From Candidatus Dadabacteria bacterium (GTDB lineage: Bacteria > Desulfobacterota_D > UBA1144 > Nemesobacterales > Nemesobacteraceae): a stretch of 64,000 nucleotides of DNA. The stretch lies in the NCBI GenBank assembly GCA_026705445.1, contig JAPPAR010000011.1, positions 74,525-138,524 of the forward strand, read 5' to 3'. A program made the translations under genes and the position numbers. Positions 1 to 64,000 of this stretch are shown one piece after another (position 1 is the first letter of the stretch; each line of letters begins with the position of its first letter). The notes beneath the pieces are model-generated. The model worked only from the letters and a program-made list of their open reading frames with translations, was not told the DNA's origin and did no database searches.

Positions 1-117
1 CCCAAGCCCCCCGGTGGAGGAGGCCTTGCGGACTTCAGTCCCCTTGAGTCCCCTTCTTGCGGTTACGGTCCTGACCTTCCCGCCGGAAAAATCGACTCCG
101 ATGAATCCACCTAGCAT
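1..117 (-). CDS. PilM/GspL-like actin-fold protein, N-terminal fragment
   Basis: This is a partial gene cut by the window edge. It reads from an ATG at 117 toward base 1 and gives 39 residues beginning MLGGFIGVDFSGGKVRTV. The pattern of a short N-terminus, then GxDxSGGxVR, resembles the phosphate-1 loop of actin/HSP70-fold proteins such as type IV pilus PilM or type II secretion GspL. It lies 16 bases after the dnaN stop on the same strand, so it is probably co-transcribed with dnaN. No clear ribosome binding site is visible. The family call rests only on the N-terminal motif, and any ASKHA-fold protein would fit. Confidence 0.45.
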   Translation of the reverse strand, partial: MLGGFIGVDFSGGKVRTVTARRGLKGTEVRKASSTGGLG

Positions 118-133
118 CTTAAAGGTACGAGGA

Positions 134-1294
134 TTATTCCCTCGCCTGCCCCTCCGCCGCTCTGGCGTCAAGTTCCATTGGCATTATCACGTTCACGTAG
201 CCGTCCTGCTTTTCGCCTTCCGAGCAGGGAACCAAGTAAACCGGGTTTTTGTGGCCGGAAAAACCAATTATCACTTCCGAAGATCCCACGGCATCAAGAA
301 CATCCTGAAAATACGTGAAGTTAAAACCAAGCTTCACCTCATCCCCCGAATACTCAACCGGTATGCTTTCTTTCCCCTCGCCGGTGTTAAGATAGGCGCC
401 TAGAAGCAGCCTCCCTTCGCCGAAGGCCATTTCCACGAACCTGCCCCCGCCCCTCACGTTGTCCGCGGAAAAAAGGGAAACCCGCCTGAGCGCAACCAGA
501 AGCCTGGATGCATCGACCGTGACCGTGTTCTTCGTCGAGACCGGAACCACCTGCATGTAGTCCGGAAACTCAGCGTCAATCACCCTGGAAATGAAAACAA
601 GGTTTTCGTCGTTTAACTCGAAAATGAAGAAGTTTCCGCTGCTCCCGACCCTGACTTCCTTAGAGAGGCGAAGAAGCCTCCTCATCTCCATAACCGCTTT
701 TTTGGGAACCAGGATATCCTTCGGCAGGTTAAGGTTCTCTATTTTTTCATCGACGAAGCTGAGCCTATGACCGTCAGTAGCGACAAGCCTGAGTGTCTGC
801 TCCCCTCTTTTTTCGAAAAACACCCCTGAGAGGCTCCTTCTCATTTCGTCATCGGAGACGGAAAAGACCGTCTTGGATATCATCTCCTCAAGCCTCTCGG
901 AGGAAACCTGGAACAGGTTCTCCGAAGAAACCTCGGGTATCCTGGGGAAATCGTCGGCCGCGAGCCCCGCTATCCTGAAAGAACCCGAGCTGGTAACCAC
1001 CTCGATCCAGTTGTTCTCGGTAGCGGTGACCGAAATTTCCTCTTCTTCCTTGATCTCCCTCACGAGATCCGAAAGGATCCCCGCGGGAACCGCCATCTTG
1101 AACTCTCCTTCAGTCTCGGCATCGCAGAAAACCGTTGCCGTGTTTTCAAGATCGGTAGCTTCCAGAAACAGGCCCTTGTCTGTAGAACTCATAAGAACAT
1201 GGGAGAGAATCGGCATGGTCGTTCTTTTCTCCACCACTCCTTGGATCATTCCCAGCTTTCTTGAAAAATCTCCGCCTTTGATTTTAAACATCAT
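134..1294 (-). CDS. dnaN: DNA polymerase III beta subunit (sliding clamp)
   Basis: DnaN is the ring-shaped clamp that tethers DNA polymerase III to DNA. The protein of about 386 residues begins MMFKIKGGDFSRKLGMIQGV and contains the family landmarks KRTTMPILSHVLM, LxATDLE and ATDGHRLSFV. It ends in YLVPC followed by VMPM, the usual C-terminal strand. An open frame extends upstream to 1408, but its extra residues do not look like a clamp. The ATG pair at 1294/1291 is preceded by GGAGG at 1308-1312, so I chose 1294. It lies downstream of dnaA on the same strand, across the origin-like intergenic region. The identification is secure and the exact start slightly less so. Confidence 0.96.
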   Translation of the reverse strand: MMFKIKGGDFSRKLGMIQGVVEKRTTMPILSHVLMSSTDKGLFLEATDLENTATVFCDAETEGEFKMAVPAGILSDLVREIKEEEEISVTATENNWIEVVTSSGSFRIAGLAADDFPRIPEVSSENLFQVSSERLEEMISKTVFSVSDDEMRRSLSGVFFEKRGEQTLRLVATDGHRLSFVDEKIENLNLPKDILVPKKAVMEMRRLLRLSKEVRVGSSGNFFIFELNDENLVFISRVIDAEFPDYMQVVPVSTKNTVTVDASRLLVALRRVSLFSADNVRGGGRFVEMAFGEGRLLLGAYLNTGEGKESIPVEYSGDEVKLGFNFTYFQDVLDAVGSSEVIIGFSGHKNPVYLVPCSEGEKQDGYVNVIMPMELDARAAEGQARE

Positions 1295-1676
1295 TTTGAG
1301 AAAAAAACCTCCGGTTTCGGAAAAAAGCTTCTTTTCTTTATTCCTTTTATATGTAAACAGCTTCTCCGTATGATAATAACCACTTTTCCCTACAAAACCA
1401 TAAATCACAAGCCCAGATGCTTTTCCGCTACTGTTTCTATCTTTTATAAGCTTTAAAGCTTTGCTAGTAGCAGTAGTAGTAATTGTTGTGAAAAGGGTGA
1501 AATCAGTGAAATCTCCTAGAACCCCTCGACTTTTTGGTTAAGGACCGTGTTTATAACTTTTCTTTTTCCCGACAGGTATTCACACCTTCCTTTTTTGTTC
1601 GTTCCATAACTGTGCGGAAACAAGGGTTCTTGCACAGCATTTTCAGTTTTCTCTGACAGGCTGTTTTTTGGCTGGT
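1295..1676. other. oriC: Putative replication origin (oriC) between dnaA and dnaN
   Basis: This AT-rich 382-base intergenic stretch separates dnaA from dnaN, a classic oriC location. On the minus strand three consecutive 9-mers, GATTTCACT, GATTTCACC and CTTTTCACA (1514 down to 1488), resemble degenerate DnaA boxes; the last has one mismatch to TTWTNCACA. Five bases further comes TACTACTACTGCTACTA (1482 down to 1466), whose complement is a DnaA-trio-type repeat, then an AT-rich tract with AGCTTTAAAGCTTATAAAAG. Other one-mismatch boxes are GTATTCACA (1576-1584, plus) and TCTTGCACA (1628-1636, plus). The order box, trios, AT-rich DNA matches the basal unwinding system known from Bacillus subtilis. 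Origin function is inferred. Confidence 0.75.
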
Positions 1677-3098
1677 TCAGGATGTGATGAACTTCTCGAG
1701 GGTGGTTGAGAGCGCTGTGACGGCGGTTGATACCGAGGGATCACTTCCGATCTTTTTTTCAACGTTTTTTACTGCGTGGACCACCGTGGAGTGGTTTTTC
1801 CCTCCGAACCTGTTCCCTATTTCCGGGAACGACGAGGATGTGTATTTTCTCGAAAGGAACATCGCTATCTGCCTAGGCTCAGAAACTTTTTTCTGTTTCT
1901 GGCTGGATTTCAGGTCCTTCACGGTGAGTTCAAAGAAGGAGCTTACCTCTTTCTGGATGAGGTCTATGGTTATTATTTTCGGGGTCTCTTTTTTTACCAG
2001 GTTGCTGAGGAGTTGCTTTGCCAGTTCAAGGGTTATTCTCTCTCTGAACATCTTGGAGTAGGCAAAGAGCTTGTTCACCGAGCCTTCCAGCTCCCTTATG
2101 TTGGAGAGGACATTCTGGGCCACGAACGAAGCCACGTCGGCCGGAATCTCGATTTGTTCCTCCTCGGCCTTTCTCTCTATGATGGCTATCTTGGTCTCAA
2201 CTTCCGGCGGCTGTATGTCGGCCGTAAGCCCCCACTCGAACCTGGATTTCAGGCGCTCCTCGAAGTTCTTCATCATGCTCGGCGGCTTGTCGCTAGTTAT
2301 GACGATCTGCTTTTTCGCGGTGTAGAGGGAGTTAAACGTGTGAAAGAATTCCTCCTGCGTGCTGTCCTTGCCGGCGATGAACTGTATGTCGTCTATCAGC
2401 AGGACGTCGCAGTTCAGCCTGTAGAGGTTCCTGAACTTGTCCATCGAACCTGTCTTTATGCTCTGCACCACCCCGTTTGTGAAGTGCTCGGCTGAGATGC
2501 AGAAGGTATTCAGGCGGGTTCCGTACTTTTTGAGTATGTGGTTCCCGATGGAGTGGAGGAGGTGGGTCTTCCCGAGGCCCACTCCGCTGTGTATGAAAAG
2601 AGGGTTGTAGGCCATTCCCGGGTTCTCCGCTATGGCGTATGAGGCGGCGTGGGCGAACTGGTTGCTGGGCCCGACGACGAAGTTGTCAAACGTGTTGGAT
2701 GAACTGAAAAAGCTCGCTGTCTGGGGATCGTGCGGTTCTCTGGTTCCCCCGTTGTCCAGGACCCTGTCTTTTTTACTTTCCCGGGCAACGGAGTTCTCCT
2801 CGCCCGCATCTATGGTTACTTGGAAGCCTTCTTTTCCGTAGAGGTTGAGGGCAGCGTCGTTTATCAGCTGCAGGTAGTGGTTTTTTACCCAGAGGGCCTG
2901 GAAGTGGGTTTTCGCCTCAAGCGTGACCATCTTCCCCTCGATTTTTGCGACTTTTATGGAAAACAGCCATGAGGGGGGAAAGTAAAGGTCTTTCTTGACG
3001 CCTTCGAGAACGGCGTCCCAGTCAAACTCTATTTTTTGTTCCGATTTGTAGTTTTCAGCAGCTAGGTTGTCGTGCGCAACTTCCTCTGTCTTTTTCAA
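1677..3098 (-). CDS. dnaA: Chromosomal replication initiator DnaA
   Basis: DnaA binds origin boxes and melts DNA to start replication. The 473-residue protein has the N-terminal helicase-interacting domain (to about residue 95), a variable linker, the AAA+ core with Walker A GVGLGKTH (about 172-179) and Walker B VLLIDDIQF, and the C-terminal box-binding helix-turn-helix with the signature GGKNHSTVVHAVK. The start codon is TTG at 3098, supported by CAGGAGAA at 3105-3112 about eight bases upstream. A strong promoter lies at 3185-3213. dnaN follows across the putative origin. Start and identity are well supported. Confidence 0.97.
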   Translation of the reverse strand: MKKTEEVAHDNLAAENYKSEQKIEFDWDAVLEGVKKDLYFPPSWLFSIKVAKIEGKMVTLEAKTHFQALWVKNHYLQLINDAALNLYGKEGFQVTIDAGEENSVARESKKDRVLDNGGTREPHDPQTASFFSSSNTFDNFVVGPSNQFAHAASYAIAENPGMAYNPLFIHSGVGLGKTHLLHSIGNHILKKYGTRLNTFCISAEHFTNGVVQSIKTGSMDKFRNLYRLNCDVLLIDDIQFIAGKDSTQEEFFHTFNSLYTAKKQIVITSDKPPSMMKNFEERLKSRFEWGLTADIQPPEVETKIAIIERKAEEEQIEIPADVASFVAQNVLSNIRELEGSVNKLFAYSKMFRERITLELAKQLLSNLVKKETPKIITIDLIQKEVSSFFELTVKDLKSSQKQKKVSEPRQIAMFLSRKYTSSSFPEIGNRFGGKNHSTVVHAVKNVEKKIGSDPSVSTAVTALSTTLEKFITS

Positions 3099-3184
3099 CA
3101 GCTCTTCTCCTGAAAAGCAAAGAACAACCCTAAAACGGATACTTCAGAAAAGATCCCAACCCACCCTTCGGAAAGTGGAATTTA

Positions 3185-3213
3185 ATTCTAATTGCATCGG
3201 TTTTTAGTGTCAA
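3185..3213 (-). promoter_or_regulatory. Sigma70-type promoter of dnaA
   Basis: Reading the minus strand, TTGACA (3213-3208) is followed by a 17-base spacer and TAGAAT (3190-3185). This nearly consensus promoter would start transcription near 3178 and leave an 80-base leader before the dnaA TTG. No DnaA box close to consensus was seen next to it. Confidence 0.75.
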
Positions 3214-3299
3214 GAAAAACAGCTTCTCCACCCGCCCGAAACCCCGCTTCTGTGCCTGTGTACAGGGGAGAAAAATTTTTTTTGGATGTTCCGGCTCAA

Positions 3300-3328
3300 T
3301 TGACACGCAACTGCGTTTACAATACAAT
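3300..3328 (+). promoter_or_regulatory. Sigma70-type promoter of thiL, probably leaderless
   Basis: TTGACA (3300-3305), a 17-base spacer and TACAAT (3323-3328) make a near-consensus promoter. The expected start near 3335 is only about five bases before the thiL ATG at 3341, and no Shine-Dalgarno sequence fits between them. This predicts a leaderless or nearly leaderless mRNA. Confidence 0.75.
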
Positions 3329-3340
3329 TTCTAACTGCAA

Positions 3341-4318
3341 ATGGGTGAAGAAGATGCCTTGAGATTTTTGGCCGACAGGTTCAAGGCTACTCAGAAAGAA
3401 GTTTTGACGGGGATAGGGGACGATTCCGCTGTTGTAAAAATCAGAGACAAAGCATGCCTTGTCGCCTCGACGGACACCCTTGTTGAAGGCGTTCACTTCC
3501 GCCTGGGAACTCAGACCCCGAGGCAGCTCGGCAGGAAGGCGGTCTGCGTCGCCGTGAGCGATATAGGGGCGATGGGAGCGGTGCCGAGGTACCTTCTCTG
3601 CTCCCTCGGCTGTCGTAGCGCGGACTCAATGGAGTTCATAGAGGATCTCTCGGAAGGGGTGGCAGAGGGCTGCCGGGAGTTTGATGTCTGCCTTATAGGG
3701 GGGAATCTCTCGGAATCCCAGACCGTTTTCATAAACATGACGGCGCTTGGGGAAGCATCAAGCGACGATATTGTCCTGCGCTCGGGGGCTTCTGAGGGAG
3801 ACGACATATACGTGACCGGAACCCTGGGGGATTCCGCCCTGGGCCTGAGGGCCCTCTCGGGCGATTGCGGGATTGACGGATGCGAGGGCGCCGTTTCAAG
3901 ACACGTCGAGCCCACGCCGCGCCTCCAGGTTGGCAGGATGGTCGCGAAACGCGGGATAGCCTCTTCGATGATAGACGTAAGCGACGGGCTTTTCTGCGAC
4001 CTTGAGAAGCTGACTTCCGAGCACGGGCTGGGGGCCGAGGTAAGCCTCGGGAGCCTTCCGCTTTCCCTAGGATTTCTTTCCCTCTGCGGCAGGTTCTCGG
4101 AGGACGGCTACCGCCTCGCGCTCTCCGGCGGGGAGGACTACGAGCTTCTTTTCACCTCTTCTTCGCAGAACCGCGCCTCGATAGAGGAGGTTTCTCGTCT
4201 CTGCGGGATTGCCATCTCGAAGATCGGTTCTGTTACCGCCGGGCGGAAAATAAGGCTTTTTGACGAGGGGGGAGAGGAGGTTTTTTACGATACCGCTGGG
4301 TTTGAGCACTTCTGCTGA
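3341..4318 (+). CDS. thiL: Thiamine-monophosphate kinase
   Basis: ThiL phosphorylates thiamine monophosphate to thiamine diphosphate, the active cofactor. The 325-residue protein shows the family pattern: GIGDDSAVVK (about 25-34), STDTLVEGVHF, the VSDIGAMGA metal-binding motif, DVSDGLFCDL, and a late GGEDYELLF. This is the length and motif order of the PurM/ThiL superfamily. The ATG start aligns with the family N-terminus, although it has almost no leader behind the promoter at 3300-3328. The CNNM gene begins 24 bases after the stop. A second thiamine gene, thiD, lies far away in the window at 47 kb. Confidence 0.95.
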   Translation: MGEEDALRFLADRFKATQKEVLTGIGDDSAVVKIRDKACLVASTDTLVEGVHFRLGTQTPRQLGRKAVCVAVSDIGAMGAVPRYLLCSLGCRSADSMEFIEDLSEGVAEGCREFDVCLIGGNLSESQTVFINMTALGEASSDDIVLRSGASEGDDIYVTGTLGDSALGLRALSGDCGIDGCEGAVSRHVEPTPRLQVGRMVAKRGIASSMIDVSDGLFCDLEKLTSEHGLGAEVSLGSLPLSLGFLSLCGRFSEDGYRLALSGGEDYELLFTSSSQNRASIEEVSRLCGIAISKIGSVTAGRKIRLFDEGGEEVFYDTAGFEHFC

Positions 4319-4342
4319 TTCATCCACGGGGGTAAGATTCTT

Positions 4343-5683
4343 TTGAGCGAAAATTTCATTCTGATTCTTTTTTTGCTGTGCTGCTCAGCGTTTTTCTGCT
4401 TCAGCGAGGGGGCGCTTTTCTCCCTCAGCCGTCCGCAGAGAGAAAGCATATCGAAGCAGGGAGGCAGAGTTTCTGCGGCCATAGGGAAGCTCCTTTCCAA
4501 TTCCCACAAGCTAATCACTACGGTTCTTCTGGCCGACGAGATATTCAACATAGCCTACTCAAGCGTAATAGCTCTCACGGCGAGAGAATATCTCCAGGAC
4601 ACCCCCGAGCAGACAGTAGCCCTCATATCCCTGGCCATAGCCTCTCCCACGCTCCTTGTGTTCGGTGAGATCGTTCCCAAGACCGCCGGGGTGAAGTTCC
4701 CGAGAACGATCTCGAAGGCGGTTGCCCTTCCCCTTTATTCCTTCCACGTCGCGGTCACCCCGATCAGGTGGGCGATCCTGTTCGTCTCCGGTTTTTTCAT
4801 AAGGGCCTTCGGGGCGGGCCTTGGACACCGCGCGCAGGGAAACGACATTTCCTCTGACGAGCTTGAAGTTCTGGTGGGAATGGGGAGGGACGAAGGGGTG
4901 CTCAACGAGGTTGAAAAATACCTTGCCGACGGCTTTTTCAAGCTTGAGGACCTGCCTGCCCACGGGATAATGACTCCCGCCATAGACTGCTTCACGCTTC
5001 CCCACGATATTGAGGTCAAAGAGGCCGTGGGCCGGGTCCGCCAGATGGGCCGCTCCCGGATACCGGTTTACGAGGAGGAGAAGGACAACATAGTGGGCGT
5101 TCTCTACGGCAAGGATCTTCTTAAGTGGAATTTTACCGAGCACAACCTTGCGGCCACCGTGAGCGAGTGCCTGAGGAAGCCGTATTTCATACCCCGTTCC
5201 AAGCCCGCGGGGGCGCTTCTGCGGGAGCTCCAGATGCACAGGATTCACATAGCGATAGTTGTCGACGAGTACGGAAGGTTCGACGGGCTGGTGACCATGG
5301 AAGACATACTGGAGGAGCTTTTCGGAGAGATAGAGGATGAAAGGTCGGTGCCCGACAAGAGTGCGCCCGCGGTCCGCGGGGGAGCGATCACGATTCCCGG
5401 GGGAATGAAGATAGAGGAATTCAACGACGACTACCTTTTCTCGGTCGCGCGCTCGGCGGGGCTTGGGAACCTGGGAGACATACTGGAGGAGGCCGTGATC
5501 CCGCTTCGCATGGAAAACGAGACCATGGGCGGTTTCGTTTTCGATCTTTTCGGGAGGCTGCCCGCCGAGGGGGAAAAAATAGGGTTCGGCGGACTGGTTT
5601 TCACGGTAAAGAGCATGGAAGGGAAAAGGATTTCCGAGATAAGGGTTGACGTTAACAAGGAGGCGCGCGGCGATGTCCATTGA
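4343..5683 (+). CDS. CNNM/CorC-family transporter with CBS domains (first of a tandem pair)
   Basis: This is a 446-residue membrane protein of the CNNM/CorB family, associated with divalent cation (Mg2+/Co2+) handling and often annotated as hemolysin. An N-terminal DUF21 domain of about three to four helices (residues 1-150, with FSEGALFSLSR and FGEIVPKTAG) is followed by a CBS pair containing HGIMTP and RIPVYEEEKDNIVGVLYGKDLL, then VTMEDILEELFGEIEDE and a CorC/HlyC C-terminal domain. The start is TTG at 4343 with GGGGGT at 4328-4333. The gene overlaps the next, related gene by 11 bases, so translation is probably coupled. Confidence 0.88.
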   Translation: MSENFILILFLLCCSAFFCFSEGALFSLSRPQRESISKQGGRVSAAIGKLLSNSHKLITTVLLADEIFNIAYSSVIALTAREYLQDTPEQTVALISLAIASPTLLVFGEIVPKTAGVKFPRTISKAVALPLYSFHVAVTPIRWAILFVSGFFIRAFGAGLGHRAQGNDISSDELEVLVGMGRDEGVLNEVEKYLADGFFKLEDLPAHGIMTPAIDCFTLPHDIEVKEAVGRVRQMGRSRIPVYEEEKDNIVGVLYGKDLLKWNFTEHNLAATVSECLRKPYFIPRSKPAGALLRELQMHRIHIAIVVDEYGRFDGLVTMEDILEELFGEIEDERSVPDKSAPAVRGGAITIPGGMKIEEFNDDYLFSVARSAGLGNLGDILEEAVIPLRMENETMGGFVFDLFGRLPAEGEKIGFGGLVFTVKSMEGKRISEIRVDVNKEARGDVH

Positions 5684-6899
5684 GTTAGTGGTCCTTCTTA
5701 TTTTGCTGTTTCTGATTCTGCAGGCGTTTTTCGCCGGTTCGGAAATAGCACTCATCTCCTGCGACAAGATAAAGATGAGGTCCCTCGCCGATGAAGGCTC
5801 CGCCGCCGCGGGGCTGGTTCTTGACGCCCATTCGAAGATCGAAAGCTTCATCGGCACCACCCTCATAGGGGTTAACCTTTCGCTCATAATAAACACCCTG
5901 GTGCTCACCTTTTATTTCGAGGAGATCTTCGGGCAGCGAAGCGGTCTCTACACGGTGGCCGTGCTCACCCCGCTCATCGTCGTTTTCGGCCAGGTGGTTC
6001 CCAAGGCGGTATTCGAGAGCAAGCGGAACTCAATAGTGCTCTGGATCATCTATCCGCTCTGGGTTTTCTCCAAGCTTTTCTACCCGGTGCTTTTCTTCGT
6101 CAACCTCTTTACCCGAGGGATATTGAACCGTCCGGGCCAGAACATGAGTTCCATAACCCGCGAGGAGCTTGAGGACGTGATGGAAGAAGACGAGGACAAG
6201 CCGAGTTCGGACTACAAGAGAAGGGTTCTTCGCAGGATTTTCGGCTACTCCGAGACCACGGTCGGAGAGATAATGATTCCGCTTGTCAGGGTAGACGCGC
6301 TTGAGAGAAAGTCCACGCTTCGCGACGTCAGGAGGCTCATAGCGGAGAAAAGCCACTCGAGAATTCCGATTTTCAGCGACCGGGTCGACAACATAACCGG
6401 CATACTCAACTCGTTTTACGTTCTCGGCGAGCAGGATCTTGACAAGAACGTCGAGCAATACGCCCTTCCTCCCTTCTACGTTCCGGAATCAAAGCTTGTG
6501 AACGAACTTATGGACGAGATGAAGGGGGGACGCGCCGGAATGGCCGTTGTGGTTGACGAGTACGGGGGGTCGGTGGGAATCATAACCCTCGAGGACATAA
6601 TCGAAGAGGTGGTGGGGGAGATAGAGGATGAGTACGACACCGGCGAGACCCCGTGGAGAAGGCTCGGCGCCGGGCAGTACCTCATAGACCCCACGGTCGA
6701 GATAGGACGGCTTAACGACGGCCTCGGGCTTGCCATTCCGGAGGAAGAGGATTACGAGACGCTGGCAGGATTCCTTCTCTACACACACGGCTCGATTCCC
6801 GCCCCCGGAACCGTGATAGTTTTCGAAAGAAAGACTTTCACTGTGGTTTCCTCAACCCCGAGGATGATAAGCGAGGTTCACCTGCGAACGGGGGAATAA
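5673..6899 (+). CDS. CNNM/CorC-family transporter with CBS domains (second of a tandem pair)
   Basis: This second DUF21-CBS-CorC protein has about 408 residues. It shares architecture with the preceding gene: FAGSEIALISCDKIKMRSL in the first helix, VFGQVVPKAVFE, a CBS pair containing GEIMIPL and RIPIFSDRVDNITGIL, and ITLEDIIEEVVGEIEDEYD before the CorC domain. An earlier in-frame start exists at 5646, but the ATG at 5673 has a perfect AAGGAGG at 5657-5663 and begins at the first membrane helix. Overlap with its neighbour suggests the two subunits are made together, perhaps as a heterodimer. That is inference, since such proteins are known as dimers. Confidence 0.88.
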   Translation: MSIELVVLLILLFLILQAFFAGSEIALISCDKIKMRSLADEGSAAAGLVLDAHSKIESFIGTTLIGVNLSLIINTLVLTFYFEEIFGQRSGLYTVAVLTPLIVVFGQVVPKAVFESKRNSIVLWIIYPLWVFSKLFYPVLFFVNLFTRGILNRPGQNMSSITREELEDVMEEDEDKPSSDYKRRVLRRIFGYSETTVGEIMIPLVRVDALERKSTLRDVRRLIAEKSHSRIPIFSDRVDNITGILNSFYVLGEQDLDKNVEQYALPPFYVPESKLVNELMDEMKGGRAGMAVVVDEYGGSVGIITLEDIIEEVVGEIEDEYDTGETPWRRLGAGQYLIDPTVEIGRLNDGLGLAIPEEEDYETLAGFLLYTHGSIPAPGTVIVFERKTFTVVSSTPRMISEVHLRTGE

Positions 6900-6932
6900 C
6901 TTGCTCTGCCGATATCTCCCGGGGTTTGCAGG

Positions 6933-7550
6933 TCAGTGAAGAGACTGCTCACGCAGGAGTTCCCTTGCTATAAGTTTTCTGTATGATTCAAGCGGCTGGA
7001 TCCCGTGTATCCTGAGTTCTCCAAGGTAAAGGGTGGGGACGCCGAGGACCATGTTTTCCCGGGCGCTTTCCATGTTCTTTTCTATTTTCTCTGAAAAGTT
7101 TCTTTTCCGAAGAGATTCTGAGAGTTCCTCGGGGCAAAGACCCGCCTTCTCGCCCGCCTCGAGAACGGTTTCGAGAAGACCTATATTCTTTCCCTCCCTG
7201 AAATAGGCCGTGTAGCAGGCCTTGTGAAACTCCATGAAGTTGTTTTTCTCCTTCGCAAACTCCGCTCCCTCAAGGCAGAGCCTCGAATTGGTTACGAATC
7301 CCGGGAGCTTTATCTCCACTCCGGCCTCGGCGGCCACGTTCTCAAGGGTTTCCGAGATACGGATGGTCCTCTCCGTCTTTTTCCGTCTTTTTCCCTCGGC
7401 CGGGTACTCGGGGTGAATCTCGACGCCGAGCCACTCCGCTTCGAGGCTGAACTCCCTTGCGAGATCAAGCACCCTCTCCGTGGCCAGAAAGCAGAAAGGG
7501 CAGATGTAGTCGTAGTAGAGAAAGATCTTCACGTTCCTGTAAGAATACAC
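6933..7550 (-). CDS. DsbA-family thioredoxin-fold oxidoreductase (FrnE-like)
   Basis: This 205-residue protein has the DsbA-like layout: an N-terminal strand VKIFLYYDYICPFCF with a CPFC redox motif, an inserted helical domain, and a C-terminal VLGVPTLYLGELRIHG carrying the cis-proline (GVPT). No signal peptide is seen, so it is probably cytoplasmic like FrnE. FrnE-type proteins act in disulfide chemistry and stress responses, but the substrate here is unknown. The apparent start codon is GTG at 7550 with no strong ribosome binding site. It is downstream of the TonB receptor gene on the same strand but 86 bases away. Confidence 0.85.
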   Translation of the reverse strand: MYSYRNVKIFLYYDYICPFCFLATERVLDLAREFSLEAEWLGVEIHPEYPAEGKRRKKTERTIRISETLENVAAEAGVEIKLPGFVTNSRLCLEGAEFAKEKNNFMEFHKACYTAYFREGKNIGLLETVLEAGEKAGLCPEELSESLRKRNFSEKIEKNMESARENMVLGVPTLYLGELRIHGIQPLESYRKLIARELLREQSLH

Positions 7551-7636
7551 GAACGTAGTTTTTTCGAAAAGAAAACATTTATATAGGGTCAGGTCTTTTC
7601 CAGCAGCAGCTCGTTAGAAAAAAACAGCTGTGCGTA

Positions 7637-10165
7637 TCAGATCTCGAACTTTGCGGTCAGAAACAACGTGCGTCCCAGGATCGAATCCAGATACAATATG
7701 TGATCCTCATCGGAATCAGGACGGGACTGGCCCTCGTTGCCAATATTCATAACGCCTCCCGTGAGCTCGAACCAGTTAAAGCCAAAAGCGTTTCTCCAGC
7801 TAAGCGCGATATCGTGCCCTATCCACCTTCTGAAGGTTTTAGTGTCGGTTTCGTTCCGGAAAGACGTAACCGCGTGCATGTTCCACTGCGCTGTCAGGTC
7901 GTTTCGGTCTGCGCGGAGCAGAACATGAATACGGTTGCGCGGAATATCTCCGGGCTGCGTCTCCACTCCTACGCGCCTCTCGTAATTCGTTATCCTGATC
8001 CAGTTGGCATTGAGCATGAAATTCGCCAGATCGGTTTTCAAGTCGCCGCCGAGCCGGACCGTGAATCCGTCCATGTCAGTCTCTCCGCTGTTGGTCAGCG
8101 GGTTGCGGATTTCTGTTAATCGACTGTCAGAACGCGTCACGCTCAGTCCCGGATACTCGCTAAGCCTCCCGCTTCTCTCTAGGCTGACGACGAACTGCGT
8201 GCTCAAAGTGGCCGGTGTTTCCTGAAGACGAAGACGGAACCAGTCAAAGTCGGCTGAGAACGGACCCCAGCCCGCGGAGACACCGGCGCCAAGGCTTTCG
8301 GCCTCGTCCGGTTCCAGTTCCGGGTTACTGTCTGTGACCACCCGCACCTGGTCCCTGGGACAATCGGGAGTCGGCGTGTCAGCGTCGCATACATACGGGT
8401 AATAGACAAATTCCTCCACATGCAGGGCTGCAAGTCCGGGCGCTCGCGCTCCCCCGCTCCATGATGCGCGCAACGCGATATTGGGTATTACGCGGTAAAG
8501 CGTCGCTATCCTGTGCGAAAAGGCTCCCCCGACATCATCAAAATCATCGTGGCGGAGGGCAAACGACACGTCCACCGCATCTCCCAAAGGCACCAGAATA
8601 TCGCCAAAAGCTGAGAGGCGCCGACGATCGGCCATAAGCGACTGCGAAGATCCCCCCAATACATCGTCCGCGTTAACCGGCTCACCACGAAGATTAAAAT
8701 ATTCTCTGGAATTGCTTTGCTCCACTTTAGCGACCTGCAGACCGGCGCTCCAGCGAAGCTTGTTGCCCATGAGCTCAAGCAGCGGGCCGTCAAGCGCCAC
8801 CCCCGCCTCAAGGTGTTCATCTTCGTATTTGGACTCGCTCTGCACGCTGCTCTCGCTGATCGCGGCCCTGTGCTCTTCGGCTTCGGAAAGCGGATTCTGG
8901 ATGTCGTAATCTCCGCTCTCAATAGCGGCGTTTATTACGGGTTCATTAATGAACGTATGGCCATCTACGCCATAGTCATAGCGATTGTAGTGAACATAGC
9001 CGTCATATCTTATGTTGTCCTTAATGTCCCCTCGCAGCCCCAGCGTAATATCATAATCTACAAGGTCCGAAACCCACAGGCGGTTGCCGTGCCCCAGAAA
9101 ACGGTGGCCTACCGTGATACTTTCGGGGAAATTGCTCTCGTCAAGACCTTCAAAGTTTCCACTTTCAATGAGGGTGTTTCTCAGCGCCTCGTCCGGCGCA
9201 AGGGAGAAAACGTTCGGATCCGGCGCCCACAGGTTCCTTAGCTCTTCCCTGGTTATGCGTCCCTCAATGTATATATCGGCCGCGTCGCCTACCGGATAAT
9301 TGAAATTCATAAACGCGTGGTCATCCCGCCTGCGATCCAGATGCCACGCGATGTCCGCATAGGCAAACCCGCAGACGGTGCCGAAAAATCCGCCCGGAGG
9401 ATCCGTGAGTTCCCCCGTATACACGCTTTCATCGCAGTCGCCCAGCGCTCCCGAGACCCGTCCTCCGTCGTCTTTTACCAGGAAAACCGTGTTGCCGAGA
9501 GACGACACTCCTTCGGTGTTGGCGAAGGAACCTCCGGCCTGATATCTGGCACGGCTGTAATCTCGGTCGATGTCGCGTACCTCGTCCCGCCGGAAGATAT
9601 CCGCCCCGACAGTAAGATTTCCCTCTCCAACGCCTGTGCCCCAGAGAACGCTTAAGTGTTCGGAATCGGCGCCCTCACCGCGGGGACGCCCGGCGTTTAG
9701 CTGGATATCAAGGCCTTCATAGTTTTTCTTGAGAACGATATTTATGGTGCCGCCGACCGCTCCCCCGCCATGCAGGGCGCTTGTGCTGTCAGCGAAGATT
9801 TCAATGCGTTCGACAGCCGCGATCGGAATGGTTTCCGTGTCAACCCCGGCGTCTGAGACCCGACGCCCGTTAATCAGGGTCAGAGTGCGCAACGGCCTTG
9901 CAATGCCGAAATTGTTAAAAGCCGACCGACCCAACAGATCACTCATCCTCTTTACGCCTGAGAGCTCAATGTCCCTGCGGGTGATAACTTTCACGGGGTG
10001 CAGACTGCCGGATATCGCTTCGGAATACGGCCGGTTACCGACAAGGTTCCCTTCTCTTGCGGATGCATCCCAGGCCATGGAGTGGCCCGTCGCCAGGATA
10101 AGCACTGCAAGGATCATATTCCAAGGTACAACCCGGTTAATTGCCTCATAAGACTTATGAATCAT
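7637..10165 (-). CDS. TonB-dependent outer-membrane receptor
   Basis: This 842-residue outer-membrane protein takes up a large ligand using energy from TonB. It has a hydrophobic N-terminal signal (about residues 14-32), a plug domain with VKVITRRDIELSG, LTLINGRRV, the IERIEIFADSTSALHGGGAVGGTINIVLKK type motif, then many amphipathic strands and a terminal aromatic strand LFLTAKFEI. Acidic pockets and a CDADTPTPDCP loop (two cysteines, external) are visible. The ATG has AGGAGT upstream at 10175-10180. The ligand cannot be told from sequence. The divergently transcribed neighbour encodes a secreted cache protein and the two may share a regulatory region. Confidence 0.92.
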   Translation of the reverse strand: MIHKSYEAINRVVPWNMILAVLILATGHSMAWDASAREGNLVGNRPYSEAISGSLHPVKVITRRDIELSGVKRMSDLLGRSAFNNFGIARPLRTLTLINGRRVSDAGVDTETIPIAAVERIEIFADSTSALHGGGAVGGTINIVLKKNYEGLDIQLNAGRPRGEGADSEHLSVLWGTGVGEGNLTVGADIFRRDEVRDIDRDYSRARYQAGGSFANTEGVSSLGNTVFLVKDDGGRVSGALGDCDESVYTGELTDPPGGFFGTVCGFAYADIAWHLDRRRDDHAFMNFNYPVGDAADIYIEGRITREELRNLWAPDPNVFSLAPDEALRNTLIESGNFEGLDESNFPESITVGHRFLGHGNRLWVSDLVDYDITLGLRGDIKDNIRYDGYVHYNRYDYGVDGHTFINEPVINAAIESGDYDIQNPLSEAEEHRAAISESSVQSESKYEDEHLEAGVALDGPLLELMGNKLRWSAGLQVAKVEQSNSREYFNLRGEPVNADDVLGGSSQSLMADRRRLSAFGDILVPLGDAVDVSFALRHDDFDDVGGAFSHRIATLYRVIPNIALRASWSGGARAPGLAALHVEEFVYYPYVCDADTPTPDCPRDQVRVVTDSNPELEPDEAESLGAGVSAGWGPFSADFDWFRLRLQETPATLSTQFVVSLERSGRLSEYPGLSVTRSDSRLTEIRNPLTNSGETDMDGFTVRLGGDLKTDLANFMLNANWIRITNYERRVGVETQPGDIPRNRIHVLLRADRNDLTAQWNMHAVTSFRNETDTKTFRRWIGHDIALSWRNAFGFNWFELTGGVMNIGNEGQSRPDSDEDHILYLDSILGRTLFLTAKFEI

Positions 10166-10460
10166 TCTTTGTTACTCCTTTTTGTCGCTTGAGCCTCCGG
10201 CGCCCGTCCGTAACGGCGTTTCTGGATTCCCGAACCCGCGTACGGGCACTTGTTCCCCAAAAATCACCGCAAAACCGACAAACTCTGCAGAACCCTGATA
10301 TTCACGGACCTGATCAAGCAAGAATCTAAAATTACAGGAATTAATTTGTCTCAATTCCGTTTTTAAGACTATCCGGTTATTATCAACTGGCAAAGAATTG
10401 AGGTCCGCAGTTGACCGGAACTTATAGCTTGTATTGGCAAAAAGAGAGGGATTTTGAATC

Positions 10461-11813
10461 ATGAAAAAATTTGCTGCGCTCACCCTGCTTTTCTTTTGTA
10501 CAATCGTTTTTTCCGCCACCTCGCCCGCTTTTGCGCACCATGGCGTAACTGCCAAGGAGGCGAGCGCGGGAGACATGGACGATATGAGAAATTTCTTGTT
10601 GCACATGAAAGAGCACCGGGAGCCGCGGGTCACAAGTGATGAGGGTCGAGTAGAATTCCGAAACGCCTTGAGAAACAATAACGGAGTATGGCGCCACGGC
10701 GACACGTACGTAATTACCGTTAACAAGTCCACTGGCGGGGAAGCGACCGACGCTCCTTTTCAGTCAGGCGACATCATACTTTTTCATGGGAGGCATCCCG
10801 GGGCCCTGAGCGGATCCTTGAGAGGCATCCCGCTTTTCCGGAGACTGATGGACATGGCGGAAGGAGCGGGTGACGAGGTGGTCTGCGTTCAGGACGACAG
10901 GACCGGGAGAGGTGGCAGGCATATCTGCGCCGTTGGGGATTCCGATACGGGCGAAGCAGGGGATTCCTTTATACACGTTGGCGGATTTGATCATGAGCTG
11001 AGGGAAGCGGATCATTCCAAGTCGCTTGACGCGTGTCCCGATCTCTCCGGAAAGGGCTGGCTTAGCGCCGACATGGTGAATGACGAGTCAAGCCTAGTGC
11101 GTTACCTGGAGGGGGTTGAGGCGCACATTACCGAGGAGTTTGCCAAGGTTGGTAACTCCCGGGGAAGGCTTCCGCTGATGAGAATGATTCAGCTTATGCC
11201 GTGCTGGAGGGAACCGCCCTGGCAGTCGGGTTCCATATATTTCTATATAGTTACCGGTACGGATAAGATGTACGGGATTTTTAACGGAAACTCCCCGCAG
11301 CTTCAAGACAGGTCGTTGCGTCTTGTGGATGACAACGGAGTTGAAGTTGCCAAACGCATTTTAGAAGAGGTAGACAGGCAAGACGATACCCCGGGAGAGG
11401 GTTTCCTCACTTACCTTTGGGAAGATCCGACTGTTATTGGTGACGAGGTGCTCTGTGAAGAGACAGCACCTGCTTCCGGGCCGTCCCCGGAAGATGAAGA
11501 TGTGTTTTGTGAGGCGGGGAACCCCATCCCCGGCCGCTCCCCCGGCACATCGGTCAAGATCGGGTATTTCATACGTACAGATTTCGGCATAGAAGGGGGT
11601 ACGAAGTATGTTCTCGGTTCCGGTATTTACCCGGGGTCGGAACAGGGTGGTAGCGGTGGCAGCGACGGCAGCGGCGGAGGCGGAGGATGCGCGATTGCTT
11701 CCGGAAGCGGAAACGAGCTTGAGGCCGGGACTTTTAATCTGTTTCTGATCGCAGCGGTTCTGTTTCTTGCGGCTTCGGTGGGAAGGCGCCTTGGCGCAAC
11801 GCAAGGCTCCTGA
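10461..11813 (+). CDS. Secreted double-cache-like protein with Gly-Cys/TM/Arg C-terminal sorting-type tail
   Basis: I do not recognise a named family for the whole 450-residue protein. It has a clear signal peptide ending near SPAFAHH (residue 25). Two regions look like extracellular cache sensor domains: one around residues 75-135 (YVITVNK, DIILFHGRHPGALSGSL), and a better one around 255-385 (GSIYFYIVTGTDKMYGIFNG, then DDNGVEVAKRI, GFLTYLWEDP and KYVLGSGIYPG). The C-terminus is a glycine-serine linker, GGGGGCAIAS, a hydrophobic stretch FNLFLIAAVLFLAAS and GRR. This resembles tripartite sorting tails with a key cysteine (MYXO-, JDVT- or Synergist-CTERM types). There is no kinase or chemoreceptor output domain. 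The ATG has AGAGGG at 10445-10450. Function is unknown; surface anchoring is inferred. Confidence 0.75.
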   Translation: MKKFAALTLLFFCTIVFSATSPAFAHHGVTAKEASAGDMDDMRNFLLHMKEHREPRVTSDEGRVEFRNALRNNNGVWRHGDTYVITVNKSTGGEATDAPFQSGDIILFHGRHPGALSGSLRGIPLFRRLMDMAEGAGDEVVCVQDDRTGRGGRHICAVGDSDTGEAGDSFIHVGGFDHELREADHSKSLDACPDLSGKGWLSADMVNDESSLVRYLEGVEAHITEEFAKVGNSRGRLPLMRMIQLMPCWREPPWQSGSIYFYIVTGTDKMYGIFNGNSPQLQDRSLRLVDDNGVEVAKRILEEVDRQDDTPGEGFLTYLWEDPTVIGDEVLCEETAPASGPSPEDEDVFCEAGNPIPGRSPGTSVKIGYFIRTDFGIEGGTKYVLGSGIYPGSEQGGSGGSDGSGGGGGCAIASGSGNELEAGTFNLFLIAAVLFLAASVGRRLGATQGS

Positions 11814-11978
11814 CCCGGGGTCTGTGTGCGCGGCAGAGGGAGAGGCGCCGGAAAGGTTAAATTTGGCCCGGGAGAGCACGTCCCGGGCAGCGAAACAGGG
11901 AATCTGTTTTCTGCCGAACAGATTCGGATGCCGCCTTTTCAGCACCATGGAAGAGAAAACCGGCACTCTCCTCCCGGC

Positions 11979-12007
11979 TTGATAAAACCCCGCGAATTCA
12001 ATATAAT
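11979..12007 (+). promoter_or_regulatory. Sigma70-type promoter of the HdrD-like gene
   Basis: TTGATA (11979-11984), 17 bases, TATAAT (12002-12007). Transcription is expected near 12014, giving a leader of about 33 bases with GGAG before the ATG at 12047. Confidence 0.7.
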
Positions 12008-12046
12008 TCATGCTGCTTTTTCCATGTCTTGCTTCGGAGAAACTAG

Positions 12047-14047
12047 ATGAACCCTAAATCCGTGATAATGCTTCTGCTGCTTATAGCGGCCTTCGGTTTT
12101 TTCGCCTACAACATCCGCCTTCTCTTAAAACTCGTCACTCTCGGAAAAAAGGAAGACAACAGGTTTGACAACATTCCCGAGAGGGTAAGGAAGGTCATCG
12201 TCTACGTTTTCGGCCAGAGGAGGCTTTTCAAGTACCGCTTCGCCGGCATAGAGCACGCCATGATCTTCTGGGGGTTCGTCATAATAACGGTGGGGACGGT
12301 GGAGATGCTCGTAAGCGGCGTCGTTCCCGGATTTCACTTTTTCCCGGGAACCATGGGGGGAATCTACGAGCTGATCCTCGACATAGTGCAAGCCCTGGTT
12401 CTTGTGGCCATAGGCATGGGCATAATAAACAGGCTCACCATAGGGAGAAGAAGGGAGGTTAACGGGCCCGACGCGGTCGTGATACTGGGTCTTATATTCG
12501 GCCTCATGATCACCGCCTTTCTCACCACGGGGGCGAGGATAGCGCTTGCCGAGACGAGTCCCGCCATGCTGCCGGTGTCCGGGGCCTTTTCCGGGCTCTA
12601 CGAGGGCATGAGCACCGGGAGCACCTTTTTCTGGAAGGAGTTTTTCTGGTGGTTCCACATTCTCATAGTGCTTTCCTTTCTCAACTACCTTCCCTACTCC
12701 AAGCACAGCCATGTTCTTACGGCCGTTTTCAATGTTTTTTTCCAGAGCCTGAAACCCCGCGGGCAGCTCTCGAAGCTCGATTTCGAGGAAATCCCCGAGG
12801 ATCTTGACCACTTCGGCTCCTCGAAGATAGCCGATTTCAGCTGGAAGGACATACTTGACGCCTATACCTGCACCGAGTGCGGAAGGTGCACGGATAACTG
12901 CCCGGCGTGGAACACCGAGAAGGTGCTCTCTCCGAGGGACATCGTCGTTAAGCTTCGCCACTACGTCTCAAGCGAGGGGAAAGACATACTCGCCGGAAAA
13001 CCCCAGGAAGAGCAGCCCGATCTTCCCGACACCGAGTGGGTGACGCCCGAGGAGCTCTGGGCGTGCACCACGTGCAACGCATGCGTTGAGCAGTGCCCGC
13101 TTTTCATTGACCAGATGGGCAAGATAATGGACATGAGAAGGTTCCTTACCCTTGAGGGCCGCATGAGCGGAACCGCCACGAGGACCCTTCAGAAGCTTCA
13201 GAACAACGGAAACCCTTGGGGATTCCCGGAGGCCGACCGCGGCGCCTGGCTTTCCGAGATGGAAGTTCCCATCCTCGGAGTCTCGGCCGAGAACGCAAGC
13301 GAATTTGACGTGATTTACTGGACTGGGTGCTTCGGGGGCTACGACCCGAGGGGCCAGGAAGTCTCAAAGGCGATAGTGACCCTGCTTAAGATTGCGGGAG
13401 TTAATTTCGCCGTCATGGGCCCCGCGGAGACCTGCACGGGCGACCCCGCAAGAAGGCTCGGAGAGGAGGCCCTCTACCAGATGCTCGCCGTCCAGAACAT
13501 CGAGACTCTGAATGAATTGAAGGTGAAGAAGATTCTCGCGAACTGTCCCCACTGCTTCAACACCATGAAGAACGAGTATCCGCAGTTCGGCGGACACTAC
13601 GAGGTCGTCCACCACACCGATTTTCTCCTGCAGCTCATCCAAGAGGGCAGGCTTAACCCCGACGCTCCGATCGAGGAGAAGATAACATACCACGATTCCT
13701 GCTACATCGGCCGCTACAACAACGTCTACGATTCTCCAAGGGAGATACTGAAAAGTATTCCGGGGATCGATCTGGTGGAGATGAAGAGGAACAGGACAAA
13801 GAGTTTCTGCTGCGGAGCCGGAGGCGGAAAGATCTGGATGGAGGAAGAGGCTCCCAGGGTTAACTGGAACCGCTTCGACGAGGCCGCGGACATTAACCCC
13901 GACACCCTGGCGACGGCGTGCTACTTCTGCAACACGATGTTTGACGACGCCGCGCGATTCAAGGGCAAGGAGGAGGAGATCGGCGTCCAGGACATAGCCG
14001 AAATCCTTAACCGCTCGGTTAAAGCCGACGCGCCTCCCCCGTCGTAA
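12047..14047 (+). CDS. Membrane-bound HdrD/GlpC-like Fe-S oxidoreductase
   Basis: This 666-residue redox protein joins a nitrate-reductase-gamma-like cytochrome b membrane part (about five helices, residues 1-235, with histidines such as IEHAMIF and WWFHIL) to two ferredoxin-type 4Fe-4S motifs, CTECGRCTDNC (from about 275) and CTTCNACVEQC (from about 340). It ends in two CCG (cysteine-rich) domains with GCFGGYDPRG, HDSCYIGRY and FCCGAGGGK. Proteins of this build pass electrons between quinone and soluble partners, often ETF or a heterodisulfide-type substrate. No EtfAB gene is next to it, so the partner is unknown. It has its own promoter and appears monocistronic. Confidence 0.88.
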   Translation: MNPKSVIMLLLLIAAFGFFAYNIRLLLKLVTLGKKEDNRFDNIPERVRKVIVYVFGQRRLFKYRFAGIEHAMIFWGFVIITVGTVEMLVSGVVPGFHFFPGTMGGIYELILDIVQALVLVAIGMGIINRLTIGRRREVNGPDAVVILGLIFGLMITAFLTTGARIALAETSPAMLPVSGAFSGLYEGMSTGSTFFWKEFFWWFHILIVLSFLNYLPYSKHSHVLTAVFNVFFQSLKPRGQLSKLDFEEIPEDLDHFGSSKIADFSWKDILDAYTCTECGRCTDNCPAWNTEKVLSPRDIVVKLRHYVSSEGKDILAGKPQEEQPDLPDTEWVTPEELWACTTCNACVEQCPLFIDQMGKIMDMRRFLTLEGRMSGTATRTLQKLQNNGNPWGFPEADRGAWLSEMEVPILGVSAENASEFDVIYWTGCFGGYDPRGQEVSKAIVTLLKIAGVNFAVMGPAETCTGDPARRLGEEALYQMLAVQNIETLNELKVKKILANCPHCFNTMKNEYPQFGGHYEVVHHTDFLLQLIQEGRLNPDAPIEEKITYHDSCYIGRYNNVYDSPREILKSIPGIDLVEMKRNRTKSFCCGAGGGKIWMEEEAPRVNWNRFDEAADINPDTLATACYFCNTMFDDAARFKGKEEEIGVQDIAEILNRSVKADAPPPS

Positions 14048-14096
14048 GCGCGTTCCCAGGTGCTCGACGGGCTTTGAGTCTCAAAGGGAGGAGGCG

Positions 14097-15320
14097 ATGA
14101 AGCTTCACAGACCAAAGTCCCTTTTGATAGACTCGGGCGCAGGATGGTTCGATTCAGGTTCCTCTGCCACGGCCGGGATTTTCGGCGACCCTGCCCTCAC
14201 CCTCTGCTTCTCGAGCGACGGGACCAAACTGTTTTCCCGCTCCGGGGAGGAGGCCTTCTCGGAAGACCCTCTCGGTTTGGTCGAGAAACTGGCTGCCGAG
14301 GGATACACGGCTCTCGGCTACATAAGCTACGACTACCTAAGCTACACGACTCCCGGGGTTCCTACCTCGGACGCAAAGCAGAGGGTGAAGCTCCCTTTCC
14401 TTTTTTTCCATTTTTACGAAGAAGACAGTTTTTACACAGCCCCCTGGGAAGAAGTTCTCTCCGCCTTCCCGCGGGAGAGGGCAGGTCCCGGGCCCCTTCC
14501 CCGCTCGAACATTGAAAGGGAAGAATACGCCCGGAAGATTTCGGCGATAAAGGAGCATATAGCGGCGGGAGACGTTTATCAGGTGAACCTTTCGCGAAAG
14601 TTCCGCTTCAAGCCCCTGGGTGAGCCGCTTTCGTGGTTTCTGGATTTTTACCGTGCCCAGCCCGTTCCCTTCGCCGCCTTTATCGGTTTTCCGGGTTTTG
14701 AGCTTGTAAGCGGCTCCATGGAGCTTTTTCTTAGGAGAAGGGGCGACAGCATTACCACGAGACCCATAAAGGGGACCGTCCGCAGGGATCCCGACCCACG
14801 ACGCGACAGGGAGCTTGCCGAGACACTCGGGAAAAAGCCCAAGGAGCGGGCCGAGAACCTCATGATAGTTGATCTCATGAGAAACGACCTCGGGAGGATA
14901 TGCGGGTACGGCTCCATAGGGGTAAGGGAGCTTTTTACTGTCCGCCGCTACAGTACGCTTTTCCAGATGGAGTCCGAAATCGAGGGGCGCCTTCGCCCGG
15001 GAGTCGGACTCTCTCAAATAATTGCCAGCACTTTTCCCCCCGGATCCGTTACCGGGGCCCCGAAAAGGGAAGCTATCCGCATAATAGACAGCCTTGAGCC
15101 CCATGAAAGGGGCCCTTACTGCGGAGCGATCTGCCTGTTCTCTCCGAGCGGGGACTTTACCATGAGCGTCGCGATCCGCACCGGGGTGAACAGTTCCGAG
15201 GGGGCGGATTTCTGGTTCGGAGGCGGAATTGTGTGGGATTCGAAAGCGGACGACGAATACGGGGAGACGGAACTCAAGGCAAAGGCCCTCACATCAATCG
15301 CGTCCCGACAGGTGCTATAA
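14097..15320 (+). CDS. pabB: Aminodeoxychorismate synthase component I
   Basis: PabB aminates chorismate to 4-amino-4-deoxychorismate in folate synthesis. The 407-residue protein carries the chorismate-binding domain with [12 protein letters not shown], the PIKGT motif (lysine form typical of PabB, rather than PIAGT of TrpE), [26 protein letters not shown] and MSVAIRTG. The ATG follows GGGAGGAGG at 14086-14094. No glutaminase gene (pabA) is adjacent. TrpG at 51.3 kb could serve both enzymes, as is known in several bacteria. pabC follows immediately, so the two form an operon. Confidence 0.9.
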
Positions 15321-15323
15321 TCA

Positions 15324-16139
15324 TTGGATATGGAGGAACTTTTCTTTCTCGACGGGAAAAGGCTTGAGGATGTGCCTGCGCTCCGTGCTCTTTTTTACGG
15401 AGAAGGGGTTTTCGAGAGCTTCAGGTGGAAGGGATCCCCGCCTGTTTTCCTCTCCATGCATCTTGAGAGAATGAGAAAGGGAGCCTCTTTTCTCGGCATC
15501 CCGTTTCCCCCGGAATCCCGGGTAAGGCTCAGAATCGAGGATGCCGTGGGAGCGTCCCCCGGGGGTGACCTGCACGTAAAAGCTTGTCTTCTCGCCCAAG
15601 GGGGCGCGGTTTATCACTCACGTCCCCGGGCGGCTTCGCTTCTTGTGTCCGTAAGACCCCGCGCGCAACGCCCGGATGCCCTCTCTCTCTGGGTCTGCAG
15701 CGAGAGAAGACCCCCGCAGAGCAGCCTTTTTTCGCACAAGACGCTTAACTATCTGGGAAATATCGTGGCGAAGAGAGAGGCTATTGAGAGGGGTTTTGGC
15801 GAAGCCCTTTTTCTCGATACCGACGGCAGGGTGGCCGAGACCTCGTGCCACAATGTTTTCTGGACCAGAGGGAAAAGGCTTTTCACCCCGTCTTCTGAGT
15901 GCCCCGTTTTGCCTGGGGTGACCAGGGAAATCGTTTTGCGTTCAGCCGGGCGGCTTGGCTATGAGCCCGTCTGCGGGAAATTTCCCCTTGAGGAGCTTCT
16001 GTCAAGTGATTACGCTTTTCTTACCAACGCTGTTGCGGGTATTGTTTATGTAAGCGGGGTGGGCGGCGACGCGATGCCTTCTGTTTCTCGTAGTTACGAG
16101 GTTATGAGGGAATCGCTTCTTTCAGAGTTCGGGTGGTAG
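15324..16139 (+). CDS. pabC: Aminodeoxychorismate lyase / class IV aminotransferase
   Basis: This 271-residue PLP enzyme of fold type IV shows YGEGVFESFRW near the N-terminus, a lysine in the SHKTLNYLGNIVAKREA segment as probable PLP ligand, ETSCHNVFW and the LPGVTREIVL motif. Position directly after pabB makes aminodeoxychorismate lyase (releasing p-aminobenzoate and pyruvate) the best call. A branched-chain or D-amino acid aminotransferase is less likely. The frame opens with TTG at 15324, and an ATG at 15330 is an alternative start. It lies four bases or so after the pabB stop, indicating co-transcription. Confidence 0.85.
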   Translation: MDMEELFFLDGKRLEDVPALRALFYGEGVFESFRWKGSPPVFLSMHLERMRKGASFLGIPFPPESRVRLRIEDAVGASPGGDLHVKACLLAQGGAVYHSRPRAASLLVSVRPRAQRPDALSLWVCSERRPPQSSLFSHKTLNYLGNIVAKREAIERGFGEALFLDTDGRVAETSCHNVFWTRGKRLFTPSSECPVLPGVTREIVLRSAGRLGYEPVCGKFPLEELLSSDYAFLTNAVAGIVYVSGVGGDAMPSVSRSYEVMRESLLSEFGW

Positions 16140-16201
16140 AATTAAGGGGACGGAAAAAATTTAGGATTTGTTGCGGGCGCTAAGAAGCCGAGGGTGGTTT
16201 T

Positions 16202-16540
16202 ATGTCTGGCGAGATAACAGTCAGGGAGTATCAGCGGGAAGTTGACGAGTGGATAAAGGAAGTAGGAGTGCGGTACTTCTCCGAGCTTACCAACCTCGCG
16301 CAGCTTGTCGAGGAAGTGGGAGAGGTGGCGAGAATCATGTCCAGGACATACGGGGAGCAGAGTTTCAAAGGGAATGAAAATCGCCGGGAACTCGGAGACG
16401 AGCTTGCAGACGTCTTCTTCGTCTTAACATGTATAGCGAACCAGACGGGAGTTGATCTTACGGAGGTTTTGAGAAAGAATTTTGAGAAGAAAACACAGAG
16501 AGACAGGAAGCGGCACTCGGACAATCCCAAACTTCGCTGA
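16202..16540 (+). CDS. MazG-like nucleotide pyrophosphohydrolase
   Basis: This 112-residue all-alpha NTP pyrophosphatase has the metal-binding pattern EEVGEVAR followed by ELGDELADVFF, as in the MazG/YpjD family. Such enzymes hydrolyse nucleoside triphosphates, often non-canonical ones, to monophosphates. It is short, a single-domain form. GAGGGTGG upstream of the ATG serves as ribosome binding site. Its place between pabC and folE2 suggests either co-expression or removal of a pterin triphosphate, but the latter is speculative. Confidence 0.82.
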   Translation: MSGEITVREYQREVDEWIKEVGVRYFSELTNLAQLVEEVGEVARIMSRTYGEQSFKGNENRRELGDELADVFFVLTCIANQTGVDLTEVLRKNFEKKTQRDRKRHSDNPKLR

Positions 16541-16564
16541 AGACCCCGTTGAGGGCTCTGGTTG

Positions 16565-16592
16565 TTGCAAAGGGTTTTCATTGTGGTATTCT
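16565..16592 (+). promoter_or_regulatory. Possible promoter of folE2
   Basis: TTGCAA (16565-16570), a 16-base spacer and TATTCT (16587-16592) lie in the gap after the MazG-like gene. Start of transcription is expected near 16599, ahead of the folE2 ribosome binding site at 16647-16652. Confidence 0.5.
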
Positions 16593-16660
16593 TCCCCGTC
16601 CTGAGAAGAACCCGCCTTTGATTTGTGGCAGTTACTCTATCGAACAAAGAGGAAAATGCT

Positions 16661-17497
16661 TTGAAAATGAAACTTGAAGAAAAGCCTATTGAAGACATAC
16701 AGGCGAGAAAGGACTACAGGAATATCTCCATAGACAGAGTCGGCGTCTGCGACCTCAAGATTCCGCTTAAGATAAAAGGCTGCGAGATCGATTCTGAGAA
16801 GGACCAGAATATTCAGGCTTCCCTGAGCCTGAGCGTTAACCTCGGCCCCGACCAGAAGGGAATTCACATGAGCCGCCTGCTTGAGACTGCCCTTGATTTC
16901 AACGGGTCCTTCTCCTTGGGAAATATGGCTTCTTTCCTGATCGCCCTTTGCGACAGGCAGGGCTCGGAAGATTCCGACGTCAAAATAGAGTTTGATTACT
17001 TTTTCAACCGGCATGCTCCTGTAAGCGGCAAGATATCCCCACAGCATTACAAATGCACGTACCACGGCGAAATGCACCCGGAGGGCATACGCCTTACCCA
17101 GAGCGTAGTGGTTCCGGTCAAGACCCTTTGTCCCTGCAGCAAGGAGATAAGCGATTACGGGGCTCACAACCAGCGTTCCAAGGTTTTCATAACCATTACG
17201 CACGAAGGAAAGAAGGAAAACGACCCGATAGAGATATGCCTTGAGGAAATAATAGAGATTGCGGAAAGAGGGGCCTCTTCCCCGCTTTACCCGCTTTTAA
17301 AAAGGGAAGATGAGCGCCACGTTACAATGAGCGCTTACAACAAGCCGTGCTTTGTTGAGGATGTCGTGAGAAATATAGCTTCGGAACTCCATGGCAACCC
17401 CAGTTTCGACTCTTACCAACTCAGGGTTCTTAACTACGAAAGCATTCACAGCCATAACGCCTTTGCCAGTATCGGCAAAAGATTCTCGAGCAAGTAA
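16661..17497 (+). CDS. folE2: GTP cyclohydrolase IB (FolE2)
   Basis: FolE2 converts GTP to dihydroneopterin triphosphate, the first step of folate synthesis, and is the metal-flexible, zinc-independent alternative to FolE. The approximately 278-residue protein contains the family core PCSKEISDYGAHNQRS with the conserved active-site cysteine, plus DYRNISIDRVGV at the N-terminus. The frame is open from 16625 (GTG). AAGAGG at 16647-16652 favours TTG at 16661 or ATG at 16667, and I chose TTG by spacing. The pabB-pabC-MazG-folE2 neighbourhood forms a folate block. Confidence 0.92.
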   Translation: MKMKLEEKPIEDIQARKDYRNISIDRVGVCDLKIPLKIKGCEIDSEKDQNIQASLSLSVNLGPDQKGIHMSRLLETALDFNGSFSLGNMASFLIALCDRQGSEDSDVKIEFDYFFNRHAPVSGKISPQHYKCTYHGEMHPEGIRLTQSVVVPVKTLCPCSKEISDYGAHNQRSKVFITITHEGKKENDPIEICLEEIIEIAERGASSPLYPLLKREDERHVTMSAYNKPCFVEDVVRNIASELHGNPSFDSYQLRVLNYESIHSHNAFASIGKRFSSK

Positions 17498-17947
17498 ACC
17501 AGCGTAAAACCTCGGACTGGAGGCTGTTTTCGGTTGTTTTTCGGGCGCAATCAGCCCGTATCCCCCCAGTTGATAGTGAATGCAGGATCCCGCTCTCGTG
17601 CCTTTTTGAAAATTGCACCATGCCAGAAACCTTGAGAAGCTCCAGATTTTCGTAATTGCTTGATATCAAACAATTTTTTCTGTTGATAGATTGTGGAATT
17701 TTTTAGTGCTCGGCGTCTTGGCAGGTCTAACTATCTGAAATTGCTTGATAATTTTTTTCGGCCCGCAAAGGTCTCTTTTAGCCCTGTGTGAAATGATACT
17801 AGCCGGTACCAGATCTTTTTTATCCGCCGTAATGTGTTCTTTTTCCTTGTTTTTCGGGCGATAAGGAAGGATTTCAGCTTGTTTTTAAAGTATGGAAAAC
17901 CTGTGTAATTTTATCTCCTGACTGTTATTTTCCGTGGCGGAGGAAAA
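17498..17947. other. Non-coding gap between folE2 and the MidA gene
   Basis: No gene is visible in these 450 bases. The stretch is rich in T runs and contains a near repeat of AATTGCTTGATA at about 17653 and 17739. TTGTTT (17879-17884) and TGTAAT (17904-17909) are 19 bases apart, a poor promoter match. A ribosome binding site (CGGAGGA) directly precedes the next gene. Confidence 0.4.
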
Positions 17948-19075
17948 ATGCATACTCTTTTGGAAATTATAAAACAGGAGATACGGAAATCCGGCCCGAT
18001 TTCCTTCCGCAGATTTGTCGAACTGTCCCTTTTTCACCCGGGGCACGGTTATTACTCATCGGGGAAGGCGAGGATCGGGAAAAAGGGTGATTTTTACACC
18101 GCTCCATCGGTTCACCGCTCTTTCGGGGAGACTATCTCACGATTCCTTGCCGAGGCGTCGCTTCTGCTGGAAGGGGAAAGTTTTACCGTCGTGGAATTCG
18201 GGGCCTCTGGCGGGCAGCTTGCCCTTGATATACTCGAGGACCTTAGCCGGAACCACCCCGGGCTTTACTCAAAGACCGACTACGTGATGAGCGAAGCAAG
18301 CCCTGCAGCGGTGCTCGCGGCCAGAGAAAAGCTCGAGGGGCACCGCGGAAAGATTCGGTGGATAAACGATCTTCAGGAGATCGGGAAAGGCGGATTCCGC
18401 GGAGTGGTGATCGCCAACGAATTTCTGGATTCTCTGCCCTTTCACAGACTTAGGTCGGACGGAGAGGAAATCCGGGAGGTTTTTCTCTCTCTTCGCAACG
18501 GGGAAATCGAGGAAGTTCTCCGGGATCCCGAAGCGGAAGGGATCTATGACTTTTCAAACCTATATCTGGAAGGATACGCCCGAGGAGAAGAGGCGGAAGC
18601 TTGTCTGCTGTCGGGGAAATGGCTTGCCGAGGTGGGAGAGGCGCTTCAAAAAGGGTTTGTTCTATCCATTGACTATGGATCTCTCGCTCCCGAGCTTTAC
18701 TCCCCCGCAAGACGAAAAGGCACCTTCAGGTGCTTTTATCGCCATGAACTGAGTTCCGACCCCTACACGAGGGTTGGAGAGCAGGATATAACAGCTGACG
18801 TTAATTTTTCCGAACTTATGAGGGTCGGTGATACCTTGGGTCTTGGCACCGTCAAGTATGCAACTCAGGGGCAGTTTCTTGTTGACTGGGGAATTCTCGA
18901 AATTTTCAAGACATACGACAAACCCCAGAACCAGGGAGACCGTCTCGCGGCCAAGACGCTTTTTATGCCTGAATTCATGGGGAGAAAATTCAAGGTTCTG
19001 CTTCAGTCAAAGGATCTTTCACCCGAAGAACTGGCCGAACTCGATAAGGACCGATCGTTCCGTATTGTATTGTAA
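17948..19075 (+). CDS. MidA-family class I SAM-dependent methyltransferase
   Basis: This 375-residue protein belongs to the MidA/NDUFAF7 family (DUF185). The hallmark SLFHPGHGYYSSG and GDFYTAPSVH motifs near residues 25-55 are followed by the SAM-binding VVEFGASGGQLALDIL and by ANEFLDSLPFHRL. In mitochondria the homologue methylates an arginine of a complex I subunit. The bacterial role is not settled, and no complex I genes are nearby here. Start ATG with CGGAGGA four to five bases upstream. It stands alone between two long non-coding gaps. Confidence 0.87.
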   Translation: MHTLLEIIKQEIRKSGPISFRRFVELSLFHPGHGYYSSGKARIGKKGDFYTAPSVHRSFGETISRFLAEASLLLEGESFTVVEFGASGGQLALDILEDLSRNHPGLYSKTDYVMSEASPAAVLAAREKLEGHRGKIRWINDLQEIGKGGFRGVVIANEFLDSLPFHRLRSDGEEIREVFLSLRNGEIEEVLRDPEAEGIYDFSNLYLEGYARGEEAEACLLSGKWLAEVGEALQKGFVLSIDYGSLAPELYSPARRKGTFRCFYRHELSSDPYTRVGEQDITADVNFSELMRVGDTLGLGTVKYATQGQFLVDWGILEIFKTYDKPQNQGDRLAAKTLFMPEFMGRKFKVLLQSKDLSPEELAELDKDRSFRIVL

Positions 19076-19448
19076 CCTGCCATCTCCGCCGTCTGGGCAA
19101 AACATGCCTCCATGGGTGCAGGGTGTTTTCGTTCTAGATTTGAGCACCTGTAAGATTTAAATTTGGGCCATCCTTTCCATGCAAAACGATTTTTGGTCCC
19201 TTTTTCCGCGATTTTTCAGGCGATTTTTCCTGTTTCGCGACCATTTTTACTCCCATTTTTTCGTCCTCGTATACATAACTCACGCTTTTTCTACAGAACG
19301 GAATCACCGTGTCATGGGTGCCCGGCCTGTTGATTTTCCGGTCTGAAGCAGTTATTCTACGCGCGAGGATTTGGAGTTTCTGTGCTTAGGTCAAGCGCAG
19401 TTCTTTAAAAGACGGGGAAACTAATAATCAACGAGAGGTATAACCGGT
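19076..19448. other. Non-coding gap with five phased C(G/C)ATTTTT repeats
   Basis: No gene is seen in these 373 bases. Five copies of an octamer C(G/C)ATTTTT begin at 19187, 19209, 19221, 19241 and 19253, with spacings of 22, 12, 20 and 12 bases. CATGGGTGC also occurs twice (about 19114 and 19314). The repeats could be protein-binding sites upstream of the AhpD-like gene, or simple T-rich sequence. Confidence 0.35.
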
Positions 19449-20132
19449 ATGTCTGATACTATAATGAAGGCCCAGATCGGTGGGGATATAGCTCATCTCA
19501 GAGAACTGAACCCGGATCTTTACGACTCTTGGATGGCTTATCATGATTCGGTTTTTACCGACGGAGCTCTCACCGCAAAGGAAAAACAGCTCATCGCGGT
19601 AGCCGTAGCGCATATTACGGCTTGTCCTTACTGTATAAGGTCAAGGGTTCGAGCCAGCAAAAAAGAGGGAGCGAGCGACCAGGAAATAGTCGAATCGATA
19701 TACGTGGGACTTAGGCTCAACATGGGGGGGCCTTTCGCGTTTTCAAGCCTGGCTTTTGAAGCCTGGGACACCCTCGAAAGCGGCATCCCGCTTACCGAGG
19801 GGCATTTCTTCAAAAAGGACATAGCGAAGGAAATTGCTAGCTTCAGGGAATGCAGCGGCGATATTTCTCCCCACTTCATGGAGCTTCATAAGAAAATTTT
19901 TGCCGACGGAGCTCTCAGTAAAAAAATGAAGAGAGGAATAATAGGTCTTGCATGTGCTCATGCGACTAAATGTCCTTATTGTATAAGGGGAACCGTGAAG
20001 GATGCGCACACCGACGGCGTAACTGCGGAGCAGATGGCTGAGGCCATAAACGTTGCCATGGTCATGACCGCCGGTTCCTGTTACGCGCACACCAGCATTG
20101 CTATGGACACGCTTAAGAGTCTCGAGAAATAG
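19449..20132 (+). CDS. Tandem carboxymuconolactone-decarboxylase/AhpD-like protein
   Basis: This 227-residue protein has two repeated AhpD-like units. Each repeats the plan of DSWMAYHDSVFTDGALTAKEK / FMELHKKIFADGALSKKMK followed by HITACPYCIR or HATKCPYCIR. The redox pairs are Cys59/Cys62 and Cys175/Cys178. AhpD peroxidases use CxxCxxxH for disulfide exchange with proton relay; here the histidine position is Arg in the first unit and Thr in the second. It is therefore a CMD-family redox protein with an altered active site, and peroxidase activity is uncertain. GAGAGG at about 19432 is the ribosome binding site. The gene ends just before the parS/terminator palindrome. Confidence 0.85.
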   Translation: MSDTIMKAQIGGDIAHLRELNPDLYDSWMAYHDSVFTDGALTAKEKQLIAVAVAHITACPYCIRSRVRASKKEGASDQEIVESIYVGLRLNMGGPFAFSSLAFEAWDTLESGIPLTEGHFFKKDIAKEIASFRECSGDISPHFMELHKKIFADGALSKKMKRGIIGLACAHATKCPYCIRGTVKDAHTDGVTAEQMAEAINVAMVMTAGSCYAHTSIAMDTLKSLEK

Positions 20133-20169
20133 AATTTTAGCGGTTTTTTTGAAAATCCTCCTCAATTTG

Positions 20170-20206
20170 CCCTGAATGTTTCACGTGAAACATTCAGGGT
20201 TTTTTT
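20170..20206 (+). terminator. Rho-independent terminator whose stem contains a parS site
   Basis: A 30-base perfect palindrome (20170-20199) starts CCCTGAA and ends TTCAGGG and is followed by seven T (20200-20206). In RNA this gives a strong hairpin plus U tract, closing the AhpD-like gene. Its central 16 bases are a perfect parS sequence, so DNA-level and RNA-level functions overlap. Confidence 0.8.
20177..20192. promoter_or_regulatory. parS: parS centromere site 1 (ParB binding)
   Basis: TGTTTCACGTGAAACA is identical to the bacterial consensus parS, the ParB/Spo0J nucleation site. It lies about 18 kb from the putative origin, which is the usual origin-proximal setting. No parA or parB gene is present in the window. 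Confidence 0.9.
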
Positions 20207-20255
20207 AGCTTTTTTCCTCTGACCGAATGCGGCTTTATATGGTAGATTCTCTTTC

Positions 20256-21659
20256 ATGTCGTCACTTGTGCCCGAGCGCGAAAGCACCATAGCCGCCATT
20301 TCCACCCCGCTTGGAGAGGGAGGAGTGGCCGTAATCCGTATAAGCGGTGGTGAATCTCACTCGATCGCGAGGAAAATCTTCGTTCCTGCGGGGAACACGG
20401 GTTTTTCCGAGAGAAAACTCTGTTTCGGGAAGATAATCGACCCCGAAACAGGCGGAACGGTGGATGAAGTCCTGTGTGTGGTCATGAGTTCCCCCGATAC
20501 CTATACGGGGGAGGACGTAGCCGAGATACATTCTCACGGGGGATATGTAGTTCCCCGGAAGATACTTGAAATTCTGATCGGCCTCGGGGCGACTCTCGCT
20601 GCCCCGGGCGAATTTACCCAGAGGGCGTTTCTTAACGGGAAAATGGACTTGGCGCAGGCCGAGGCGGTTTCTGACATTATAAGCGCCCAGACCGAGCAGA
20701 GCCTCCGCTACGCTGAGGCTCTGCTTGAAGGGACCCTTTCGGGCAAGGTGAACGAACTTAAGGATCAAATTCTTGACGTTCTGGCGGAAATAGAGGCGAA
20801 TCTCGATTTTCCCGAGGAAGATATAGATCCCATTGCGAAAAACCGCCTCAAGGAAGCCTCTGGATCCGTGGAAAAGGAACTTTCAGCGCTCATCGACAGC
20901 TACGACACGGGCAGAATGTTCAGAGACGGGGTGACTATGGTAATACTGGGCAAGCCTAACGTCGGGAAATCGAGCATACTTAACTGCCTGCTCGAGACTC
21001 AGAGGGCTATAGTGAGCCCTATAGCCGGAACCACGAGGGATTTTATCGAAGAGAGAATAAATATCGGGGGAATTCCCCTCGTTATAACTGATACGGCCGG
21101 CATAAGGGACACGGAAGACCGGATAGAAAGGCTCGGGGTGGAGCTTTCCCTGAAAAAAGCCGAGGAGTCCGAATTCGTGCTCGTCGTTTTGGACCAGAGT
21201 ACGGAACTTGATGGCCTGGACATAAGAATCCTCAAGACCGCCGCCAAAAAGAAGCATCTTGTCGTGATCAACAAGATAGATCTTGAGGAGAAACTGGAAA
21301 GATCAAAGCTGCGGAGGATTCTTGGGCGAAAAAAGCTGATTGAAACCTCGGCACTTGCAAAAGAGGGGATAGGGCGGCTCAGGCAGGCCATGTTTGAGAC
21401 CCTTTCGGGCTCGCCTAATGCCTTGGATGCCTCGGATGCCTCGGAACTGGTACTTACAAACCTTCGGCACAAAAAATCCATTGAGAAGGCCCGCGGCCAG
21501 CTGCGTATGTTCCTTGAGCTTCTTGGGCGGAACGAGTATCCGGAGATCCTCTCCATAGAATTGCGAAACTCAATGAATTCGCTCGGCGAGATTACTGGAG
21601 AAGTGACCACGGAAGATCTTCTGGGCAGAATTTTCTCCAGATTCTGCATTGGAAAGTAA
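20256..21659 (+). CDS. mnmE: tRNA modification GTPase MnmE
   Basis: MnmE works with MnmG to add the aminomethyl group to uridine 34 of certain tRNAs. The 467-residue protein begins with the folate-binding domain (TIAAISTPLGEGGVAVIRISG), continues with a helical domain holding the inserted GTPase (G1 GKPNVGKSS near 232, G2 AGTTRD, G3 DTAGIRD, G4 NKID), and ends in the invariant CIGK. No mnmG gene is in the window. The gene is bracketed by two parS sites. TAGATT (20243-20248), 18 bases from CTGACC (20219-20224), is a possible weak promoter placed almost at the ATG. Confidence 0.97.
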   Translation: MSSLVPERESTIAAISTPLGEGGVAVIRISGGESHSIARKIFVPAGNTGFSERKLCFGKIIDPETGGTVDEVLCVVMSSPDTYTGEDVAEIHSHGGYVVPRKILEILIGLGATLAAPGEFTQRAFLNGKMDLAQAEAVSDIISAQTEQSLRYAEALLEGTLSGKVNELKDQILDVLAEIEANLDFPEEDIDPIAKNRLKEASGSVEKELSALIDSYDTGRMFRDGVTMVILGKPNVGKSSILNCLLETQRAIVSPIAGTTRDFIEERINIGGIPLVITDTAGIRDTEDRIERLGVELSLKKAEESEFVLVVLDQSTELDGLDIRILKTAAKKKHLVVINKIDLEEKLERSKLRRILGRKKLIETSALAKEGIGRLRQAMFETLSGSPNALDASDASELVLTNLRHKKSIEKARGQLRMFLELLGRNEYPEILSIELRNSMNSLGEITGEVTTEDLLGRIFSRFCIGK

Positions 21660-21672
21660 AAGCGGGACTGAA

Positions 21673-21688
21673 TGTTTCACGTGAAACA
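21673..21688. promoter_or_regulatory. parS: parS centromere site 2 (ParB binding)
   Basis: A second exact TGTTTCACGTGAAACA, within a 20-base perfect palindrome (21671-21690), just after the mnmE stop. It is not followed by a T run, unlike the first copy, so it is not a clear terminator. The two sites are 1,496 bases apart. Confidence 0.9.
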
Positions 21689-21860
21689 TTTAGGACTTAT
21701 ATACTTACGTTGACAGGGCCGCTTAAGTCTCTAGTTCCCTTTTAAAAAAAGTACTTGAGATTAAATCTACCCTGTAATAAGTTTATACTTAGTGGGTAGG
21801 TTGTATAATTTTCCCAACCTTATATAGTTTTTTATAAAACCAAGAGACGGGAGGCGTTCA

Positions 21861-22151
21861 ATGCCATTATTTGGCGTTCTGCTTATAGGAGAAGACTCTG
21901 TTCGCGAAGAATTGCGCAAGAGAATTGAAAATAAATATAAAGAAAAGAAACTCCATGTGGGCAATGATTTTTATATCATTTCTACGAAAGAACCCCTTGC
22001 AAAAGATGTTGCACAAACAGTAGGAATATATAGCGATCCTCAAAGAGAAGACACTCTCGGAACTGTTTTCAGGTTGAATGGTTCATATGCCGGTTTTGCT
22101 CCTGGTGAGGTTTGGGACTGGATACACGACCAAACAAAAGCCACATCCTAA
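21861..22151 (+). CDS. Small protein of unknown function (orphan gene 1)
   Basis: I do not recognise this 96-residue protein. It is soluble by composition, with an N-terminal hydrophobic strand MPLFGVLLIG, a charged helix (EELRKRIENKYKEKK) and a C-terminal GEVWDWIHDQTK. The ATG has a good GGGAGG at 21849-21854. Codon use is noticeably more AT-rich than in mnmE or pheT, which suggests recent acquisition. A TATAAT at 21804-21809 lies inside a small AGGTTG/CAACCT inverted repeat upstream. It is followed after 10 bases by a second small gene, so the two probably form a unit. Confidence 0.6.
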   Translation: MPLFGVLLIGEDSVREELRKRIENKYKEKKLHVGNDFYIISTKEPLAKDVAQTVGIYSDPQREDTLGTVFRLNGSYAGFAPGEVWDWIHDQTKATS

Positions 22152-22161
22152 CTAATTACCC

Positions 22162-22470
22162 ATGACAAAAAAGCTCTCGCCATTTGAATCTCCCCAGACA
22201 CCTACAACCAGAGAAGGTTCAATAGAGAATATACAAAGAGATCTGCGCAAATATGATGGTGATTTACGAGAGCAGGAAAAGCAGATAGCAGCATTAATAG
22301 CAAAAGAGCCTTTTCTGGCCACTAAAGACTGGGTATATGTGATGTTTTTGAAATATACTGTTCCCGCAATAACTATTATAATCGGAGGTTTAATTGCTTA
22401 CTTGGTCCACTTTAACAAAACTCTTGTGGAAAAGATTCTGCTACAACAAGGACCTTGGTTGCCCCTTTAG
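22162..22470 (+). CDS. Small single-helix membrane protein of unknown function (orphan gene 2)
   Basis: This 102-residue protein has a polar N-terminal part likely to form a coiled coil (IENIQRDLRKYDGDLREQEK, about residues 20-40) and one hydrophobic helix (YTVPAITIIIGGLIAYLV, about 65-85), with a short tail. Such coiled-coil plus single-helix forms occur in phage, conjugation and defence contexts, but nothing specific can be assigned. The start ATG lacks a clear ribosome binding site. AT-rich composition matches the preceding orphan gene, with which it is probably co-transcribed. Confidence 0.55.
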   Translation: MTKKLSPFESPQTPTTREGSIENIQRDLRKYDGDLREQEKQIAALIAKEPFLATKDWVYVMFLKYTVPAITIIIGGLIAYLVHFNKTLVEKILLQQGPWLPL

Positions 22471-22950
22471 AGGTAAACTACAGTGAAAACACCCGTCAAC
22501 CTAAGTATATAGTTCCAAACATTTCACAGGGCACTCGGCGGAATGAGTGAGAGGGGTTGGGCCGTTTAGAGAATTATCAATTATTTAAGGGAGTTAGGGT
22601 ACAGCCTGCAGAGTTCGGGGGATTTCATTCACAATCTATCGACAAGAAAAAGTGTTTCATATCAGTGAATTAAGAAATTCCAAACGAAATTTTAATAATT
22701 TGTTAACAGTTAAGAAGTTCACTGAGAATTTTATGCGGGGACGCGCCTCCTTGGCCGTCTCGGGAACCGTGTTTTTTCTCTTCAGCCGGTTAAAATGCCC
22801 GCCTGTTTACGGGACCGGTTGCGCGGCCCCCCGGATTTGGTCATGATTGTTTGGAGGTTATTTTTAACTTCTTAAATAATCTTTTGTTTTCAGCAGGTTA
22901 ACTGTTGACCAGTTTTTTATACCGTGTAACCTAACTCGCCGGGTGAATTT
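22471..22950. other. Non-coding gap before pheT
   Basis: No convincing gene is present in these 480 bases; a 64-codon frame at 22652-22846 looks random. A GC-rich stretch at 22786-22818 could fold, with CCGGT pairing ACCGG outside and CCCG pairing CGGG inside. GGTTAACTGTTGACC at about 22896-22910 is an interrupted inverted repeat near the likely pheT promoter, but no confident promoter was identified. Confidence 0.4.
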
Positions 22951-25365
22951 ATGATTTTTCCTCTTGGATGGCTTACCGACTACCTCAAAATCGATGTTTC
23001 TCCGGAAGAACTGGGAGAAATGCTTACCATGGCGGGACTGGAGCTTGAAGCGCTTGAAGACAAGGGCAAGGCTCTTGCCGATGTCTGCGTCGCCCAGATA
23101 AGCAGCATCGAAAAGCATCCGAACGCCGACAGGCTGAGCGTCTGCGAGGTTACGGACGGAGAAACCCCCTACACGGTTGTCTGCGGTGCGGACAACATGA
23201 AAAAAGGGGACAAGGTCGCTTTTGCCAAAGCTGGAACCCTTCTTCCCCCTACCTTGAAGTTTCCGGAAGGCCTCAAGATAAAACGCTCCAAGATTCGCGG
23301 GGAGAATTCCGAGGGAATGCTGTGTTCCGCGGATGAAATGGGCCTCTCGGGCGACGAAGACGGGATAATGATTCTTTCGCCCAAGGCAGAACTTGGAACC
23401 AGCATGAACGAGCAGATCGGTTACGACGGCGTTATCTTCGAGGTGGGAATTACCCCTAACCGTCCTGACTGCATGAGTATTTTCGGGATCGCGAGAGAAG
23501 TCTCGGCAATACTGGGCGAGAACCTTCAGAAACCGGTTTTCTCCTTAAAAGAGCGGGGGGAGAGCATTTCGGAAAAGTCCGCCGTAGTTGTTGAGGACAC
23601 AGAGGCATGCCCCAGATACTGCTGCCGGCTCATTGAAGGAGTCAGAATTGGTCCTTCTCCCGCGTGGCTTCAGGAGAGGCTTGAGTACTGCGGAATCCGC
23701 TCCGTTAACAATGTCGTTGACGTTACGAACTTCGTTTTGCTTGAGCAGGGACAGCCGCTTCACGCTTTTGATTACGACAAGCTTGATGAGGGTCGGATCT
23801 CCGTCAGAAAAGCTAGTGACGGGGAAACGATAGAAACGCTGGACGGGGTCGAGAGAAAGCTGCTCGCCGAGGATCTGCTTATCTGCAGCGGGGATCATCC
23901 CGTCGCGCTTGCCGGAGTCATGGGCGGATCCGGCACCGAAATAGAGGATGCGACGAGCAATGTTCTGCTTGAATCCGCTTACTTTTCTCCCGTAGGGATA
24001 AGAAAAACGTCCAAGCGAACCGGTCTCAAGAGCGAATCTTCGAGCAGATTTGAAAGAGGCATAGACATAAACAACGTTTCGTTTGCGCTTGACCGCGCCG
24101 CCGAGCTTATAAGCCGCTTATCCGGGGGAACAGTTGCCAAGGGGATTATCGACGTGTATCCCGAACCGGTTAGCCCGAGGGAGATCTCCATGTCGGTTGA
24201 CAAGGTCTGCAATCTGGTCGGCATATCCACCGATTCCCAGGAGATAGCGGAACTTCTCGAGAGTCTCGGGTTTGAAGTTCTGAGCATCTCTGCCGGGGAG
24301 CTTTTGCTTCGGGTTCCGACTTTCAGGGTGGACGTAGAGCGCGAGGTGGACATAGTCGAGGAAGTCGCCCGTCTTCTGGGTTATGACAATATTCCCTCCG
24401 TCCTGCCGGAGGTTCCCATGCTAGCCAGAAAACCCAGCGTGATAACCGTCATGGAGAAAAGGCTCAGGGACATTTTCGTCTCCTACGGTTTTCTTGAGGC
24501 TATAAACTACAGTTTTGAGTCTCCCGAACTTCTCAGGACGTTCGGCTTTGAGGAGTCGATCCGCATTATGAACCCGATATCGCGGGAGCTTTCGGAGATG
24601 AGGATGAGCCTTCTTCCCTCCCTGGTGAAAAACGTGAGACTCAACCTCTCAAGGCAGAATCAGGACGTAAGACTTTTCGAGTCCGGCAAGGTGTTTTACC
24701 CCAAGGACATGGACCAGTTGCCGAACGAAGTGAAGAAATTCGCGGCGATTGCCACCGGAAAAAGGGCACCCGAGATATGGGACGGGGAGAAATTCGACTT
24801 CTTTGACATAAAAAGCGTGCTTGAAAGGAGCCTTGAGGTCCTTTCGGTGGATTCAAGGATAGAGTTTGAGTCCGTTTCCCCCGATCATGGATTCCTCTGG
24901 CCCGGAAAATCCTCCGCCGTACTGGTCGACGGAAACGTTCTGGGGATGGTAGGGGAGCTGCATCCCCATCTTCTGGAAAAACTCGAGATAAGCGAAAGCG
25001 TGTACGTGCTTGAACTCGACCTGTCGTTTCTCTCGGTGGTCTATACGAGTTTCGAGAGGAAATTCTCCCCTCTTCCCAAATTCCCATCTCTTCGCCGCGA
25101 CATAGCGCTTGTGGTCGATGATACGGTTCCGGTGCGGGAAATTCTTTCGGTTATAAAAAAGGCGGATTCCGGTATAATAGAAAACGCTTGGGTGTTTGAC
25201 GTTTACAAGGGAGATTCCCTTGAAGAAGGAAAAAAGAGTGTTGCGCTTTCCTTGATTCTTCGAAACAGGGAAAGGACCCTTACCGACGAGGATGCTAACA
25301 GGGTTCAGCAGGATGTTCTTAAGAGTTTGGAAAAAACAATAGGGGCCGAATTGCGTTCGATCTAA
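22951..25365 (+). CDS. pheT: Phenylalanyl-tRNA synthetase beta subunit
   Basis: PheT is the tRNA-binding and editing subunit of the alpha2beta2 synthetase. The 804-residue protein has the usual length and domains: an N-terminal domain, the EMAP-II-like OB fold (about 40-150, with HPNADRLSVCEV), B3/B4 editing with HAFDYDKL, B5 with RVPTFRVDVEREVDIVEEVAR, the catalytic-like core and a C-terminal anticodon-binding FDX-ACB domain (FPSLRRDIALVVDD). The catalytic alpha subunit gene pheS, normally directly upstream, is absent; AT-rich orphan genes and a gap occupy that place. ihfA follows 15 bases later. Confidence 0.97.
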   Translation: MIFPLGWLTDYLKIDVSPEELGEMLTMAGLELEALEDKGKALADVCVAQISSIEKHPNADRLSVCEVTDGETPYTVVCGADNMKKGDKVAFAKAGTLLPPTLKFPEGLKIKRSKIRGENSEGMLCSADEMGLSGDEDGIMILSPKAELGTSMNEQIGYDGVIFEVGITPNRPDCMSIFGIAREVSAILGENLQKPVFSLKERGESISEKSAVVVEDTEACPRYCCRLIEGVRIGPSPAWLQERLEYCGIRSVNNVVDVTNFVLLEQGQPLHAFDYDKLDEGRISVRKASDGETIETLDGVERKLLAEDLLICSGDHPVALAGVMGGSGTEIEDATSNVLLESAYFSPVGIRKTSKRTGLKSESSSRFERGIDINNVSFALDRAAELISRLSGGTVAKGIIDVYPEPVSPREISMSVDKVCNLVGISTDSQEIAELLESLGFEVLSISAGELLLRVPTFRVDVEREVDIVEEVARLLGYDNIPSVLPEVPMLARKPSVITVMEKRLRDIFVSYGFLEAINYSFESPELLRTFGFEESIRIMNPISRELSEMRMSLLPSLVKNVRLNLSRQNQDVRLFESGKVFYPKDMDQLPNEVKKFAAIATGKRAPEIWDGEKFDFFDIKSVLERSLEVLSVDSRIEFESVSPDHGFLWPGKSSAVLVDGNVLGMVGELHPHLLEKLEISESVYVLELDLSFLSVVYTSFERKFSPLPKFPSLRRDIALVVDDTVPVREILSVIKKADSGIIENAWVFDVYKGDSLEEGKKSVALSLILRNRERTLTDEDANRVQQDVLKSLEKTIGAELRSI

Positions 25366-25380
25366 AAAGGGGGGCTTTTC

Positions 25381-25668
25381 ATGACAAAGAAGGATCTGGC
25401 AGGCGTTTTATACGAGGAAATAGGGTTTTCGAGAAGGGAATCCGCTGAGATAGTAAACTTTTTTTTCGACTTGATGAGAGAGAAGCTTATAGCCGGTGAA
25501 GAGGTGAAACTCCCAGGGTTCGGAACCTTCAGGGTCACGAGAAGGAAATCCCGCATAGGAAGAAACCCTTCCACTGGAGAGGAAGTAGACATACCTTCCC
25601 GTCTGACAGTTGTTTTCAAACCCAGCAGGTTTCTCAGGAAAAAGATTGACCAGAAACGGGGGGATTAA
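25381..25668 (+). CDS. ihfA: Integration host factor alpha / HU-family DNA-binding protein
   Basis: This 95-residue protein of the HU/IHF family bends DNA. It begins MTKKDLAGVLYEEIGFSRRE and contains VKLPGFGTFRV and the DNA-intercalating arm RIGRNPSTGEEVDIP with its tip proline. The pheT-ihfA order is the one known for IhfA in proteobacteria, which supports alpha over beta or HU. A GGGG-rich leader gives a ribosome binding site. It overlaps the start of the next gene. Confidence 0.92.
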   Translation: MTKKDLAGVLYEEIGFSRRESAEIVNFFFDLMREKLIAGEEVKLPGFGTFRVTRRKSRIGRNPSTGEEVDIPSRLTVVFKPSRFLRKKIDQKRGD

Positions 25669-26347
25669 AATACCAGACTCAAAACCCCCTCAATCTTCTT
25701 TTTTCAAGCAGAGCTTCATTGCCGGCATCCTGATTATCGTCCCTTTCGGGGTGACCATTTTCGTCCTCTACAAGCTGATAAAGTGGATGCTTTTCTTTTT
25801 CAGCACCGGCCCTGCCGGGATACTCCGCCACTTCATAGACGTTCCGCCCTACGTGTTTCAGGGAATCTCTTTTGTCATAGGGATCCTTGCCACGCTGTTG
25901 CTGATCATTTTCCTGGGGGCTGTGACCAGGAACTTCGTCGGCAGGAGGATCATTCTGTTCGGCGAGTCTCTTATCTCGAAGATTCCGCTTGCGAGAGCTT
26001 TCTACGTGAGCGTGAAGCAGGTCGTTCAGACGCTTTTTTTCACCTCCCAGATGCAGAGCATGAGTAGGGTCGTGCTGGTCGAGTACCCGAGAAAAGGGAT
26101 CCATGCCATAGCTTTCGTAACGGGGGTTACGGAGGCTAGGAGGAGCCATAACGTGACGGACCATAATCTTGTCAGCCTGTTTGTCCCCACGACGCCGAAT
26201 CCGACAAGCGGCATTTACATTATGGTTCCGGAAGAGGACCTGCAGGAGCTGGATATTTCCGTGGAAGACGCGTTTCGGCTTATAGTTTCCGCCGGGATCT
26301 CTCAAAGCGACTCCGATGTTTCTGGCCAAGATAAGAAAAACGGTTGA
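25646..26347 (+). CDS. DUF502 family membrane protein
   Basis: This protein of about 233 residues has two long hydrophobic segments (SFIAGILIIVPFGVTIFVLY and a second around VFQGISFVIGILATLLLIIF). The DUF502 signature follows: IPLARAFYVSVKQVVQTLF, VVLVEYPRKGIHAIAFVTG and FVPTTPNPTSGIY. The cellular role of DUF502 is not firmly known; it is an inner-membrane protein. No ATG is available near the expected start. TTG at 25646, preceded by AGGA and overlapping ihfA, is the best choice, so translation may be coupled. Confidence 0.82.
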   Translation: MTRNGGIKIPDSKPPQSSFFKQSFIAGILIIVPFGVTIFVLYKLIKWMLFFFSTGPAGILRHFIDVPPYVFQGISFVIGILATLLLIIFLGAVTRNFVGRRIILFGESLISKIPLARAFYVSVKQVVQTLFFTSQMQSMSRVVLVEYPRKGIHAIAFVTGVTEARRSHNVTDHNLVSLFVPTTPNPTSGIYIMVPEEDLQELDISVEDAFRLIVSAGISQSDSDVSGQDKKNG

Positions 26348-27728
26348 TTCCCTCGGGATGATCGCTCCCGGGGACGTGATTGTCGCGGGAGTGTCCGGGG
26401 GGTCAGACTCCATGGCGCTTCTCTTTGCCCTTTGGGACCTGCGAGAGTTTTATCCGGGCACAAATGTGATCGTTTCCCACGTCAATCACGGGCTAAGGGG
26501 CGCCGAGTCGGATGAAGACGCCGAGTTTGTCAGGGAAGCGGCCCAGCGGCTCGGCTTTCCGTTTGAATGCGTGCGGGTAGACACAGAGAGCTTCAGAAAA
26601 AAACGCGGACTTTCACTCGAGGACGCCGCCAGGGAGCTTCGCTACGGCTTTTTCAACGATGTTCTGACGAAACATTCTGCCCAGAGGATCGCCACGGCGC
26701 ACACGCTTAACGACCAGGCGGAGACGGTCATAATGAGGCTCATAAGGGGAAGCGGTTCCCGAGGGCTTGCCGGGATAAGACCTTTGACCGGCAACATAAT
26801 ACGCCCGCTCATAACCGTCACCAAGCATGAAGTCATCGAGTACCTCCAGTCAAAAGGAGAGCCCTGGAGGGAGGATTCTACCAACAGTTCGGACGAATTT
26901 TTGAGAAACAGGGTAAGAAATGAACTTATTCCCCTGCTTGAGAGCTATAATCCGGCCGTCGAGCAGGTTCTCTCCCGTGTGGCGGCGGTCTGCGCCGCGG
27001 AAGCGGATTTCATTTCGGCCGAAGGCGAGAAAAGATTTCGGGGGATTGCCCGCGTTGTGGCAGGAGGCGTACTCGGAGACACGGAAAAACTTCTTCGCGA
27101 GCCCCCGGCGATCAGGTTCTCGGTAACGAGAAAATCGATTCTGGCCGTAAAGGGGGACCTGAACTCGGTTTCCGCCAAGCATCTTTTCGCGATTGACGAA
27201 GTGCTTGGCTCCGGGGAGCCCTCTGCTGAGGTAAACCTTCCCGGCGGAGTCGTTTTTCACGCGGGGCACGGGGTTTTCTTTTTCACGCGCGAGGAGAAAT
27301 TCCGCGAGTTCCCCCAAACCGAGATAAAAAACCACGGTACCCACAGGATCTCCCGGGATCTTGAGGTCGCTGTTGAGCTTACGGATGACGCCTCCCTCTG
27401 GGGTGCGGCCGACGTCGGGCACTTCGCGCCCGAGAAAGTCGGTTTTCCCGTAACGCTCAGGAGCTTTTCCGAAGGAGACAGGTTCGTTCCGCTTGGAATG
27501 AGGGGAGCCAAGAAGCTCAAGGATTTCTTCATTGACGAGAAAATACCTAGATTTCTTAGAAAAAAAGTGCCGGTTTTCGAAACCCGCGACGGAATAATCT
27601 GGGTGGGCGGTTTAAGAATGGATAACAGGTTCAAAGCGGATGAAACCAAGGGTCCGTGGCTCAGGATAAGGATTCGCGGTTCTTCGCAGAAGCTGCTTGA
27701 CCTTGCGAAAAGTCTCCGGGCCTCCTAG
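26316..27728 (+). CDS. tilS: tRNA(Ile)-lysidine synthase
   Basis: TilS attaches lysine to cytidine 34 of the isoleucine tRNA that reads AUA. The 470-residue protein has the PP-loop ATP pyrophosphatase motif SGGSDSMALLFAL (about 29-41), HVNHGLRGAESDEDAEFV, the TAHTLNDQAETVIMRLIRGSG segment, a middle TilS domain and a C-terminal domain with VTLRSFSEGDRFVPLGMRG and KLKDFF. It overlaps the DUF502 gene by 32 bases and ends tail to tail with the ROK gene, overlapping by four bases. Confidence 0.95.
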   Translation: MFLAKIRKTVDSLGMIAPGDVIVAGVSGGSDSMALLFALWDLREFYPGTNVIVSHVNHGLRGAESDEDAEFVREAAQRLGFPFECVRVDTESFRKKRGLSLEDAARELRYGFFNDVLTKHSAQRIATAHTLNDQAETVIMRLIRGSGSRGLAGIRPLTGNIIRPLITVTKHEVIEYLQSKGEPWREDSTNSSDEFLRNRVRNELIPLLESYNPAVEQVLSRVAAVCAAEADFISAEGEKRFRGIARVVAGGVLGDTEKLLREPPAIRFSVTRKSILAVKGDLNSVSAKHLFAIDEVLGSGEPSAEVNLPGGVVFHAGHGVFFFTREEKFREFPQTEIKNHGTHRISRDLEVAVELTDDASLWGAADVGHFAPEKVGFPVTLRSFSEGDRFVPLGMRGAKKLKDFFIDEKIPRFLRKKVPVFETRDGIIWVGGLRMDNRFKADETKGPWLRIRIRGSSQKLLDLAKSLRAS

Positions 27729-28669
27729 GATCTCTCCCCGAGCCCGGTTTCGGCCACGTAACACGCTCCCAGCACCCCCGCATCGTCTCCCAAGGCCGCT
27801 CTTTTTACCTGAAGTCCCCTTTGGGTTCCCCCAAGACACCTTCTTTCGGCTTCCTCAAGGGCTTTCCCGATAAAAAGTTCCCAGGCCCCCGAAAGCCCCC
27901 CGCCCACTACCACCGTCTTTACGTCGAGGGTGTTTACGAGAATTGATATTCCCACCCCCAGGTTCGCCCCGAAATCGTTCCATACCGAGATGGCCGCTTG
28001 GTCTTTTTCGCGCGCAAGCTCCGCCAGGCGCTCGGGGAGGGCCGATTCTTCGGTACCGGCGAGCCTTTCGCGGAGTTCCGGGTGCTCGCGGACGATTCTC
28101 TTTATCGCTACCTGAGAAACGTAGGTTTCAATGCAGCCCCTCGCGCCGCAGCCGCAAATGGGTCCCGACGGGTTAATTGTTATATGCCCCACCTCTCCGG
28201 CGAAGCCGTCTTCCCCCGGCCAGAGCTTGCCGTCGAGGATTATTCCGCCCCCGAACCCTGTTCCCAGGGTTATCATTACCATCGAGCCTGATCCTCTGCC
28301 CGCCCCCGCCCGGTATTCTCCGAGAGCCGCGCAGGAAGCGTCGTTTTGTATAAAAACGGGGGTTGCGGTTCCGATTTTCTCCGAAAGGACTTCTGTAAAC
28401 GGGAAATCCCTGGTGTTTGCTATGTTCGGGGCCTGGACAAGAGTGCCGCTTGCGCGGTCAACGGTCCCCGGTACTCCTATCCCGATTGCGGATAGCCCTT
28501 CCCCGGCAAATCCTTCTATGAAGTCGGCCAGGTTCTCCATGAGCCGGGAGATGCCCATGTGGGCGTCCGAGAGGGTTTTTCTCTCGCCAAGCGTGCCTCC
28601 CTCCTCGGAGATGACTTTCCCCCTGATATTGGTTCCCCCTATATCTATGCCAAGGAATTTCCGCTTCAT
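27725..28669 (-). CDS. ROK-family sugar kinase (glucokinase-like)
   Basis: This kinase of about 314 residues is ROK/ASKHA-fold. It shows FLGIDIGGTNIRG (phosphate-1), IGIGVPGTVD, the catalytic QNDASCAALGEY aspartate, TLGTGFGGGIILDGK, and the ROK zinc motif CGCGARGCIETYVS. Glucokinase is the likeliest activity, but N-acetylhexosamine kinase cannot be excluded. The frame extends upstream to 28783, but ATG at 28669 puts the conserved first strand at the N-terminus. No strong ribosome binding site is visible. Confidence 0.88.
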   Translation of the reverse strand: MKRKFLGIDIGGTNIRGKVISEEGGTLGERKTLSDAHMGISRLMENLADFIEGFAGEGLSAIGIGVPGTVDRASGTLVQAPNIANTRDFPFTEVLSEKIGTATPVFIQNDASCAALGEYRAGAGRGSGSMVMITLGTGFGGGIILDGKLWPGEDGFAGEVGHITINPSGPICGCGARGCIETYVSQVAIKRIVREHPELRERLAGTEESALPERLAELAREKDQAAISVWNDFGANLGVGISILVNTLDVKTVVVGGGLSGAWELFIGKALEEAERRCLGGTQRGLQVKRAALGDDAGVLGACYVAETGLGERS

Positions 28670-28790
28670 TTTTCCGTTTTTGACTGCAAAAAACCGCAGG
28701 TTGCTGCGGCTAGACTGTCCCGAAATTTTTATTTTACCCTGTCTTTTCAGAAAAATATCCGTCCCGGCAGAGACCGGAGACACGGAATTT

Positions 28791-28820
28791 TTGCGTAAGC
28801 CGCATGTAACAAGGTATAAA
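28791..28820 (+). promoter_or_regulatory. Possible promoter of mltA
   Basis: TTGCGT (28791-28796), an 18-base spacer and TATAAA (28815-28820) lie in the divergent region between the ROK kinase and mltA genes. Confidence 0.45.
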
Positions 28821-28883
28821 TTTATCCTGATTAGCGGGCGTTTCGCGTCGTATATTTTTCCTTTAGAGAACCAACAGGTTTAA

Positions 28884-30176
28884 ATGAACCAAAGAACCGC
28901 AGCTGTCCTGTCAGCCGTTTTCCTGCTCTTTCTCTACCTTTCCTGCGAGAGACCCCCGGAGATTCCGGGCCCCGAGTCCATGCGGGCGGTTCCCGCGTTC
29001 CCCGAGATGGACGACGACCTTTTCCCCGAGGGACTGAAGGAATCCATCGGCGCAAGCGTCGAGAAACTTTCGCAGAAAAAGGACTCCCAGCTCGTTTTCG
29101 GACAAAAAACCGTCTCCGCGGGAGACTACGCACTTGCACTCGGTTATCTTCTCGCCAAGCTTGAGGCGGGCGTTACCAAGGATGATTTCATAAAGGACGT
29201 AAGGGAAAATTTCGATTTCTACGGCTTTCCGGGAAAACCCTGGGGCAGGGTTTTTATAACCTCTTACTTTTCTCCGGTGCTCTCCGCTTCCCGAACCAGG
29301 ACACCCCGGCACACTCAGCCGCTCTACGGGGTTCCCGACGACCTGGTGCGTTTGAGGATAGACAGGTTCGTCAAGCGGTTCGAGAGATTTTCGTTTCTTG
29401 AGGACGATAAAATCGCCCAGGGAAAGCTTCAGTCCCTTTACGGCAGGGTCACCCCCGGAGGCCCCGGCAGGACGTCCGAACTGGTTCCCTATTACTCACG
29501 AAGCGAAATAGACTCAGGGGGAAGGCTCAGGGGGAAAAGGCTCGAGATCGCGTGGGTAGACCCTGTTGACGCGTTTTTTCTCCAGATTCAGGGCTCGGGT
29601 AAAATAAGGTTCGCGGACGGAGAGGAGCGGGTCGTGGGCTACGCCGCCCAGAACGGACACGATTACGTGGCAATAGGGAAATTTCTCTTCGAGTGGATTC
29701 CGAAGGAAAAAATGAGCCTCTGGGCCATAGAAAGCCACCTGAGATCCCTGTCCTACGCAGAGAGGATGAATATCCTTTACAAAAACCCGAGTTACATTTT
29801 CTTCCGCGGACTTCCGGGCAAACCCGAGACCTCTTTCGGAACGGAAGTCGTCGACGGCAGGACCATAGCGACCGACAAGGCTTTTTTCCCCAGGGGGGCA
29901 CTGGCGTTCATGGAGTTCGAGAGACCGGTTTTTGAAACTCCCTCTTCGGTTGAGCCGTCACAGTGGGAACCGGTTTCCCGCTTTGTCGTTAACCACGACA
30001 GCGGGGGGGCTATAAAAGGGGCCCGCCGCGTCGACCTTTTCTGGGGGGAGGGAAAAGACGCCTCCCGGCACGCGGGCGTGATGAAAAACTGGGGAAAGTT
30101 CTTCTATCTGGTGCCGAAGAGAGAATTCCTGACGGTGCTTAGGGGAAAAAACGGCGGGCAGAGCCAAGGAGGATGA
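28884..30176 (+). CDS. mltA: Membrane-bound lytic murein transglycosylase A
   Basis: MltA cleaves peptidoglycan glycan strands to 1,6-anhydro products at the outer membrane. The 430-residue protein has a hydrophobic N-terminus ending YLSC near residue 21, an atypical lipobox, so lipid attachment is plausible but not certain. The MltA core contains FITSYFSPVL, PVDAFFLQIQGSGKI and VGYAAQNGHDYVAIG; the C-terminal 3D domain ends with NHDSGGAIKGARRVDLFWGEG, including the catalytic aspartate region. The next gene starts two bases after the stop, indicating an operon. Confidence 0.93.
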   Translation: MNQRTAAVLSAVFLLFLYLSCERPPEIPGPESMRAVPAFPEMDDDLFPEGLKESIGASVEKLSQKKDSQLVFGQKTVSAGDYALALGYLLAKLEAGVTKDDFIKDVRENFDFYGFPGKPWGRVFITSYFSPVLSASRTRTPRHTQPLYGVPDDLVRLRIDRFVKRFERFSFLEDDKIAQGKLQSLYGRVTPGGPGRTSELVPYYSRSEIDSGGRLRGKRLEIAWVDPVDAFFLQIQGSGKIRFADGEERVVGYAAQNGHDYVAIGKFLFEWIPKEKMSLWAIESHLRSLSYAERMNILYKNPSYIFFRGLPGKPETSFGTEVVDGRTIATDKAFFPRGALAFMEFERPVFETPSSVEPSQWEPVSRFVVNHDSGGAIKGARRVDLFWGEGKDASRHAGVMKNWGKFFYLVPKREFLTVLRGKNGGQSQGG

Positions 30177-30177
30177 G

Positions 30178-31113
30178 ATGACCGACGAAAAAACACTTAC
30201 ATGTTCCCAAGGGTCTTCCCAAAGCGGAGAACATCTCTACGGAACCGCTCTTGAGGTGAAGAACTGGTTTTTGCTTGAGTACTCCAAGGTATGGAAAAGG
30301 GACGCTTTTCCGGAAAGCGCGCTGCCGGTGGAGGTAAAAGAGCATCTTGAAGGCTTTCTTTCGTCTTTTGAGGAATCCAGGATTCAGCTGATAGGAGGGC
30401 CGGGCCCAAGCAAGGGAAACCTCGCTTTTTACTACGCGCACTCTTCCGAGGTTTCCCCGAAACTCTACAGGTTCGAAATAGAAACATACGAAGACCTCCT
30501 CTCGATAGATCTCCCCGAGCTTGTCAGCACCGGGGAGGTAGAGAAATTCTCCTGCGAAGAGAGGCTTGCTCTGGTCTGCACCCACGGGGCCCGCGACGGA
30601 TGCTGCGCGGCCGCGGGATCGGAAGTTTACAAGGAACTTCTAAAAAAAGAGGGGGTTTCCGCGTGGAGGACCACCCATGTGGGGGCCCACCGCTTCGCCG
30701 CCAACATCGTCATGTTTCCAGAGGGCATATATTACGGAAGGGTGAACGGTGGGAATCTCGATGATGTAATCTCCTCTCACCTTCGCGACGAGATATTTCT
30801 TGACTGCTTCAGGGGAAGATCGTGTTATTCCCAGACTTCGCAGGTCTCCGACTATTTCTTGAGGAAGGAGATAGAAAAACTCGGCATTTACGATATAAGG
30901 TGGGAATTCGAGAAGGACCAGGAGGATTATACGGCTGTTGAGTTCGGGGTCGAAGGAGAAACCACGGTTTACAGCATAAACACAGTGGTCATGAACAGCG
31001 GCGTGAAGCTCCAGACTAGCTGTGATTCACCGGAGGTAAAGGGGATACCCCAGTTTTTTTTCTACAGCATAGTCCCCTATGAGCCGCAGAGAAAAGAAGA
31101 AGAGGATTCCTGA
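30178..31113 (+). CDS. Sucrase/ferredoxin-like (Suc_Fer) family protein
   Basis: This 311-residue protein has the Suc_Fer-like pattern: LVCTHGARDGCCAAAG followed by AWRTTHVGAHRFAANIVMFPEGIYYGRV. The fold is thioredoxin-like ferredoxin and the cysteines (CTHGARDGCC) suggest a 2Fe-2S cluster or a redox centre. The N-terminal half also carries a short SGEHLYGTA. The biological role of the family is poorly defined. AAGGAGG lies seven bases before the ATG, and the gene is coupled to mltA. It ends tail to tail with cofD, which may be coincidence. Confidence 0.82.
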   Translation: MTDEKTLTCSQGSSQSGEHLYGTALEVKNWFLLEYSKVWKRDAFPESALPVEVKEHLEGFLSSFEESRIQLIGGPGPSKGNLAFYYAHSSEVSPKLYRFEIETYEDLLSIDLPELVSTGEVEKFSCEERLALVCTHGARDGCCAAAGSEVYKELLKKEGVSAWRTTHVGAHRFAANIVMFPEGIYYGRVNGGNLDDVISSHLRDEIFLDCFRGRSCYSQTSQVSDYFLRKEIEKLGIYDIRWEFEKDQEDYTAVEFGVEGETTVYSINTVVMNSGVKLQTSCDSPEVKGIPQFFFYSIVPYEPQRKEEEDS

Positions 31114-31122
31114 TCGCCCTGC

Positions 31123-32076
31123 CTAGGGCGAAGCGCGTTTCCGCCCCAGAGGTTCTGTAAAATCAAGAATTTCCTGCGAAAGACGCATCGAGCTTTGCTC
31201 GTCGGGGATTACGGTGTCCGTCACTAAAACGTTTACCCCGAGAGCTTCTATGGCGGATCCCTCTCCCGCATCCGAGCGGTCAATAACGAGCACGTCCAGA
31301 AAATCGGCGTAAAGCCTGGCCACCTGGGTTGAAGAAGCCTCCATTCCAAGTCCCCTCATGAGTTTGTCTGCCGGACCCTTAAGGGGTTTTCCGCGCATAA
31401 GGGGGCTCACGGCGACCTTGAGTCCCGGCGCGCCGACTAGCCTTTCTCTCACTTCCTTTATCTCGAGTATGGGGCCTATGCTAATTATGGGATTGCTCGG
31501 GCATATGATCACCAGATCGGCACCGTCTATCGAGTCAAGAACCAGCGGGGCCGCAGAAGCCTCGCGCGCGCCCTTTATTTTGACTCCGCGAACCTCGGGG
31601 CGCATCGCGTGCTTTATGTAGTATTCCTGGAAGTGCATTTCGCCCGCGTCCGTCTCTATCCATGTCTCGACCCTGTCGTCGCTCATTGGCAGTATGCGCA
31701 TTTCTCCGAGGCCGAAGCGCTGCGCTATCTTTGAAGTGGATTCGCTGAGGGTCCCGCCCCCGTCGGTGACGGCTTTTCTGAACAGATGAGTGGCGAGATC
31801 CCTGTCCCCAAGCCCAAACCATGTCGGAAAACCGAACCTCGCGGCGGCGCCCAGAAACTCGAACGTGTCGCCGCGGAGCCCCCACCCTTTTTTTTCGTCT
31901 ATGCTTCCCGAGAGCCTGTAGATTATGGTGTCTATGTCCGGAGAGACCCTCATTCCGTAAAGATCCATGTCATCTGCGGTGTTCACTATTACGGTAAGTT
32001 CCGACAGGGGAATTATCCCCGTGAGTCCTTTGAGGAATTTCGCGGCTCCGCTTCCGCCGCCAAGTGCCGTTATCAT
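31123..32076 (-). CDS. cofD: 2-phospho-L-lactate transferase (F420 biosynthesis)
   Basis: CofD joins the phospholactyl or phosphoenolpyruvyl guanosine group to Fo, giving the F420 core. The 317-residue protein begins ITALGGGSGAAKFLKGL and contains VIVNTADDMDLYGMRVSPDIDT, WGLRGDTFEFL, GLGDRDLATHLFR and ICPSNPIISIGPIL, which are all CofD motifs (and distinguish it from the YvcK/MgfK relatives). No other F420 genes (cofC, cofE, fbiC) are in the window. Presence in a Gram-negative suggests an F420-dependent metabolism in this lineage. Confidence 0.92.
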   Translation of the reverse strand: MITALGGGSGAAKFLKGLTGIIPLSELTVIVNTADDMDLYGMRVSPDIDTIIYRLSGSIDEKKGWGLRGDTFEFLGAAARFGFPTWFGLGDRDLATHLFRKAVTDGGGTLSESTSKIAQRFGLGEMRILPMSDDRVETWIETDAGEMHFQEYYIKHAMRPEVRGVKIKGAREASAAPLVLDSIDGADLVIICPSNPIISIGPILEIKEVRERLVGAPGLKVAVSPLMRGKPLKGPADKLMRGLGMEASSTQVARLYADFLDVLVIDRSDAGEGSAIEALGVNVLVTDTVIPDEQSSMRLSQEILDFTEPLGRKRASP

Positions 32077-32227
32077 CTGAGTTTCTCCGTGCTCCCGGAT
32101 ATTTCACCTGTAAGCTATTTGAGCCCCTTATCCGTGTCAAGCCGGGAACCGCGCGGCCCGCTGCGGCGGCTTGAAAGTTGATACCGGCTCATATAGAGTT
32201 TAGTTCGTCTTTTCAAGGAAAACCCCG

Positions 32228-33820
32228 TTGGCATTCGATATCATAAAAAACAGGCAAGGCCTTCTCACTAAGGCCCTGCTTCTGCTGCTCGCCCTTACCT
32301 TCGTTATCGGCTTCGGATACGTGGGAGGAATAAGTATAGGGGGTAGAGGCCCAAGCGGCGGAGCTGCGGTAGAGGTAAACGGGGACAAGGTTTCCCTCGC
32401 GGAGTTCTATAATCTCAGGGACTCGATGCTTGACCGCCTGCGCCGCAGCGACCAGGAGATCTCGGACGAGCTTTTCGAATACGTGAATTTTTCCGTGATC
32501 GACTCGCTGGTTAACAAGAAGCTTCTCGCCCAGAAGGCCGAAGAACTGGGGATCAGGGTAAGCCAGGAGGAGCTTTCAGACGCAATAAGAAACGATCCGG
32601 GGTTCCAGGTGGACGGCGCTTTCGTGGGGTTTGAACGCTACCGGGACTTTATTTCAAGGGGACTTAACCGCACCGTGAAGGATTTCGAGGATTCCTACAG
32701 GGAAGATCTCCTTGTGGAGAAGCTCGTTTCAGTTCTTGACAGTTCCGTAACGGCAAGCGACGAGGAGCTTTTAAGCATTTACAGGGCGCGCGAGGAGAAA
32801 ATCGACCTTCACTACGTCTCGTTTGCGGCCCGGGATTACCTTGAGGGCCAGAAACCGAGCGAAGAGGAGATCGCCCGGTATTACAGAAAAAACACCGATC
32901 TTTTCTGGGAGCCTGAGAAACGCGCGGCGCGCTACGTAAAGCTCACTCCCGGGGATTTCACCGAGAATGCCGAGGTTTCCGACGAGGAAATCGAGGCCTA
33001 CTACACTACTTACCCGGAGGAGTTTCTTTCCAAAGGGACCCCGAAACCATTTGACGACGTAAAGGGGGAGATAAAAAAGCAGCTTGTAGAGGGCAAATCA
33101 AAGCTTCTCTACAACCAGTTCCTTGAGGAGTTTCTCCGGAAAAGACGTTCCTTTTCAGACCTTCTTTCCGAAAAAAGCTCGCTTGAGGTGAAAGAAACCG
33201 CGGAGTTTACTCTCGGAGGCGCGGGCGGAGACATCCCCGGCGCCATAAGAAGAGAGGCCTTTTCGGTAAAGAAAAAAAGGCTTTCAAACGTGGTGCTTCG
33301 GGATTTCACCTGGTTTTTCGAGGTAACCCGGGTTCAATCCTCGAAACGGTCGGGAATTGAGTCCGCGCGCGGGGAGATTGTCGAGGCCCTCAAAAGGGAA
33401 AAGGGCGTCGATCGGGCCAAGGAATCCGCCGGGAGCAGTCTCGCGGAAATAACCGCCTCGGGCAAAGGTTTCTCCGGGGTGGCCAAGTCCATGGGTCTTT
33501 CGGTGGAGCGCACCGGTTTTTTCTCAAGGTCCGAGGATCCTCTGGACGTCGAATCGGGGGATTTCATTTCAGATGTCTTCGGGCTGAGAAGCAACCGTCC
33601 TACCCCCAATCGTGTTTACAAGTCGGGGGAGACTTTCTACATAGTGTCGCTTGCGAAGACAAAGCCCGCCGACAGCGGGCACTTCGGGACCGAGAGGGAT
33701 TCTCTCAGGCGCCAGGAGGTCTCGTTGCGAAAGATGCTTGTGGTTGAACGCCTGCTTGAGAACCTCAGAGAAAGCTCCAAGATCTCACCCAACAAGAACC
33801 TTCTTTCCCAAGGACGGTGA
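32228..33820 (+). CDS. PpiD/SurA-like membrane-anchored periplasmic chaperone
   Basis: This 530-residue protein has an N-terminal membrane anchor (about residues 12-32, LTKALLLLLALTFVIGFGYV), a SurA_N-type domain with VEVNGDKVSLAEFYNLRD and LVNKKLLAQKAEELGI, and a long C-terminal part. A conserved parvulin rotamase core (as in full PpiD) is not obvious; the region after residue 260 has only scattered resemblance. It is likely a periplasmic folding factor for outer-membrane proteins. Start TTG at 32228 with AAGGAAAA upstream. It faces away from cofD. Confidence 0.82.
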   Translation: MAFDIIKNRQGLLTKALLLLLALTFVIGFGYVGGISIGGRGPSGGAAVEVNGDKVSLAEFYNLRDSMLDRLRRSDQEISDELFEYVNFSVIDSLVNKKLLAQKAEELGIRVSQEELSDAIRNDPGFQVDGAFVGFERYRDFISRGLNRTVKDFEDSYREDLLVEKLVSVLDSSVTASDEELLSIYRAREEKIDLHYVSFAARDYLEGQKPSEEEIARYYRKNTDLFWEPEKRAARYVKLTPGDFTENAEVSDEEIEAYYTTYPEEFLSKGTPKPFDDVKGEIKKQLVEGKSKLLYNQFLEEFLRKRRSFSDLLSEKSSLEVKETAEFTLGGAGGDIPGAIRREAFSVKKKRLSNVVLRDFTWFFEVTRVQSSKRSGIESARGEIVEALKREKGVDRAKESAGSSLAEITASGKGFSGVAKSMGLSVERTGFFSRSEDPLDVESGDFISDVFGLRSNRPTPNRVYKSGETFYIVSLAKTKPADSGHFGTERDSLRRQEVSLRKMLVVERLLENLRESSKISPNKNLLSQGR

Positions 33821-33866
33821 TTTCCCGACCGGGAAATTGTAAATCCTCTAGATATTGTGGTATAAT
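33820..33866 (+). promoter_or_regulatory. Promoter upstream of smc with overlapping inverted repeat
   Basis: TTGTAA (33837-33842), 18 bases, TATAAT (33861-33866). An inverted repeat ATTTCCCG/CGGGAAAT with a two-base loop (33820-33837) abuts the -35 element and begins at the last base of the preceding gene. Lacking a T run, it may be an operator rather than a terminator. The leader to the smc ATG would be about 200 bases. Confidence 0.5.
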
Positions 33867-34076
33867 TCATACTGACCGGAAGGCCTTGATCGATAAGGAA
33901 TCTTTTTTACGTACTGCCGAAAGCATTATCCCGGCAGCTTTCTTCAGGATTCTGGCCCTGTCAGGGCTTCTATAATACGCATGCGGGAGCTTTAACTTTC
34001 CCGGTTACGGCGAGGATTTTGCGTAAAACGGGCGGCGACGCGCGTGAACGTAGCGATGCCGGGCCGCGATTCTCCC

Positions 34077-37000
34077 ATGAGAATTAAAGCACTTGAAATA
34101 GCAGGTTTTAAATCTTTTTACCTGAAGACGAGAATAGACTTCTCCGAGGGGATAACCGCGATAGTCGGTCCCAACGGCTGCGGAAAATCCAACATTCTCG
34201 ACGCCATCAGGTGGGTAATCGGCGAACACAACCCGAGACAGTTGCGCGCGGGAGGCATGGAAGACGTTATCTCCAACGGGAGCGCCGAGCTCAAGCCCCT
34301 AGGCATGGCCGACGTGTCCCTGGTCCTTGAGGAGGTCGAGGGCTTCGGTTTTGAGGAAGTCAGAATCCGGAGGAAACTTTACCGCTCGGGAGAGAGCGAA
34401 TACAGCATAAACGGGGTCAAGTGCCGCCTCAAGGACATAACCGAGATGCTTCTTGACACCGGAATGGGTGCGAGGGCCTATTCGATTGTCGAACAGGGCC
34501 AGGTCGAATCCTTCATACTTTCGAAGCCCGATGAGAAAAGAAAGTTCATAGAGGAAGTTGCGGGGATCGAGAAGTACAAGCTCAGAAGAAAGGAAACCAG
34601 AAGCAGGATAGAGTCGACTAGGGAGAACCTCTCCCGCGTCCTTGATATGAAGCGCGAGGTTTCGGACCGTATTGAGTCCGTGGCGCTTCAGGCAAAGCGC
34701 GCCAGAGAATACGAGGAGCTCACCGGGCGGGCTCGCTCGCTTGAATTTGATGTTCTCTCGGCCAAGCTCTCGGGCTCGCAGCAGCGCAAGGAAGCGCTTC
34801 TTGAAAAAAAGCTCGGGGCGGAACAGTTCGTCCGCTCGGCAGATGCCGAGCTTGAGCAAAAGCGCGGGCTGCTTCAAGAGGCGAAGGAGAAAAATTCCGT
34901 TTCGGGCCAGGATCTGGGGTCCCTTGAGAAGGAGATCTACGAGCTTCGGGCGCAGAAAAGGGAAAACGAGTACCGCAGGGCCTCGATCGAACGGGAGATC
35001 GCCGGAATTTCAAGCTACGTAACGAACATTGAAGCCGAGATAGAGGGCCTCGGGCGCGAAGTTTCGGAGATGGAGGAGAGAAGCAGCCGCGCCGGGCTCC
35101 AGTCAGAAGAGCTCAAAAACACGCGTCTTTCCGCTTCAGAGGAGATTTCGCGCGAGGAACAGAACCTTGTGACCTTAAAAAGCGAATGGGAGCAGGACAA
35201 AAGGGAACTTGAGGAAACTGCAGACCTAGTCTCTGACGTGATGACCAGAAGAAGCTCGCTTGGAAGCACGATAGGCGCTTTCTCAAAGGAGCTTGAGGAG
35301 CTTGAGGAGAAAAAGGAGGTACTTGAGGGGGAGGTTTCCGCCTTGGGACTTGAAAAACTCGAGTGCGAGAAAAGACTTTCTTCGCTCCGCCGCCGGGAAG
35401 GGGAAATAAAAGACGAATTCACCTCGGCCACCAAAGAAAAAGAAGAAATCGATTCGCGTCTTTACGACCTCAGGGTTGAGCATGAGAAGAAACTCGGCGA
35501 ACTGAGGGGTCTTGAAGGCAGGAAAAAAGACTGCGTCTCCAGGGTGGAGGCCCTTAACAAGATACAGAGCAACTACGAATGGCTTCCTGACGCCACGCGC
35601 AAGTTCGTGCTTGAGCGCAAGCAGAGGGGCGTGCTGGGGGTTGTTTCCGATTTCGTTTCCGTCCCGAGAAACTACGAAAGAGCGGTCGAGGCGGCCTTCG
35701 GGGAAAAACTCAACTGGATAGTGGTCGAAGGGAGTACGGAGGCGGTCGCCGCGGTCGAGCTTCTAAGAGAGTTTGACGCGGGAAGGGGAACCTTCATACC
35801 GGCAACCGACCGGTTCGCGGCAAACGGCTCGGCAAACGGAAACGGCAGGGCCAGCGGAAACGGCAAACCGGAAGCGACCTCCCTTAACAGCCTCCTTGAC
35901 GTGAAAGTGATAGAGAAGAGCCTTGTTGACTCGATGCTGCAGGAAGTTTACGTCACTTCCGATCTGCGGGAAGCCATCAGGCTTAAGGACCGGACGGGAA
36001 ACGGCGCGTGCTTCGCCACCCTCGAAGGGGACTACGTCGATTCCCACGGGGCCGTGACGGGCGGAAAATCCCTGGCAGGGGTGTTTGAGAGAAAAAGGGA
36101 AATCGAGGAGCTTGAGGGGCAGACACAGACCCTTTTGGCCGACATAGAGAAACTGGAGTCTGTCTGCAGGACGCTTAGAGAGGAGATGGATGCGCTTGAG
36201 GGCCGCCGGGGGCAGGTAGAGGAACTTCTTCGGCGCTGCGAGATAAGATCGGTTGAGAACGCAAAGGACCGCTCGAACGCAGAGACCAGGATAGAAGAGT
36301 TGGGGGCGAGAATCGGGAACCTTGAGGTGCAGCGCAACGAGCTCGAGCGCAAGCTGGGGAGCAAAAACCGCACCGTCGAGGAGATGGAGTCGCTTATAGA
36401 GCAGCTTGACGGTCAAAGAAGCGCCCTTGAATCAAGATACGGGGAAATCGAAAAACGGGCTCTCGGGTTTGCCGAGGAGGAAAAAGCTCTTCAGGAGAAA
36501 GTGACGAAGCTCAGGATAGAGAACGCCGGGGTTCTTGAAAGGGAAAAGGCCCTTGAGCACGAAATATCGGAAGCCGAGAGAATAAAGGCGGTTATAAACG
36601 AGAAGCTTTCCCTTAGAACAAAGGATGGGGAACTTAAAAAACAGGAGAGCGAAACGCTTGCCCTGTCGAGACGCCAGGCGGAAGAGGAGTTTGAGAAGAT
36701 CTGCAGCGACCTAGGCTTAAGAGAAGAGTCCTTCGGGGAACTCAGGGAAAGGGTGTCGCACTACGCAGAGGATCTCCGCAGAAGCGAAGAGGAATTCGAG
36801 GCCGCATCACAAGAACTTTCCTCGCGAAGAGAGCGGCTTGCCTCGGCCCAGGCGCAGCTTGAGCGTGCGGAGGATGAGTTTGAGTATCTGAGCGAACGGT
36901 ACGCGGAGACATTCGGCGATGCTACGCCCGATGCCTCGCAAAGCCCGAATCTCTCCCATGTTTCGATACCCGATGCGGAGAGGGAACTTAAGACGCTTCG

Positions 37001-37613
37001 GCGGCGCGTAGAGAATTTCGGTCCCGTGAACCTGCTTGCGCCCGAGGAATACGAGCAGCTTGAAGAGAGAAACGGGTTTCTCCAGCGCCAGACCGATGAC
37101 CTCGCCCGGGCGCTTGATTACCTCGAAGGCGCTATAAGGAAGCTTGACAGGGAGTCAGTTTCAAGGTTCCGGGAGGCGTTTGAGACCGTAAACGGAAAAT
37201 TCAGCGAAACCTTCTGCAAGCTTTTCGAAAATGGAGAGGCTCGCCTTGAGCTTACGGATCCCAGGAACCTGCTTGAAACCGGAGTGGAGGTCATGATCAG
37301 GCCCGGAGGAAAGCGCTTCCAGCCGATAAACCTGCTCTCGGGAGGGGAAAAGGCGCTTTCGGCCATAGCGGTCATAATCTCCGCATGCCTGGTAAAGCCC
37401 GTTCCCTTTGTATTCCTAGATGAAATAGACGCCGCGCTTGACGAAGTGAACACGGTGAGATTCAACAAGATCCTGAGCGAGATAGCGGCCCATTCCCAGG
37501 TGGCCGTCATCACGCATAACAGAAAAACCATGCACGAGGCCGACGCGCTTATAGGAATAACCACGGACGGTACCGCCGCTTCGAGGGTCGTAAGCGTGAA
37601 GCTTGATGCCTGA
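34077..37613 (+). CDS. smc: Chromosome segregation protein SMC
   Basis: SMC forms the condensin ring that organises newly replicated DNA, loaded at parS by ParB in many bacteria. The protein of about 1,178 residues begins MRIKALEIAGFKSF, with Walker A GPNGCGKSN near residue 32, long coiled coils, a hinge around 505-680, then the ABC signature LLSGGEKALSAIA and Walker B FVFLDEIDAALDE near the C-terminus. The hinge carries a low-complexity Asn-Gly run (about 580-598, GSANGNGRASGNG). An open frame reaches back to 34044, but 34077 matches the family N-terminus. No scpA or scpB is nearby. Confidence 0.95.
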   Translation: MRIKALEIAGFKSFYLKTRIDFSEGITAIVGPNGCGKSNILDAIRWVIGEHNPRQLRAGGMEDVISNGSAELKPLGMADVSLVLEEVEGFGFEEVRIRRKLYRSGESEYSINGVKCRLKDITEMLLDTGMGARAYSIVEQGQVESFILSKPDEKRKFIEEVAGIEKYKLRRKETRSRIESTRENLSRVLDMKREVSDRIESVALQAKRAREYEELTGRARSLEFDVLSAKLSGSQQRKEALLEKKLGAEQFVRSADAELEQKRGLLQEAKEKNSVSGQDLGSLEKEIYELRAQKRENEYRRASIEREIAGISSYVTNIEAEIEGLGREVSEMEERSSRAGLQSEELKNTRLSASEEISREEQNLVTLKSEWEQDKRELEETADLVSDVMTRRSSLGSTIGAFSKELEELEEKKEVLEGEVSALGLEKLECEKRLSSLRRREGEIKDEFTSATKEKEEIDSRLYDLRVEHEKKLGELRGLEGRKKDCVSRVEALNKIQSNYEWLPDATRKFVLERKQRGVLGVVSDFVSVPRNYERAVEAAFGEKLNWIVVEGSTEAVAAVELLREFDAGRGTFIPATDRFAANGSANGNGRASGNGKPEATSLNSLLDVKVIEKSLVDSMLQEVYVTSDLREAIRLKDRTGNGACFATLEGDYVDSHGAVTGGKSLAGVFERKREIEELEGQTQTLLADIEKLESVCRTLREEMDALEGRRGQVEELLRRCEIRSVENAKDRSNAETRIEELGARIGNLEVQRNELERKLGSKNRTVEEMESLIEQLDGQRSALESRYGEIEKRALGFAEEEKALQEKVTKLRIENAGVLEREKALEHEISEAERIKAVINEKLSLRTKDGELKKQESETLALSRRQAEEEFEKICSDLGLREESFGELRERVSHYAEDLRRSEEEFEAASQELSSRRERLASAQAQLERAEDEFEYLSERYAETFGDATPDASQSPNLSHVSIPDAERELKTLRRRVENFGPVNLLAPEEYEQLEERNGFLQRQTDDLARALDYLEGAIRKLDRESVSRFREAFETVNGKFSETFCKLFENGEARLELTDPRNLLETGVEVMIRPGGKRFQPINLLSGGEKALSAIAVIISACLVKPVPFVFLDEIDAALDEVNTVRFNKILSEIAAHSQVAVITHNRKTMHEADALIGITTDGTAASRVVSVKLDA

Positions 37614-37717
37614 AGCCAGAAAGTTCTTGTCTATTTCCCACGTATTATTAGACTGTTTTAGGAGGGCTGTTCCTGGACGTTCCGGGAACCGTTAGCTAAA
37701 GGAGACCGCTTCGGCGC

Positions 37718-40573
37718 ATGATTTCTTACGTCCTGAAAAAGATAGTCGGCTCGCAGAACGAAAGAGAGGTAAAGAAGCTCGGCGTTCTGGCAGAAAGGAT
37801 AAACGACCTTGAAGAAACGCTGGTTAAGGTTCCCACGGCGGAACTTCGCGCGAAGACCTCGCAATTCCGGGAACTGATACACTCCCGTGTCGGCACAAAC
37901 GGAAACCCGTCCGACGAGAAGTATTTCGCTGAGATGGAGAGGGCTCTTGAGGATGTCCTGCCGGAGGCGTTCGCCGCCGTGAGGGAAGCGTCGAGAAGAA
38001 CGATAGCCATGAGGCATTTCGACGTTCAGATGATAGGGGGGATGGTTCTTCACAGAGGCAGAATAGCCGAGATGAGAACCGGGGAAGGAAAAACGCTGGT
38101 CGCCGTCCTGCCCCTTTACCTAAACGCCCTCACCGGGCTCGGCTCCCATCTTATCACCGTAAACGATTACTTGGCCGCCAGGGATGCCACCTGGATGTCG
38201 CCGATTTTTATGGTCCTGGACATGAAGGTGGGAGTTATAAATCACGATGCCTCCTACGTGCTTGCCTGGGAAGACCCCAAGCGGGCCGAGGAGTCGGTAG
38301 AGAAAAACCTGACCGCGTGGCCAAACGAGTATCTGGCAAACGACGTTCTTCCCGAAAAAAACCTCGACATCATAAATTCCTTCAAGACCTGCCTCGAGCC
38401 CTCAACCAGGCAGGATTCCTATCAGGCGGATGTTACCTACGGCACCAACAACGAGTTCGGTTTCGACTACTTGCGCGACAACATGAAGTTCTCCCTTGAG
38501 AGCTACGTTCAGCGCGGCCACAATTTCGCCATAGTGGACGAGGTCGACAGCATTCTCATAGACGAGGCGAGAACCCCGCTTATAATCTCGGGGCCTTCGG
38601 AGGACTCGACCGATCTTTACTACAAGGTGGACAAGGTGGTGAAGACGCTCTCCGGGAAGACCGATTTCACGGTAGACGAGAAAACAAGGCAGGTGGATCT
38701 TACCGAGGAGGGGGTTTCCAAGGCGGAGAGGGCGCTCGACGTCCCGAATCTCTACGACCCCGTCAACCTCAAGGTTCTCCACCACGTTAACCAGTCGCTT
38801 CGCGCCAATGCCCTTTTCAGCCTCGACGTCGACTACATGATGCAGGACGGGAAAGTGGTGATAGTCGACGAGTTCACGGGGAGGCTCATGCCGGGGCGCA
38901 GATGGAGCGACGGGCTTCACCAGGCGGTTGAGGCCAAGGAAGGGGTGGAAATCGAAAGCGAGAACCAGACGATGGCCACCATAACGATCCAGAACTATTT
39001 CAGGATGTACAGAAAGCTTGCCGGTATGACGGGTACCGCCGACACGGAAGCGTTTGAGTTCAGCCACATATACGATCTTGACGTCACCGTGATACCGACC
39101 CACAAGCCGCTTATAAGGAAGGATTACGAAGATGTTGTCTACAGGACCGAGCGCGAGAAGTTCAACGCCGCGTGCGCCGAGATAAAGGAAATGAATTCCG
39201 CCGGCCGGCCGGTGCTTGTCGGCACCTCGTCGATCGAGCAGTCGGAAAAACTGGGCGCCTACCTTGAGAAGATGGGTCTTAGCCACAACGTGCTTAACGC
39301 CAAGCAGCACGGGAAAGAGGCCGAGATTGTCGCCCAGGCGGGCAGGATAGGGGCCATAACCATAGCGACCAACATGGCGGGGAGGGGAACTGACATACTG
39401 CTCGGCGGAAACCCCGAGTTCCTTGCAATGGATATTCTCAGGAAAGAGTTCAGGGTCCAGCCCGAGGAAGCAGATCCAAAGCAGTACGAGGAAGCGCTTT
39501 TCGAGGCGAAATCGATCTGCGATTCTGAAAAGGAGAAAGTTAAGGAACTCGGAGGGCTTCATATCCTTTCGGTCGAAAGACACGAGGCGAGGAGGATAGA
39601 CAACCAGTTTAGGGGAAGGGCGGGAAGGCAGGGAGACGACGGATCTTCAAGATTCTATGTTTCCCTTGAAGACGACCTGATGCGCATTTTCGCCTCGGAG
39701 AGGATAACGGGTGTCATGGACAAGCTCGGGTGGGAGGAAGGAGAGCCGATTGAGCACTCGATGATAAGCAAGTCGATTGAGAACGCCCAGAAAAAGGTCG
39801 AGGGAAGGAATTTTGACATCCGCAAACATCTCCTGAGATACGACGATGTTCTCAACACGCAAAGGGATGTCGTCTACAGGCAGCGCCGCGAGATTCTCGA
39901 GGGCGGCGAGAGCCTGAGAGAGATACTTTTTACGTCTTCAGAAGACATCGTTGGGGAATCCGTGGGTAGTTACCTGGCGGGGCGGGATGACCGCCCGGAA
40001 TCTGATTTCTCCGAGCTCTGCGAAGTTATCGGGAGGATTTTCGGAACGGAGATCGAGATAGAGGCCTCCGGAAAGGCGGACGGCGAAGTCATAACGGAAG
40101 AAGTCACCGGAAAGCTGATCGCCGCGTACCGGGAAAAAGAGGAGAGGATAGGTTCTGAAAACCTCTCGCAGGTCGAACGCTACGTCATGCTTCAGCACAT
40201 AGACTATCTCTGGAAGGACCATCTTCTTAACATGGATCACCTGAGGGAAGGGGTGGGACTCAGGGGATACGCGCAGAAAGACCCCCTTCGGGAATACACG
40301 AAAGAGGGCTTCGACATGTTTGCCCTCATGATGGACAAGTTCAGGATGGACGTCTGCTCCAATCTTTTCAGGATACAGCCCGCGAGCGAAGAGCAGATCG
40401 AGGAACTTGAGAGAAGAAGGGAGCTTGAGGAGAAGAAAATGGTGCTCGGGCGGGGAGAAGGGGCTGAAGAAAAGGCCAAGACCCCGGTCAGGAGAACGCA
40501 GAAGAAGGTTGGTCGGAACGACCCGTGCCCCTGTGGCAGCGGCAAGAAATACAAAAGATGCTGCGGTCGGTGA
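37718..40573 (+). CDS. secA: Preprotein translocase ATPase SecA
   Basis: SecA drives export of unfolded proteins through SecYEG. The 951-residue protein has MRTGEGKTLVAVLPLYLNAL (Walker A), DEVDSILIDEARTPLIISG (DEAD box variant), AGMTGTADTE, ATNMAGRGTDI and QFRGRAGRQGDDGSS, ending with the zinc-binding tail CPCGSGKKYKRCC. Between VGVINHDAS (about 172-180) and DVTYGTNNEFGFDYLRDN (from about 237) it has some 45 residues more than the E. coli protein, an insertion in nucleotide-binding domain 1. AAAGGAG precedes the ATG. Confidence 0.97.
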   Translation: MISYVLKKIVGSQNEREVKKLGVLAERINDLEETLVKVPTAELRAKTSQFRELIHSRVGTNGNPSDEKYFAEMERALEDVLPEAFAAVREASRRTIAMRHFDVQMIGGMVLHRGRIAEMRTGEGKTLVAVLPLYLNALTGLGSHLITVNDYLAARDATWMSPIFMVLDMKVGVINHDASYVLAWEDPKRAEESVEKNLTAWPNEYLANDVLPEKNLDIINSFKTCLEPSTRQDSYQADVTYGTNNEFGFDYLRDNMKFSLESYVQRGHNFAIVDEVDSILIDEARTPLIISGPSEDSTDLYYKVDKVVKTLSGKTDFTVDEKTRQVDLTEEGVSKAERALDVPNLYDPVNLKVLHHVNQSLRANALFSLDVDYMMQDGKVVIVDEFTGRLMPGRRWSDGLHQAVEAKEGVEIESENQTMATITIQNYFRMYRKLAGMTGTADTEAFEFSHIYDLDVTVIPTHKPLIRKDYEDVVYRTEREKFNAACAEIKEMNSAGRPVLVGTSSIEQSEKLGAYLEKMGLSHNVLNAKQHGKEAEIVAQAGRIGAITIATNMAGRGTDILLGGNPEFLAMDILRKEFRVQPEEADPKQYEEALFEAKSICDSEKEKVKELGGLHILSVERHEARRIDNQFRGRAGRQGDDGSSRFYVSLEDDLMRIFASERITGVMDKLGWEEGEPIEHSMISKSIENAQKKVEGRNFDIRKHLLRYDDVLNTQRDVVYRQRREILEGGESLREILFTSSEDIVGESVGSYLAGRDDRPESDFSELCEVIGRIFGTEIEIEASGKADGEVITEEVTGKLIAAYREKEERIGSENLSQVERYVMLQHIDYLWKDHLLNMDHLREGVGLRGYAQKDPLREYTKEGFDMFALMMDKFRMDVCSNLFRIQPASEEQIEELERRRELEEKKMVLGRGEGAEEKAKTPVRRTQKKVGRNDPCPCGSGKKYKRCCGR

Positions 40574-40595
40574 TAATATTGAATAAGGTGTCTTA

Positions 40596-40862
40596 ATGGC
40601 TGGAAAAATCTACATTCGCAGGGGAAGAGTTCCGTTTTTCTCTCTCCCCTTCATTGCACTTTTCGTGGTCGTGGCCGTCTGCCTTTTCGCGTTTTTCGGC
40701 GTTCTGGCTCTGGTCGCGCTAGGAGTGCTCGGAGCAGGAGCCTCGCTTTTGAGGAAGCTGTTTCCGGGCAGGGGCAGAAAAGCCGATCCCCGCGTGGGCG
40801 GACCTGAAGGGGATACCATTACCCTCGGAGAGGACGATTACGAAATAAGGGATGCGGACTAG
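40596..40862 (+). CDS. Small membrane protein of unknown function downstream of secA
   Basis: This 88-residue protein has a basic N-terminus (GKIYIRRGRVP), one long or two short hydrophobic segments (FFSLPFIALFVVVAVCLFAFFGVLALVALG, about residues 13-45) and a charged, acidic C-terminal tail ending DDYEIRDAD. I do not recognise the family. It begins 22 bases after secA and so probably shares its transcript. An auxiliary role in export is possible but unproven. Confidence 0.6.
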   Translation: MAGKIYIRRGRVPFFSLPFIALFVVVAVCLFAFFGVLALVALGVLGAGASLLRKLFPGRGRKADPRVGGPEGDTITLGEDDYEIRDAD

Positions 40863-40890
40863 CTTTCCCGGACGGCGCGTGGAACTCGCG

Positions 40891-41181
40891 TCAGAGCGCC
40901 TTTTCTATTTCCCCCGCCAGACTCAGGTCTTTTTCCGTGATTCCGCTTTCGCTGTGGGTTGAAAGGGTGATGGAAACCTTGTTCCACCGTATGAGGATGT
41001 CGGGGTGGTGGTCTGCCCTTTCTGAAAGAAGCGCGACCTTGTTCACAAAACCCATGGAATCGACGAAATTTCTGAGAACAAACGTCTTTTCTATTTCTTC
41101 TCCCTTCCTCTGCCAGCCCTGAAGGCCCTCGAGCGCGGAAGAAATTTCTTTTTCGGTTAAAAGTGCCATATATTTTCTCAT
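40891..41181 (-). CDS. Pterin-4a-carbinolamine dehydratase
   Basis: This 96-residue protein matches the PCD/PhhB family: LTEKEISSALEGLQGWQRKG, the catalytic ADHHPDILIRWNKVSITLSTHS segment with the paired histidines. PCD dehydrates 4a-hydroxytetrahydropterin or acts in molybdopterin or folate-related recycling; no aromatic amino acid hydroxylase gene is seen nearby. It is convergent with the small membrane gene and divergent from folK. Translation may start at 41181 or at the ATG at 41169. Confidence 0.9.
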   Translation of the reverse strand: MRKYMALLTEKEISSALEGLQGWQRKGEEIEKTFVLRNFVDSMGFVNKVALLSERADHHPDILIRWNKVSITLSTHSESGITEKDLSLAGEIEKAL

Positions 41182-41208
41182 TATATATTAACCGGGGGGA
41201 GTATTCCA

Positions 41209-41727
41209 TTGAGCGAACCCGAAGCTTCGCAGAACGTTGTTTTCATAGGGGTCGGAGCCAACCTCGGCCCCGTACGCGAGAATTTCACCCGCGCGCTGAG
41301 GAGCATAGAAAAGCGCGCGCGCGTGGTGGCAGTGTCCTCCCTTTACGAATCGGACCCCGTGGGACCGCAGGATCAGCCGAAATTCACAAACGCTGTCGTT
41401 AAAGTGGAAACGGAACTCTCCCCTTTTGAGCTTCTTGATTACCTCAAGACAATCGAAAAGGAGATCGGGAGAAAAAAGACGAAGAGGTGGGGACCCAGAG
41501 TGATAGATCTTGACATAATCTTCTACGGAGACCTCGTAATAAGCACGGATTCCTTGGTAATTCCTCACCCGAGGGCGCACGAAAGAAGATTTGTCCTGGA
41601 GCCTCTCCTCGAGATAGACCCGGTCGCCCGGCATCCCGCAAAGAACATGGCGGTAAGGGATATCTGTTCCGGCCTCGGGGATTCGCAGGCGATTTCGAAA
41701 ACCGATGGTCCCGAGGTGCTTCTCTGA
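41209..41727 (+). CDS. folK: HPPK (6-hydroxymethyl-7,8-dihydropterin pyrophosphokinase)
   Basis: FolK transfers pyrophosphate from ATP to hydroxymethyldihydropterin in folate synthesis. The 172-residue protein has FIGVGANLGPVRENF, VVAVSSLYESDPVGPQDQPKF, and the signature RWGPRVIDLDIIFYGD, followed by IPHPRAHERRFVLEPLLEI. Start TTG at 41209, with GGGGGGAG at 41194-41201. It ends 13 bases from the convergent folD stop; both serve one-carbon/folate metabolism. Confidence 0.95.
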   Translation: MSEPEASQNVVFIGVGANLGPVRENFTRALRSIEKRARVVAVSSLYESDPVGPQDQPKFTNAVVKVETELSPFELLDYLKTIEKEIGRKKTKRWGPRVIDLDIIFYGDLVISTDSLVIPHPRAHERRFVLEPLLEIDPVARHPAKNMAVRDICSGLGDSQAISKTDGPEVLL

Positions 41728-41740
41728 CCCAGGTTTGGGG

Positions 41741-42598
41741 CTACTCGCCCAGCACGGATATCTCCGCCGCCTCAAGCGTGTTCCAAAGAAGCATGGTTAT
41801 GGTCATCGGACCCACCCCGCCGGGAACGGGGGTTATGTAAGAGGCTTTTTCCTTTACGTCCTCAAAGTCAATGTCGCCGACGATCTTTCCGCTCTCTCTC
41901 CTGTTGATTCCGACATCAATTAAAACGGCTCCGTCCTTTATCATCTCCTTTTTTATGAACTGCGGATCCCCTATTGCGACTATCAGTATGTCCGCCATGG
42001 TGGTTATAGACGAGAGGTTTTGAGTTTCGATATGGGCTATGGTGACGGTGGCGTCCCTGTTAAGCATCAAGGCCGCCGCGGGTTTTCCAACTATGTTGCT
42101 TTTTCCCACGACCACTACGTGCTTGCCGAGTATCTCTATGCCGTAGTAGTCGAGAATTTTTTCTATTCCGTACGGGGTGCAGGAGATGGCGCTAGGGTTT
42201 TCCTGGAACAGTTTTCCGATGTTCTCGGGATGAAACCCGTCGACATCTTTGTCAGGAGACACCGTTCTTATCACTTTTGCCGGATTCATATGGACCGGAA
42301 GGGGAAGCTGTACCAGTATGCCGTGAATCTTCTCATCCGAGTTGAGGCGCTCGATCAGCGAAAGAAGCTCCTGTTCTGGGGTTTCCTCCGGAAGATTGTA
42401 TTCTTCTGAAAGCATTCCGCATCTTCCGCACGCCCTTCTCTTGTTCCTCACGTATATTTCGGACGCGGGATCGTCGCCGACCAGAATGGAAGCAAGACCG
42501 GGCACTACTCCCGTGCGGTCTTTAAGTTCCTGGGTCCTTCGGATGATCCATTCTTTAATGTCTTGAGAGACCTTTTTGCCATCCATGATTTTAGACAT
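41741..42598 (-). CDS. folD: Methylenetetrahydrofolate dehydrogenase/cyclohydrolase
   Basis: FolD interconverts methylene-, methenyl- and formyl-tetrahydrofolate using NADP. The 285-residue protein shows ASILVGDDPASEIYVRNK with the catalytic lysine further on, GILVQLPLP, DKDVDGFHPENIGKL, VVVVGKSNIVGKP and PVPGGVGPMTITMLL. The ATG follows AGGGAA. It is the left flank of the accessory island that begins at about 42.7 kb. Confidence 0.96.
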   Translation of the reverse strand: MSKIMDGKKVSQDIKEWIIRRTQELKDRTGVVPGLASILVGDDPASEIYVRNKRRACGRCGMLSEEYNLPEETPEQELLSLIERLNSDEKIHGILVQLPLPVHMNPAKVIRTVSPDKDVDGFHPENIGKLFQENPSAISCTPYGIEKILDYYGIEILGKHVVVVGKSNIVGKPAAALMLNRDATVTIAHIETQNLSSITTMADILIVAIGDPQFIKKEMIKDGAVLIDVGINRRESGKIVGDIDFEDVKEKASYITPVPGGVGPMTITMLLWNTLEAAEISVLGE

Positions 42599-42734
42599 GT
42601 TCAGTTCCCTTTTTTTTTCGAAAGATGGCCGGTTGGAAAATTGTTAGTATAATCGACTCCGGCGGGTTAATCCATATTGGACCGGATTTATCTAGATAGT
42701 TTCGGCAAGGTTGGTCAACTATGTACTTAGGCAG

Positions 42735-42795
42735 CAATAGAAATGTATCAAATTCCATACATTTCTATTGACAAAAAAACAAACATCTGTATATT
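42735..42795 (+). promoter_or_regulatory. Operator and promoter of the Panacea toxin-antitoxin module
   Basis: Two 14-base arms, CAATAGAAATGTAT (42735-42748) and ATACATTTCTATTG (42757-42770), form a perfect inverted repeat with an 8-base centre. The right arm overlaps the -35 TTGACA (42768-42773). A 16-base spacer leads to TATATT (42790-42795). Repressor binding here would block RNA polymerase. The expected start near 42802 leaves a leader of only about three bases. Confidence 0.8.
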
Positions 42796-42804
42796 TATAG
42801 TGAA

Positions 42805-43584
42805 ATGTTAGGAAATTTCATACGTGAACAGCGAAAAAAGCGCCTTATTAGGCAGGGAGAGCTTGCTTCGGAACTCGGTGTATCTCGTGCTACTTACGTA
42901 CAGATTGAGCTTGGAAAGCGTGAGCTTAAGGTAAGTGAAGCTAGGAAACTCGCAGAAGTTTTTAACATGTCTCTTGAAGATTTTCTTAATGAGGAAGAAC
43001 AGCCATCTCCAGATATTGAGATTAAAAAGTCAGGGAAGAAAAAACCAGTTAAAAAACATGATATCCGTATCAGTGTTCCTCAGGAAAAAGTAGAGAAGTT
43101 CAAACAGGTTCTTTTGTATGTTCTGGCCCAAATAGGCGCACAACCAAATATAGGTCAGACAGTGCTTTATAAGATTCTCTATTTTATTGATTTTGATTAC
43201 TACGAAAAATACGAGGAGCAACTAGTCGGCGCAAAATATATTAAAAATACTTATGGACCTAGCCCTGTAATGTTCGCAAAAATTGTTGAAGAACTTGAGG
43301 AAGAAAACAAGATCAAAGAAGTAAAAGCCAAGTTTCACAACTATGACCAAGTGAAATACTTAGTCAATTCAAAAGAACTAGATATATCGTCTCTTTCATC
43401 CAAAGAACTTGAACATATTAACTGGGAAATACGCAGGCTGGGCTGTATGACTGCTGTGCAAATCAGTGAATTGTCACATATTGATACTCCTTGGGTCGTG
43501 GCCGAAGACAGGAAACAGCTTGAGTATGAACATGTGTTTTACCGTCCTAGACTGACCTCCGTCAGAGAATATGAAGAACTTTAA
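42805..43584 (+). CDS. HTH-Panacea (DUF4065) antitoxin
   Basis: This 259-residue protein has an N-terminal XRE-type helix-turn-helix (about 8-60, QGELASELGVSRATYVQIELGKRELKVSE split across motif and recognition helix), a charged linker, then a Panacea/DUF4065 (SocA-like) domain at about 95-240, with VLYKILYFIDFDYYEKY and KNTYGPSPVM. Panacea domains are known antitoxin domains that neutralise many unrelated toxins. The HTH presumably binds the upstream inverted repeat, giving autoregulation. It overlaps the downstream toxin gene by 14 bases. AT-rich composition suggests mobility. No ribosome binding site is seen, consistent with a leaderless start. Confidence 0.88.
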   Translation: MLGNFIREQRKKRLIRQGELASELGVSRATYVQIELGKRELKVSEARKLAEVFNMSLEDFLNEEEQPSPDIEIKKSGKKKPVKKHDIRISVPQEKVEKFKQVLLYVLAQIGAQPNIGQTVLYKILYFIDFDYYEKYEEQLVGAKYIKNTYGPSPVMFAKIVEELEEENKIKEVKAKFHNYDQVKYLVNSKELDISSLSSKELEHINWEIRRLGCMTAVQISELSHIDTPWVVAEDRKQLEYEHVFYRPRLTSVREYEEL

Positions 43585-43918
43585 TTCCCTGCCTGAATTC
43601 AGAAGGGAATTGAAGAAGCTCTCTAGAAAATACGGTACCCTTAACGACGATTTAAAATTGTTCAAAGAAGTTCTTTCAACCTCTCCAATCGGTTTCGGAA
43701 ATAATTTTACAGTTATCCATTCCACTAAAATCATCAAAATAGTAAAAGCGCGTATGGCGTGTCGATCTCTTCGTAATAGATCTCTTCGGATTATTTATGC
43801 ATATGTTGAACACGAAGAGAAGATTGAATTCATTGAAATCTATTACAAGGGAAATAAAGAAAACGAAAACCTTGGCAGAATTAAGGGGTACTTAGAATCA
43901 GTTGCCAAGTCTGATTAA
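43571..43918 (+). CDS. RelE/ParE-superfamily toxin, partner of the Panacea antitoxin
   Basis: This 115-residue basic protein has the RelE/ParE-like layout: FRRELKKLSRKYGTLNDDLKLFKEVL helix pair, then strands with KIVKARMACRSLRNRSLRIIYAYVEHEEKIEFIEIYYKG. RelE members cleave mRNA on ribosomes, ParE members poison gyrase; which applies here cannot be told. It starts inside the antitoxin gene (ATG 43571), a typical coupled order with antitoxin first. Confidence 0.8.
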   Translation: MKNFNSLPEFRRELKKLSRKYGTLNDDLKLFKEVLSTSPIGFGNNFTVIHSTKIIKIVKARMACRSLRNRSLRIIYAYVEHEEKIEFIEIYYKGNKENENLGRIKGYLESVAKSD

Positions 43919-44122
43919 AGCGACCTGTTTTGGAACTCATAGAGTTGTCAGATTGTGGATGCTGTTACAAATTTGTCTTGCAGAAAGAAAAGTTTTGGAG
44001 TTTCGGCTCTTTTTTAAGTAATTAAACGGCCCGCTCATCTTCCAAATTCATTCTGACAGGAATTCCGCATAACGCCCCGGCGGGCAATCGGCTCGATTAG
44101 CACCGAATCCTGGGAACCGTTA

Positions 44123-44857
44123 TCAATAACCCAAAACGCTGTAGTCGCCGTTCACGATTAGACGAATGGAGACGTAGAGTCCCAGTAGCGCGAAAAGCAC
44201 CCATGGAGAATTCATCCCCCAGATGTAGATGTACATATCCCATCGGCTGATTCGGGTTTGTCGATTGGCCGAGAAGAAACTGACCCAATAAACTGAGGTC
44301 ATGTACGTCAACTGCCAGAACAGTATCACTCCGACGATTCCCGCGACGGGAGCGGGCAAGATATCGAAGGTGAAGGCGGCGTAGAGAATCAACGTCGGGA
44401 TCGGGGTCACGAAGCCGTTGGCAACATCCACGCTGTAACCGTATGTGCGCCGGTCTGCGTAGGAACCGTCGAACTGGGAATACGTCGCCCAGACATCCGC
44501 CCATACTGTCGGCGACAACACCCTCGTCAATGGAACCTTTGTGGTAAGGAATTCGGTGGACGGTTTTCGGCCCGTTTCCCGCCAGCGCTTGCGCCAATAT
44601 TCGGTGCGCCGCTCGATATAGTCGCGTCTGAGGAACAGGCACACTTCCCAATAGCAGATCACCAGATTAATCGAAAGGAACAGAATCAACAGGGCGTGAA
44701 TAACGTTGAAATCCCCACGGGTCCAGTAACGTGCCCCAATGCCCGCCAATGTCAGAACCGCGATAACCAGCACCGTGAACAGCACCGCCGAAATTGCCAG
44801 CCGGGTCTGGCATGTCCCGGGTTCGGAATGTGCTCGGTCGGTTCGGTTTTGGGGCAT
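44123..44857 (-). CDS. Multi-pass membrane protein, possibly emopamil-binding (EXPERA)-like
   Basis: This protein of about 244 residues has five or six hydrophobic helices. The pattern ATYSQFDGSYADRR, VANGFVTPIPTLILYAAF, QLTYMTSVYWV and GMNSPWVLFALLGL resembles the EXPERA/emopamil-binding family (sterol isomerase-like): an aspartate in a YSxFDxxY element and late WVL. This is resemblance only. An open frame extends to 44959, but ATG at 44857 has GAGGAT upstream and gives a normal N-terminus. It sits in the accessory island, antiparallel to its neighbours. Confidence 0.55.
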   Translation of the reverse strand: MPQNRTDRAHSEPGTCQTRLAISAVLFTVLVIAVLTLAGIGARYWTRGDFNVIHALLILFLSINLVICYWEVCLFLRRDYIERRTEYWRKRWRETGRKPSTEFLTTKVPLTRVLSPTVWADVWATYSQFDGSYADRRTYGYSVDVANGFVTPIPTLILYAAFTFDILPAPVAGIVGVILFWQLTYMTSVYWVSFFSANRQTRISRWDMYIYIWGMNSPWVLFALLGLYVSIRLIVNGDYSVLGY

Positions 44858-45036
44858 GTGTTCTGATCCTCGCAAAAAGTCCGGCGTTACGGCTCGCCGC
44901 ATTGTATCCTTCGGAGCGTCCCACGTTCCGGACAAACGTGCTGCGCTCCGGATGGACACTTTCTATAGGGGAATTATATACAATAGTCAAAAAAACTTGA
45001 TTTTCCTGCTGAAATTGTTCATCCGGCGAGGTCCAT

Positions 45037-45606
45037 ATGCTGAAATATTTTTTGCTAATCTGCCTGTTATGCATTCCTGCGGCTGTCTGGATGCTCTACA
45101 AACCAATACGGGTTATTGTCCCTGAATTAAATGGAGTTTCATGTATCGGTGAGGATATTTGCACTGACAATCCTTTGCGCTACGAGGAAGCAATTGCATT
45201 ATATGAGGAAGCTTATGAATTTGTAAACTCGTCGGTTGGAATCGTCGAAAAGAAGCCCCGCGTTATTTTCTGCGCTTCGCAGGCTTGTTTTCAATCTTTT
45301 GGATTTAGCAAAGCGGCTGCAGGCACCGTAGACACATCCGGCATTGTTATAGGTCCGCGCGGGTGGAAAAACTACTACATTCGTCATGAGATGATCCATC
45401 ATTTGCAGGCCGAGCGGCTGGACGTTTTAAAACAGTGGCGCAGCCCCCTTGGTTCAAGGAGGGAATGGCTTACTCGTTCAGCGAAGATCCCCGGTCAGAT
45501 TTTCCCGAGGTTTTCAAGGAGTACCGTCTGGAATTTGAGAAATGGTATCGATCAGTGGGCAAAGAAACTCTGTGGCAAGAAGCGCGAAAGCTATAATAAT
45601 GCATAA
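45037..45606 (+). pseudogene. Gluzincin-type peptidase-like gene, frameshifted in a C run
   Basis: The intact part encodes a signal anchor (LLICLLCIPAAVWML) and a zincin motif HEMIHHLQ (His117, Glu118, His121). After WRSP the reading frame leaves the expected sequence: the next frame reads WFKEGMAYSFSED, then DFPEVFKEYR and GKETLWQEARKL, stopping at 45596. WFKEGMA is the third zinc ligand (Glu) segment of gluzincins. One base missing from the CCCCC run at 45444-45448 explains everything. It could be a pseudogene, phase variation or an assembly error. Without the shift it is a complete 186-residue secreted or anchored putative peptidase. Confidence 0.7.
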
Positions 45607-45689
45607 CAGCCGAAATCACCCAACTTAAAAGTCTTTCGGGTTAAATCCAGATTGATTTTTTCCGATAACAAGTAATTAGTATTTTTTAG

Positions 45690-45717
45690 TTGACAGACTA
45701 AATTTAGTCTTTATACT
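45690..45717 (+). promoter_or_regulatory. Promoter with palindromic operator of the AAA ATPase gene
   Basis: TTGACA (45690-45695) and TATACT (45712-45717) are 16 bases apart. The spacer, with the last -35 base, is a perfect 16-base palindrome AGACTAAATTTAGTCT (45695-45710). A half-similar ACTAAATTTAACT follows at 45715-45727. Operator placement in the spacer implies tight repression. Confidence 0.75.
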
Positions 45718-45749
45718 AAATTTAACTAAACAACTAACGAGGTGTGAAA

Positions 45750-46949
45750 ATGTCTGAACAATTTCAAAATCCATTCCGTCCTGGAGCGGGACATCCGCCT
45801 CCACATCTTGCCGGTCGTGATGAGGAGAAGAAAAAATTCCTCAAGTTTCTTGGACAGGACGTAATTATGGAAAATATGATTTTGACTGGTCTTCGGGGTA
45901 CAGGCAAGACGGTACTTCTGGATTCCTTCAAGCCTCTTGCCATTGCCAATGGATGGAAGTGGTCTGGAACGGATTTATCCGAGTCAGCGAGCATTAGTGA
46001 AGACAACATAGTGAAAAGGCTTCTTGCTGATTTGTCCATTGTAACATCGAGTATAACTGTGGGCAAGGAAGAATTCAGGCGCGTTGGATTTATGGGTGAT
46101 ACTGAGTCCGTGGAACTTAAGCTCAATTACGATACATTGCTCCAGGCCTATCAACGAACTCCTGGACTTGTATCGGACAAGCTGAAGTTTGTACTTGAAC
46201 TAGCATGGGAATTTCTTGAGCGATCAGAGGCCAAGGGACTTGTATTTGCATATGATGAAGCCCAGAACCTCTCTGATCAGGCTCTAAAGGAGCAATTTCC
46301 CCTGTCCATTCTTCTTGAAGTATTTCAATCACTTCAAAAGAAAGGGTGTCGGTTGCTTCTGGTTCTGACCGGTCTGCCTACGCTTTTTCCAGAGCTGGTC
46401 AAAGCTCGCACCTATTCGGAAAGAATGTTTCATGTTGTAGTCCTAGGAAGACTTTCTGAGGAAGCCAGCAGAGAGGCTATTCTTAAGCCTATTGAAGACA
46501 CAAACTGTCCTGTCGAATTAACTTCTGAAAGCGTGAGGACTATTGCCGATCTTTCTGGCGGATATCCTTATTTTATTCAGTTTATATGTAAGGAAGTTTA
46601 CGACGCTTTTATACAGGGAAGCCATTCGGTCCCGACAAATGAGATTATCAGAAAGCTTGATTCGGATTTTTTTGCTGCTAGATGGGCGAGGGCCACGGAT
46701 AGGCAAAGAGAATTACTTACGCTAATAGCTTCACTTGATAATTGCGATGAAGAATTTACCGTTCGGGATATCGTCAGTTTGTCTGGCAGGGAAGATCTCG
46801 GTGTAAAACCTTTCAGTTCCAGCCACATAAGTCAGATGCTTTCGACTTTAATGAAAGCCGGGCTTGTATACAGAAATCGATGGGGGAAATATGCTTTGGC
46901 GGTACCGCTTATGGGACGATTTATACGTCGCGAAACTGGTATGGATTAA
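45750..46949 (+). CDS. AAA+ (Orc1/STAND-like) ATPase with C-terminal winged helix
   Basis: This 399-residue protein has Walker A GLRGTGKT (about 48-55), Walker B LVFAYDEAQNL (about 167-177), a sensor region LLLVLTGLPTLFPEL, GGYPYFIQFICKEVY, and a C-terminal winged-helix domain ending in ISQMLSTLMKAGLVYRNRWGKYALAVPLMGRFI. The family (AAA_16/archaeal-type ATPase) is seen in mobile and defence contexts, but no partner gene is clear here. ATG at 45750 has GAGG at 45739-45742; an in-frame GTG at 45744 is less likely. The upstream palindrome indicates regulation. Confidence 0.82.
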   Translation: MSEQFQNPFRPGAGHPPPHLAGRDEEKKKFLKFLGQDVIMENMILTGLRGTGKTVLLDSFKPLAIANGWKWSGTDLSESASISEDNIVKRLLADLSIVTSSITVGKEEFRRVGFMGDTESVELKLNYDTLLQAYQRTPGLVSDKLKFVLELAWEFLERSEAKGLVFAYDEAQNLSDQALKEQFPLSILLEVFQSLQKKGCRLLLVLTGLPTLFPELVKARTYSERMFHVVVLGRLSEEASREAILKPIEDTNCPVELTSESVRTIADLSGGYPYFIQFICKEVYDAFIQGSHSVPTNEIIRKLDSDFFAARWARATDRQRELLTLIASLDNCDEEFTVRDIVSLSGREDLGVKPFSSSHISQMLSTLMKAGLVYRNRWGKYALAVPLMGRFIRRETGMD

Positions 46950-46975
46950 CCTGTGAAAGATTGAGAATTCAAACA

Positions 46976-47011
46976 CGGGAAAATGAAATCCCTAGGTTTC
47001 ATGTTTTCCCG
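46976..47011. terminator. Possible bidirectional terminator hairpin
   Basis: CGGGAAAA...TTTTCCCG with an inner TGAAA/TTTCA stem and a two-base bulge lies between the convergent ATPase and thiD genes and overlaps the thiD 3' end. No long T run follows, so efficiency is uncertain. Confidence 0.45.
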
Positions 47012-47793
47012 AAATGAGTAAGAGGTCCGTGGCCCTTTCCTATCTCCAGAGAGTTTCTTATCGCTTCCGTCACAAAGGCTTTCGAACTCTCAAGGGAAAC
47101 CGTAAGGGACATTCCCTTTGCCAGAAAAGCGCACACGGCCGCCGAAAAGGTGCAGCCGGTTCCGTGGGTGTTCTTCGTTTCGATTCTCTCGCTAACCAGT
47201 TCTTCAAATGTCTCCCCGTCGAAAAAAAGATCTACCGCCGGGTGATCTTTTGCGAGATGGCCCCCTTTTACAAGAACCGCCTTCGCTCCAAACGAGAGGA
47301 TCTTCTCGGCTGCGGTCTTCATATCGCTTATGCCGCCTATGCTAACAGAACTCAGTATTTCTGCCTCGGGTATGTTCGGAGTCACTATGAGCGCCCTTGG
47401 GAGAATCTCTTTTTTTAGAAGTCCCGTTGAGTCTTTTAAAAGAGCGGTCCCGCCTTTTGAACTCATCACGGGGTCGACAACGAGCTTTTCAATTCCATAG
47501 AGGTCTATTTTTTCCGCCACGGTCTCAATGATTTTTTCATTGGAAAGCATTCCCAGCTTCGCCGCGTCGCAGCCTATGTCGCTCATCACGGCGTCAAACT
47601 GCAGCCCCACAAACTGCTCGGGAAGGTCATGAATCGCGCTTACCTCCAGGGTGTTCTGGGCGGTAACGGAGGTGAGCACGGAAAGTCCGTACACTCCCAA
47701 AGCAGTGAAAGTCTTAAGGTCAGCCTGGATCCCTGCCCCTCCTCCTGAATCGGACCCGGCAACGGTAAGCGCTCTTGGGATTTTTTCCGCCAC
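46999..47793 (-). CDS. thiD: Hydroxymethylpyrimidine/phosphomethylpyrimidine kinase
   Basis: ThiD phosphorylates HMP and HMP-P in thiamine synthesis. The 264-residue ribokinase-fold enzyme has [60 protein letters not shown] and the catalytic [12 protein letters not shown]. Start codon GTG at 47793. No TPP riboswitch was seen upstream. It is convergent with the island ATPase and marks the right border of the island. Confidence 0.95.
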
Positions 47794-47869
47794 GTAAGGA
47801 TTCTACAAATTCACCTGTTTTTTTACAAACCCGGACAAGGGCTTCTCCGCCGGGGGGTCTTTACTGGAA

Positions 47870-47923
47870 TTGAAAACTGTTTTCAGTTGTATATAATTTC
47901 CCTTCACGCTAAACGATCGTTTA
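47870..47923 (+). promoter_or_regulatory. Promoter and palindromic operator of the DUF35 gene
   Basis: TTGAAA (47870-47875), 16 bases, TATAAT (47892-47897). Just downstream is a 14-base perfect palindrome TAAACGATCGTTTA (47910-47923) between the transcription start and the AAGGAGAG at 47923-47930. It looks like a TetR-type operator; no regulator gene is adjacent. Confidence 0.65.
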
Positions 47924-47936
47924 AGGAGAGAGAGTC

Positions 47937-48344
47937 ATGAGCGAAGATATTTTCAGACCGGATTTGTTTACAACCGACGATGAGGGCAGAGTGAGGCTGA
48001 TTGCGGGTTACTGCAAGGAATCCGACAACTGGACCTTTCCTAGGTACCTTGCGGACCCAGTGAGTTTTTCAGATGACGTGGAAGAGAGACTTCTCAGCCC
48101 AACAGGCGTTCTGCATTCCTTTACAGTCGTGAGAAGAAGCATGCCGGAATTCACGGTGCCCTATGTTCTAGCTCTTGTTGATTTTCCGGAAGGCGTGAGG
48201 GTCATGGCGCAGGTTGAAACCGAAGATCCCGATTCTCTTGAGTTCGGAGAGGAGATGGGCGTTACGGTCGGGGTGATAAAGAAAGCGCCAGACGGAACGG
48301 ATATCAGTTCCTACAAATTTATCCCGGTAAGGGAGAGCTCCTGA
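47937..48344 (+). CDS. DUF35/OB-fold protein (acyl-CoA-associated), zinc ribbon degenerate
   Basis: This 135-residue protein has the pattern of DUF35 proteins: an N-terminal ribbon-like segment (GYCKESDNWTFPRYLADPV), then an OB-fold with LLSPTGVLHSFTVVRR, PYVLALVDFPEGVRVMAQVE. DUF35 proteins partner thiolases or acyl-CoA-binding enzymes in lipid or polyketide metabolism. Here the usual ribbon CxxC pairs are not seen (only one Cys), so zinc binding is probably lost. No thiolase gene is next to it. It has its own promoter, operator and ribosome binding site, and is convergent with the phosphomannomutase gene. Confidence 0.75.
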   Translation: MSEDIFRPDLFTTDDEGRVRLIAGYCKESDNWTFPRYLADPVSFSDDVEERLLSPTGVLHSFTVVRRSMPEFTVPYVLALVDFPEGVRVMAQVETEDPDSLEFGEEMGVTVGVIKKAPDGTDISSYKFIPVRESS

Positions 48345-49706
48345 TCAGCCGATCTCATTGATCGTTTCCTTAAGGGTTTTTTCCACGGTCCCCCTTATTT
48401 CCGCGAGCCTTGATTCCGTCTGAGCCTCAAAACGAAGCACCAGGGCTGGCTGGGTGTTGGATGCCCGGAGAAGGCCCCATCCGTCCGGATATTCAACCCT
48501 GACTCCATCTATGTCGATCACTTCGTTTTGCTCCCCGAGTTTTTTCTTTACCGCTTCCGTTACCTGAAACTTGATTTCATCGGGACAATCTACTCTTATC
48601 TCCGGGGTTGCGAAGGTTTTAGGTAGCCCTGTAAGCAGTTCCGAGGCCTTTTTTCCTGTTTTTGAGAGGATTTCAAGAAACCGAAGTCCTGCGTAAAGAG
48701 CGTCGTCGTATCCGAAAAACCTGTTTTTAAAGAAGATGTGGCCGCTCATCTCTCCACCGAGTTCGGCGCCCTCCTTTTTCATCTTGTCCTTGATTACCGA
48801 GTGGCCGGTTTTCCACATGATGGGATTCCCGCCGGCTTCCCGTATCTTGGAGAAAAGGTTTCCCGAACACTTAACGTCCCCTATTATGGTCGCTCCCGGG
48901 TTCGTTTCGAGAAGGTCGAGCGAATAGACAAGGAGCAGCATGTCTCCGCTCATTGAGTTTCCCCGCTCATCGACGATTCCTATCCTGTCTGCGTCCCCGT
49001 CAAACGCCAAGCCCACGTCGAGGCCGGCTTCCACAATCCTTTTCTTTATGTCGGAGAGATTCTCCTCGACCGTGGGATCGGGGTGGTGGTTCGGAAAATC
49101 CCCGTCAGGATCCATGTATAGCTCATGAACTTCGCAGCCGAATCTCCTGAGTATCTGCGGGCAGGTCACTCCTGCGGTTCCGTTGCCGCCGTCGGCCGCG
49201 ACTTTTATCCCCGGTTCTATATGAAGATTCTGCTCGAAAAACTCAAGGTAGCTCTCAATTATATCCGCCTGTTTCTTTCTGCCCCTCCCCGTTTTGAATT
49301 TTCCCTCTTCAACCGATTCTCTTATTTTCTGTATGCCTTCGCCGAAAAGAGAGTTCTGGTCGACGCACATTTTAAGCCCGTTGTACTCGGAGGGATTGTG
49401 GCTGGCGGTCACCATCACCCCGCCGTCAACGCCTGAGGTGAAGGTGGAGAAATAAACCATCGGGGTCGTTACCATTCCTATGTCGACCACACTAACGCCG
49501 GTTGAGGTTATTCCTTCGCAGAGTGCGTCCCGGAATGCCGGGGAAGACTTCCTGCAGTCGTATCCAACGGAAACCTCCGATCCCCCGTCCTCGGCCACCA
49601 TGGTTCCGTAGGCTTTTCCGATTCTCTCGACGACCTCTTCTGTGATGCTCTCCCCCGCTATGCCCCTTATGTCGTATTCTCTGAATATAGCTTTGTCGGG
49701 AATCAA
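48345..49706 (-). CDS. Phosphomannomutase/phosphoglucomutase
   Basis: This 453-residue enzyme interconverts hexose 1- and 6-phosphates for envelope sugars. It has the active-site TASHNPSEYNG serine, the magnesium loop DGDADRIG, sugar-binding GEMSGHIFF and the C-terminal phosphate-binding RASNTQPALVLRFEA. AlgC/ManB-type dual specificity is likely. The start is TTG at 49706 with AAAGGAG about ten bases upstream. It is transcribed away from trpE. Confidence 0.92.
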   Translation of the reverse strand: MIPDKAIFREYDIRGIAGESITEEVVERIGKAYGTMVAEDGGSEVSVGYDCRKSSPAFRDALCEGITSTGVSVVDIGMVTTPMVYFSTFTSGVDGGVMVTASHNPSEYNGLKMCVDQNSLFGEGIQKIRESVEEGKFKTGRGRKKQADIIESYLEFFEQNLHIEPGIKVAADGGNGTAGVTCPQILRRFGCEVHELYMDPDGDFPNHHPDPTVEENLSDIKKRIVEAGLDVGLAFDGDADRIGIVDERGNSMSGDMLLLVYSLDLLETNPGATIIGDVKCSGNLFSKIREAGGNPIMWKTGHSVIKDKMKKEGAELGGEMSGHIFFKNRFFGYDDALYAGLRFLEILSKTGKKASELLTGLPKTFATPEIRVDCPDEIKFQVTEAVKKKLGEQNEVIDIDGVRVEYPDGWGLLRASNTQPALVLRFEAQTESRLAEIRGTVEKTLKETINEIG

Positions 49707-49776
49707 CGTTAATGTGCTCCTTTATTTTTAAGCCCTTAATTATAATGTCCCCGGGGATTTATAAAAGGCGTTCTTC

Positions 49777-51300
49777 TTGACTTTAGTTTTTCGAGTCTTA
49801 TCATTTCCTTCCATGGTTTCACCCCCCTACGAACAGTTTCTAGAGAACCTCGAACACGGGAATCTCGTACCCGTGTGGGAGGAAGTTCTGGCCGATTACG
49901 ACACTCCGGTTTCGGTTTTCAGGAAGATAGACTCGCCCGGTTACTCCTTTCTATTCGAAAGTGTGGAGGGCGGAGACAAGTGGGCGCGCTACAGCTTTCT
50001 GGGCACGGAACCCTCGGTGGTATTCCGCTCGAAGGGCCAAAGCATCGAGATAATGTACTCGGACGGGGAAACCGAAACGTTCACGGGCGACCCGATTCTG
50101 GCGTTGCGGGACCTGCTTTCACGATACAGGCCGGTTTCTTCGAAGGAGCTTCCGAGATTTCACGGCGGAGCGGTCGGTTACTTCGGTTACGACATAATCA
50201 GATTTATAGAGGATATTCCCGATACTTCCCCTGATGAGCTAAAGGTCTGGGACTCCGTTTACATGGTAATGGATACCGTTTTGGCATTTGATAACGTTAC
50301 GAGCAAGATAAAGATCATCTCAAATGCCTATGTTCCCGACGTTAAAAATGCGAGGGAGGAGTACGAAAAGTCCCTTGCGAAAATAGCCGAGCATAAAAGC
50401 AGGCTTAGAAATTCGCTTAGCGAAAAGTTTACCAACGGTATTCCTCAAGATGTTGGCGAGGAAAAATTCAAGATCGAATCCAATTTCGAACCCGCACACT
50501 TCAAAGATGCGGTTCTCAGGACCAAGGAGTACATAAAATCAGGGGACATAATACAGGCAGTGATATCCCAGAGATGGAAGACGGACCTGAGGGTCGATCC
50601 TTTCGATCTCTACAGGGCGCTCAGGATACTAAATCCTTCTCCGTACATGTTTTTTCTGAGGATGGGTGATGAGATACTCACCGGATCTTCTCCAGAGGTG
50701 ATGGTGAGGGTCGAGGGGGAAAGAATCTCTAGCCGTCCGATAGCCGGAACGCGGCCGAGAGGAAAAACCGTCTCCGAGGACGAAGGCCTCGCGGCCGAAC
50801 TCATTGCGGATCCCAAGGAGAGGGCCGAGCACATAATGCTCGTTGATCTCGCGAGAAACGATCTGGGAAGAGTTTCCAACACGGGCTCGGTCAAAGTGGA
50901 CGATTTCATGATCGTGGAGAGATATTCCCACGTGATGCATATAGTTTCGAACGTGACGGCCCTGATTGCCGAGGGAGCGGATGCCTTTGATGTCATAAAG
51001 GCGACTTTTCCCGCAGGCACTCTTTCCGGAGCGCCGAAGGTAAGGGCAATGGAGATAATCGAGGAAACCGAGCCGACGACGAGAGGGGCATACGGGGGAT
51101 GCGTCTGCTACTTCAGTTTTTCGGGCAACATGGACAGTTGCATAACCATAAGAACGTTTGTGATAAAAGACGGTAAAATCTACATACAGGCGGGGGCCGG
51201 CATAGTGGCAGACTCGGATCCCGAAACCGAGTACCAGGAAACAGTTAACAAGGTAAAGGCGTTGGTGAAATCGGTTGAGCTCGCGGAGGACGGACTCTGA
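49777..51300 (+). CDS. trpE: Anthranilate synthase component I
   Basis: TrpE makes anthranilate from chorismate with ammonia from TrpG, the first step of tryptophan synthesis. The 507-residue protein contains the chorismate-binding core with GDIIQAVISQRW, PIAGTRPRG, LVDLARNDLGRV, FPAGTLSGAPKVRAM and YGGCVCYF. The PIAGT form separates it from pabB at 14 kb. Start TTG at 49777 has AAAAGG at 49763-49768; an ATG at 49813 is an alternative that would lose 12 residues. trpG overlaps by one base. The rest of the trp operon does not follow. Confidence 0.95.
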   Translation: MTLVFRVLSFPSMVSPPYEQFLENLEHGNLVPVWEEVLADYDTPVSVFRKIDSPGYSFLFESVEGGDKWARYSFLGTEPSVVFRSKGQSIEIMYSDGETETFTGDPILALRDLLSRYRPVSSKELPRFHGGAVGYFGYDIIRFIEDIPDTSPDELKVWDSVYMVMDTVLAFDNVTSKIKIISNAYVPDVKNAREEYEKSLAKIAEHKSRLRNSLSEKFTNGIPQDVGEEKFKIESNFEPAHFKDAVLRTKEYIKSGDIIQAVISQRWKTDLRVDPFDLYRALRILNPSPYMFFLRMGDEILTGSSPEVMVRVEGERISSRPIAGTRPRGKTVSEDEGLAAELIADPKERAEHIMLVDLARNDLGRVSNTGSVKVDDFMIVERYSHVMHIVSNVTALIAEGADAFDVIKATFPAGTLSGAPKVRAMEIIEETEPTTRGAYGGCVCYFSFSGNMDSCITIRTFVIKDGKIYIQAGAGIVADSDPETEYQETVNKVKALVKSVELAEDGL

Positions 51301-51890
51301 TGACCGGTAGCAAGAGGAAAATGATTCTGATGATTGATAATTACGATTCCTTTACCTACAACTTGGTCCACTACCTGGGGGAACTCGGTCAGCAGATCGA
51401 GGTGAGGAGAAACGACAGTCTTGATTTCGGTTTCGTGGATGATCTTGATCCCGACATAATCATAATCTCTCCCGGGCCCTGCACTCCCAAAGAGGCGGGG
51501 CTTTCGGTCGACATAATAAAAAGGTATGTCGGGAAAAAACCCATTCTCGGCGTTTGCCTGGGTCACCAGGCGGTGGGCTATGCATACGGGGCGAACATAG
51601 TCCGGGCAGACAGGCTTCTGCACGGGAAAACTTCCCCGATCCTCCACGACGGAAAAACCATCTATAAGGATATTCCGAATCCCTTTGAAGCTACGAGATA
51701 CCATTCACTTCTGGTGGAAGAGGCATCCCTTCCGTCCGACTTCGAAATTTCCGCTTGGACCAAGGAGGGTGAAATCATGGGGATAAGGCACAGAGAATTT
51801 CCCGTTGAGGGCGTTCAGTTCCACCCCGAGTCCATACTTACTGAGTGCGGGAAGGATCTTCTAAGAAACTTTATCGACTGCTATGGGTAA
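51300..51890 (+). CDS. trpG: Anthranilate/aminodeoxychorismate synthase glutaminase
   Basis: This 196-residue class I glutamine amidotransferase has MIDNYDSFTYNLVHYLGELG, the nucleophile GVCLGHQAVG and the HPESILTECG His-Glu pair. It overlaps trpE by one base (TGATG), so the two are translated together. Because no pabA is near pabB, this protein may serve both enzymes, as known for amphibolic TrpG/PabA. After trpG a short ACGG/CCGT stem with a T-rich tail at about 51897-51916 is a weak possible terminator. Confidence 0.93.
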   Translation: MTGSKRKMILMIDNYDSFTYNLVHYLGELGQQIEVRRNDSLDFGFVDDLDPDIIIISPGPCTPKEAGLSVDIIKRYVGKKPILGVCLGHQAVGYAYGANIVRADRLLHGKTSPILHDGKTIYKDIPNPFEATRYHSLLVEEASLPSDFEISAWTKEGEIMGIRHREFPVEGVQFHPESILTECGKDLLRNFIDCYG

Positions 51891-52162
51891 AGCCGATACG
51901 GTTTTCCCGTTTCTTTTTTCCTGCTTGAGAACCCCTTTCGACTTATTAACATATTTAGAGCATAGGACAGCGTTTTGGCCAGCTTTTTCCCCAAATGCGG
52001 TCCTGAACCGAAAAAGCGGTTTACGGTCTGTTTTTACTTGCCCACATTTCAGTGTGAGCGCAAAGTTCTGAAGGAGTTGAGTCTGTTAAGCCATGTCTGA
52101 GTTGGTTAAACAAAGAGAAGTTTTAAGAGAGCAGGATTCGAATCCGTTTCGCAGGAGGTCGA

Positions 52163-53938
52163 ATGGGCCTTCTGGTTGAAGCTTTCATTTTTCTGCTGGC
52201 GACGATTGTCGTTGTTCCTGTTTGCCGCAAGTTCGGATTGAGCAGCGTGCTTGGCTATCTGCTTGTTGGATTGCTGATCGGTCCAGGCGTGTTCGGGCTT
52301 GTGGGCAATGCAACGGAAGTTCTGCACTTCGCTGAGTTCGGAATCGTTTTGTTGATGTTTCTCATCGGTCTCGAACTTCGTCCGCATCGTCTCTGGACCA
52401 TGCGGAGATTTCTCTTCGGGCTGGGTATAACCCAGATCCTTATCACTTCAGTCGTCATTGCGGTGTTCTGCTTCATATTGCTGGGGATGGGAACGTCTGC
52501 GTCAATGCTGATCGGGTTCTCTCTTGCTCTTTCAAGCACGGCATTTGTCGTGCAGTGGCTCGGGGAGCACAGGGAATTCAACAGGCCCCATGGACGTGCG
52601 GCTTTCGGCACGCTGCTTATGCAGGATATTGCTGTTATCCCCGCGATAGCCTTAATAGGCATCTTGTCTTCTAAGCCCGGGGATTCGGTGTCGTTGAATT
52701 TGCTGCTTCTTATCGCTGTTGCGGCTGGATTTGTGGTTGCTCGGTTTACGCTTCGCCCCGCCCTGCGTTTTGTTGCCTCCACGGGAATTCATGAACTTTT
52801 CACGGCCGCCGCGCTTACGCTTGTGACAGGTGCCGCCTTGGCGATGCACAGCATCGGTTTTTCAATGGGGCTCGGGGCTTTCGTGGCGGGCGTTATGGTT
52901 GCCGATTCTGAGTATCGCCACCAGCTTGAAGCGGACGTAATGCCCTTTAAGGGGCTGCTTGTGGGTCTTTTCTTCATTGCGGTCGGCATGTCGGCCAACC
53001 TGGGCTTGTTGATCAGCAAGCCGCTTTTGATCGTCGGACTCACTGCGGTTCTCATGGTCGTAAAATCGCTCGTTATATACCCGCTTGCCAGATTGCAGGG
53101 TCTTAAGCACGATGAAGCGGTGCGGACGGGACTTGTTCTTTCCCAGGGCGGGGAGTTTGCCTTTATTCTGTTTACCATAGGCGTTTCGGCGCAGCTTGTA
53201 GATCAATTCGTTGTCGATATCGCTGTTTTGGTGGTAACGTTGTCAATGGCGGCAACACCTTTTCTTGTTGCGCTCGGTTCCCGGTTCGGCGCCGAAAAGG
53301 ACAGCACGCCTGTGCCCTTAGAGGAAACTCATGGATCGCAAAATTCCGTTATCATCGTAGGTTTTGGTCCGTTCGGCCAGACAGTAGCCCGAATACTGAC
53401 CATACTTAAAATTCCATTCACGGTGATTGAACTCGATCCCAAGAGGGTTGACTTCGTTCGTCAGTTTGCAAGCGAGACATACTATGGCAACGCATCGAAC
53501 CTGCGGGTTCTGATATCCGCTCATATTGACCGAGCTCCTGCGATCGTCGTGGCGATCGACGATGTCGAATCGTCTCTGAAAATAGTCAATCAGGTATCTA
53601 ACTCCTTTCCGAACCTTAAAATCATGGCGCGTGCTAGGAATCGTTTTCACGAAATAAAGCTCCGCGAGCTTGGAGTGACCTACGTGATTCGCGAGACTCT
53701 GCTTTCAAGTCTTGCTCTTTCAACCCGACTGCTTGAGCATCTGGGGTTACCCCAGTCCGATGCAGCGGAGATAATTCAAGCTTTTCAGGAACATGATACC
53801 CAAACGCTGAATAGCCAGATGGCGGTTTATCACGATAAAGCCGGGTTTCCTGAAGATGTGTTTGATACGACGCAGGAACTAAAGGAATTGTTCAAGGAAG
53901 ATAAAAAAACCAGTCTGCGCGTCGAAAAGAAAACGTGA
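52163..53938 (+). CDS. KefB/CPA2-type monovalent cation:H+ antiporter with RCK domain
   Basis: This 591-residue protein has about twelve membrane helices (residues 1-380) of the CPA2 family, with GYLLVGLLIGPGVFGL, LMFLIGLELRPHRLW and LSSTAFVVQWL, then a TrkA-N/RCK nucleotide-binding domain (VIIVGFGPFGQTVARIL from about 393) and a short charged tail. It resembles glutathione-regulated K+ efflux or Na+/H+ antiporters; the ion is not certain. AGGAGG lies four bases before the ATG. Codon choice is somewhat different from neighbours, and it stands alone between gaps. Confidence 0.9.
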   Translation: MGLLVEAFIFLLATIVVVPVCRKFGLSSVLGYLLVGLLIGPGVFGLVGNATEVLHFAEFGIVLLMFLIGLELRPHRLWTMRRFLFGLGITQILITSVVIAVFCFILLGMGTSASMLIGFSLALSSTAFVVQWLGEHREFNRPHGRAAFGTLLMQDIAVIPAIALIGILSSKPGDSVSLNLLLLIAVAAGFVVARFTLRPALRFVASTGIHELFTAAALTLVTGAALAMHSIGFSMGLGAFVAGVMVADSEYRHQLEADVMPFKGLLVGLFFIAVGMSANLGLLISKPLLIVGLTAVLMVVKSLVIYPLARLQGLKHDEAVRTGLVLSQGGEFAFILFTIGVSAQLVDQFVVDIAVLVVTLSMAATPFLVALGSRFGAEKDSTPVPLEETHGSQNSVIIVGFGPFGQTVARILTILKIPFTVIELDPKRVDFVRQFASETYYGNASNLRVLISAHIDRAPAIVVAIDDVESSLKIVNQVSNSFPNLKIMARARNRFHEIKLRELGVTYVIRETLLSSLALSTRLLEHLGLPQSDAAEIIQAFQEHDTQTLNSQMAVYHDKAGFPEDVFDTTQELKELFKEDKKTSLRVEKKT

Positions 53939-54188
53939 TTAGTCTTTTTTACGAACCCGGCCATACTAGCCGATTTAAATTGTGCAAAATTAAGCGGAAG
54001 TCCTTTGAACAGCGTTTTTTGTCAGTTTAAAGAGAACGCACAATAACCCGTTAGGCCGCAAGCGTGTGGATATCAAGCTCCGGTCAATTGTTTTTCAGGT
54101 AAACTAGGATGCTCAGAATAGACAATGGTTAGGAACCGTCAAAAGTTCCGATTTGTATTCTGAGACTGAAATACCCGAGAGGAAAAAA

Positions 54189-55907
54189 ATGAAACTGCCT
54201 TTGCGTCCGAGAGACGAAAAATACATAGGGAAAGGAACTCTTCCAAACGGCCCCTTAGACGACACCGACAAGTGGCTTCCAATAACCAGATACCTTGAGG
54301 CAGGGGCTGAGTCATACCCAGAAAAAACGATGTTCAGCCTCGGGGATTCAGACGGCAACGTAGCTGAAAGCTGCAGTTACGGGGAAACCAACGCTTGGGC
54401 GAACAGGGTGGCAAACGGTCTTGTCGGGGAGTTCGGAATAAAAAAAGGGAACAAGGTCGGCATGTACATGCTCAACTGTTCAGAGTACGTCATATCGATT
54501 ATTGCCGCGCACAAATCGGGCGCCGTTCAGGTCCCGATAAACAAGGATGAAAAGGGCGATAGGCTGGCTTACGTAATAAACTACTCCGAGATGCGGGTGC
54601 TCGTGGTCGACACCCAGAGCCTTCCCTACATAACTGAAATAGCGGACAAGCTTGAGAACCTTGAGGCAATCTTTCTTGTATCGGAGGATGCTCCGGCGGA
54701 TATAGGGGGAATAAGAGCACTTCCTTTTTCCACTTTTGATCAATACTCATCCGAAAACCCGGGAGTCGACGTGACGATTGCCGACAAGGAAAGGTGCATG
54801 TTCACTTCCGGCACCACGGGCATGCCCAAAGGTGTTATCCGCGATCACGGAGGGGTGATCATGACGGTTCGCTCCTTCATACAGCAGCAGGGGCTAAGAA
54901 GCGAGGACGTCTTGATGACGGTTCTTTCCCTGGGACACGCAAACGCCCAGGTGATGTGCCTTTTTGTCTCGATAGCGGTTGGAGGTTCAGCCGTTTTCTT
55001 CCCGAGGTTCTCCGCCTCCAATTTCTGGAAGTGGGCGGCGGGCTGCGGTGCGACCGGTGCGAACATGCTGGGAGCGGTGCCAGAATACATATGGGCTTCT
55101 CCGCTGTCAGAGTGGGATTCAAAGCATGGGATAAGGATGATGCTTTCAGGGCCTGCGCCTAAAAAGCTTCGCGAGTTCGAGGAAAGATTCAACACGAAGA
55201 TAGTTGAAGGCTACGGATCTACTGAGATGGGGATGCCGCTCTGGAAAGATCCCGAGGATGAAAAGCCGGGTTCATGCGGATTTCCCGTCGAGGGGTACCA
55301 CCTTGAGATAAGAGATCCCCTGAACACAGACGAGATAATAGACAGACTTTGGGACGTGGACAAGAACCCCGCTCCCGCCGAGGAGGAAAAAGGGCTTCTT
55401 TTCATAAAGCCCTTGGTTCCGCACACTACCCTCGATGAATATTTCAAGGACGAGAGAAGAACGAAAAACGCTTTTGACGACCAGGGTTTTTTCAATTCGG
55501 ATGACCTGTTTGCCGTGGGAACCGACGGGAGATACTACTTCATGGGCCGCTACAGCAGGATACGCGTGTCGGGAGAGAACGTTGATCCTGTAGCGGTGGC
55601 CGATGTCTCCGAGGAACATCCTTCAGTTCGGGAGGCGGTGGCCGTAGGCATTAGACTGCCCGACATATCGGATGACGAAATCAAACTCAACCTGATACTT
55701 AAGGAAGGGGTGGATTTCGACCCCGTGGAATTCTGCGAGTGGATGGCCGAGAAGGTGATGGTGGCCATGGTTCCAAGGTTCATTGAAGTCTACGAGGAAT
55801 ATCCTCTCACCTCGACCCAGAAAATCGCGGTTTCGGAGCTTAAAAACATATCCGGTTCCACATGGGACAGGCACGAAAGCGGGCTCAAGCTCAGGTCAAG
55901 AAAGTGA
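54189..55907 (+). CDS. Acyl-CoA ligase (AMP-dependent), first paralogue
   Basis: This 572-residue ANL-superfamily enzyme has TSGTTGMPKGVI (ATP loop, about 220), GYGSTEMGMPLW, FNSDDLF, YYFMGRYSRIRVSGENVDP and a C-terminal LTSTQKIAVSELK with the catalytic lysine. It most resembles CaiC-type crotonobetaine/carnitine- or fatty-acid-CoA ligases. The substrate is unknown. An earlier in-frame start lies at 54153, but ATG at 54189 has GAGAGG at 54177-54182 and matches the start of the paralogue at 57018. Its 3' end overlaps the antiparallel exchanger gene by 12 bases. Confidence 0.88.
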   Translation: MKLPLRPRDEKYIGKGTLPNGPLDDTDKWLPITRYLEAGAESYPEKTMFSLGDSDGNVAESCSYGETNAWANRVANGLVGEFGIKKGNKVGMYMLNCSEYVISIIAAHKSGAVQVPINKDEKGDRLAYVINYSEMRVLVVDTQSLPYITEIADKLENLEAIFLVSEDAPADIGGIRALPFSTFDQYSSENPGVDVTIADKERCMFTSGTTGMPKGVIRDHGGVIMTVRSFIQQQGLRSEDVLMTVLSLGHANAQVMCLFVSIAVGGSAVFFPRFSASNFWKWAAGCGATGANMLGAVPEYIWASPLSEWDSKHGIRMMLSGPAPKKLREFEERFNTKIVEGYGSTEMGMPLWKDPEDEKPGSCGFPVEGYHLEIRDPLNTDEIIDRLWDVDKNPAPAEEEKGLLFIKPLVPHTTLDEYFKDERRTKNAFDDQGFFNSDDLFAVGTDGRYYFMGRYSRIRVSGENVDPVAVADVSEEHPSVREAVAVGIRLPDISDDEIKLNLILKEGVDFDPVEFCEWMAEKVMVAMVPRFIEVYEEYPLTSTQKIAVSELKNISGSTWDRHESGLKLRSRK

Positions 55908-56858
55908 GCCTGAGATAAAGTAGAGAAACGCCGCGTAAACTACAAGAAGAAGAGCACCCTTCTTTTTTCCGATCCTGTTTTTGCTAATCTGGGTTTTTCC
56001 AATTAGTAATACGAAAAGAACTGTAAGCAGGATAAGAAATGCGAATTCGGACGCGTATCCGAACATATCCCGGTTTATCTCTATGGGTCGGATAACCGCG
56101 ACGAGACCCAAATATCCGAGATTAAAGAAATTGCTCCCTATTATGTTGCCAACGACTATATTCTGCTCTTTTCTCCACGCGGCCCCGAGCGAAGCGGCAA
56201 GTTCCGGAAGTGAAGTTCCGAAGGCAACTGCCACGACCCCTATGAAAAGTTCGCTTATTCCGAGCTGTTCGGCGATATCTATTGCACTGCTAACCAAAAG
56301 ATGGGCGCTGACAGCCAGAAGCACTGAACCCGAGACTACGTAAAGAAGGATCTTCCACCCGCCGTCATCTGGCGATACGGGAAAAGCCTCGTTTTCTTCT
56401 GTGGATTTTCCGTAGGGGATAACCAAAAGGACGCCAAGCAGGAGAAACAGCAGCACTCCTTCACCTCTTTCGAGAGAGAATTCCGTGAGGCTGAGGCCGA
56501 AAGCGGCAAAAGTCATAAGCCCCATAAAAACAAGCGGAAGCCACTGCTCTCTCCACGCTTCTCTGCTTATCACTATTGGACTTATAAGAACCGTCAGGCC
56601 GAAAATAAGCCCGGTGTTGGCGATATTGCTTCCGACCATATTCCCGACCGCTATGTCGCTTGAACCCTCTATCACTGCCACCAAGGAAACTATGAATTCG
56701 GGAACGGACGTTCCAAACGCAACCACGATAAGTCCCGCAAAAAAGGTGCCCATGCCGGTGAACGCAGCAACCCCGGAAGCGCCTCTAACGAGAAGGCGGG
56801 CCCCCTTCCACAGAAGAACGAAACTCACGGCAAAAATCAGCAGGTTCAAAAATTCCAT
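55896..56858 (-). CDS. Na+/Ca2+ exchanger family (CaCA, YrbG-like) antiporter
   Basis: This 320-residue membrane protein has two inverted five-helix halves with the CaCA alpha repeats: AFGTSVPEFIVSLVA with GNMVGSNIANTG, and AFGTSLPELAASLGA with GNIIGSNFFNLG. It probably exchanges Ca2+ or another cation for Na+ or H+. The gene lies between two paralogous acyl-CoA ligase genes on the opposite strand, suggesting an insertion into, or separation of, a tandem duplication. Confidence 0.92.
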   Translation of the reverse strand: MEFLNLLIFAVSFVLLWKGARLLVRGASGVAAFTGMGTFFAGLIVVAFGTSVPEFIVSLVAVIEGSSDIAVGNMVGSNIANTGLIFGLTVLISPIVISREAWREQWLPLVFMGLMTFAAFGLSLTEFSLERGEGVLLFLLLGVLLVIPYGKSTEENEAFPVSPDDGGWKILLYVVSGSVLLAVSAHLLVSSAIDIAEQLGISELFIGVVAVAFGTSLPELAASLGAAWRKEQNIVVGNIIGSNFFNLGYLGLVAVIRPIEINRDMFGYASEFAFLILLTVLFVLLIGKTQISKNRIGKKKGALLLVVYAAFLYFISGSLS

Positions 56859-56930
56859 ATATCAGAAGCGGATTTCAGGCCGTATGCGGTCGGCCAGAGA
56901 TTTTTTTCAGGAACCGGAAAAAAACGGGGT

Positions 56931-56959
56931 TTGCAATGAGACACCGATTAACCTATAAT
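56931..56959 (+). promoter_or_regulatory. Sigma70-type promoter of the second acyl-CoA ligase gene
   Basis: TTGCAA (56931-56936), 17 bases, TATAAT (56954-56959), followed by a leader of about 50 bases with AGGAGG at 57003-57008 before the ATG at 57018. Confidence 0.7.
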
Positions 56960-57017
56960 AGTCCGGGTGTTTTTTTCATTTCCAAATGCTATAAGACTGT
57001 TCAGGAGGTTACAGTAA

Positions 57018-58739
57018 ATGCAATTATTATTCAAACCGCGCGATGGCGTATATCTGGGAAGCGGAGATCTTCCCTTCGGTAAATTCGAAGACACTTCACT
57101 CTGGCAGCCGATAACCACAAATCTTGAGAAGGGTGCCGAGATGTTTCCCGACAAGGCAATGTTCAAGGTCGGAGACAGAGACGGAAACATCGTGGAGAGC
57201 TACACTTATGCGGAAACCAACGCGTGGGCCAACAGGGTGGCAAACGGTCTTGCCCAAGGGTTCGGAATAAATAAAGGGGACAAGGTCGGCATGTACATGC
57301 TCAACTGTTCCGAGCACGTGATATCTATTATCGCCATACACAAGTGCGGCGGTGTGCAGGTTCCGGTAAACAAGGACGAGAAGGGGGAAAGACTCGCTTA
57401 CGTAATCAACTACTCGGACATGAGAGCCCTCATTATCGACGAGGGGAGCATTCCTTTCATAGAGGAAATCGGCGACAGTCTGGAGCATCTTGAAGCAGTT
57501 TTCGTGACGGTTGACAATCCACCTGAAAAAATCGGAGGCATAAAGGCGCTTCCTTTTTCAGAATTTGATAGTTATGACGATACTAATCCCGGGGTGGACG
57601 TTACCACTGCCGACATGGAGAGATGTATGTTCACGTCCGGTACCACGGGGATGCCGAAAGGGGTTGCCAGAGACCACGGAGGAGTAATCATGACAGTCCG
57701 TTCTTATCTGCAGCAGCAGGGAATAAGGAGCGACGACGTGCTCATGAGCATACTTTCACTCGGTCACGCCAACGCGCAGGTAATGTGCCTTTTCAGCGCC
57801 ATGGCGTCCGGTGGGACTGCCGTGTTTTTCCCCAGGTTCTCAGCTTCCAATTTCTGGAAATGGGCGGCCGGGTGCGGCGCTACATGCGTTAACATGCTGG
57901 GAGCGGTAGCCGAGTACCTCTGGGCCGCGCCTGAGAGCGAGTGGGATCAGAAGCACAACATAAGGATAATGCTGGGCTCCCCGGCTCCGAGGAACTTGAA
58001 GGAGTTCCAGGAAAGGTTCGGAGTCAGGGTAATAGACGGATACGGTTCGACCGAGATGGGCATGGTTCTCTGGAAAGATCCCGAGGATCACCGCCCGGGT
58101 TCATCCGGTTTCCCCATGGAGGGATATTACGTCGAGCTCAGAAATCCCGAAGACATTGATACGGTGGTAAGACCGTTCTGGGACTCTACCGACGACATTA
58201 CTCCTCCCGACGACGCCAAGGGGCTTCTTTTCGTAAAGCCGCTTGTTCCGCATACGACCCTGAATGAATATTTCAAGGATGAGAGAAGAACCAGAGAGGC
58301 CTTCGACGATGACGGCTTCTTCAATTCGGACGATCTCTTCGCTAGAGGTATCGATGGGAGATACTATTTTGTCGGAAGGTTCAGCCGCATCAGGGTTTCA
58401 GGCGAAAACGTGGATCCGGTAGCCGTCGGGGACGAGGCGATGCAATATCCCGCGATTCAGGAAGCCATTGCGGTCGGTATAAGGCTCCCGAACGTTTCGG
58501 ATGACGAGATCAAGCTCTGCGTTACGCTCAAGGCGGGCGAGGAATTTGATCCGATTGAGTTCTCCAAATGGATGGCCGAGAGGGTAATAGTGGCCATGGT
58601 GCCCAGGTTCATAGAGGTTTACGAGGATGGATTCCCGGTAACCGCGACCCAGAAGGTCAAGGTCGCCGAGATAAAGGAAATCACCGAGAATACCTGGGAC
58701 AGAAACGAGACGGGCCTCAAGTTCAGCGCCAGAAAGTAG
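57018..58739 (+). CDS. Acyl-CoA ligase (AMP-dependent), second paralogue
   Basis: This 573-residue ANL enzyme is very similar to the one at 54 kb over its whole length (for example RVANGL, GMYMLNCSE, SGTTGMPKGV, PRFSASNFWKWAAGCGAT, FKDERRT). The C-terminal lysine lies in VTATQKVKVAEIKE. Differences include GTAVFFP region residues and CVNMLGAVAEYLWAA. It probably acts on a related acid, but which is unknown. It has a better promoter and ribosome binding site than the first copy, so the pair may be differently expressed. tadA follows closely. Confidence 0.88.
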   Translation: MQLLFKPRDGVYLGSGDLPFGKFEDTSLWQPITTNLEKGAEMFPDKAMFKVGDRDGNIVESYTYAETNAWANRVANGLAQGFGINKGDKVGMYMLNCSEHVISIIAIHKCGGVQVPVNKDEKGERLAYVINYSDMRALIIDEGSIPFIEEIGDSLEHLEAVFVTVDNPPEKIGGIKALPFSEFDSYDDTNPGVDVTTADMERCMFTSGTTGMPKGVARDHGGVIMTVRSYLQQQGIRSDDVLMSILSLGHANAQVMCLFSAMASGGTAVFFPRFSASNFWKWAAGCGATCVNMLGAVAEYLWAAPESEWDQKHNIRIMLGSPAPRNLKEFQERFGVRVIDGYGSTEMGMVLWKDPEDHRPGSSGFPMEGYYVELRNPEDIDTVVRPFWDSTDDITPPDDAKGLLFVKPLVPHTTLNEYFKDERRTREAFDDDGFFNSDDLFARGIDGRYYFVGRFSRIRVSGENVDPVAVGDEAMQYPAIQEAIAVGIRLPNVSDDEIKLCVTLKAGEEFDPIEFSKWMAERVIVAMVPRFIEVYEDGFPVTATQKVKVAEIKEITENTWDRNETGLKFSARK

Positions 58740-58759
58740 ATTAGATTTTCCTTTTATCC

Positions 58760-59224
58760 GTGACGGGGCAGTCCGATGAAATCATTATGGCCTTGGCTAT
58801 CGGGGAGGCCGAGCGGGCCGCTTCAGAAGGTGAGGTTCCGGTAGGGGCGGTCATAGTTGATGGGGGAGGCACCGTAATTTCAGCCGCCCACAACCTGAGG
58901 GAATCAGCTTCGGACGCTACCGCCCACGCCGAAATTCTGGCTATACGCCGTGCGTGCGAAGTTATCGGAAACTGGAGACTTTCCGGCACTTCTATCTACG
59001 TTACCCTTGAGCCCTGCGCCATGTGCATGGGAGCCATAATCAACGCGAGAATAGACAGGGTCGTGTTCGGCGCTCCCGATCCCAAGGGCGGGGCGCTTGT
59101 AAGCAACTTCGGAATCGGTGCGGGAGGGGAACTCAATCACCGCGTGGAATTCTCGGGGGGAGTCTGCGGTGAGCGGTGTGCCCGCATTCTTGAGGATTTT
59201 TTCAAAACGCTTCGGGATTCCTGA
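58760..59224 (+). CDS. tadA: tRNA-specific adenosine deaminase
   Basis: TadA converts adenosine 34 of tRNA-Arg to inosine. The 154-residue protein has GEVPVGAVIVD, the catalytic TAHAEILAI (HAE) and TLEPCAMCMGAI (PCxxC), and FGAPDPKGGA. The GTG at 58760 (GTGACGGGGCAG) matches the family N-terminus, so it was kept over the internal ATG at 58787. It is convergent with khpB and may be cotranscribed with the ligase, whose stop is 20 bases upstream. Confidence 0.94.
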   Translation: MTGQSDEIIMALAIGEAERAASEGEVPVGAVIVDGGGTVISAAHNLRESASDATAHAEILAIRRACEVIGNWRLSGTSIYVTLEPCAMCMGAIINARIDRVVFGAPDPKGGALVSNFGIGAGGELNHRVEFSGGVCGERCARILEDFFKTLRDS

Positions 59225-59226
59225 AC

Positions 59227-59877
59227 TCAGGCCTGAGGGCTAACGACGATTTTTTTCGAGTTACCCTTGCTTGGAACCGTCTCGTATTTTATGTCCTCTT
59301 GCTTCTTGAGTTCTATGTAGGCCATTTTCCTTTCGTAGGATGAAAGCCGCTCGATTGAGTGAGAATTTCCGCTTTCTTTTACTTTCTGCACGGTCTCCGC
59401 AACTTTTCTCGGCACATCGGTATCCTTTTTCTTTCCGTCGTGCCCGCCGATGTTTATGGCGACTCTCTTGTTTTTCCCCTCGTTGCTGTTTCTCGAAGCT
59501 ATTTTTCCCACTATGTACTCAAGGGACTTTATTACTTCCCCGTTTCTTCCTATGAGGAATTTCTTGTCTTTAACGGGCCAGACTTCGAGTATTATCCTGT
59601 TTTCAGTCTCTTCGGCCTTTACGCTCTGCGGGGCTGGAAACAGAAAACCCAGGAGGGTCTCAAGAGTTTTTTTTGCCCGAAACGCCTTTTCGCTCAATCC
59701 GCCAGTTTTTATTTCCACCCTCACTATGGCGTTTTTGCTTCCTATGCCCAGAACCCCCTTGGAGTCTTCTCTTATAACTTCGATTTCCACTTCGTCTTTT
59801 GAGACTCCGAGTTCCTCGCAGGCGTTCACTACGGCTTCGGAAATTGTTTTCCCTTCTTTTTCTATTGCGATGGCCAT
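59227..59877 (-). CDS. khpB: Jag/KhpB-type RNA-binding protein
   Basis: This 216-residue protein has the Jag N-terminal domain (MAIAIEKEGKTISEAVVNACEELG, with VLGIGSKNAIVRVE), a KH domain carrying IGRNGEVIKSLEYIVG, and an R3H-like C-terminal domain with SIERLSSYERKMAYIELKKQ. Such proteins bind RNA with KhpA. The gene follows yidC on the same strand, its normal place in the rpmH-rnpA-yidD-yidC-jag set. Its ATG is preceded by AGGAGG at a wide spacing. Confidence 0.92.
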   Translation of the reverse strand: MAIAIEKEGKTISEAVVNACEELGVSKDEVEIEVIREDSKGVLGIGSKNAIVRVEIKTGGLSEKAFRAKKTLETLLGFLFPAPQSVKAEETENRIILEVWPVKDKKFLIGRNGEVIKSLEYIVGKIASRNSNEGKNKRVAINIGGHDGKKKDTDVPRKVAETVQKVKESGNSHSIERLSSYERKMAYIELKKQEDIKYETVPSKGNSKKIVVSPQA

Positions 59878-59887
59878 TGTTTTATTG

Positions 59888-61558
59888 TTATCCTCCTTCC
59901 GGATCCGGGACCTGTCGATTGATGTATAGTTGCTGACCGACGGAGAGAATGTTACTTACGGTCCAGTAAAGTATAAGACCGGAAGGCAGACCCCAGAACA
60001 TTACGGTAAAAATTATAGGCATAAACTGCATGAGCTTCATCTGCAGTTCCATCGTCTCGCTTCCCGGAGCACTCATGGGTGTGAGTCTCTGCGAGAAAAA
60101 CCACGAGACACCCATCAAAAGGGGCAGCACCCGAAAAGGTATCCCCATCACGTCAAACAGATGTTCGGGCTGGGAGAGATCGTTTACCCAGAGAAACGAG
60201 CTGTGTCTTAGATCTATCGAATACAAAAGCGCGAAATAAAGAGCTATGAAAACGGGAAGCTGTATGAGCAGCGGAAGGCATCCTCCGAGGCTGCTGAGCG
60301 GGTTTATGTTGTTGCTTGTGTAAAGCTTCATCATTTCTGCTTGCTGTGTCGATTTGTCGTCCTTGTATTTTTCCTTGAGAGCGTCGATTTCAGGTTTCAG
60401 ACTCTTCATTTTGTTCTGTATGGCTTTCATGGATTTCATGCTTTTCACGGTAAGGGGGAAGAATATCACCCTGAGAGCAATCGTAAGCACTATTATGGAG
60501 ATTCCGTAGTTGCTGAAAAAGTCGTTGACGAACTTAAGCAGCACGACGGCGATCTTGGTAAGCACTCCCGCATAGCCGTAGTCAATAGATTTCTCAAGGT
60601 TGTACCCGGCTTCCTTGAGGTCCGGTTCATTTTTCGGACCGAAATACGATTTCCACCCGACCTTGTAGCTTTTCCCAGATGCTATTTTCTGCTCCGGATA
60701 GGAAAAACTTGCCCCGGCAAGACCTTTCTCATCAAGGGGCTGCAGATAGACTCCCCGGTCTCCCCCTATTTCCGGCAGAAATGCGCTGAGAAAGTACTTG
60801 TCGCCGAAACCGAGCCAGTTCGTTTCTCCATTGTACGCCTTGGTTTCCTTAAAGGGTTTCTTTGTCCGCTTGACCTCGCCGCCGACCATTGAGATAAACT
60901 CGTAGAGACTGCTTGAACCGCTCTCGTATACCGTATTTTCCCAGCCGACGTAGACTTTCTGGCTTATCTGTCCACGCGTTCCGTTGAGTATTTCGAGGTT
61001 CTCCCTGATAAAGTATTTCCCGGGGTAAAAGGAGATGGTTTTACGTACCGCAAGCCCATCGGGTTTTCTCCAGACCAGATTGACGTCAAGCCCCTCGGGA
61101 CCCACTACCAAATCCGTGCCTCCCTTGTAGGAAAACGGGATAAGTTCCGGCATTTTTTTGTTTCTGACTCTAAGTACGGTGTCAAACGATTTTTTCTCTT
61201 CATCTATTACCGCGACAGGTACCGAGTCCGTATTGACCGTCTTGTTATATTCCAGAAGCTCCCAGCCGGCAATTTTTCCTCCGAGGGTATCTATCTCGGC
61301 AACATAAAGGTCGGATCTGACTTTTATGATCTTGGAAGCGTAGGAAGATTTTATCGGTTCAAATTCCGCGGAAAGTTCCTGCGGGGAGCCTGTTTCTCCG
61401 GAAAGATCCCCTGCAGTGGCGGGAGCCGATGCGGGCCGATCTGTTTTTGCGGGCTGCTTTTCCTCGGGGGCTTTCGCGAAAAACGCCGAGTAGGCGACGA
61501 TTACCAATACCGATAGTACCAGAAATAGAATGTAGTTTCTCTTGATGTCGCTGTTCAT
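59888..61558 (-). CDS. yidC: Membrane protein insertase YidC
   Basis: YidC inserts and folds inner-membrane proteins with or without Sec. The 556-residue protein has an N-terminal helix (about 8-24), a large periplasmic beta domain (to about 340) typical of Gram-negatives, and C-terminal helices with IVLTIALRVIFFPLTVKSMKSM, CLPLLIQLPVFIALYFAL and GLPSGLILYWTVSNIL. The gene lies downstream of yidD, but about 1.2 kb further than usual because an opposite-strand gene lies between. khpB follows ten bases later. Confidence 0.96.
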   Translation of the reverse strand: MNSDIKRNYILFLVLSVLVIVAYSAFFAKAPEEKQPAKTDRPASAPATAGDLSGETGSPQELSAEFEPIKSSYASKIIKVRSDLYVAEIDTLGGKIAGWELLEYNKTVNTDSVPVAVIDEEKKSFDTVLRVRNKKMPELIPFSYKGGTDLVVGPEGLDVNLVWRKPDGLAVRKTISFYPGKYFIRENLEILNGTRGQISQKVYVGWENTVYESGSSSLYEFISMVGGEVKRTKKPFKETKAYNGETNWLGFGDKYFLSAFLPEIGGDRGVYLQPLDEKGLAGASFSYPEQKIASGKSYKVGWKSYFGPKNEPDLKEAGYNLEKSIDYGYAGVLTKIAVVLLKFVNDFFSNYGISIIVLTIALRVIFFPLTVKSMKSMKAIQNKMKSLKPEIDALKEKYKDDKSTQQAEMMKLYTSNNINPLSSLGGCLPLLIQLPVFIALYFALLYSIDLRHSSFLWVNDLSQPEHLFDVMGIPFRVLPLLMGVSWFFSQRLTPMSAPGSETMELQMKLMQFMPIIFTVMFWGLPSGLILYWTVSNILSVGQQLYINRQVPDPEGG

Positions 61559-61807
61559 GTGTCGTTTCTTAGAGCTTTATTGAGGATGTGGGGCGCTATC
61601 GTGATTTTCGCGAGGCACCTGTGAGACTGCTCCCGTTTTCTGTGCGTGGTTCTGGCATGTAGCAGGAAACCAAAGAGTAAAAAATTATGGAAGCAATGAT
61701 ACACGATAAGCTCCGATAGCAACAGACAGTTTTTATCCCGCTTTTCGTGAATCCCGAAAATCTGATTTTCACCGCCCTCCCCGCGGCGTTGCGGATTCTG
61801 TCATCGA

Positions 61808-61836
61808 TTGAAGGTCGACTCCGCTGTTGTTATACT
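61808..61836 (+). promoter_or_regulatory. Promoter of the beta-barrel gene
   Basis: TTGAAG (61808-61813), 17 bases, TATACT (61831-61836). Expected start near 61843 excludes the ATG at 61837 and supports ATG 61855, which has AGGG at 61844-61847. Confidence 0.65.
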
Positions 61837-61854
61837 ATGGGACAGGGAAATTCC

Positions 61855-62664
61855 ATGCTCTCAGGTATAACGTCTTCAGATAGTATAAAATGGGCCGTGT
61901 TCACGGTTTTTCTACTGTTTTTCGCCTTGTTCCGCTTACCGGCAGATCCGGCCTTGGCCCAGGGTTTTTACTTTGGAGGGGCGGTCGGCGTTGAGTACGC
62001 CGACGTGGACTACGGGAAATCAATAACCCTCAACCCTCCCGATGCCGCATCCGTGACAAACCGGGATGGCGATTCCGGCCAGGGGGTGATAAGTTCCTTC
62101 AAGGCCGTTTTGGGGCATCGCTGGAACCTCTCAGGCGGCCTTTATTTTTCAGGGGAAATCGACTTGGCTCTCAGGCCTGACAGTCCAATAAAGGGTTCAA
62201 TAGAGGGCACCACGACTCCTGGAAACCCCGACAGCGACGTGTTTCCCGGCAACTGGTCCCTCAACAAGAACCGCGATGCGGGATTCAGCGTCAAACTCGG
62301 TTACTCTTCCGGGGAAGCGGGTTTTTTGGGCGGTTCGGTCTATGCGCTCGCCGGAGTGAGGCGTCTTGACGTAGAGATTGAAACCACTGCCACAGGTGTG
62401 CTGTCGGACGGTCAGACGTTTATTGATTCCAAGGCCCGCAGGGATTTTTCCGTGACGCCATGGGTTTTCGGTGGCGGTATAGAAATCGGCAACGAAAAGA
62501 GCCGGCTTGACCTGAGGACGACCTATTCAAGATATGACTTAAGCCACGAAAGCCCAAGCGGAACGGAACTCGTCCCGTCGGTGGTCGGTTTAGAATTCGA
62601 AGTTTCCGAGTGGGCAGTCCACCTCGGCTACACGTGGTCACCCGGATTCGGGCTGGGCCTCTGA
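61855..62664 (+). CDS. Small outer-membrane beta-barrel protein
   Basis: This protein of about 269 residues begins MLSGITSSDSIKWAVFTVFL, a signal peptide ending near ALAQGFYFGG, followed by alternating strands (GVEYADVDYG, FSGEIDLALR, FSVKLGYSS, GSVYALAGVRRLDVEIE, FGGGIEIGNEKSRLDLRTTYSRYDL, WAVHLGYTWSPGFGLGL) ending in an aromatic residue region. It resembles the OmpA-beta-barrel/Opacity-like porin group without a clear ligand. The gene runs against the surrounding yidC/yidD operon. An earlier frame extension to 61747 has no support. Confidence 0.72.
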   Translation: MLSGITSSDSIKWAVFTVFLLFFALFRLPADPALAQGFYFGGAVGVEYADVDYGKSITLNPPDAASVTNRDGDSGQGVISSFKAVLGHRWNLSGGLYFSGEIDLALRPDSPIKGSIEGTTTPGNPDSDVFPGNWSLNKNRDAGFSVKLGYSSGEAGFLGGSVYALAGVRRLDVEIETTATGVLSDGQTFIDSKARRDFSVTPWVFGGGIEIGNEKSRLDLRTTYSRYDLSHESPSGTELVPSVVGLEFEVSEWAVHLGYTWSPGFGLGL

Positions 62665-62750
62665 AATTCTGCAACTGTCCGGACCCCTGTTTGCCTGGCC
62701 AGCGTCATATCCTGTCCTGCAATAAATGAACGCGCTTTCCCGAAACCGAT

Positions 62751-62999
62751 TCACTTCTTACCCTCATCACTTTTCTTTGCTACGGGATCGTATCCCCCGG
62801 CGCTCAGGGGATGACATCGCAGTATTCTCCTTATGGTCATCCAGGTTCCCGCCACGGCTCCGTGTTCTCTAAGCGCTTCGATTGAATACGCCGAGCAGCT
62901 GGGGTGAAACCTGCAGGTGGAGGGAAGCAGGGGAGAAACTGTCTTCTGGTAGAGCTTTACCAGAAAAACGAGGAACTTGACCGGGAGTTTTTCTTTCAT
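62751..62999 (-). CDS. yidD: Membrane protein insertion efficiency factor YidD
   Basis: This 82-residue protein has the YidD pattern: [35 protein letters not shown] and [16 protein letters not shown]. YidD assists YidC-dependent insertion. Its start overlaps the rnpA stop by four bases. The next normal neighbour, yidC, is separated by the opposite-strand beta-barrel gene. Confidence 0.95.
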
Positions 63000-63355
63000 T
63001 TGAGGCTGTCTGCGAGTTTCCTTATTTCCGAGCGGAGTTCAGAGAATTTCTTGCCCGACACGTCGTTTTTTATTATGAATACAACGTCATTTGAGCAAAA
63101 CTCCGGCTTGTTTTTTCTGAAAACCTCCCTCAGCACCCTTTTCATCCTGTTTCTCCTGACGGCGCTTGCCGACGCTTTTTTGCCCACGGACACTCCCAGG
63201 CGGGGAAACCCGAGTGAGTTGGGCTTTGCGTAGAGTATGAAGTTTTTCGAGTGGGTTTTAGTGCCTTCTGAGAGTATGTTGCGAAAATCGCGGGATGCTT
63301 TTACTTTGAATTTTGCGGGAAACGAGCTGTCTTGCTCGAACGCTACTTTTTCCAT
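62996..63355 (-). CDS. rnpA: Ribonuclease P protein component
   Basis: RnpA is the protein partner of the RNA enzyme that matures tRNA 5' ends. The 119-residue protein starts [12 protein letters not shown] and contains the family core: [41 protein letters not shown] and [19 protein letters not shown]. The open frame runs upstream to 63829, but that part is not a real extension: rpmH occupies it in another frame. The RnpA start at 63355 lies inside the end of rpmH (overlap 13 bases), giving translational coupling. Confidence 0.95.
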
Positions 63356-63492
63356 CTCCCAACCGTGAGAACGTATCTTCCCTTGGCAGTTCTTCTCTTG
63401 AGTACGCTCCTGCCTCCCCTCGTGCTCAGTCTTGCGCGGAAGCCGTGTGTTCTGAGCCTCTTTTTTACGTGCGGTTGATAAGTCCTTTTCAT
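63343..63492 (-). CDS. rpmH: 50S ribosomal protein L34
   Basis: This 49-residue ribosomal protein begins [20 protein letters not shown] and continues [20 protein letters not shown], the classic L34 sequence; the usual tail GRWKK is slightly longer than in E. coli. It is too short for many ORF searches but certain. It overlaps rnpA by 13 bases. It is the first gene of the rpmH-rnpA-yidD set, and the promoter at 63504-63532 starts only about five bases upstream of the ATG. Confidence 0.95.
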
Positions 63493-63503
63493 AGTGGGGG
63501 GTC

Positions 63504-63532
63504 AGAATAACACGTAAGGATTTGAAGGTCAA
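63504..63532 (-). promoter_or_regulatory. Promoter of rpmH, probably leaderless
   Basis: On the minus strand, TTGACC (63532-63527), 17 bases, TATTCT (63509-63504). The start would be near 63497, five bases from the rpmH ATG, and the leader is C-rich without a ribosome binding site. Confidence 0.6.
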
Positions 63533-63580
63533 GCTCAGAAATTCCCGGCGTGCGTACGACACTCGAGGTTTCACAGCAGA

Positions 63581-63609
63581 TTGACAATAAACGAGTTCTT
63601 GTAAATAAT
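63581..63609 (+). promoter_or_regulatory. Promoter of the oadG-oadA operon
   Basis: TTGACA (63581-63586), 17 bases, AATAAT (63604-63609). It would start near 63616, leaving a leader of about 38 bases before the ATG at 63654. Confidence 0.6.
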
Positions 63610-63653
63610 TGATACCCATCAAATTAAACGGTTTTTGAGATTCTTCGTCCATT

Positions 63654-63878
63654 ATGATCCTTGAAGGCGTAAAACTCATGGTCATTGGTATGACCATAGT
63701 ATTTGTTTTCCTCCTTGTCCTGATGCTGAGCGTTATGCTGTCCGCGAAGCTTTTTAAAGACAGCGACGCGCGTGCGCCCTCGGATTCCGGGGCGTCCAAA
63801 AAATCCAGAAAGGACGTCATTCCGGTCATAGCCGCAGCAGTTGCAGCCTACAGGGCGAAGCATGCCGGCGACGGCTAG
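63654..63878 (+). CDS. Oxaloacetate decarboxylase gamma (OadG)-like small membrane subunit
   Basis: This 74-residue protein has a single N-terminal helix (LMVIGMTIVFVFLLVLMLSVMLSA, about 8-31) and a polar tail, as in OadG/MmdD subunits that hold sodium-pumping decarboxylases together. The call is backed by the next gene, which is OadA-like. No clear ribosome binding site is visible. The beta subunit would be expected beyond the window. Confidence 0.75.
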   Translation: MILEGVKLMVIGMTIVFVFLLVLMLSVMLSAKLFKDSDARAPSDSGASKKSRKDVIPVIAAAVAAYRAKHAGDG

Positions 63879-63904
63879 ATTTTGAAAGCCTCAGGATCTT
63901 ACTT

Positions 63905-64000
63905 ATGAAGAAAATCTTGTTTCAGGATACATCCTTTCGCGACGGGTTTCAGTCCGTTTTCGGTGCGAGGGTGCTTACAGAAGACTTCATCCCTGCGGTC
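63905..64000 (+). CDS. OadA/pyruvate carboxylase subunit B-like, N-terminal fragment
   Basis: An ATG at 63905 opens MKKILFQDTSFRDGFQSVFG and continues ARVLTEDFIPAV to the window edge. TSFRDGFQSV is the metal-binding DxxxRDGxQS start of carboxyltransferase (HMGL-like) domains, normally DTTLRDGQQS in OadA and PycB. It lies 26 bases after oadG on the same strand. This is the alpha subunit that carboxylates or decarboxylates oxaloacetate or methylmalonyl groups; the product cannot be decided from 32 residues. Confidence 0.75.
   Translation, partial: MKKILFQDTSFRDGFQSVFGARVLTEDFIPAV

Follow-up and report, generated by a model that had tools for sequence, protein, structure and literature searches.

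Results

A parS site very probably doubles as the stem of an intrinsic terminator

The element at 20170-20206 of the window (the whole 64,000-nt stretch of Candidatus Dadabacteria DNA analysed here) is, with high confidence, a fusion of a parS centromere site and an intrinsic transcription terminator, which would load ParB as duplex DNA and terminate transcription through an RNA hairpin. Its anatomy, its conservation, the compensatory changes in its stem and its recurrence in other lineages were all established by computation. The element reads CCCTGAA-TGTTTCACGTGAAACA-TTCAGGG-TTTTTTT, and the nucleotides from 20170 to 20199 form a perfect 30-bp palindrome (7+16+7). A sequence-only reading had described a 30-base perfect palindrome followed by seven T, with an exact parS at its centre, and both the coordinates and the zero mismatches obtained here agree with it (Table 1).

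Table 1. Coordinates of the fused element and of its neighbouring features in the window.
Feature	Position	Strand	Details
AhpD-like / carboxymuconolactone decarboxylase gene	19449-20132	+	PF02627, two copies of the domain
Left arm CCCTGAA of terminator stem	20170-20176	+	Pairs with 20193-20199 in 13/13 genomes, with compensatory changes
parS core TGTTTCACGTGAAACA	20177-20192	.	Exact match, 0 mismatches; invariant in 13/13; also upper stem and loop of the predicted terminator hairpin
Right arm TTCAGGG of terminator stem	20193-20199	+	Pairs with left arm in 13/13
T7 tract of predicted intrinsic terminator	20200-20206	+	T-rich in 13/13; none at downstream parS
Putative mnmE promoter CTGACC-18 bp-TAGATT	20219-20248	+	Consensus resemblance; conserved across genus
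mnmE (trmE), downstream gene	20256-21659	+	PF12631, PF10396
Second exact parS	21673-21688	.	13 bases past mnmE; no T-tract, no conserved arms

The predicted RNA fold of the element comprises a 14-pair stem and a 4-base loop, and one G-U pair (20169/20200) lengthens the RNA stem beyond the 30-bp palindrome. The fold of the region 20130-20220 had a free energy of −25.1 kcal/mol (z = −4.15), which was equalled by none of 200 shuffles, and when both strands of the 64 kb were scanned for a single hairpin abutting each U-tract, the hairpin at 20170-20199 ranked first among all U-tracts (−21.8 kcal/mol). When the flanks were shuffled, at least seven arm positions were paired, with G-U allowed, in 0.2% of cases. 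Three properties characterize the predicted intrinsic terminator: a stable stem-loop with a T-tract immediately 3′ of it, a conserved and covarying stem pairing, and a position directly after the AhpD-like gene, co-oriented with it, in all 13 genus genomes. A two-way terminator was ruled out, since the minus strand has no T-tract.

The stop codon of the AhpD-like gene lies 37 bases upstream of the hairpin stem, and 49 bases separate the end of the T-tract from the start codon of mnmE. The putative promoter begins 12 bases past the T-tract, and 7 bases lie between its TAGATT and the start of mnmE, a gap which suggests that the mnmE transcript would be leaderless or nearly so. Because this CTGACC-18-TAGATT sequence is conserved and promoter-like, the terminator probably divides two transcription units, AhpD-like and mnmE, and mnmE is presumably transcribed separately from the AhpD-like gene.

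The genome carries two parS sites and a parA-parB pair

Two exact parS copies were found in the 64 kb (20177-20192 and 21673-21688), compared with 0.18 matches at ≤3 mismatches in the shuffled 64 kb, and the whole 1.78-Mb assembly, a metagenome-assembled genome, has only two parS sites at ≤2 mismatches, which rules out a repeat-family origin of the palindrome. A parA-parB pair is encoded on another contig, its ParB carrying an HTH_ParB domain. The 16-bp palindrome TGTTTCACGTGAAACA, the encoded ParA and HTH_ParB-containing ParB, and an origin-proximal position that is conserved in relatives together identify the site as a member of the parS family. The dnaA gene (1677-3098) is located about 17 kb from the fused parS, and parS sites adjoin mnmE in the genus and are found in its vicinity across the order. 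Within the window, no DnaA-box cluster beyond chance was found near the parS sites, so oriC was not placed. Two ParB-family genes are present in the assembly (C36:59-361, L073, and C40:21405-21704, L074); the C36 copy, at the edge of its contig, has a reading frame that departs from ParB at its end, and it could be a duplicate stemming from the assembly or from another strain.

The core is invariant and the arms covary within the genus

The upstream site was assembled in 13 genomes of the genus, all related to one another, while the contig of G009 begins inside mnmE. The parS core was identical in all 13, and all seven arm pairs form in each of them, including two G-U cells, although the arms themselves vary (CCCTGAA/TTCAGGG, CCCCGAA/TTCGGGG, CCTTGAA/TTCAAGG and TCCTGAA/TTCAGGA). 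Arm position 4 is T-A in nine genomes, C-G in two and T-G in two (G012 and G013), and positions 5 and 7 each changed once from C-G to T-A; position 8 is G-C, C-G, A-T or G-U and is unpaired in one genome. Among the nine distinct sequences, two-sided changes were found at four pairs, and on a tree of the ahpD-mnmE region they fall on separate branches (G010, G011, the G006 lineage and the G008 lineage). None of 500 shuffles reached the observed percentage of paired positions, two-sided cell count or covariation score, and in slid controls the pairing dropped to 27-55%. At least six T among the eight nucleotides after the upstream site were found in 13/13 genomes, with the T-tract always 3′ of the AhpD-like gene. 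Since a T-G pair keeps the RNA pair and breaks the DNA palindrome, this pattern points to a constraint acting on the RNA.

The comparison of arms with core in relatives, which had been proposed as a check, thus yielded an invariant core, arms paired through compensatory changes and a T-tract that is always 3′. The conserved pairing and the T-tract also support the earlier proposal that parS would form part of the terminator stem of the AhpD-like gene.

The downstream parS has the same core without the terminator features

In the same genomes, the downstream parS has the same core, but beyond the innermost arm positions its pairing is unreliable, and no T-tract follows it. Since this site is devoid of both arms and T-tract, ParB would not depend on the arms. 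In G012, the downstream site breaks off after TGTTT, with CTGAATGTTT joined to GGGAATT (L055, about 4560), and the terminator-embedded parS is the only one found at ≤1 mismatch in this 97% complete genome; if this species segregates its chromosome via parS, the terminator-embedded site would be the one used.

The fused element looks like a merger of neighbouring sites

In G014, which represents the sister genus, a separate 16-pair hairpin with T6 (−19.6 kcal/mol) stands after the AhpD-like gene, directly before a parS without arms. The element of the genus therefore looks like a merger of a neighbouring terminator and parS, with a direction of change, from separate to fused, that we infer from this one outgroup genome. 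In other Dadabacteria families, generally only the parS after mnmE is present, and no parS with a T-tract was found in them. Arm pairing together with a T-tract was observed at 13/13 upstream sites of the genus versus 0/38 parS-like sites (≤2 mismatches) of other Dadabacteria genera.

Two further observations were made in these relatives. At L059, L032, L040, L061 and others, TGTGGATAA-like repeats occur within a few bases of the parS after mnmE, an arrangement often seen in other Dadabacteria families; they resemble DnaA boxes, which suggests that oriC may lie there. No parS was found at ≤1 mismatch in the 14 genomes G044-G057, which belong to one family of the same class and measure 0.8-1.1 Mb, and these streamlined members may have lost parS or ParABS.

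Fused sites recur in unrelated bacteria

GTDB species genomes were scanned for parS followed by 2-6 bases, three G/C and T6, with the left arm unconstrained, and at least 119 stretches were obtained. Among the matches listed, 62 of 85 strand matches, with unrelated sequences, have at least five complementary arm positions, compared with about a tenth of random left/right arm combinations, a comparison inflated by related Paraburkholderia entries. By mechanical ORF calls, the upstream gene runs toward the T-tract in 41 of the 51 classifiable intergenic cases among the matches listed. The arms differ between lineages, being AAGCGGTG/CACCGCTT in Paraburkholderia, ACGCAT/ATGCGT in Leuconostoc, GGCAA/TTGCC in Acidaminococcus and CCCTGAA/TTCAGGG in Dadabacteria. 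Several fused sites are located between convergent genes and have T-tracts on both strands, and two-way forms occur in Leuconostoc and Acidaminococcus.

With a looser pattern, parS with a T-tract was found in 59 of 61 sampled genomes of Paraburkholderia (the genus of G077), where the element lies between an upstream ABC-transporter ATPase gene and mnmG downstream. Most of the 31 Paraburkholderia matches that were read have full and strongly covarying arms, with arm position 2 being C-G in 22, T-A in 7 and G-C in 1, and a few fit poorly (e.g. L297 and L309). Roughly a fifth of the sampled Burkholderiaceae genomes carry the fusion, as judged by eye among the matches listed. Elsewhere it occurs sporadically, in Clostridia, Negativicutes, Leuconostoc and others. 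Across 300 genomes of a Clostridia phylum, 10 T-tract versus 2 A-tract matches were found, and the ten include the genome on which the sample was centred; this enrichment is modest, so the fusion appears to be rare outside certain lineages. None was seen in the 17-genome phylum of G060. The rarity in the Clostridia phylum and the absence from the phylum of G060 rule out the fusion as a universal feature, and the sequences indicate that it arose more than once. More than 20 parS sites were found in G089 (Thermosporothrix, contig C30), most of them within about 32 kb, while G082 (Phascolarctobacterium) has about 15 or more at scattered positions.

Discussion

One palindrome could serve both functions since they use different molecules, DNA and RNA, and we infer that ParB loads and RNA polymerase stops at the fused site. 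As duplex DNA, the 16-bp core would be one of the two parS sites where ParB loads to build the partition complex of the origin region. As RNA, the core and the seven extra pairs would fold where the AhpD-like transcript ends, and the hairpin with its U-tract would release RNA polymerase ahead of the mnmE promoter. Selection for ParB binding would keep the self-complementary core invariant, and selection for termination would add the G+C-rich paired arms and the T-tract. The economical account would be exaptation, in which a palindrome maintained by ParB offers a ready-made part of a terminator stem. The stable 3′ hairpin could serve mRNA stability as well.

The arms might instead belong to a longer ParB recognition site, an extended parS next to which the T-tract would be incidental, and the innermost AA/TT, and partly the third arm position, do recur at the downstream site. 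However, the remaining arms are missing from the downstream parS of the same genomes, and pairing is kept where arm sequence is not, including the T-G wobbles; the T-tract is present in 13/13 genomes, arms in other lineages are unrelated, and the ParB of Burkholderia cenocepacia tolerates changes even at the outermost core position of parSc1 (PMC5450999). As the downstream parS is armless and the arms covary rather than being conserved, an extended ParB site was rejected, and we regard it as highly improbable. Slightly less credible still is a reading without a terminator, in which the hairpin is a cruciform formed by the DNA or a palindrome that arose around parS by chance. Given that parS is already palindromic, a longer palindrome needs fewer changes than it would in random DNA, but seven paired arm positions arise in only 0.2% of random flank pairings, pairing and T-tract coincide at 13/13 upstream sites versus 0/38 sites of other genera, and G-U intermediates are present. 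The top rank of the hairpin among U-tracts, together with the flank shuffling, led us to discard a chance palindrome.

A different matter is whether the two functions are coupled, such that ParB modulates termination or mnmE expression, or termination shields parS and the ParB clamps from read-through. Such coupling is conceivable, in that the element has a transcription unit on one side and a conserved promoter-like sequence on the other, that in P. aeruginosa the promoters beside parS3/parS4 are repressed by the ParB at these sites (PMC7022226), and that the fusion is conserved beside mnmE or mnmG in two distant groups. Against it, no terminator accompanies the second parS, the fusion is missing from most Dadabacteria and from most of the bacteria sampled, and ParB clusters of B. 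subtilis in vitro neither form a roadblock for RNA polymerase nor are dissolved by transcription (PMC10681803), a result which also weighs against strong mutual interference of transcription and segregation, a possibility that the sequence-only reading had named. We consider coupling unlikely, and the fused parS-terminator does not require it. Similarly doubtful is the wider proposition that fused parS-terminators form a class that recurs under selection, with ParB occupancy and termination influencing one another, the partition complex nucleating where transcription stops, and expression of mnmE or mnmG responding to ParB loading.

The parS site and the intrinsic terminator are each textbook elements. 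Like the chromosomal parS sites of B. subtilis (Spo0J/parS) and Burkholderia (parSc1), the site described here has the consensus TGTTTCACGTGAAACA, an origin-region location and a parA-parB pair. Here it is extended into a terminator stem, a use for which no report on any described parS was found in the literature searched, most subscription papers being outside its reach. As in other intrinsic (Rho-independent) terminators, the base of the stem is G+C-rich and the stem covaries, here with a 4-base loop and T7, but the upper six pairs and the loop would be fixed by an unrelated DNA-binding requirement. The closest precedent is offered by the neisserial DNA uptake sequences, which form inverted repeats within Rho-independent terminators (PMC2397512, citing Ambur 2007 and Kingsford 2007); there, too, a DNA motif that has a cis function of its own is reused as a terminator stem. 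Uptake sequences are high-copy and contribute two copies per stem, whereas parS, a palindrome by itself, is present in one or a few copies per genome, here two, and its other function is chromosome segregation.

The fusion is well supported computationally, and its general reach is modest. How partition complexes and transcription coexist is unsettled, and fused sites offer natural cases of a centromere inside a terminator. Where a parS lies close to genes, the conserved sequence around it can be a signal in RNA, and some centromeres will be flagged by terminator predictors. Since the core, the arms and the T-tract can be changed separately, the two functions are separable, and Paraburkholderia, in whose sampled species the fusion is nearly universal and many of which are cultured isolates, provides a good experimental handle.
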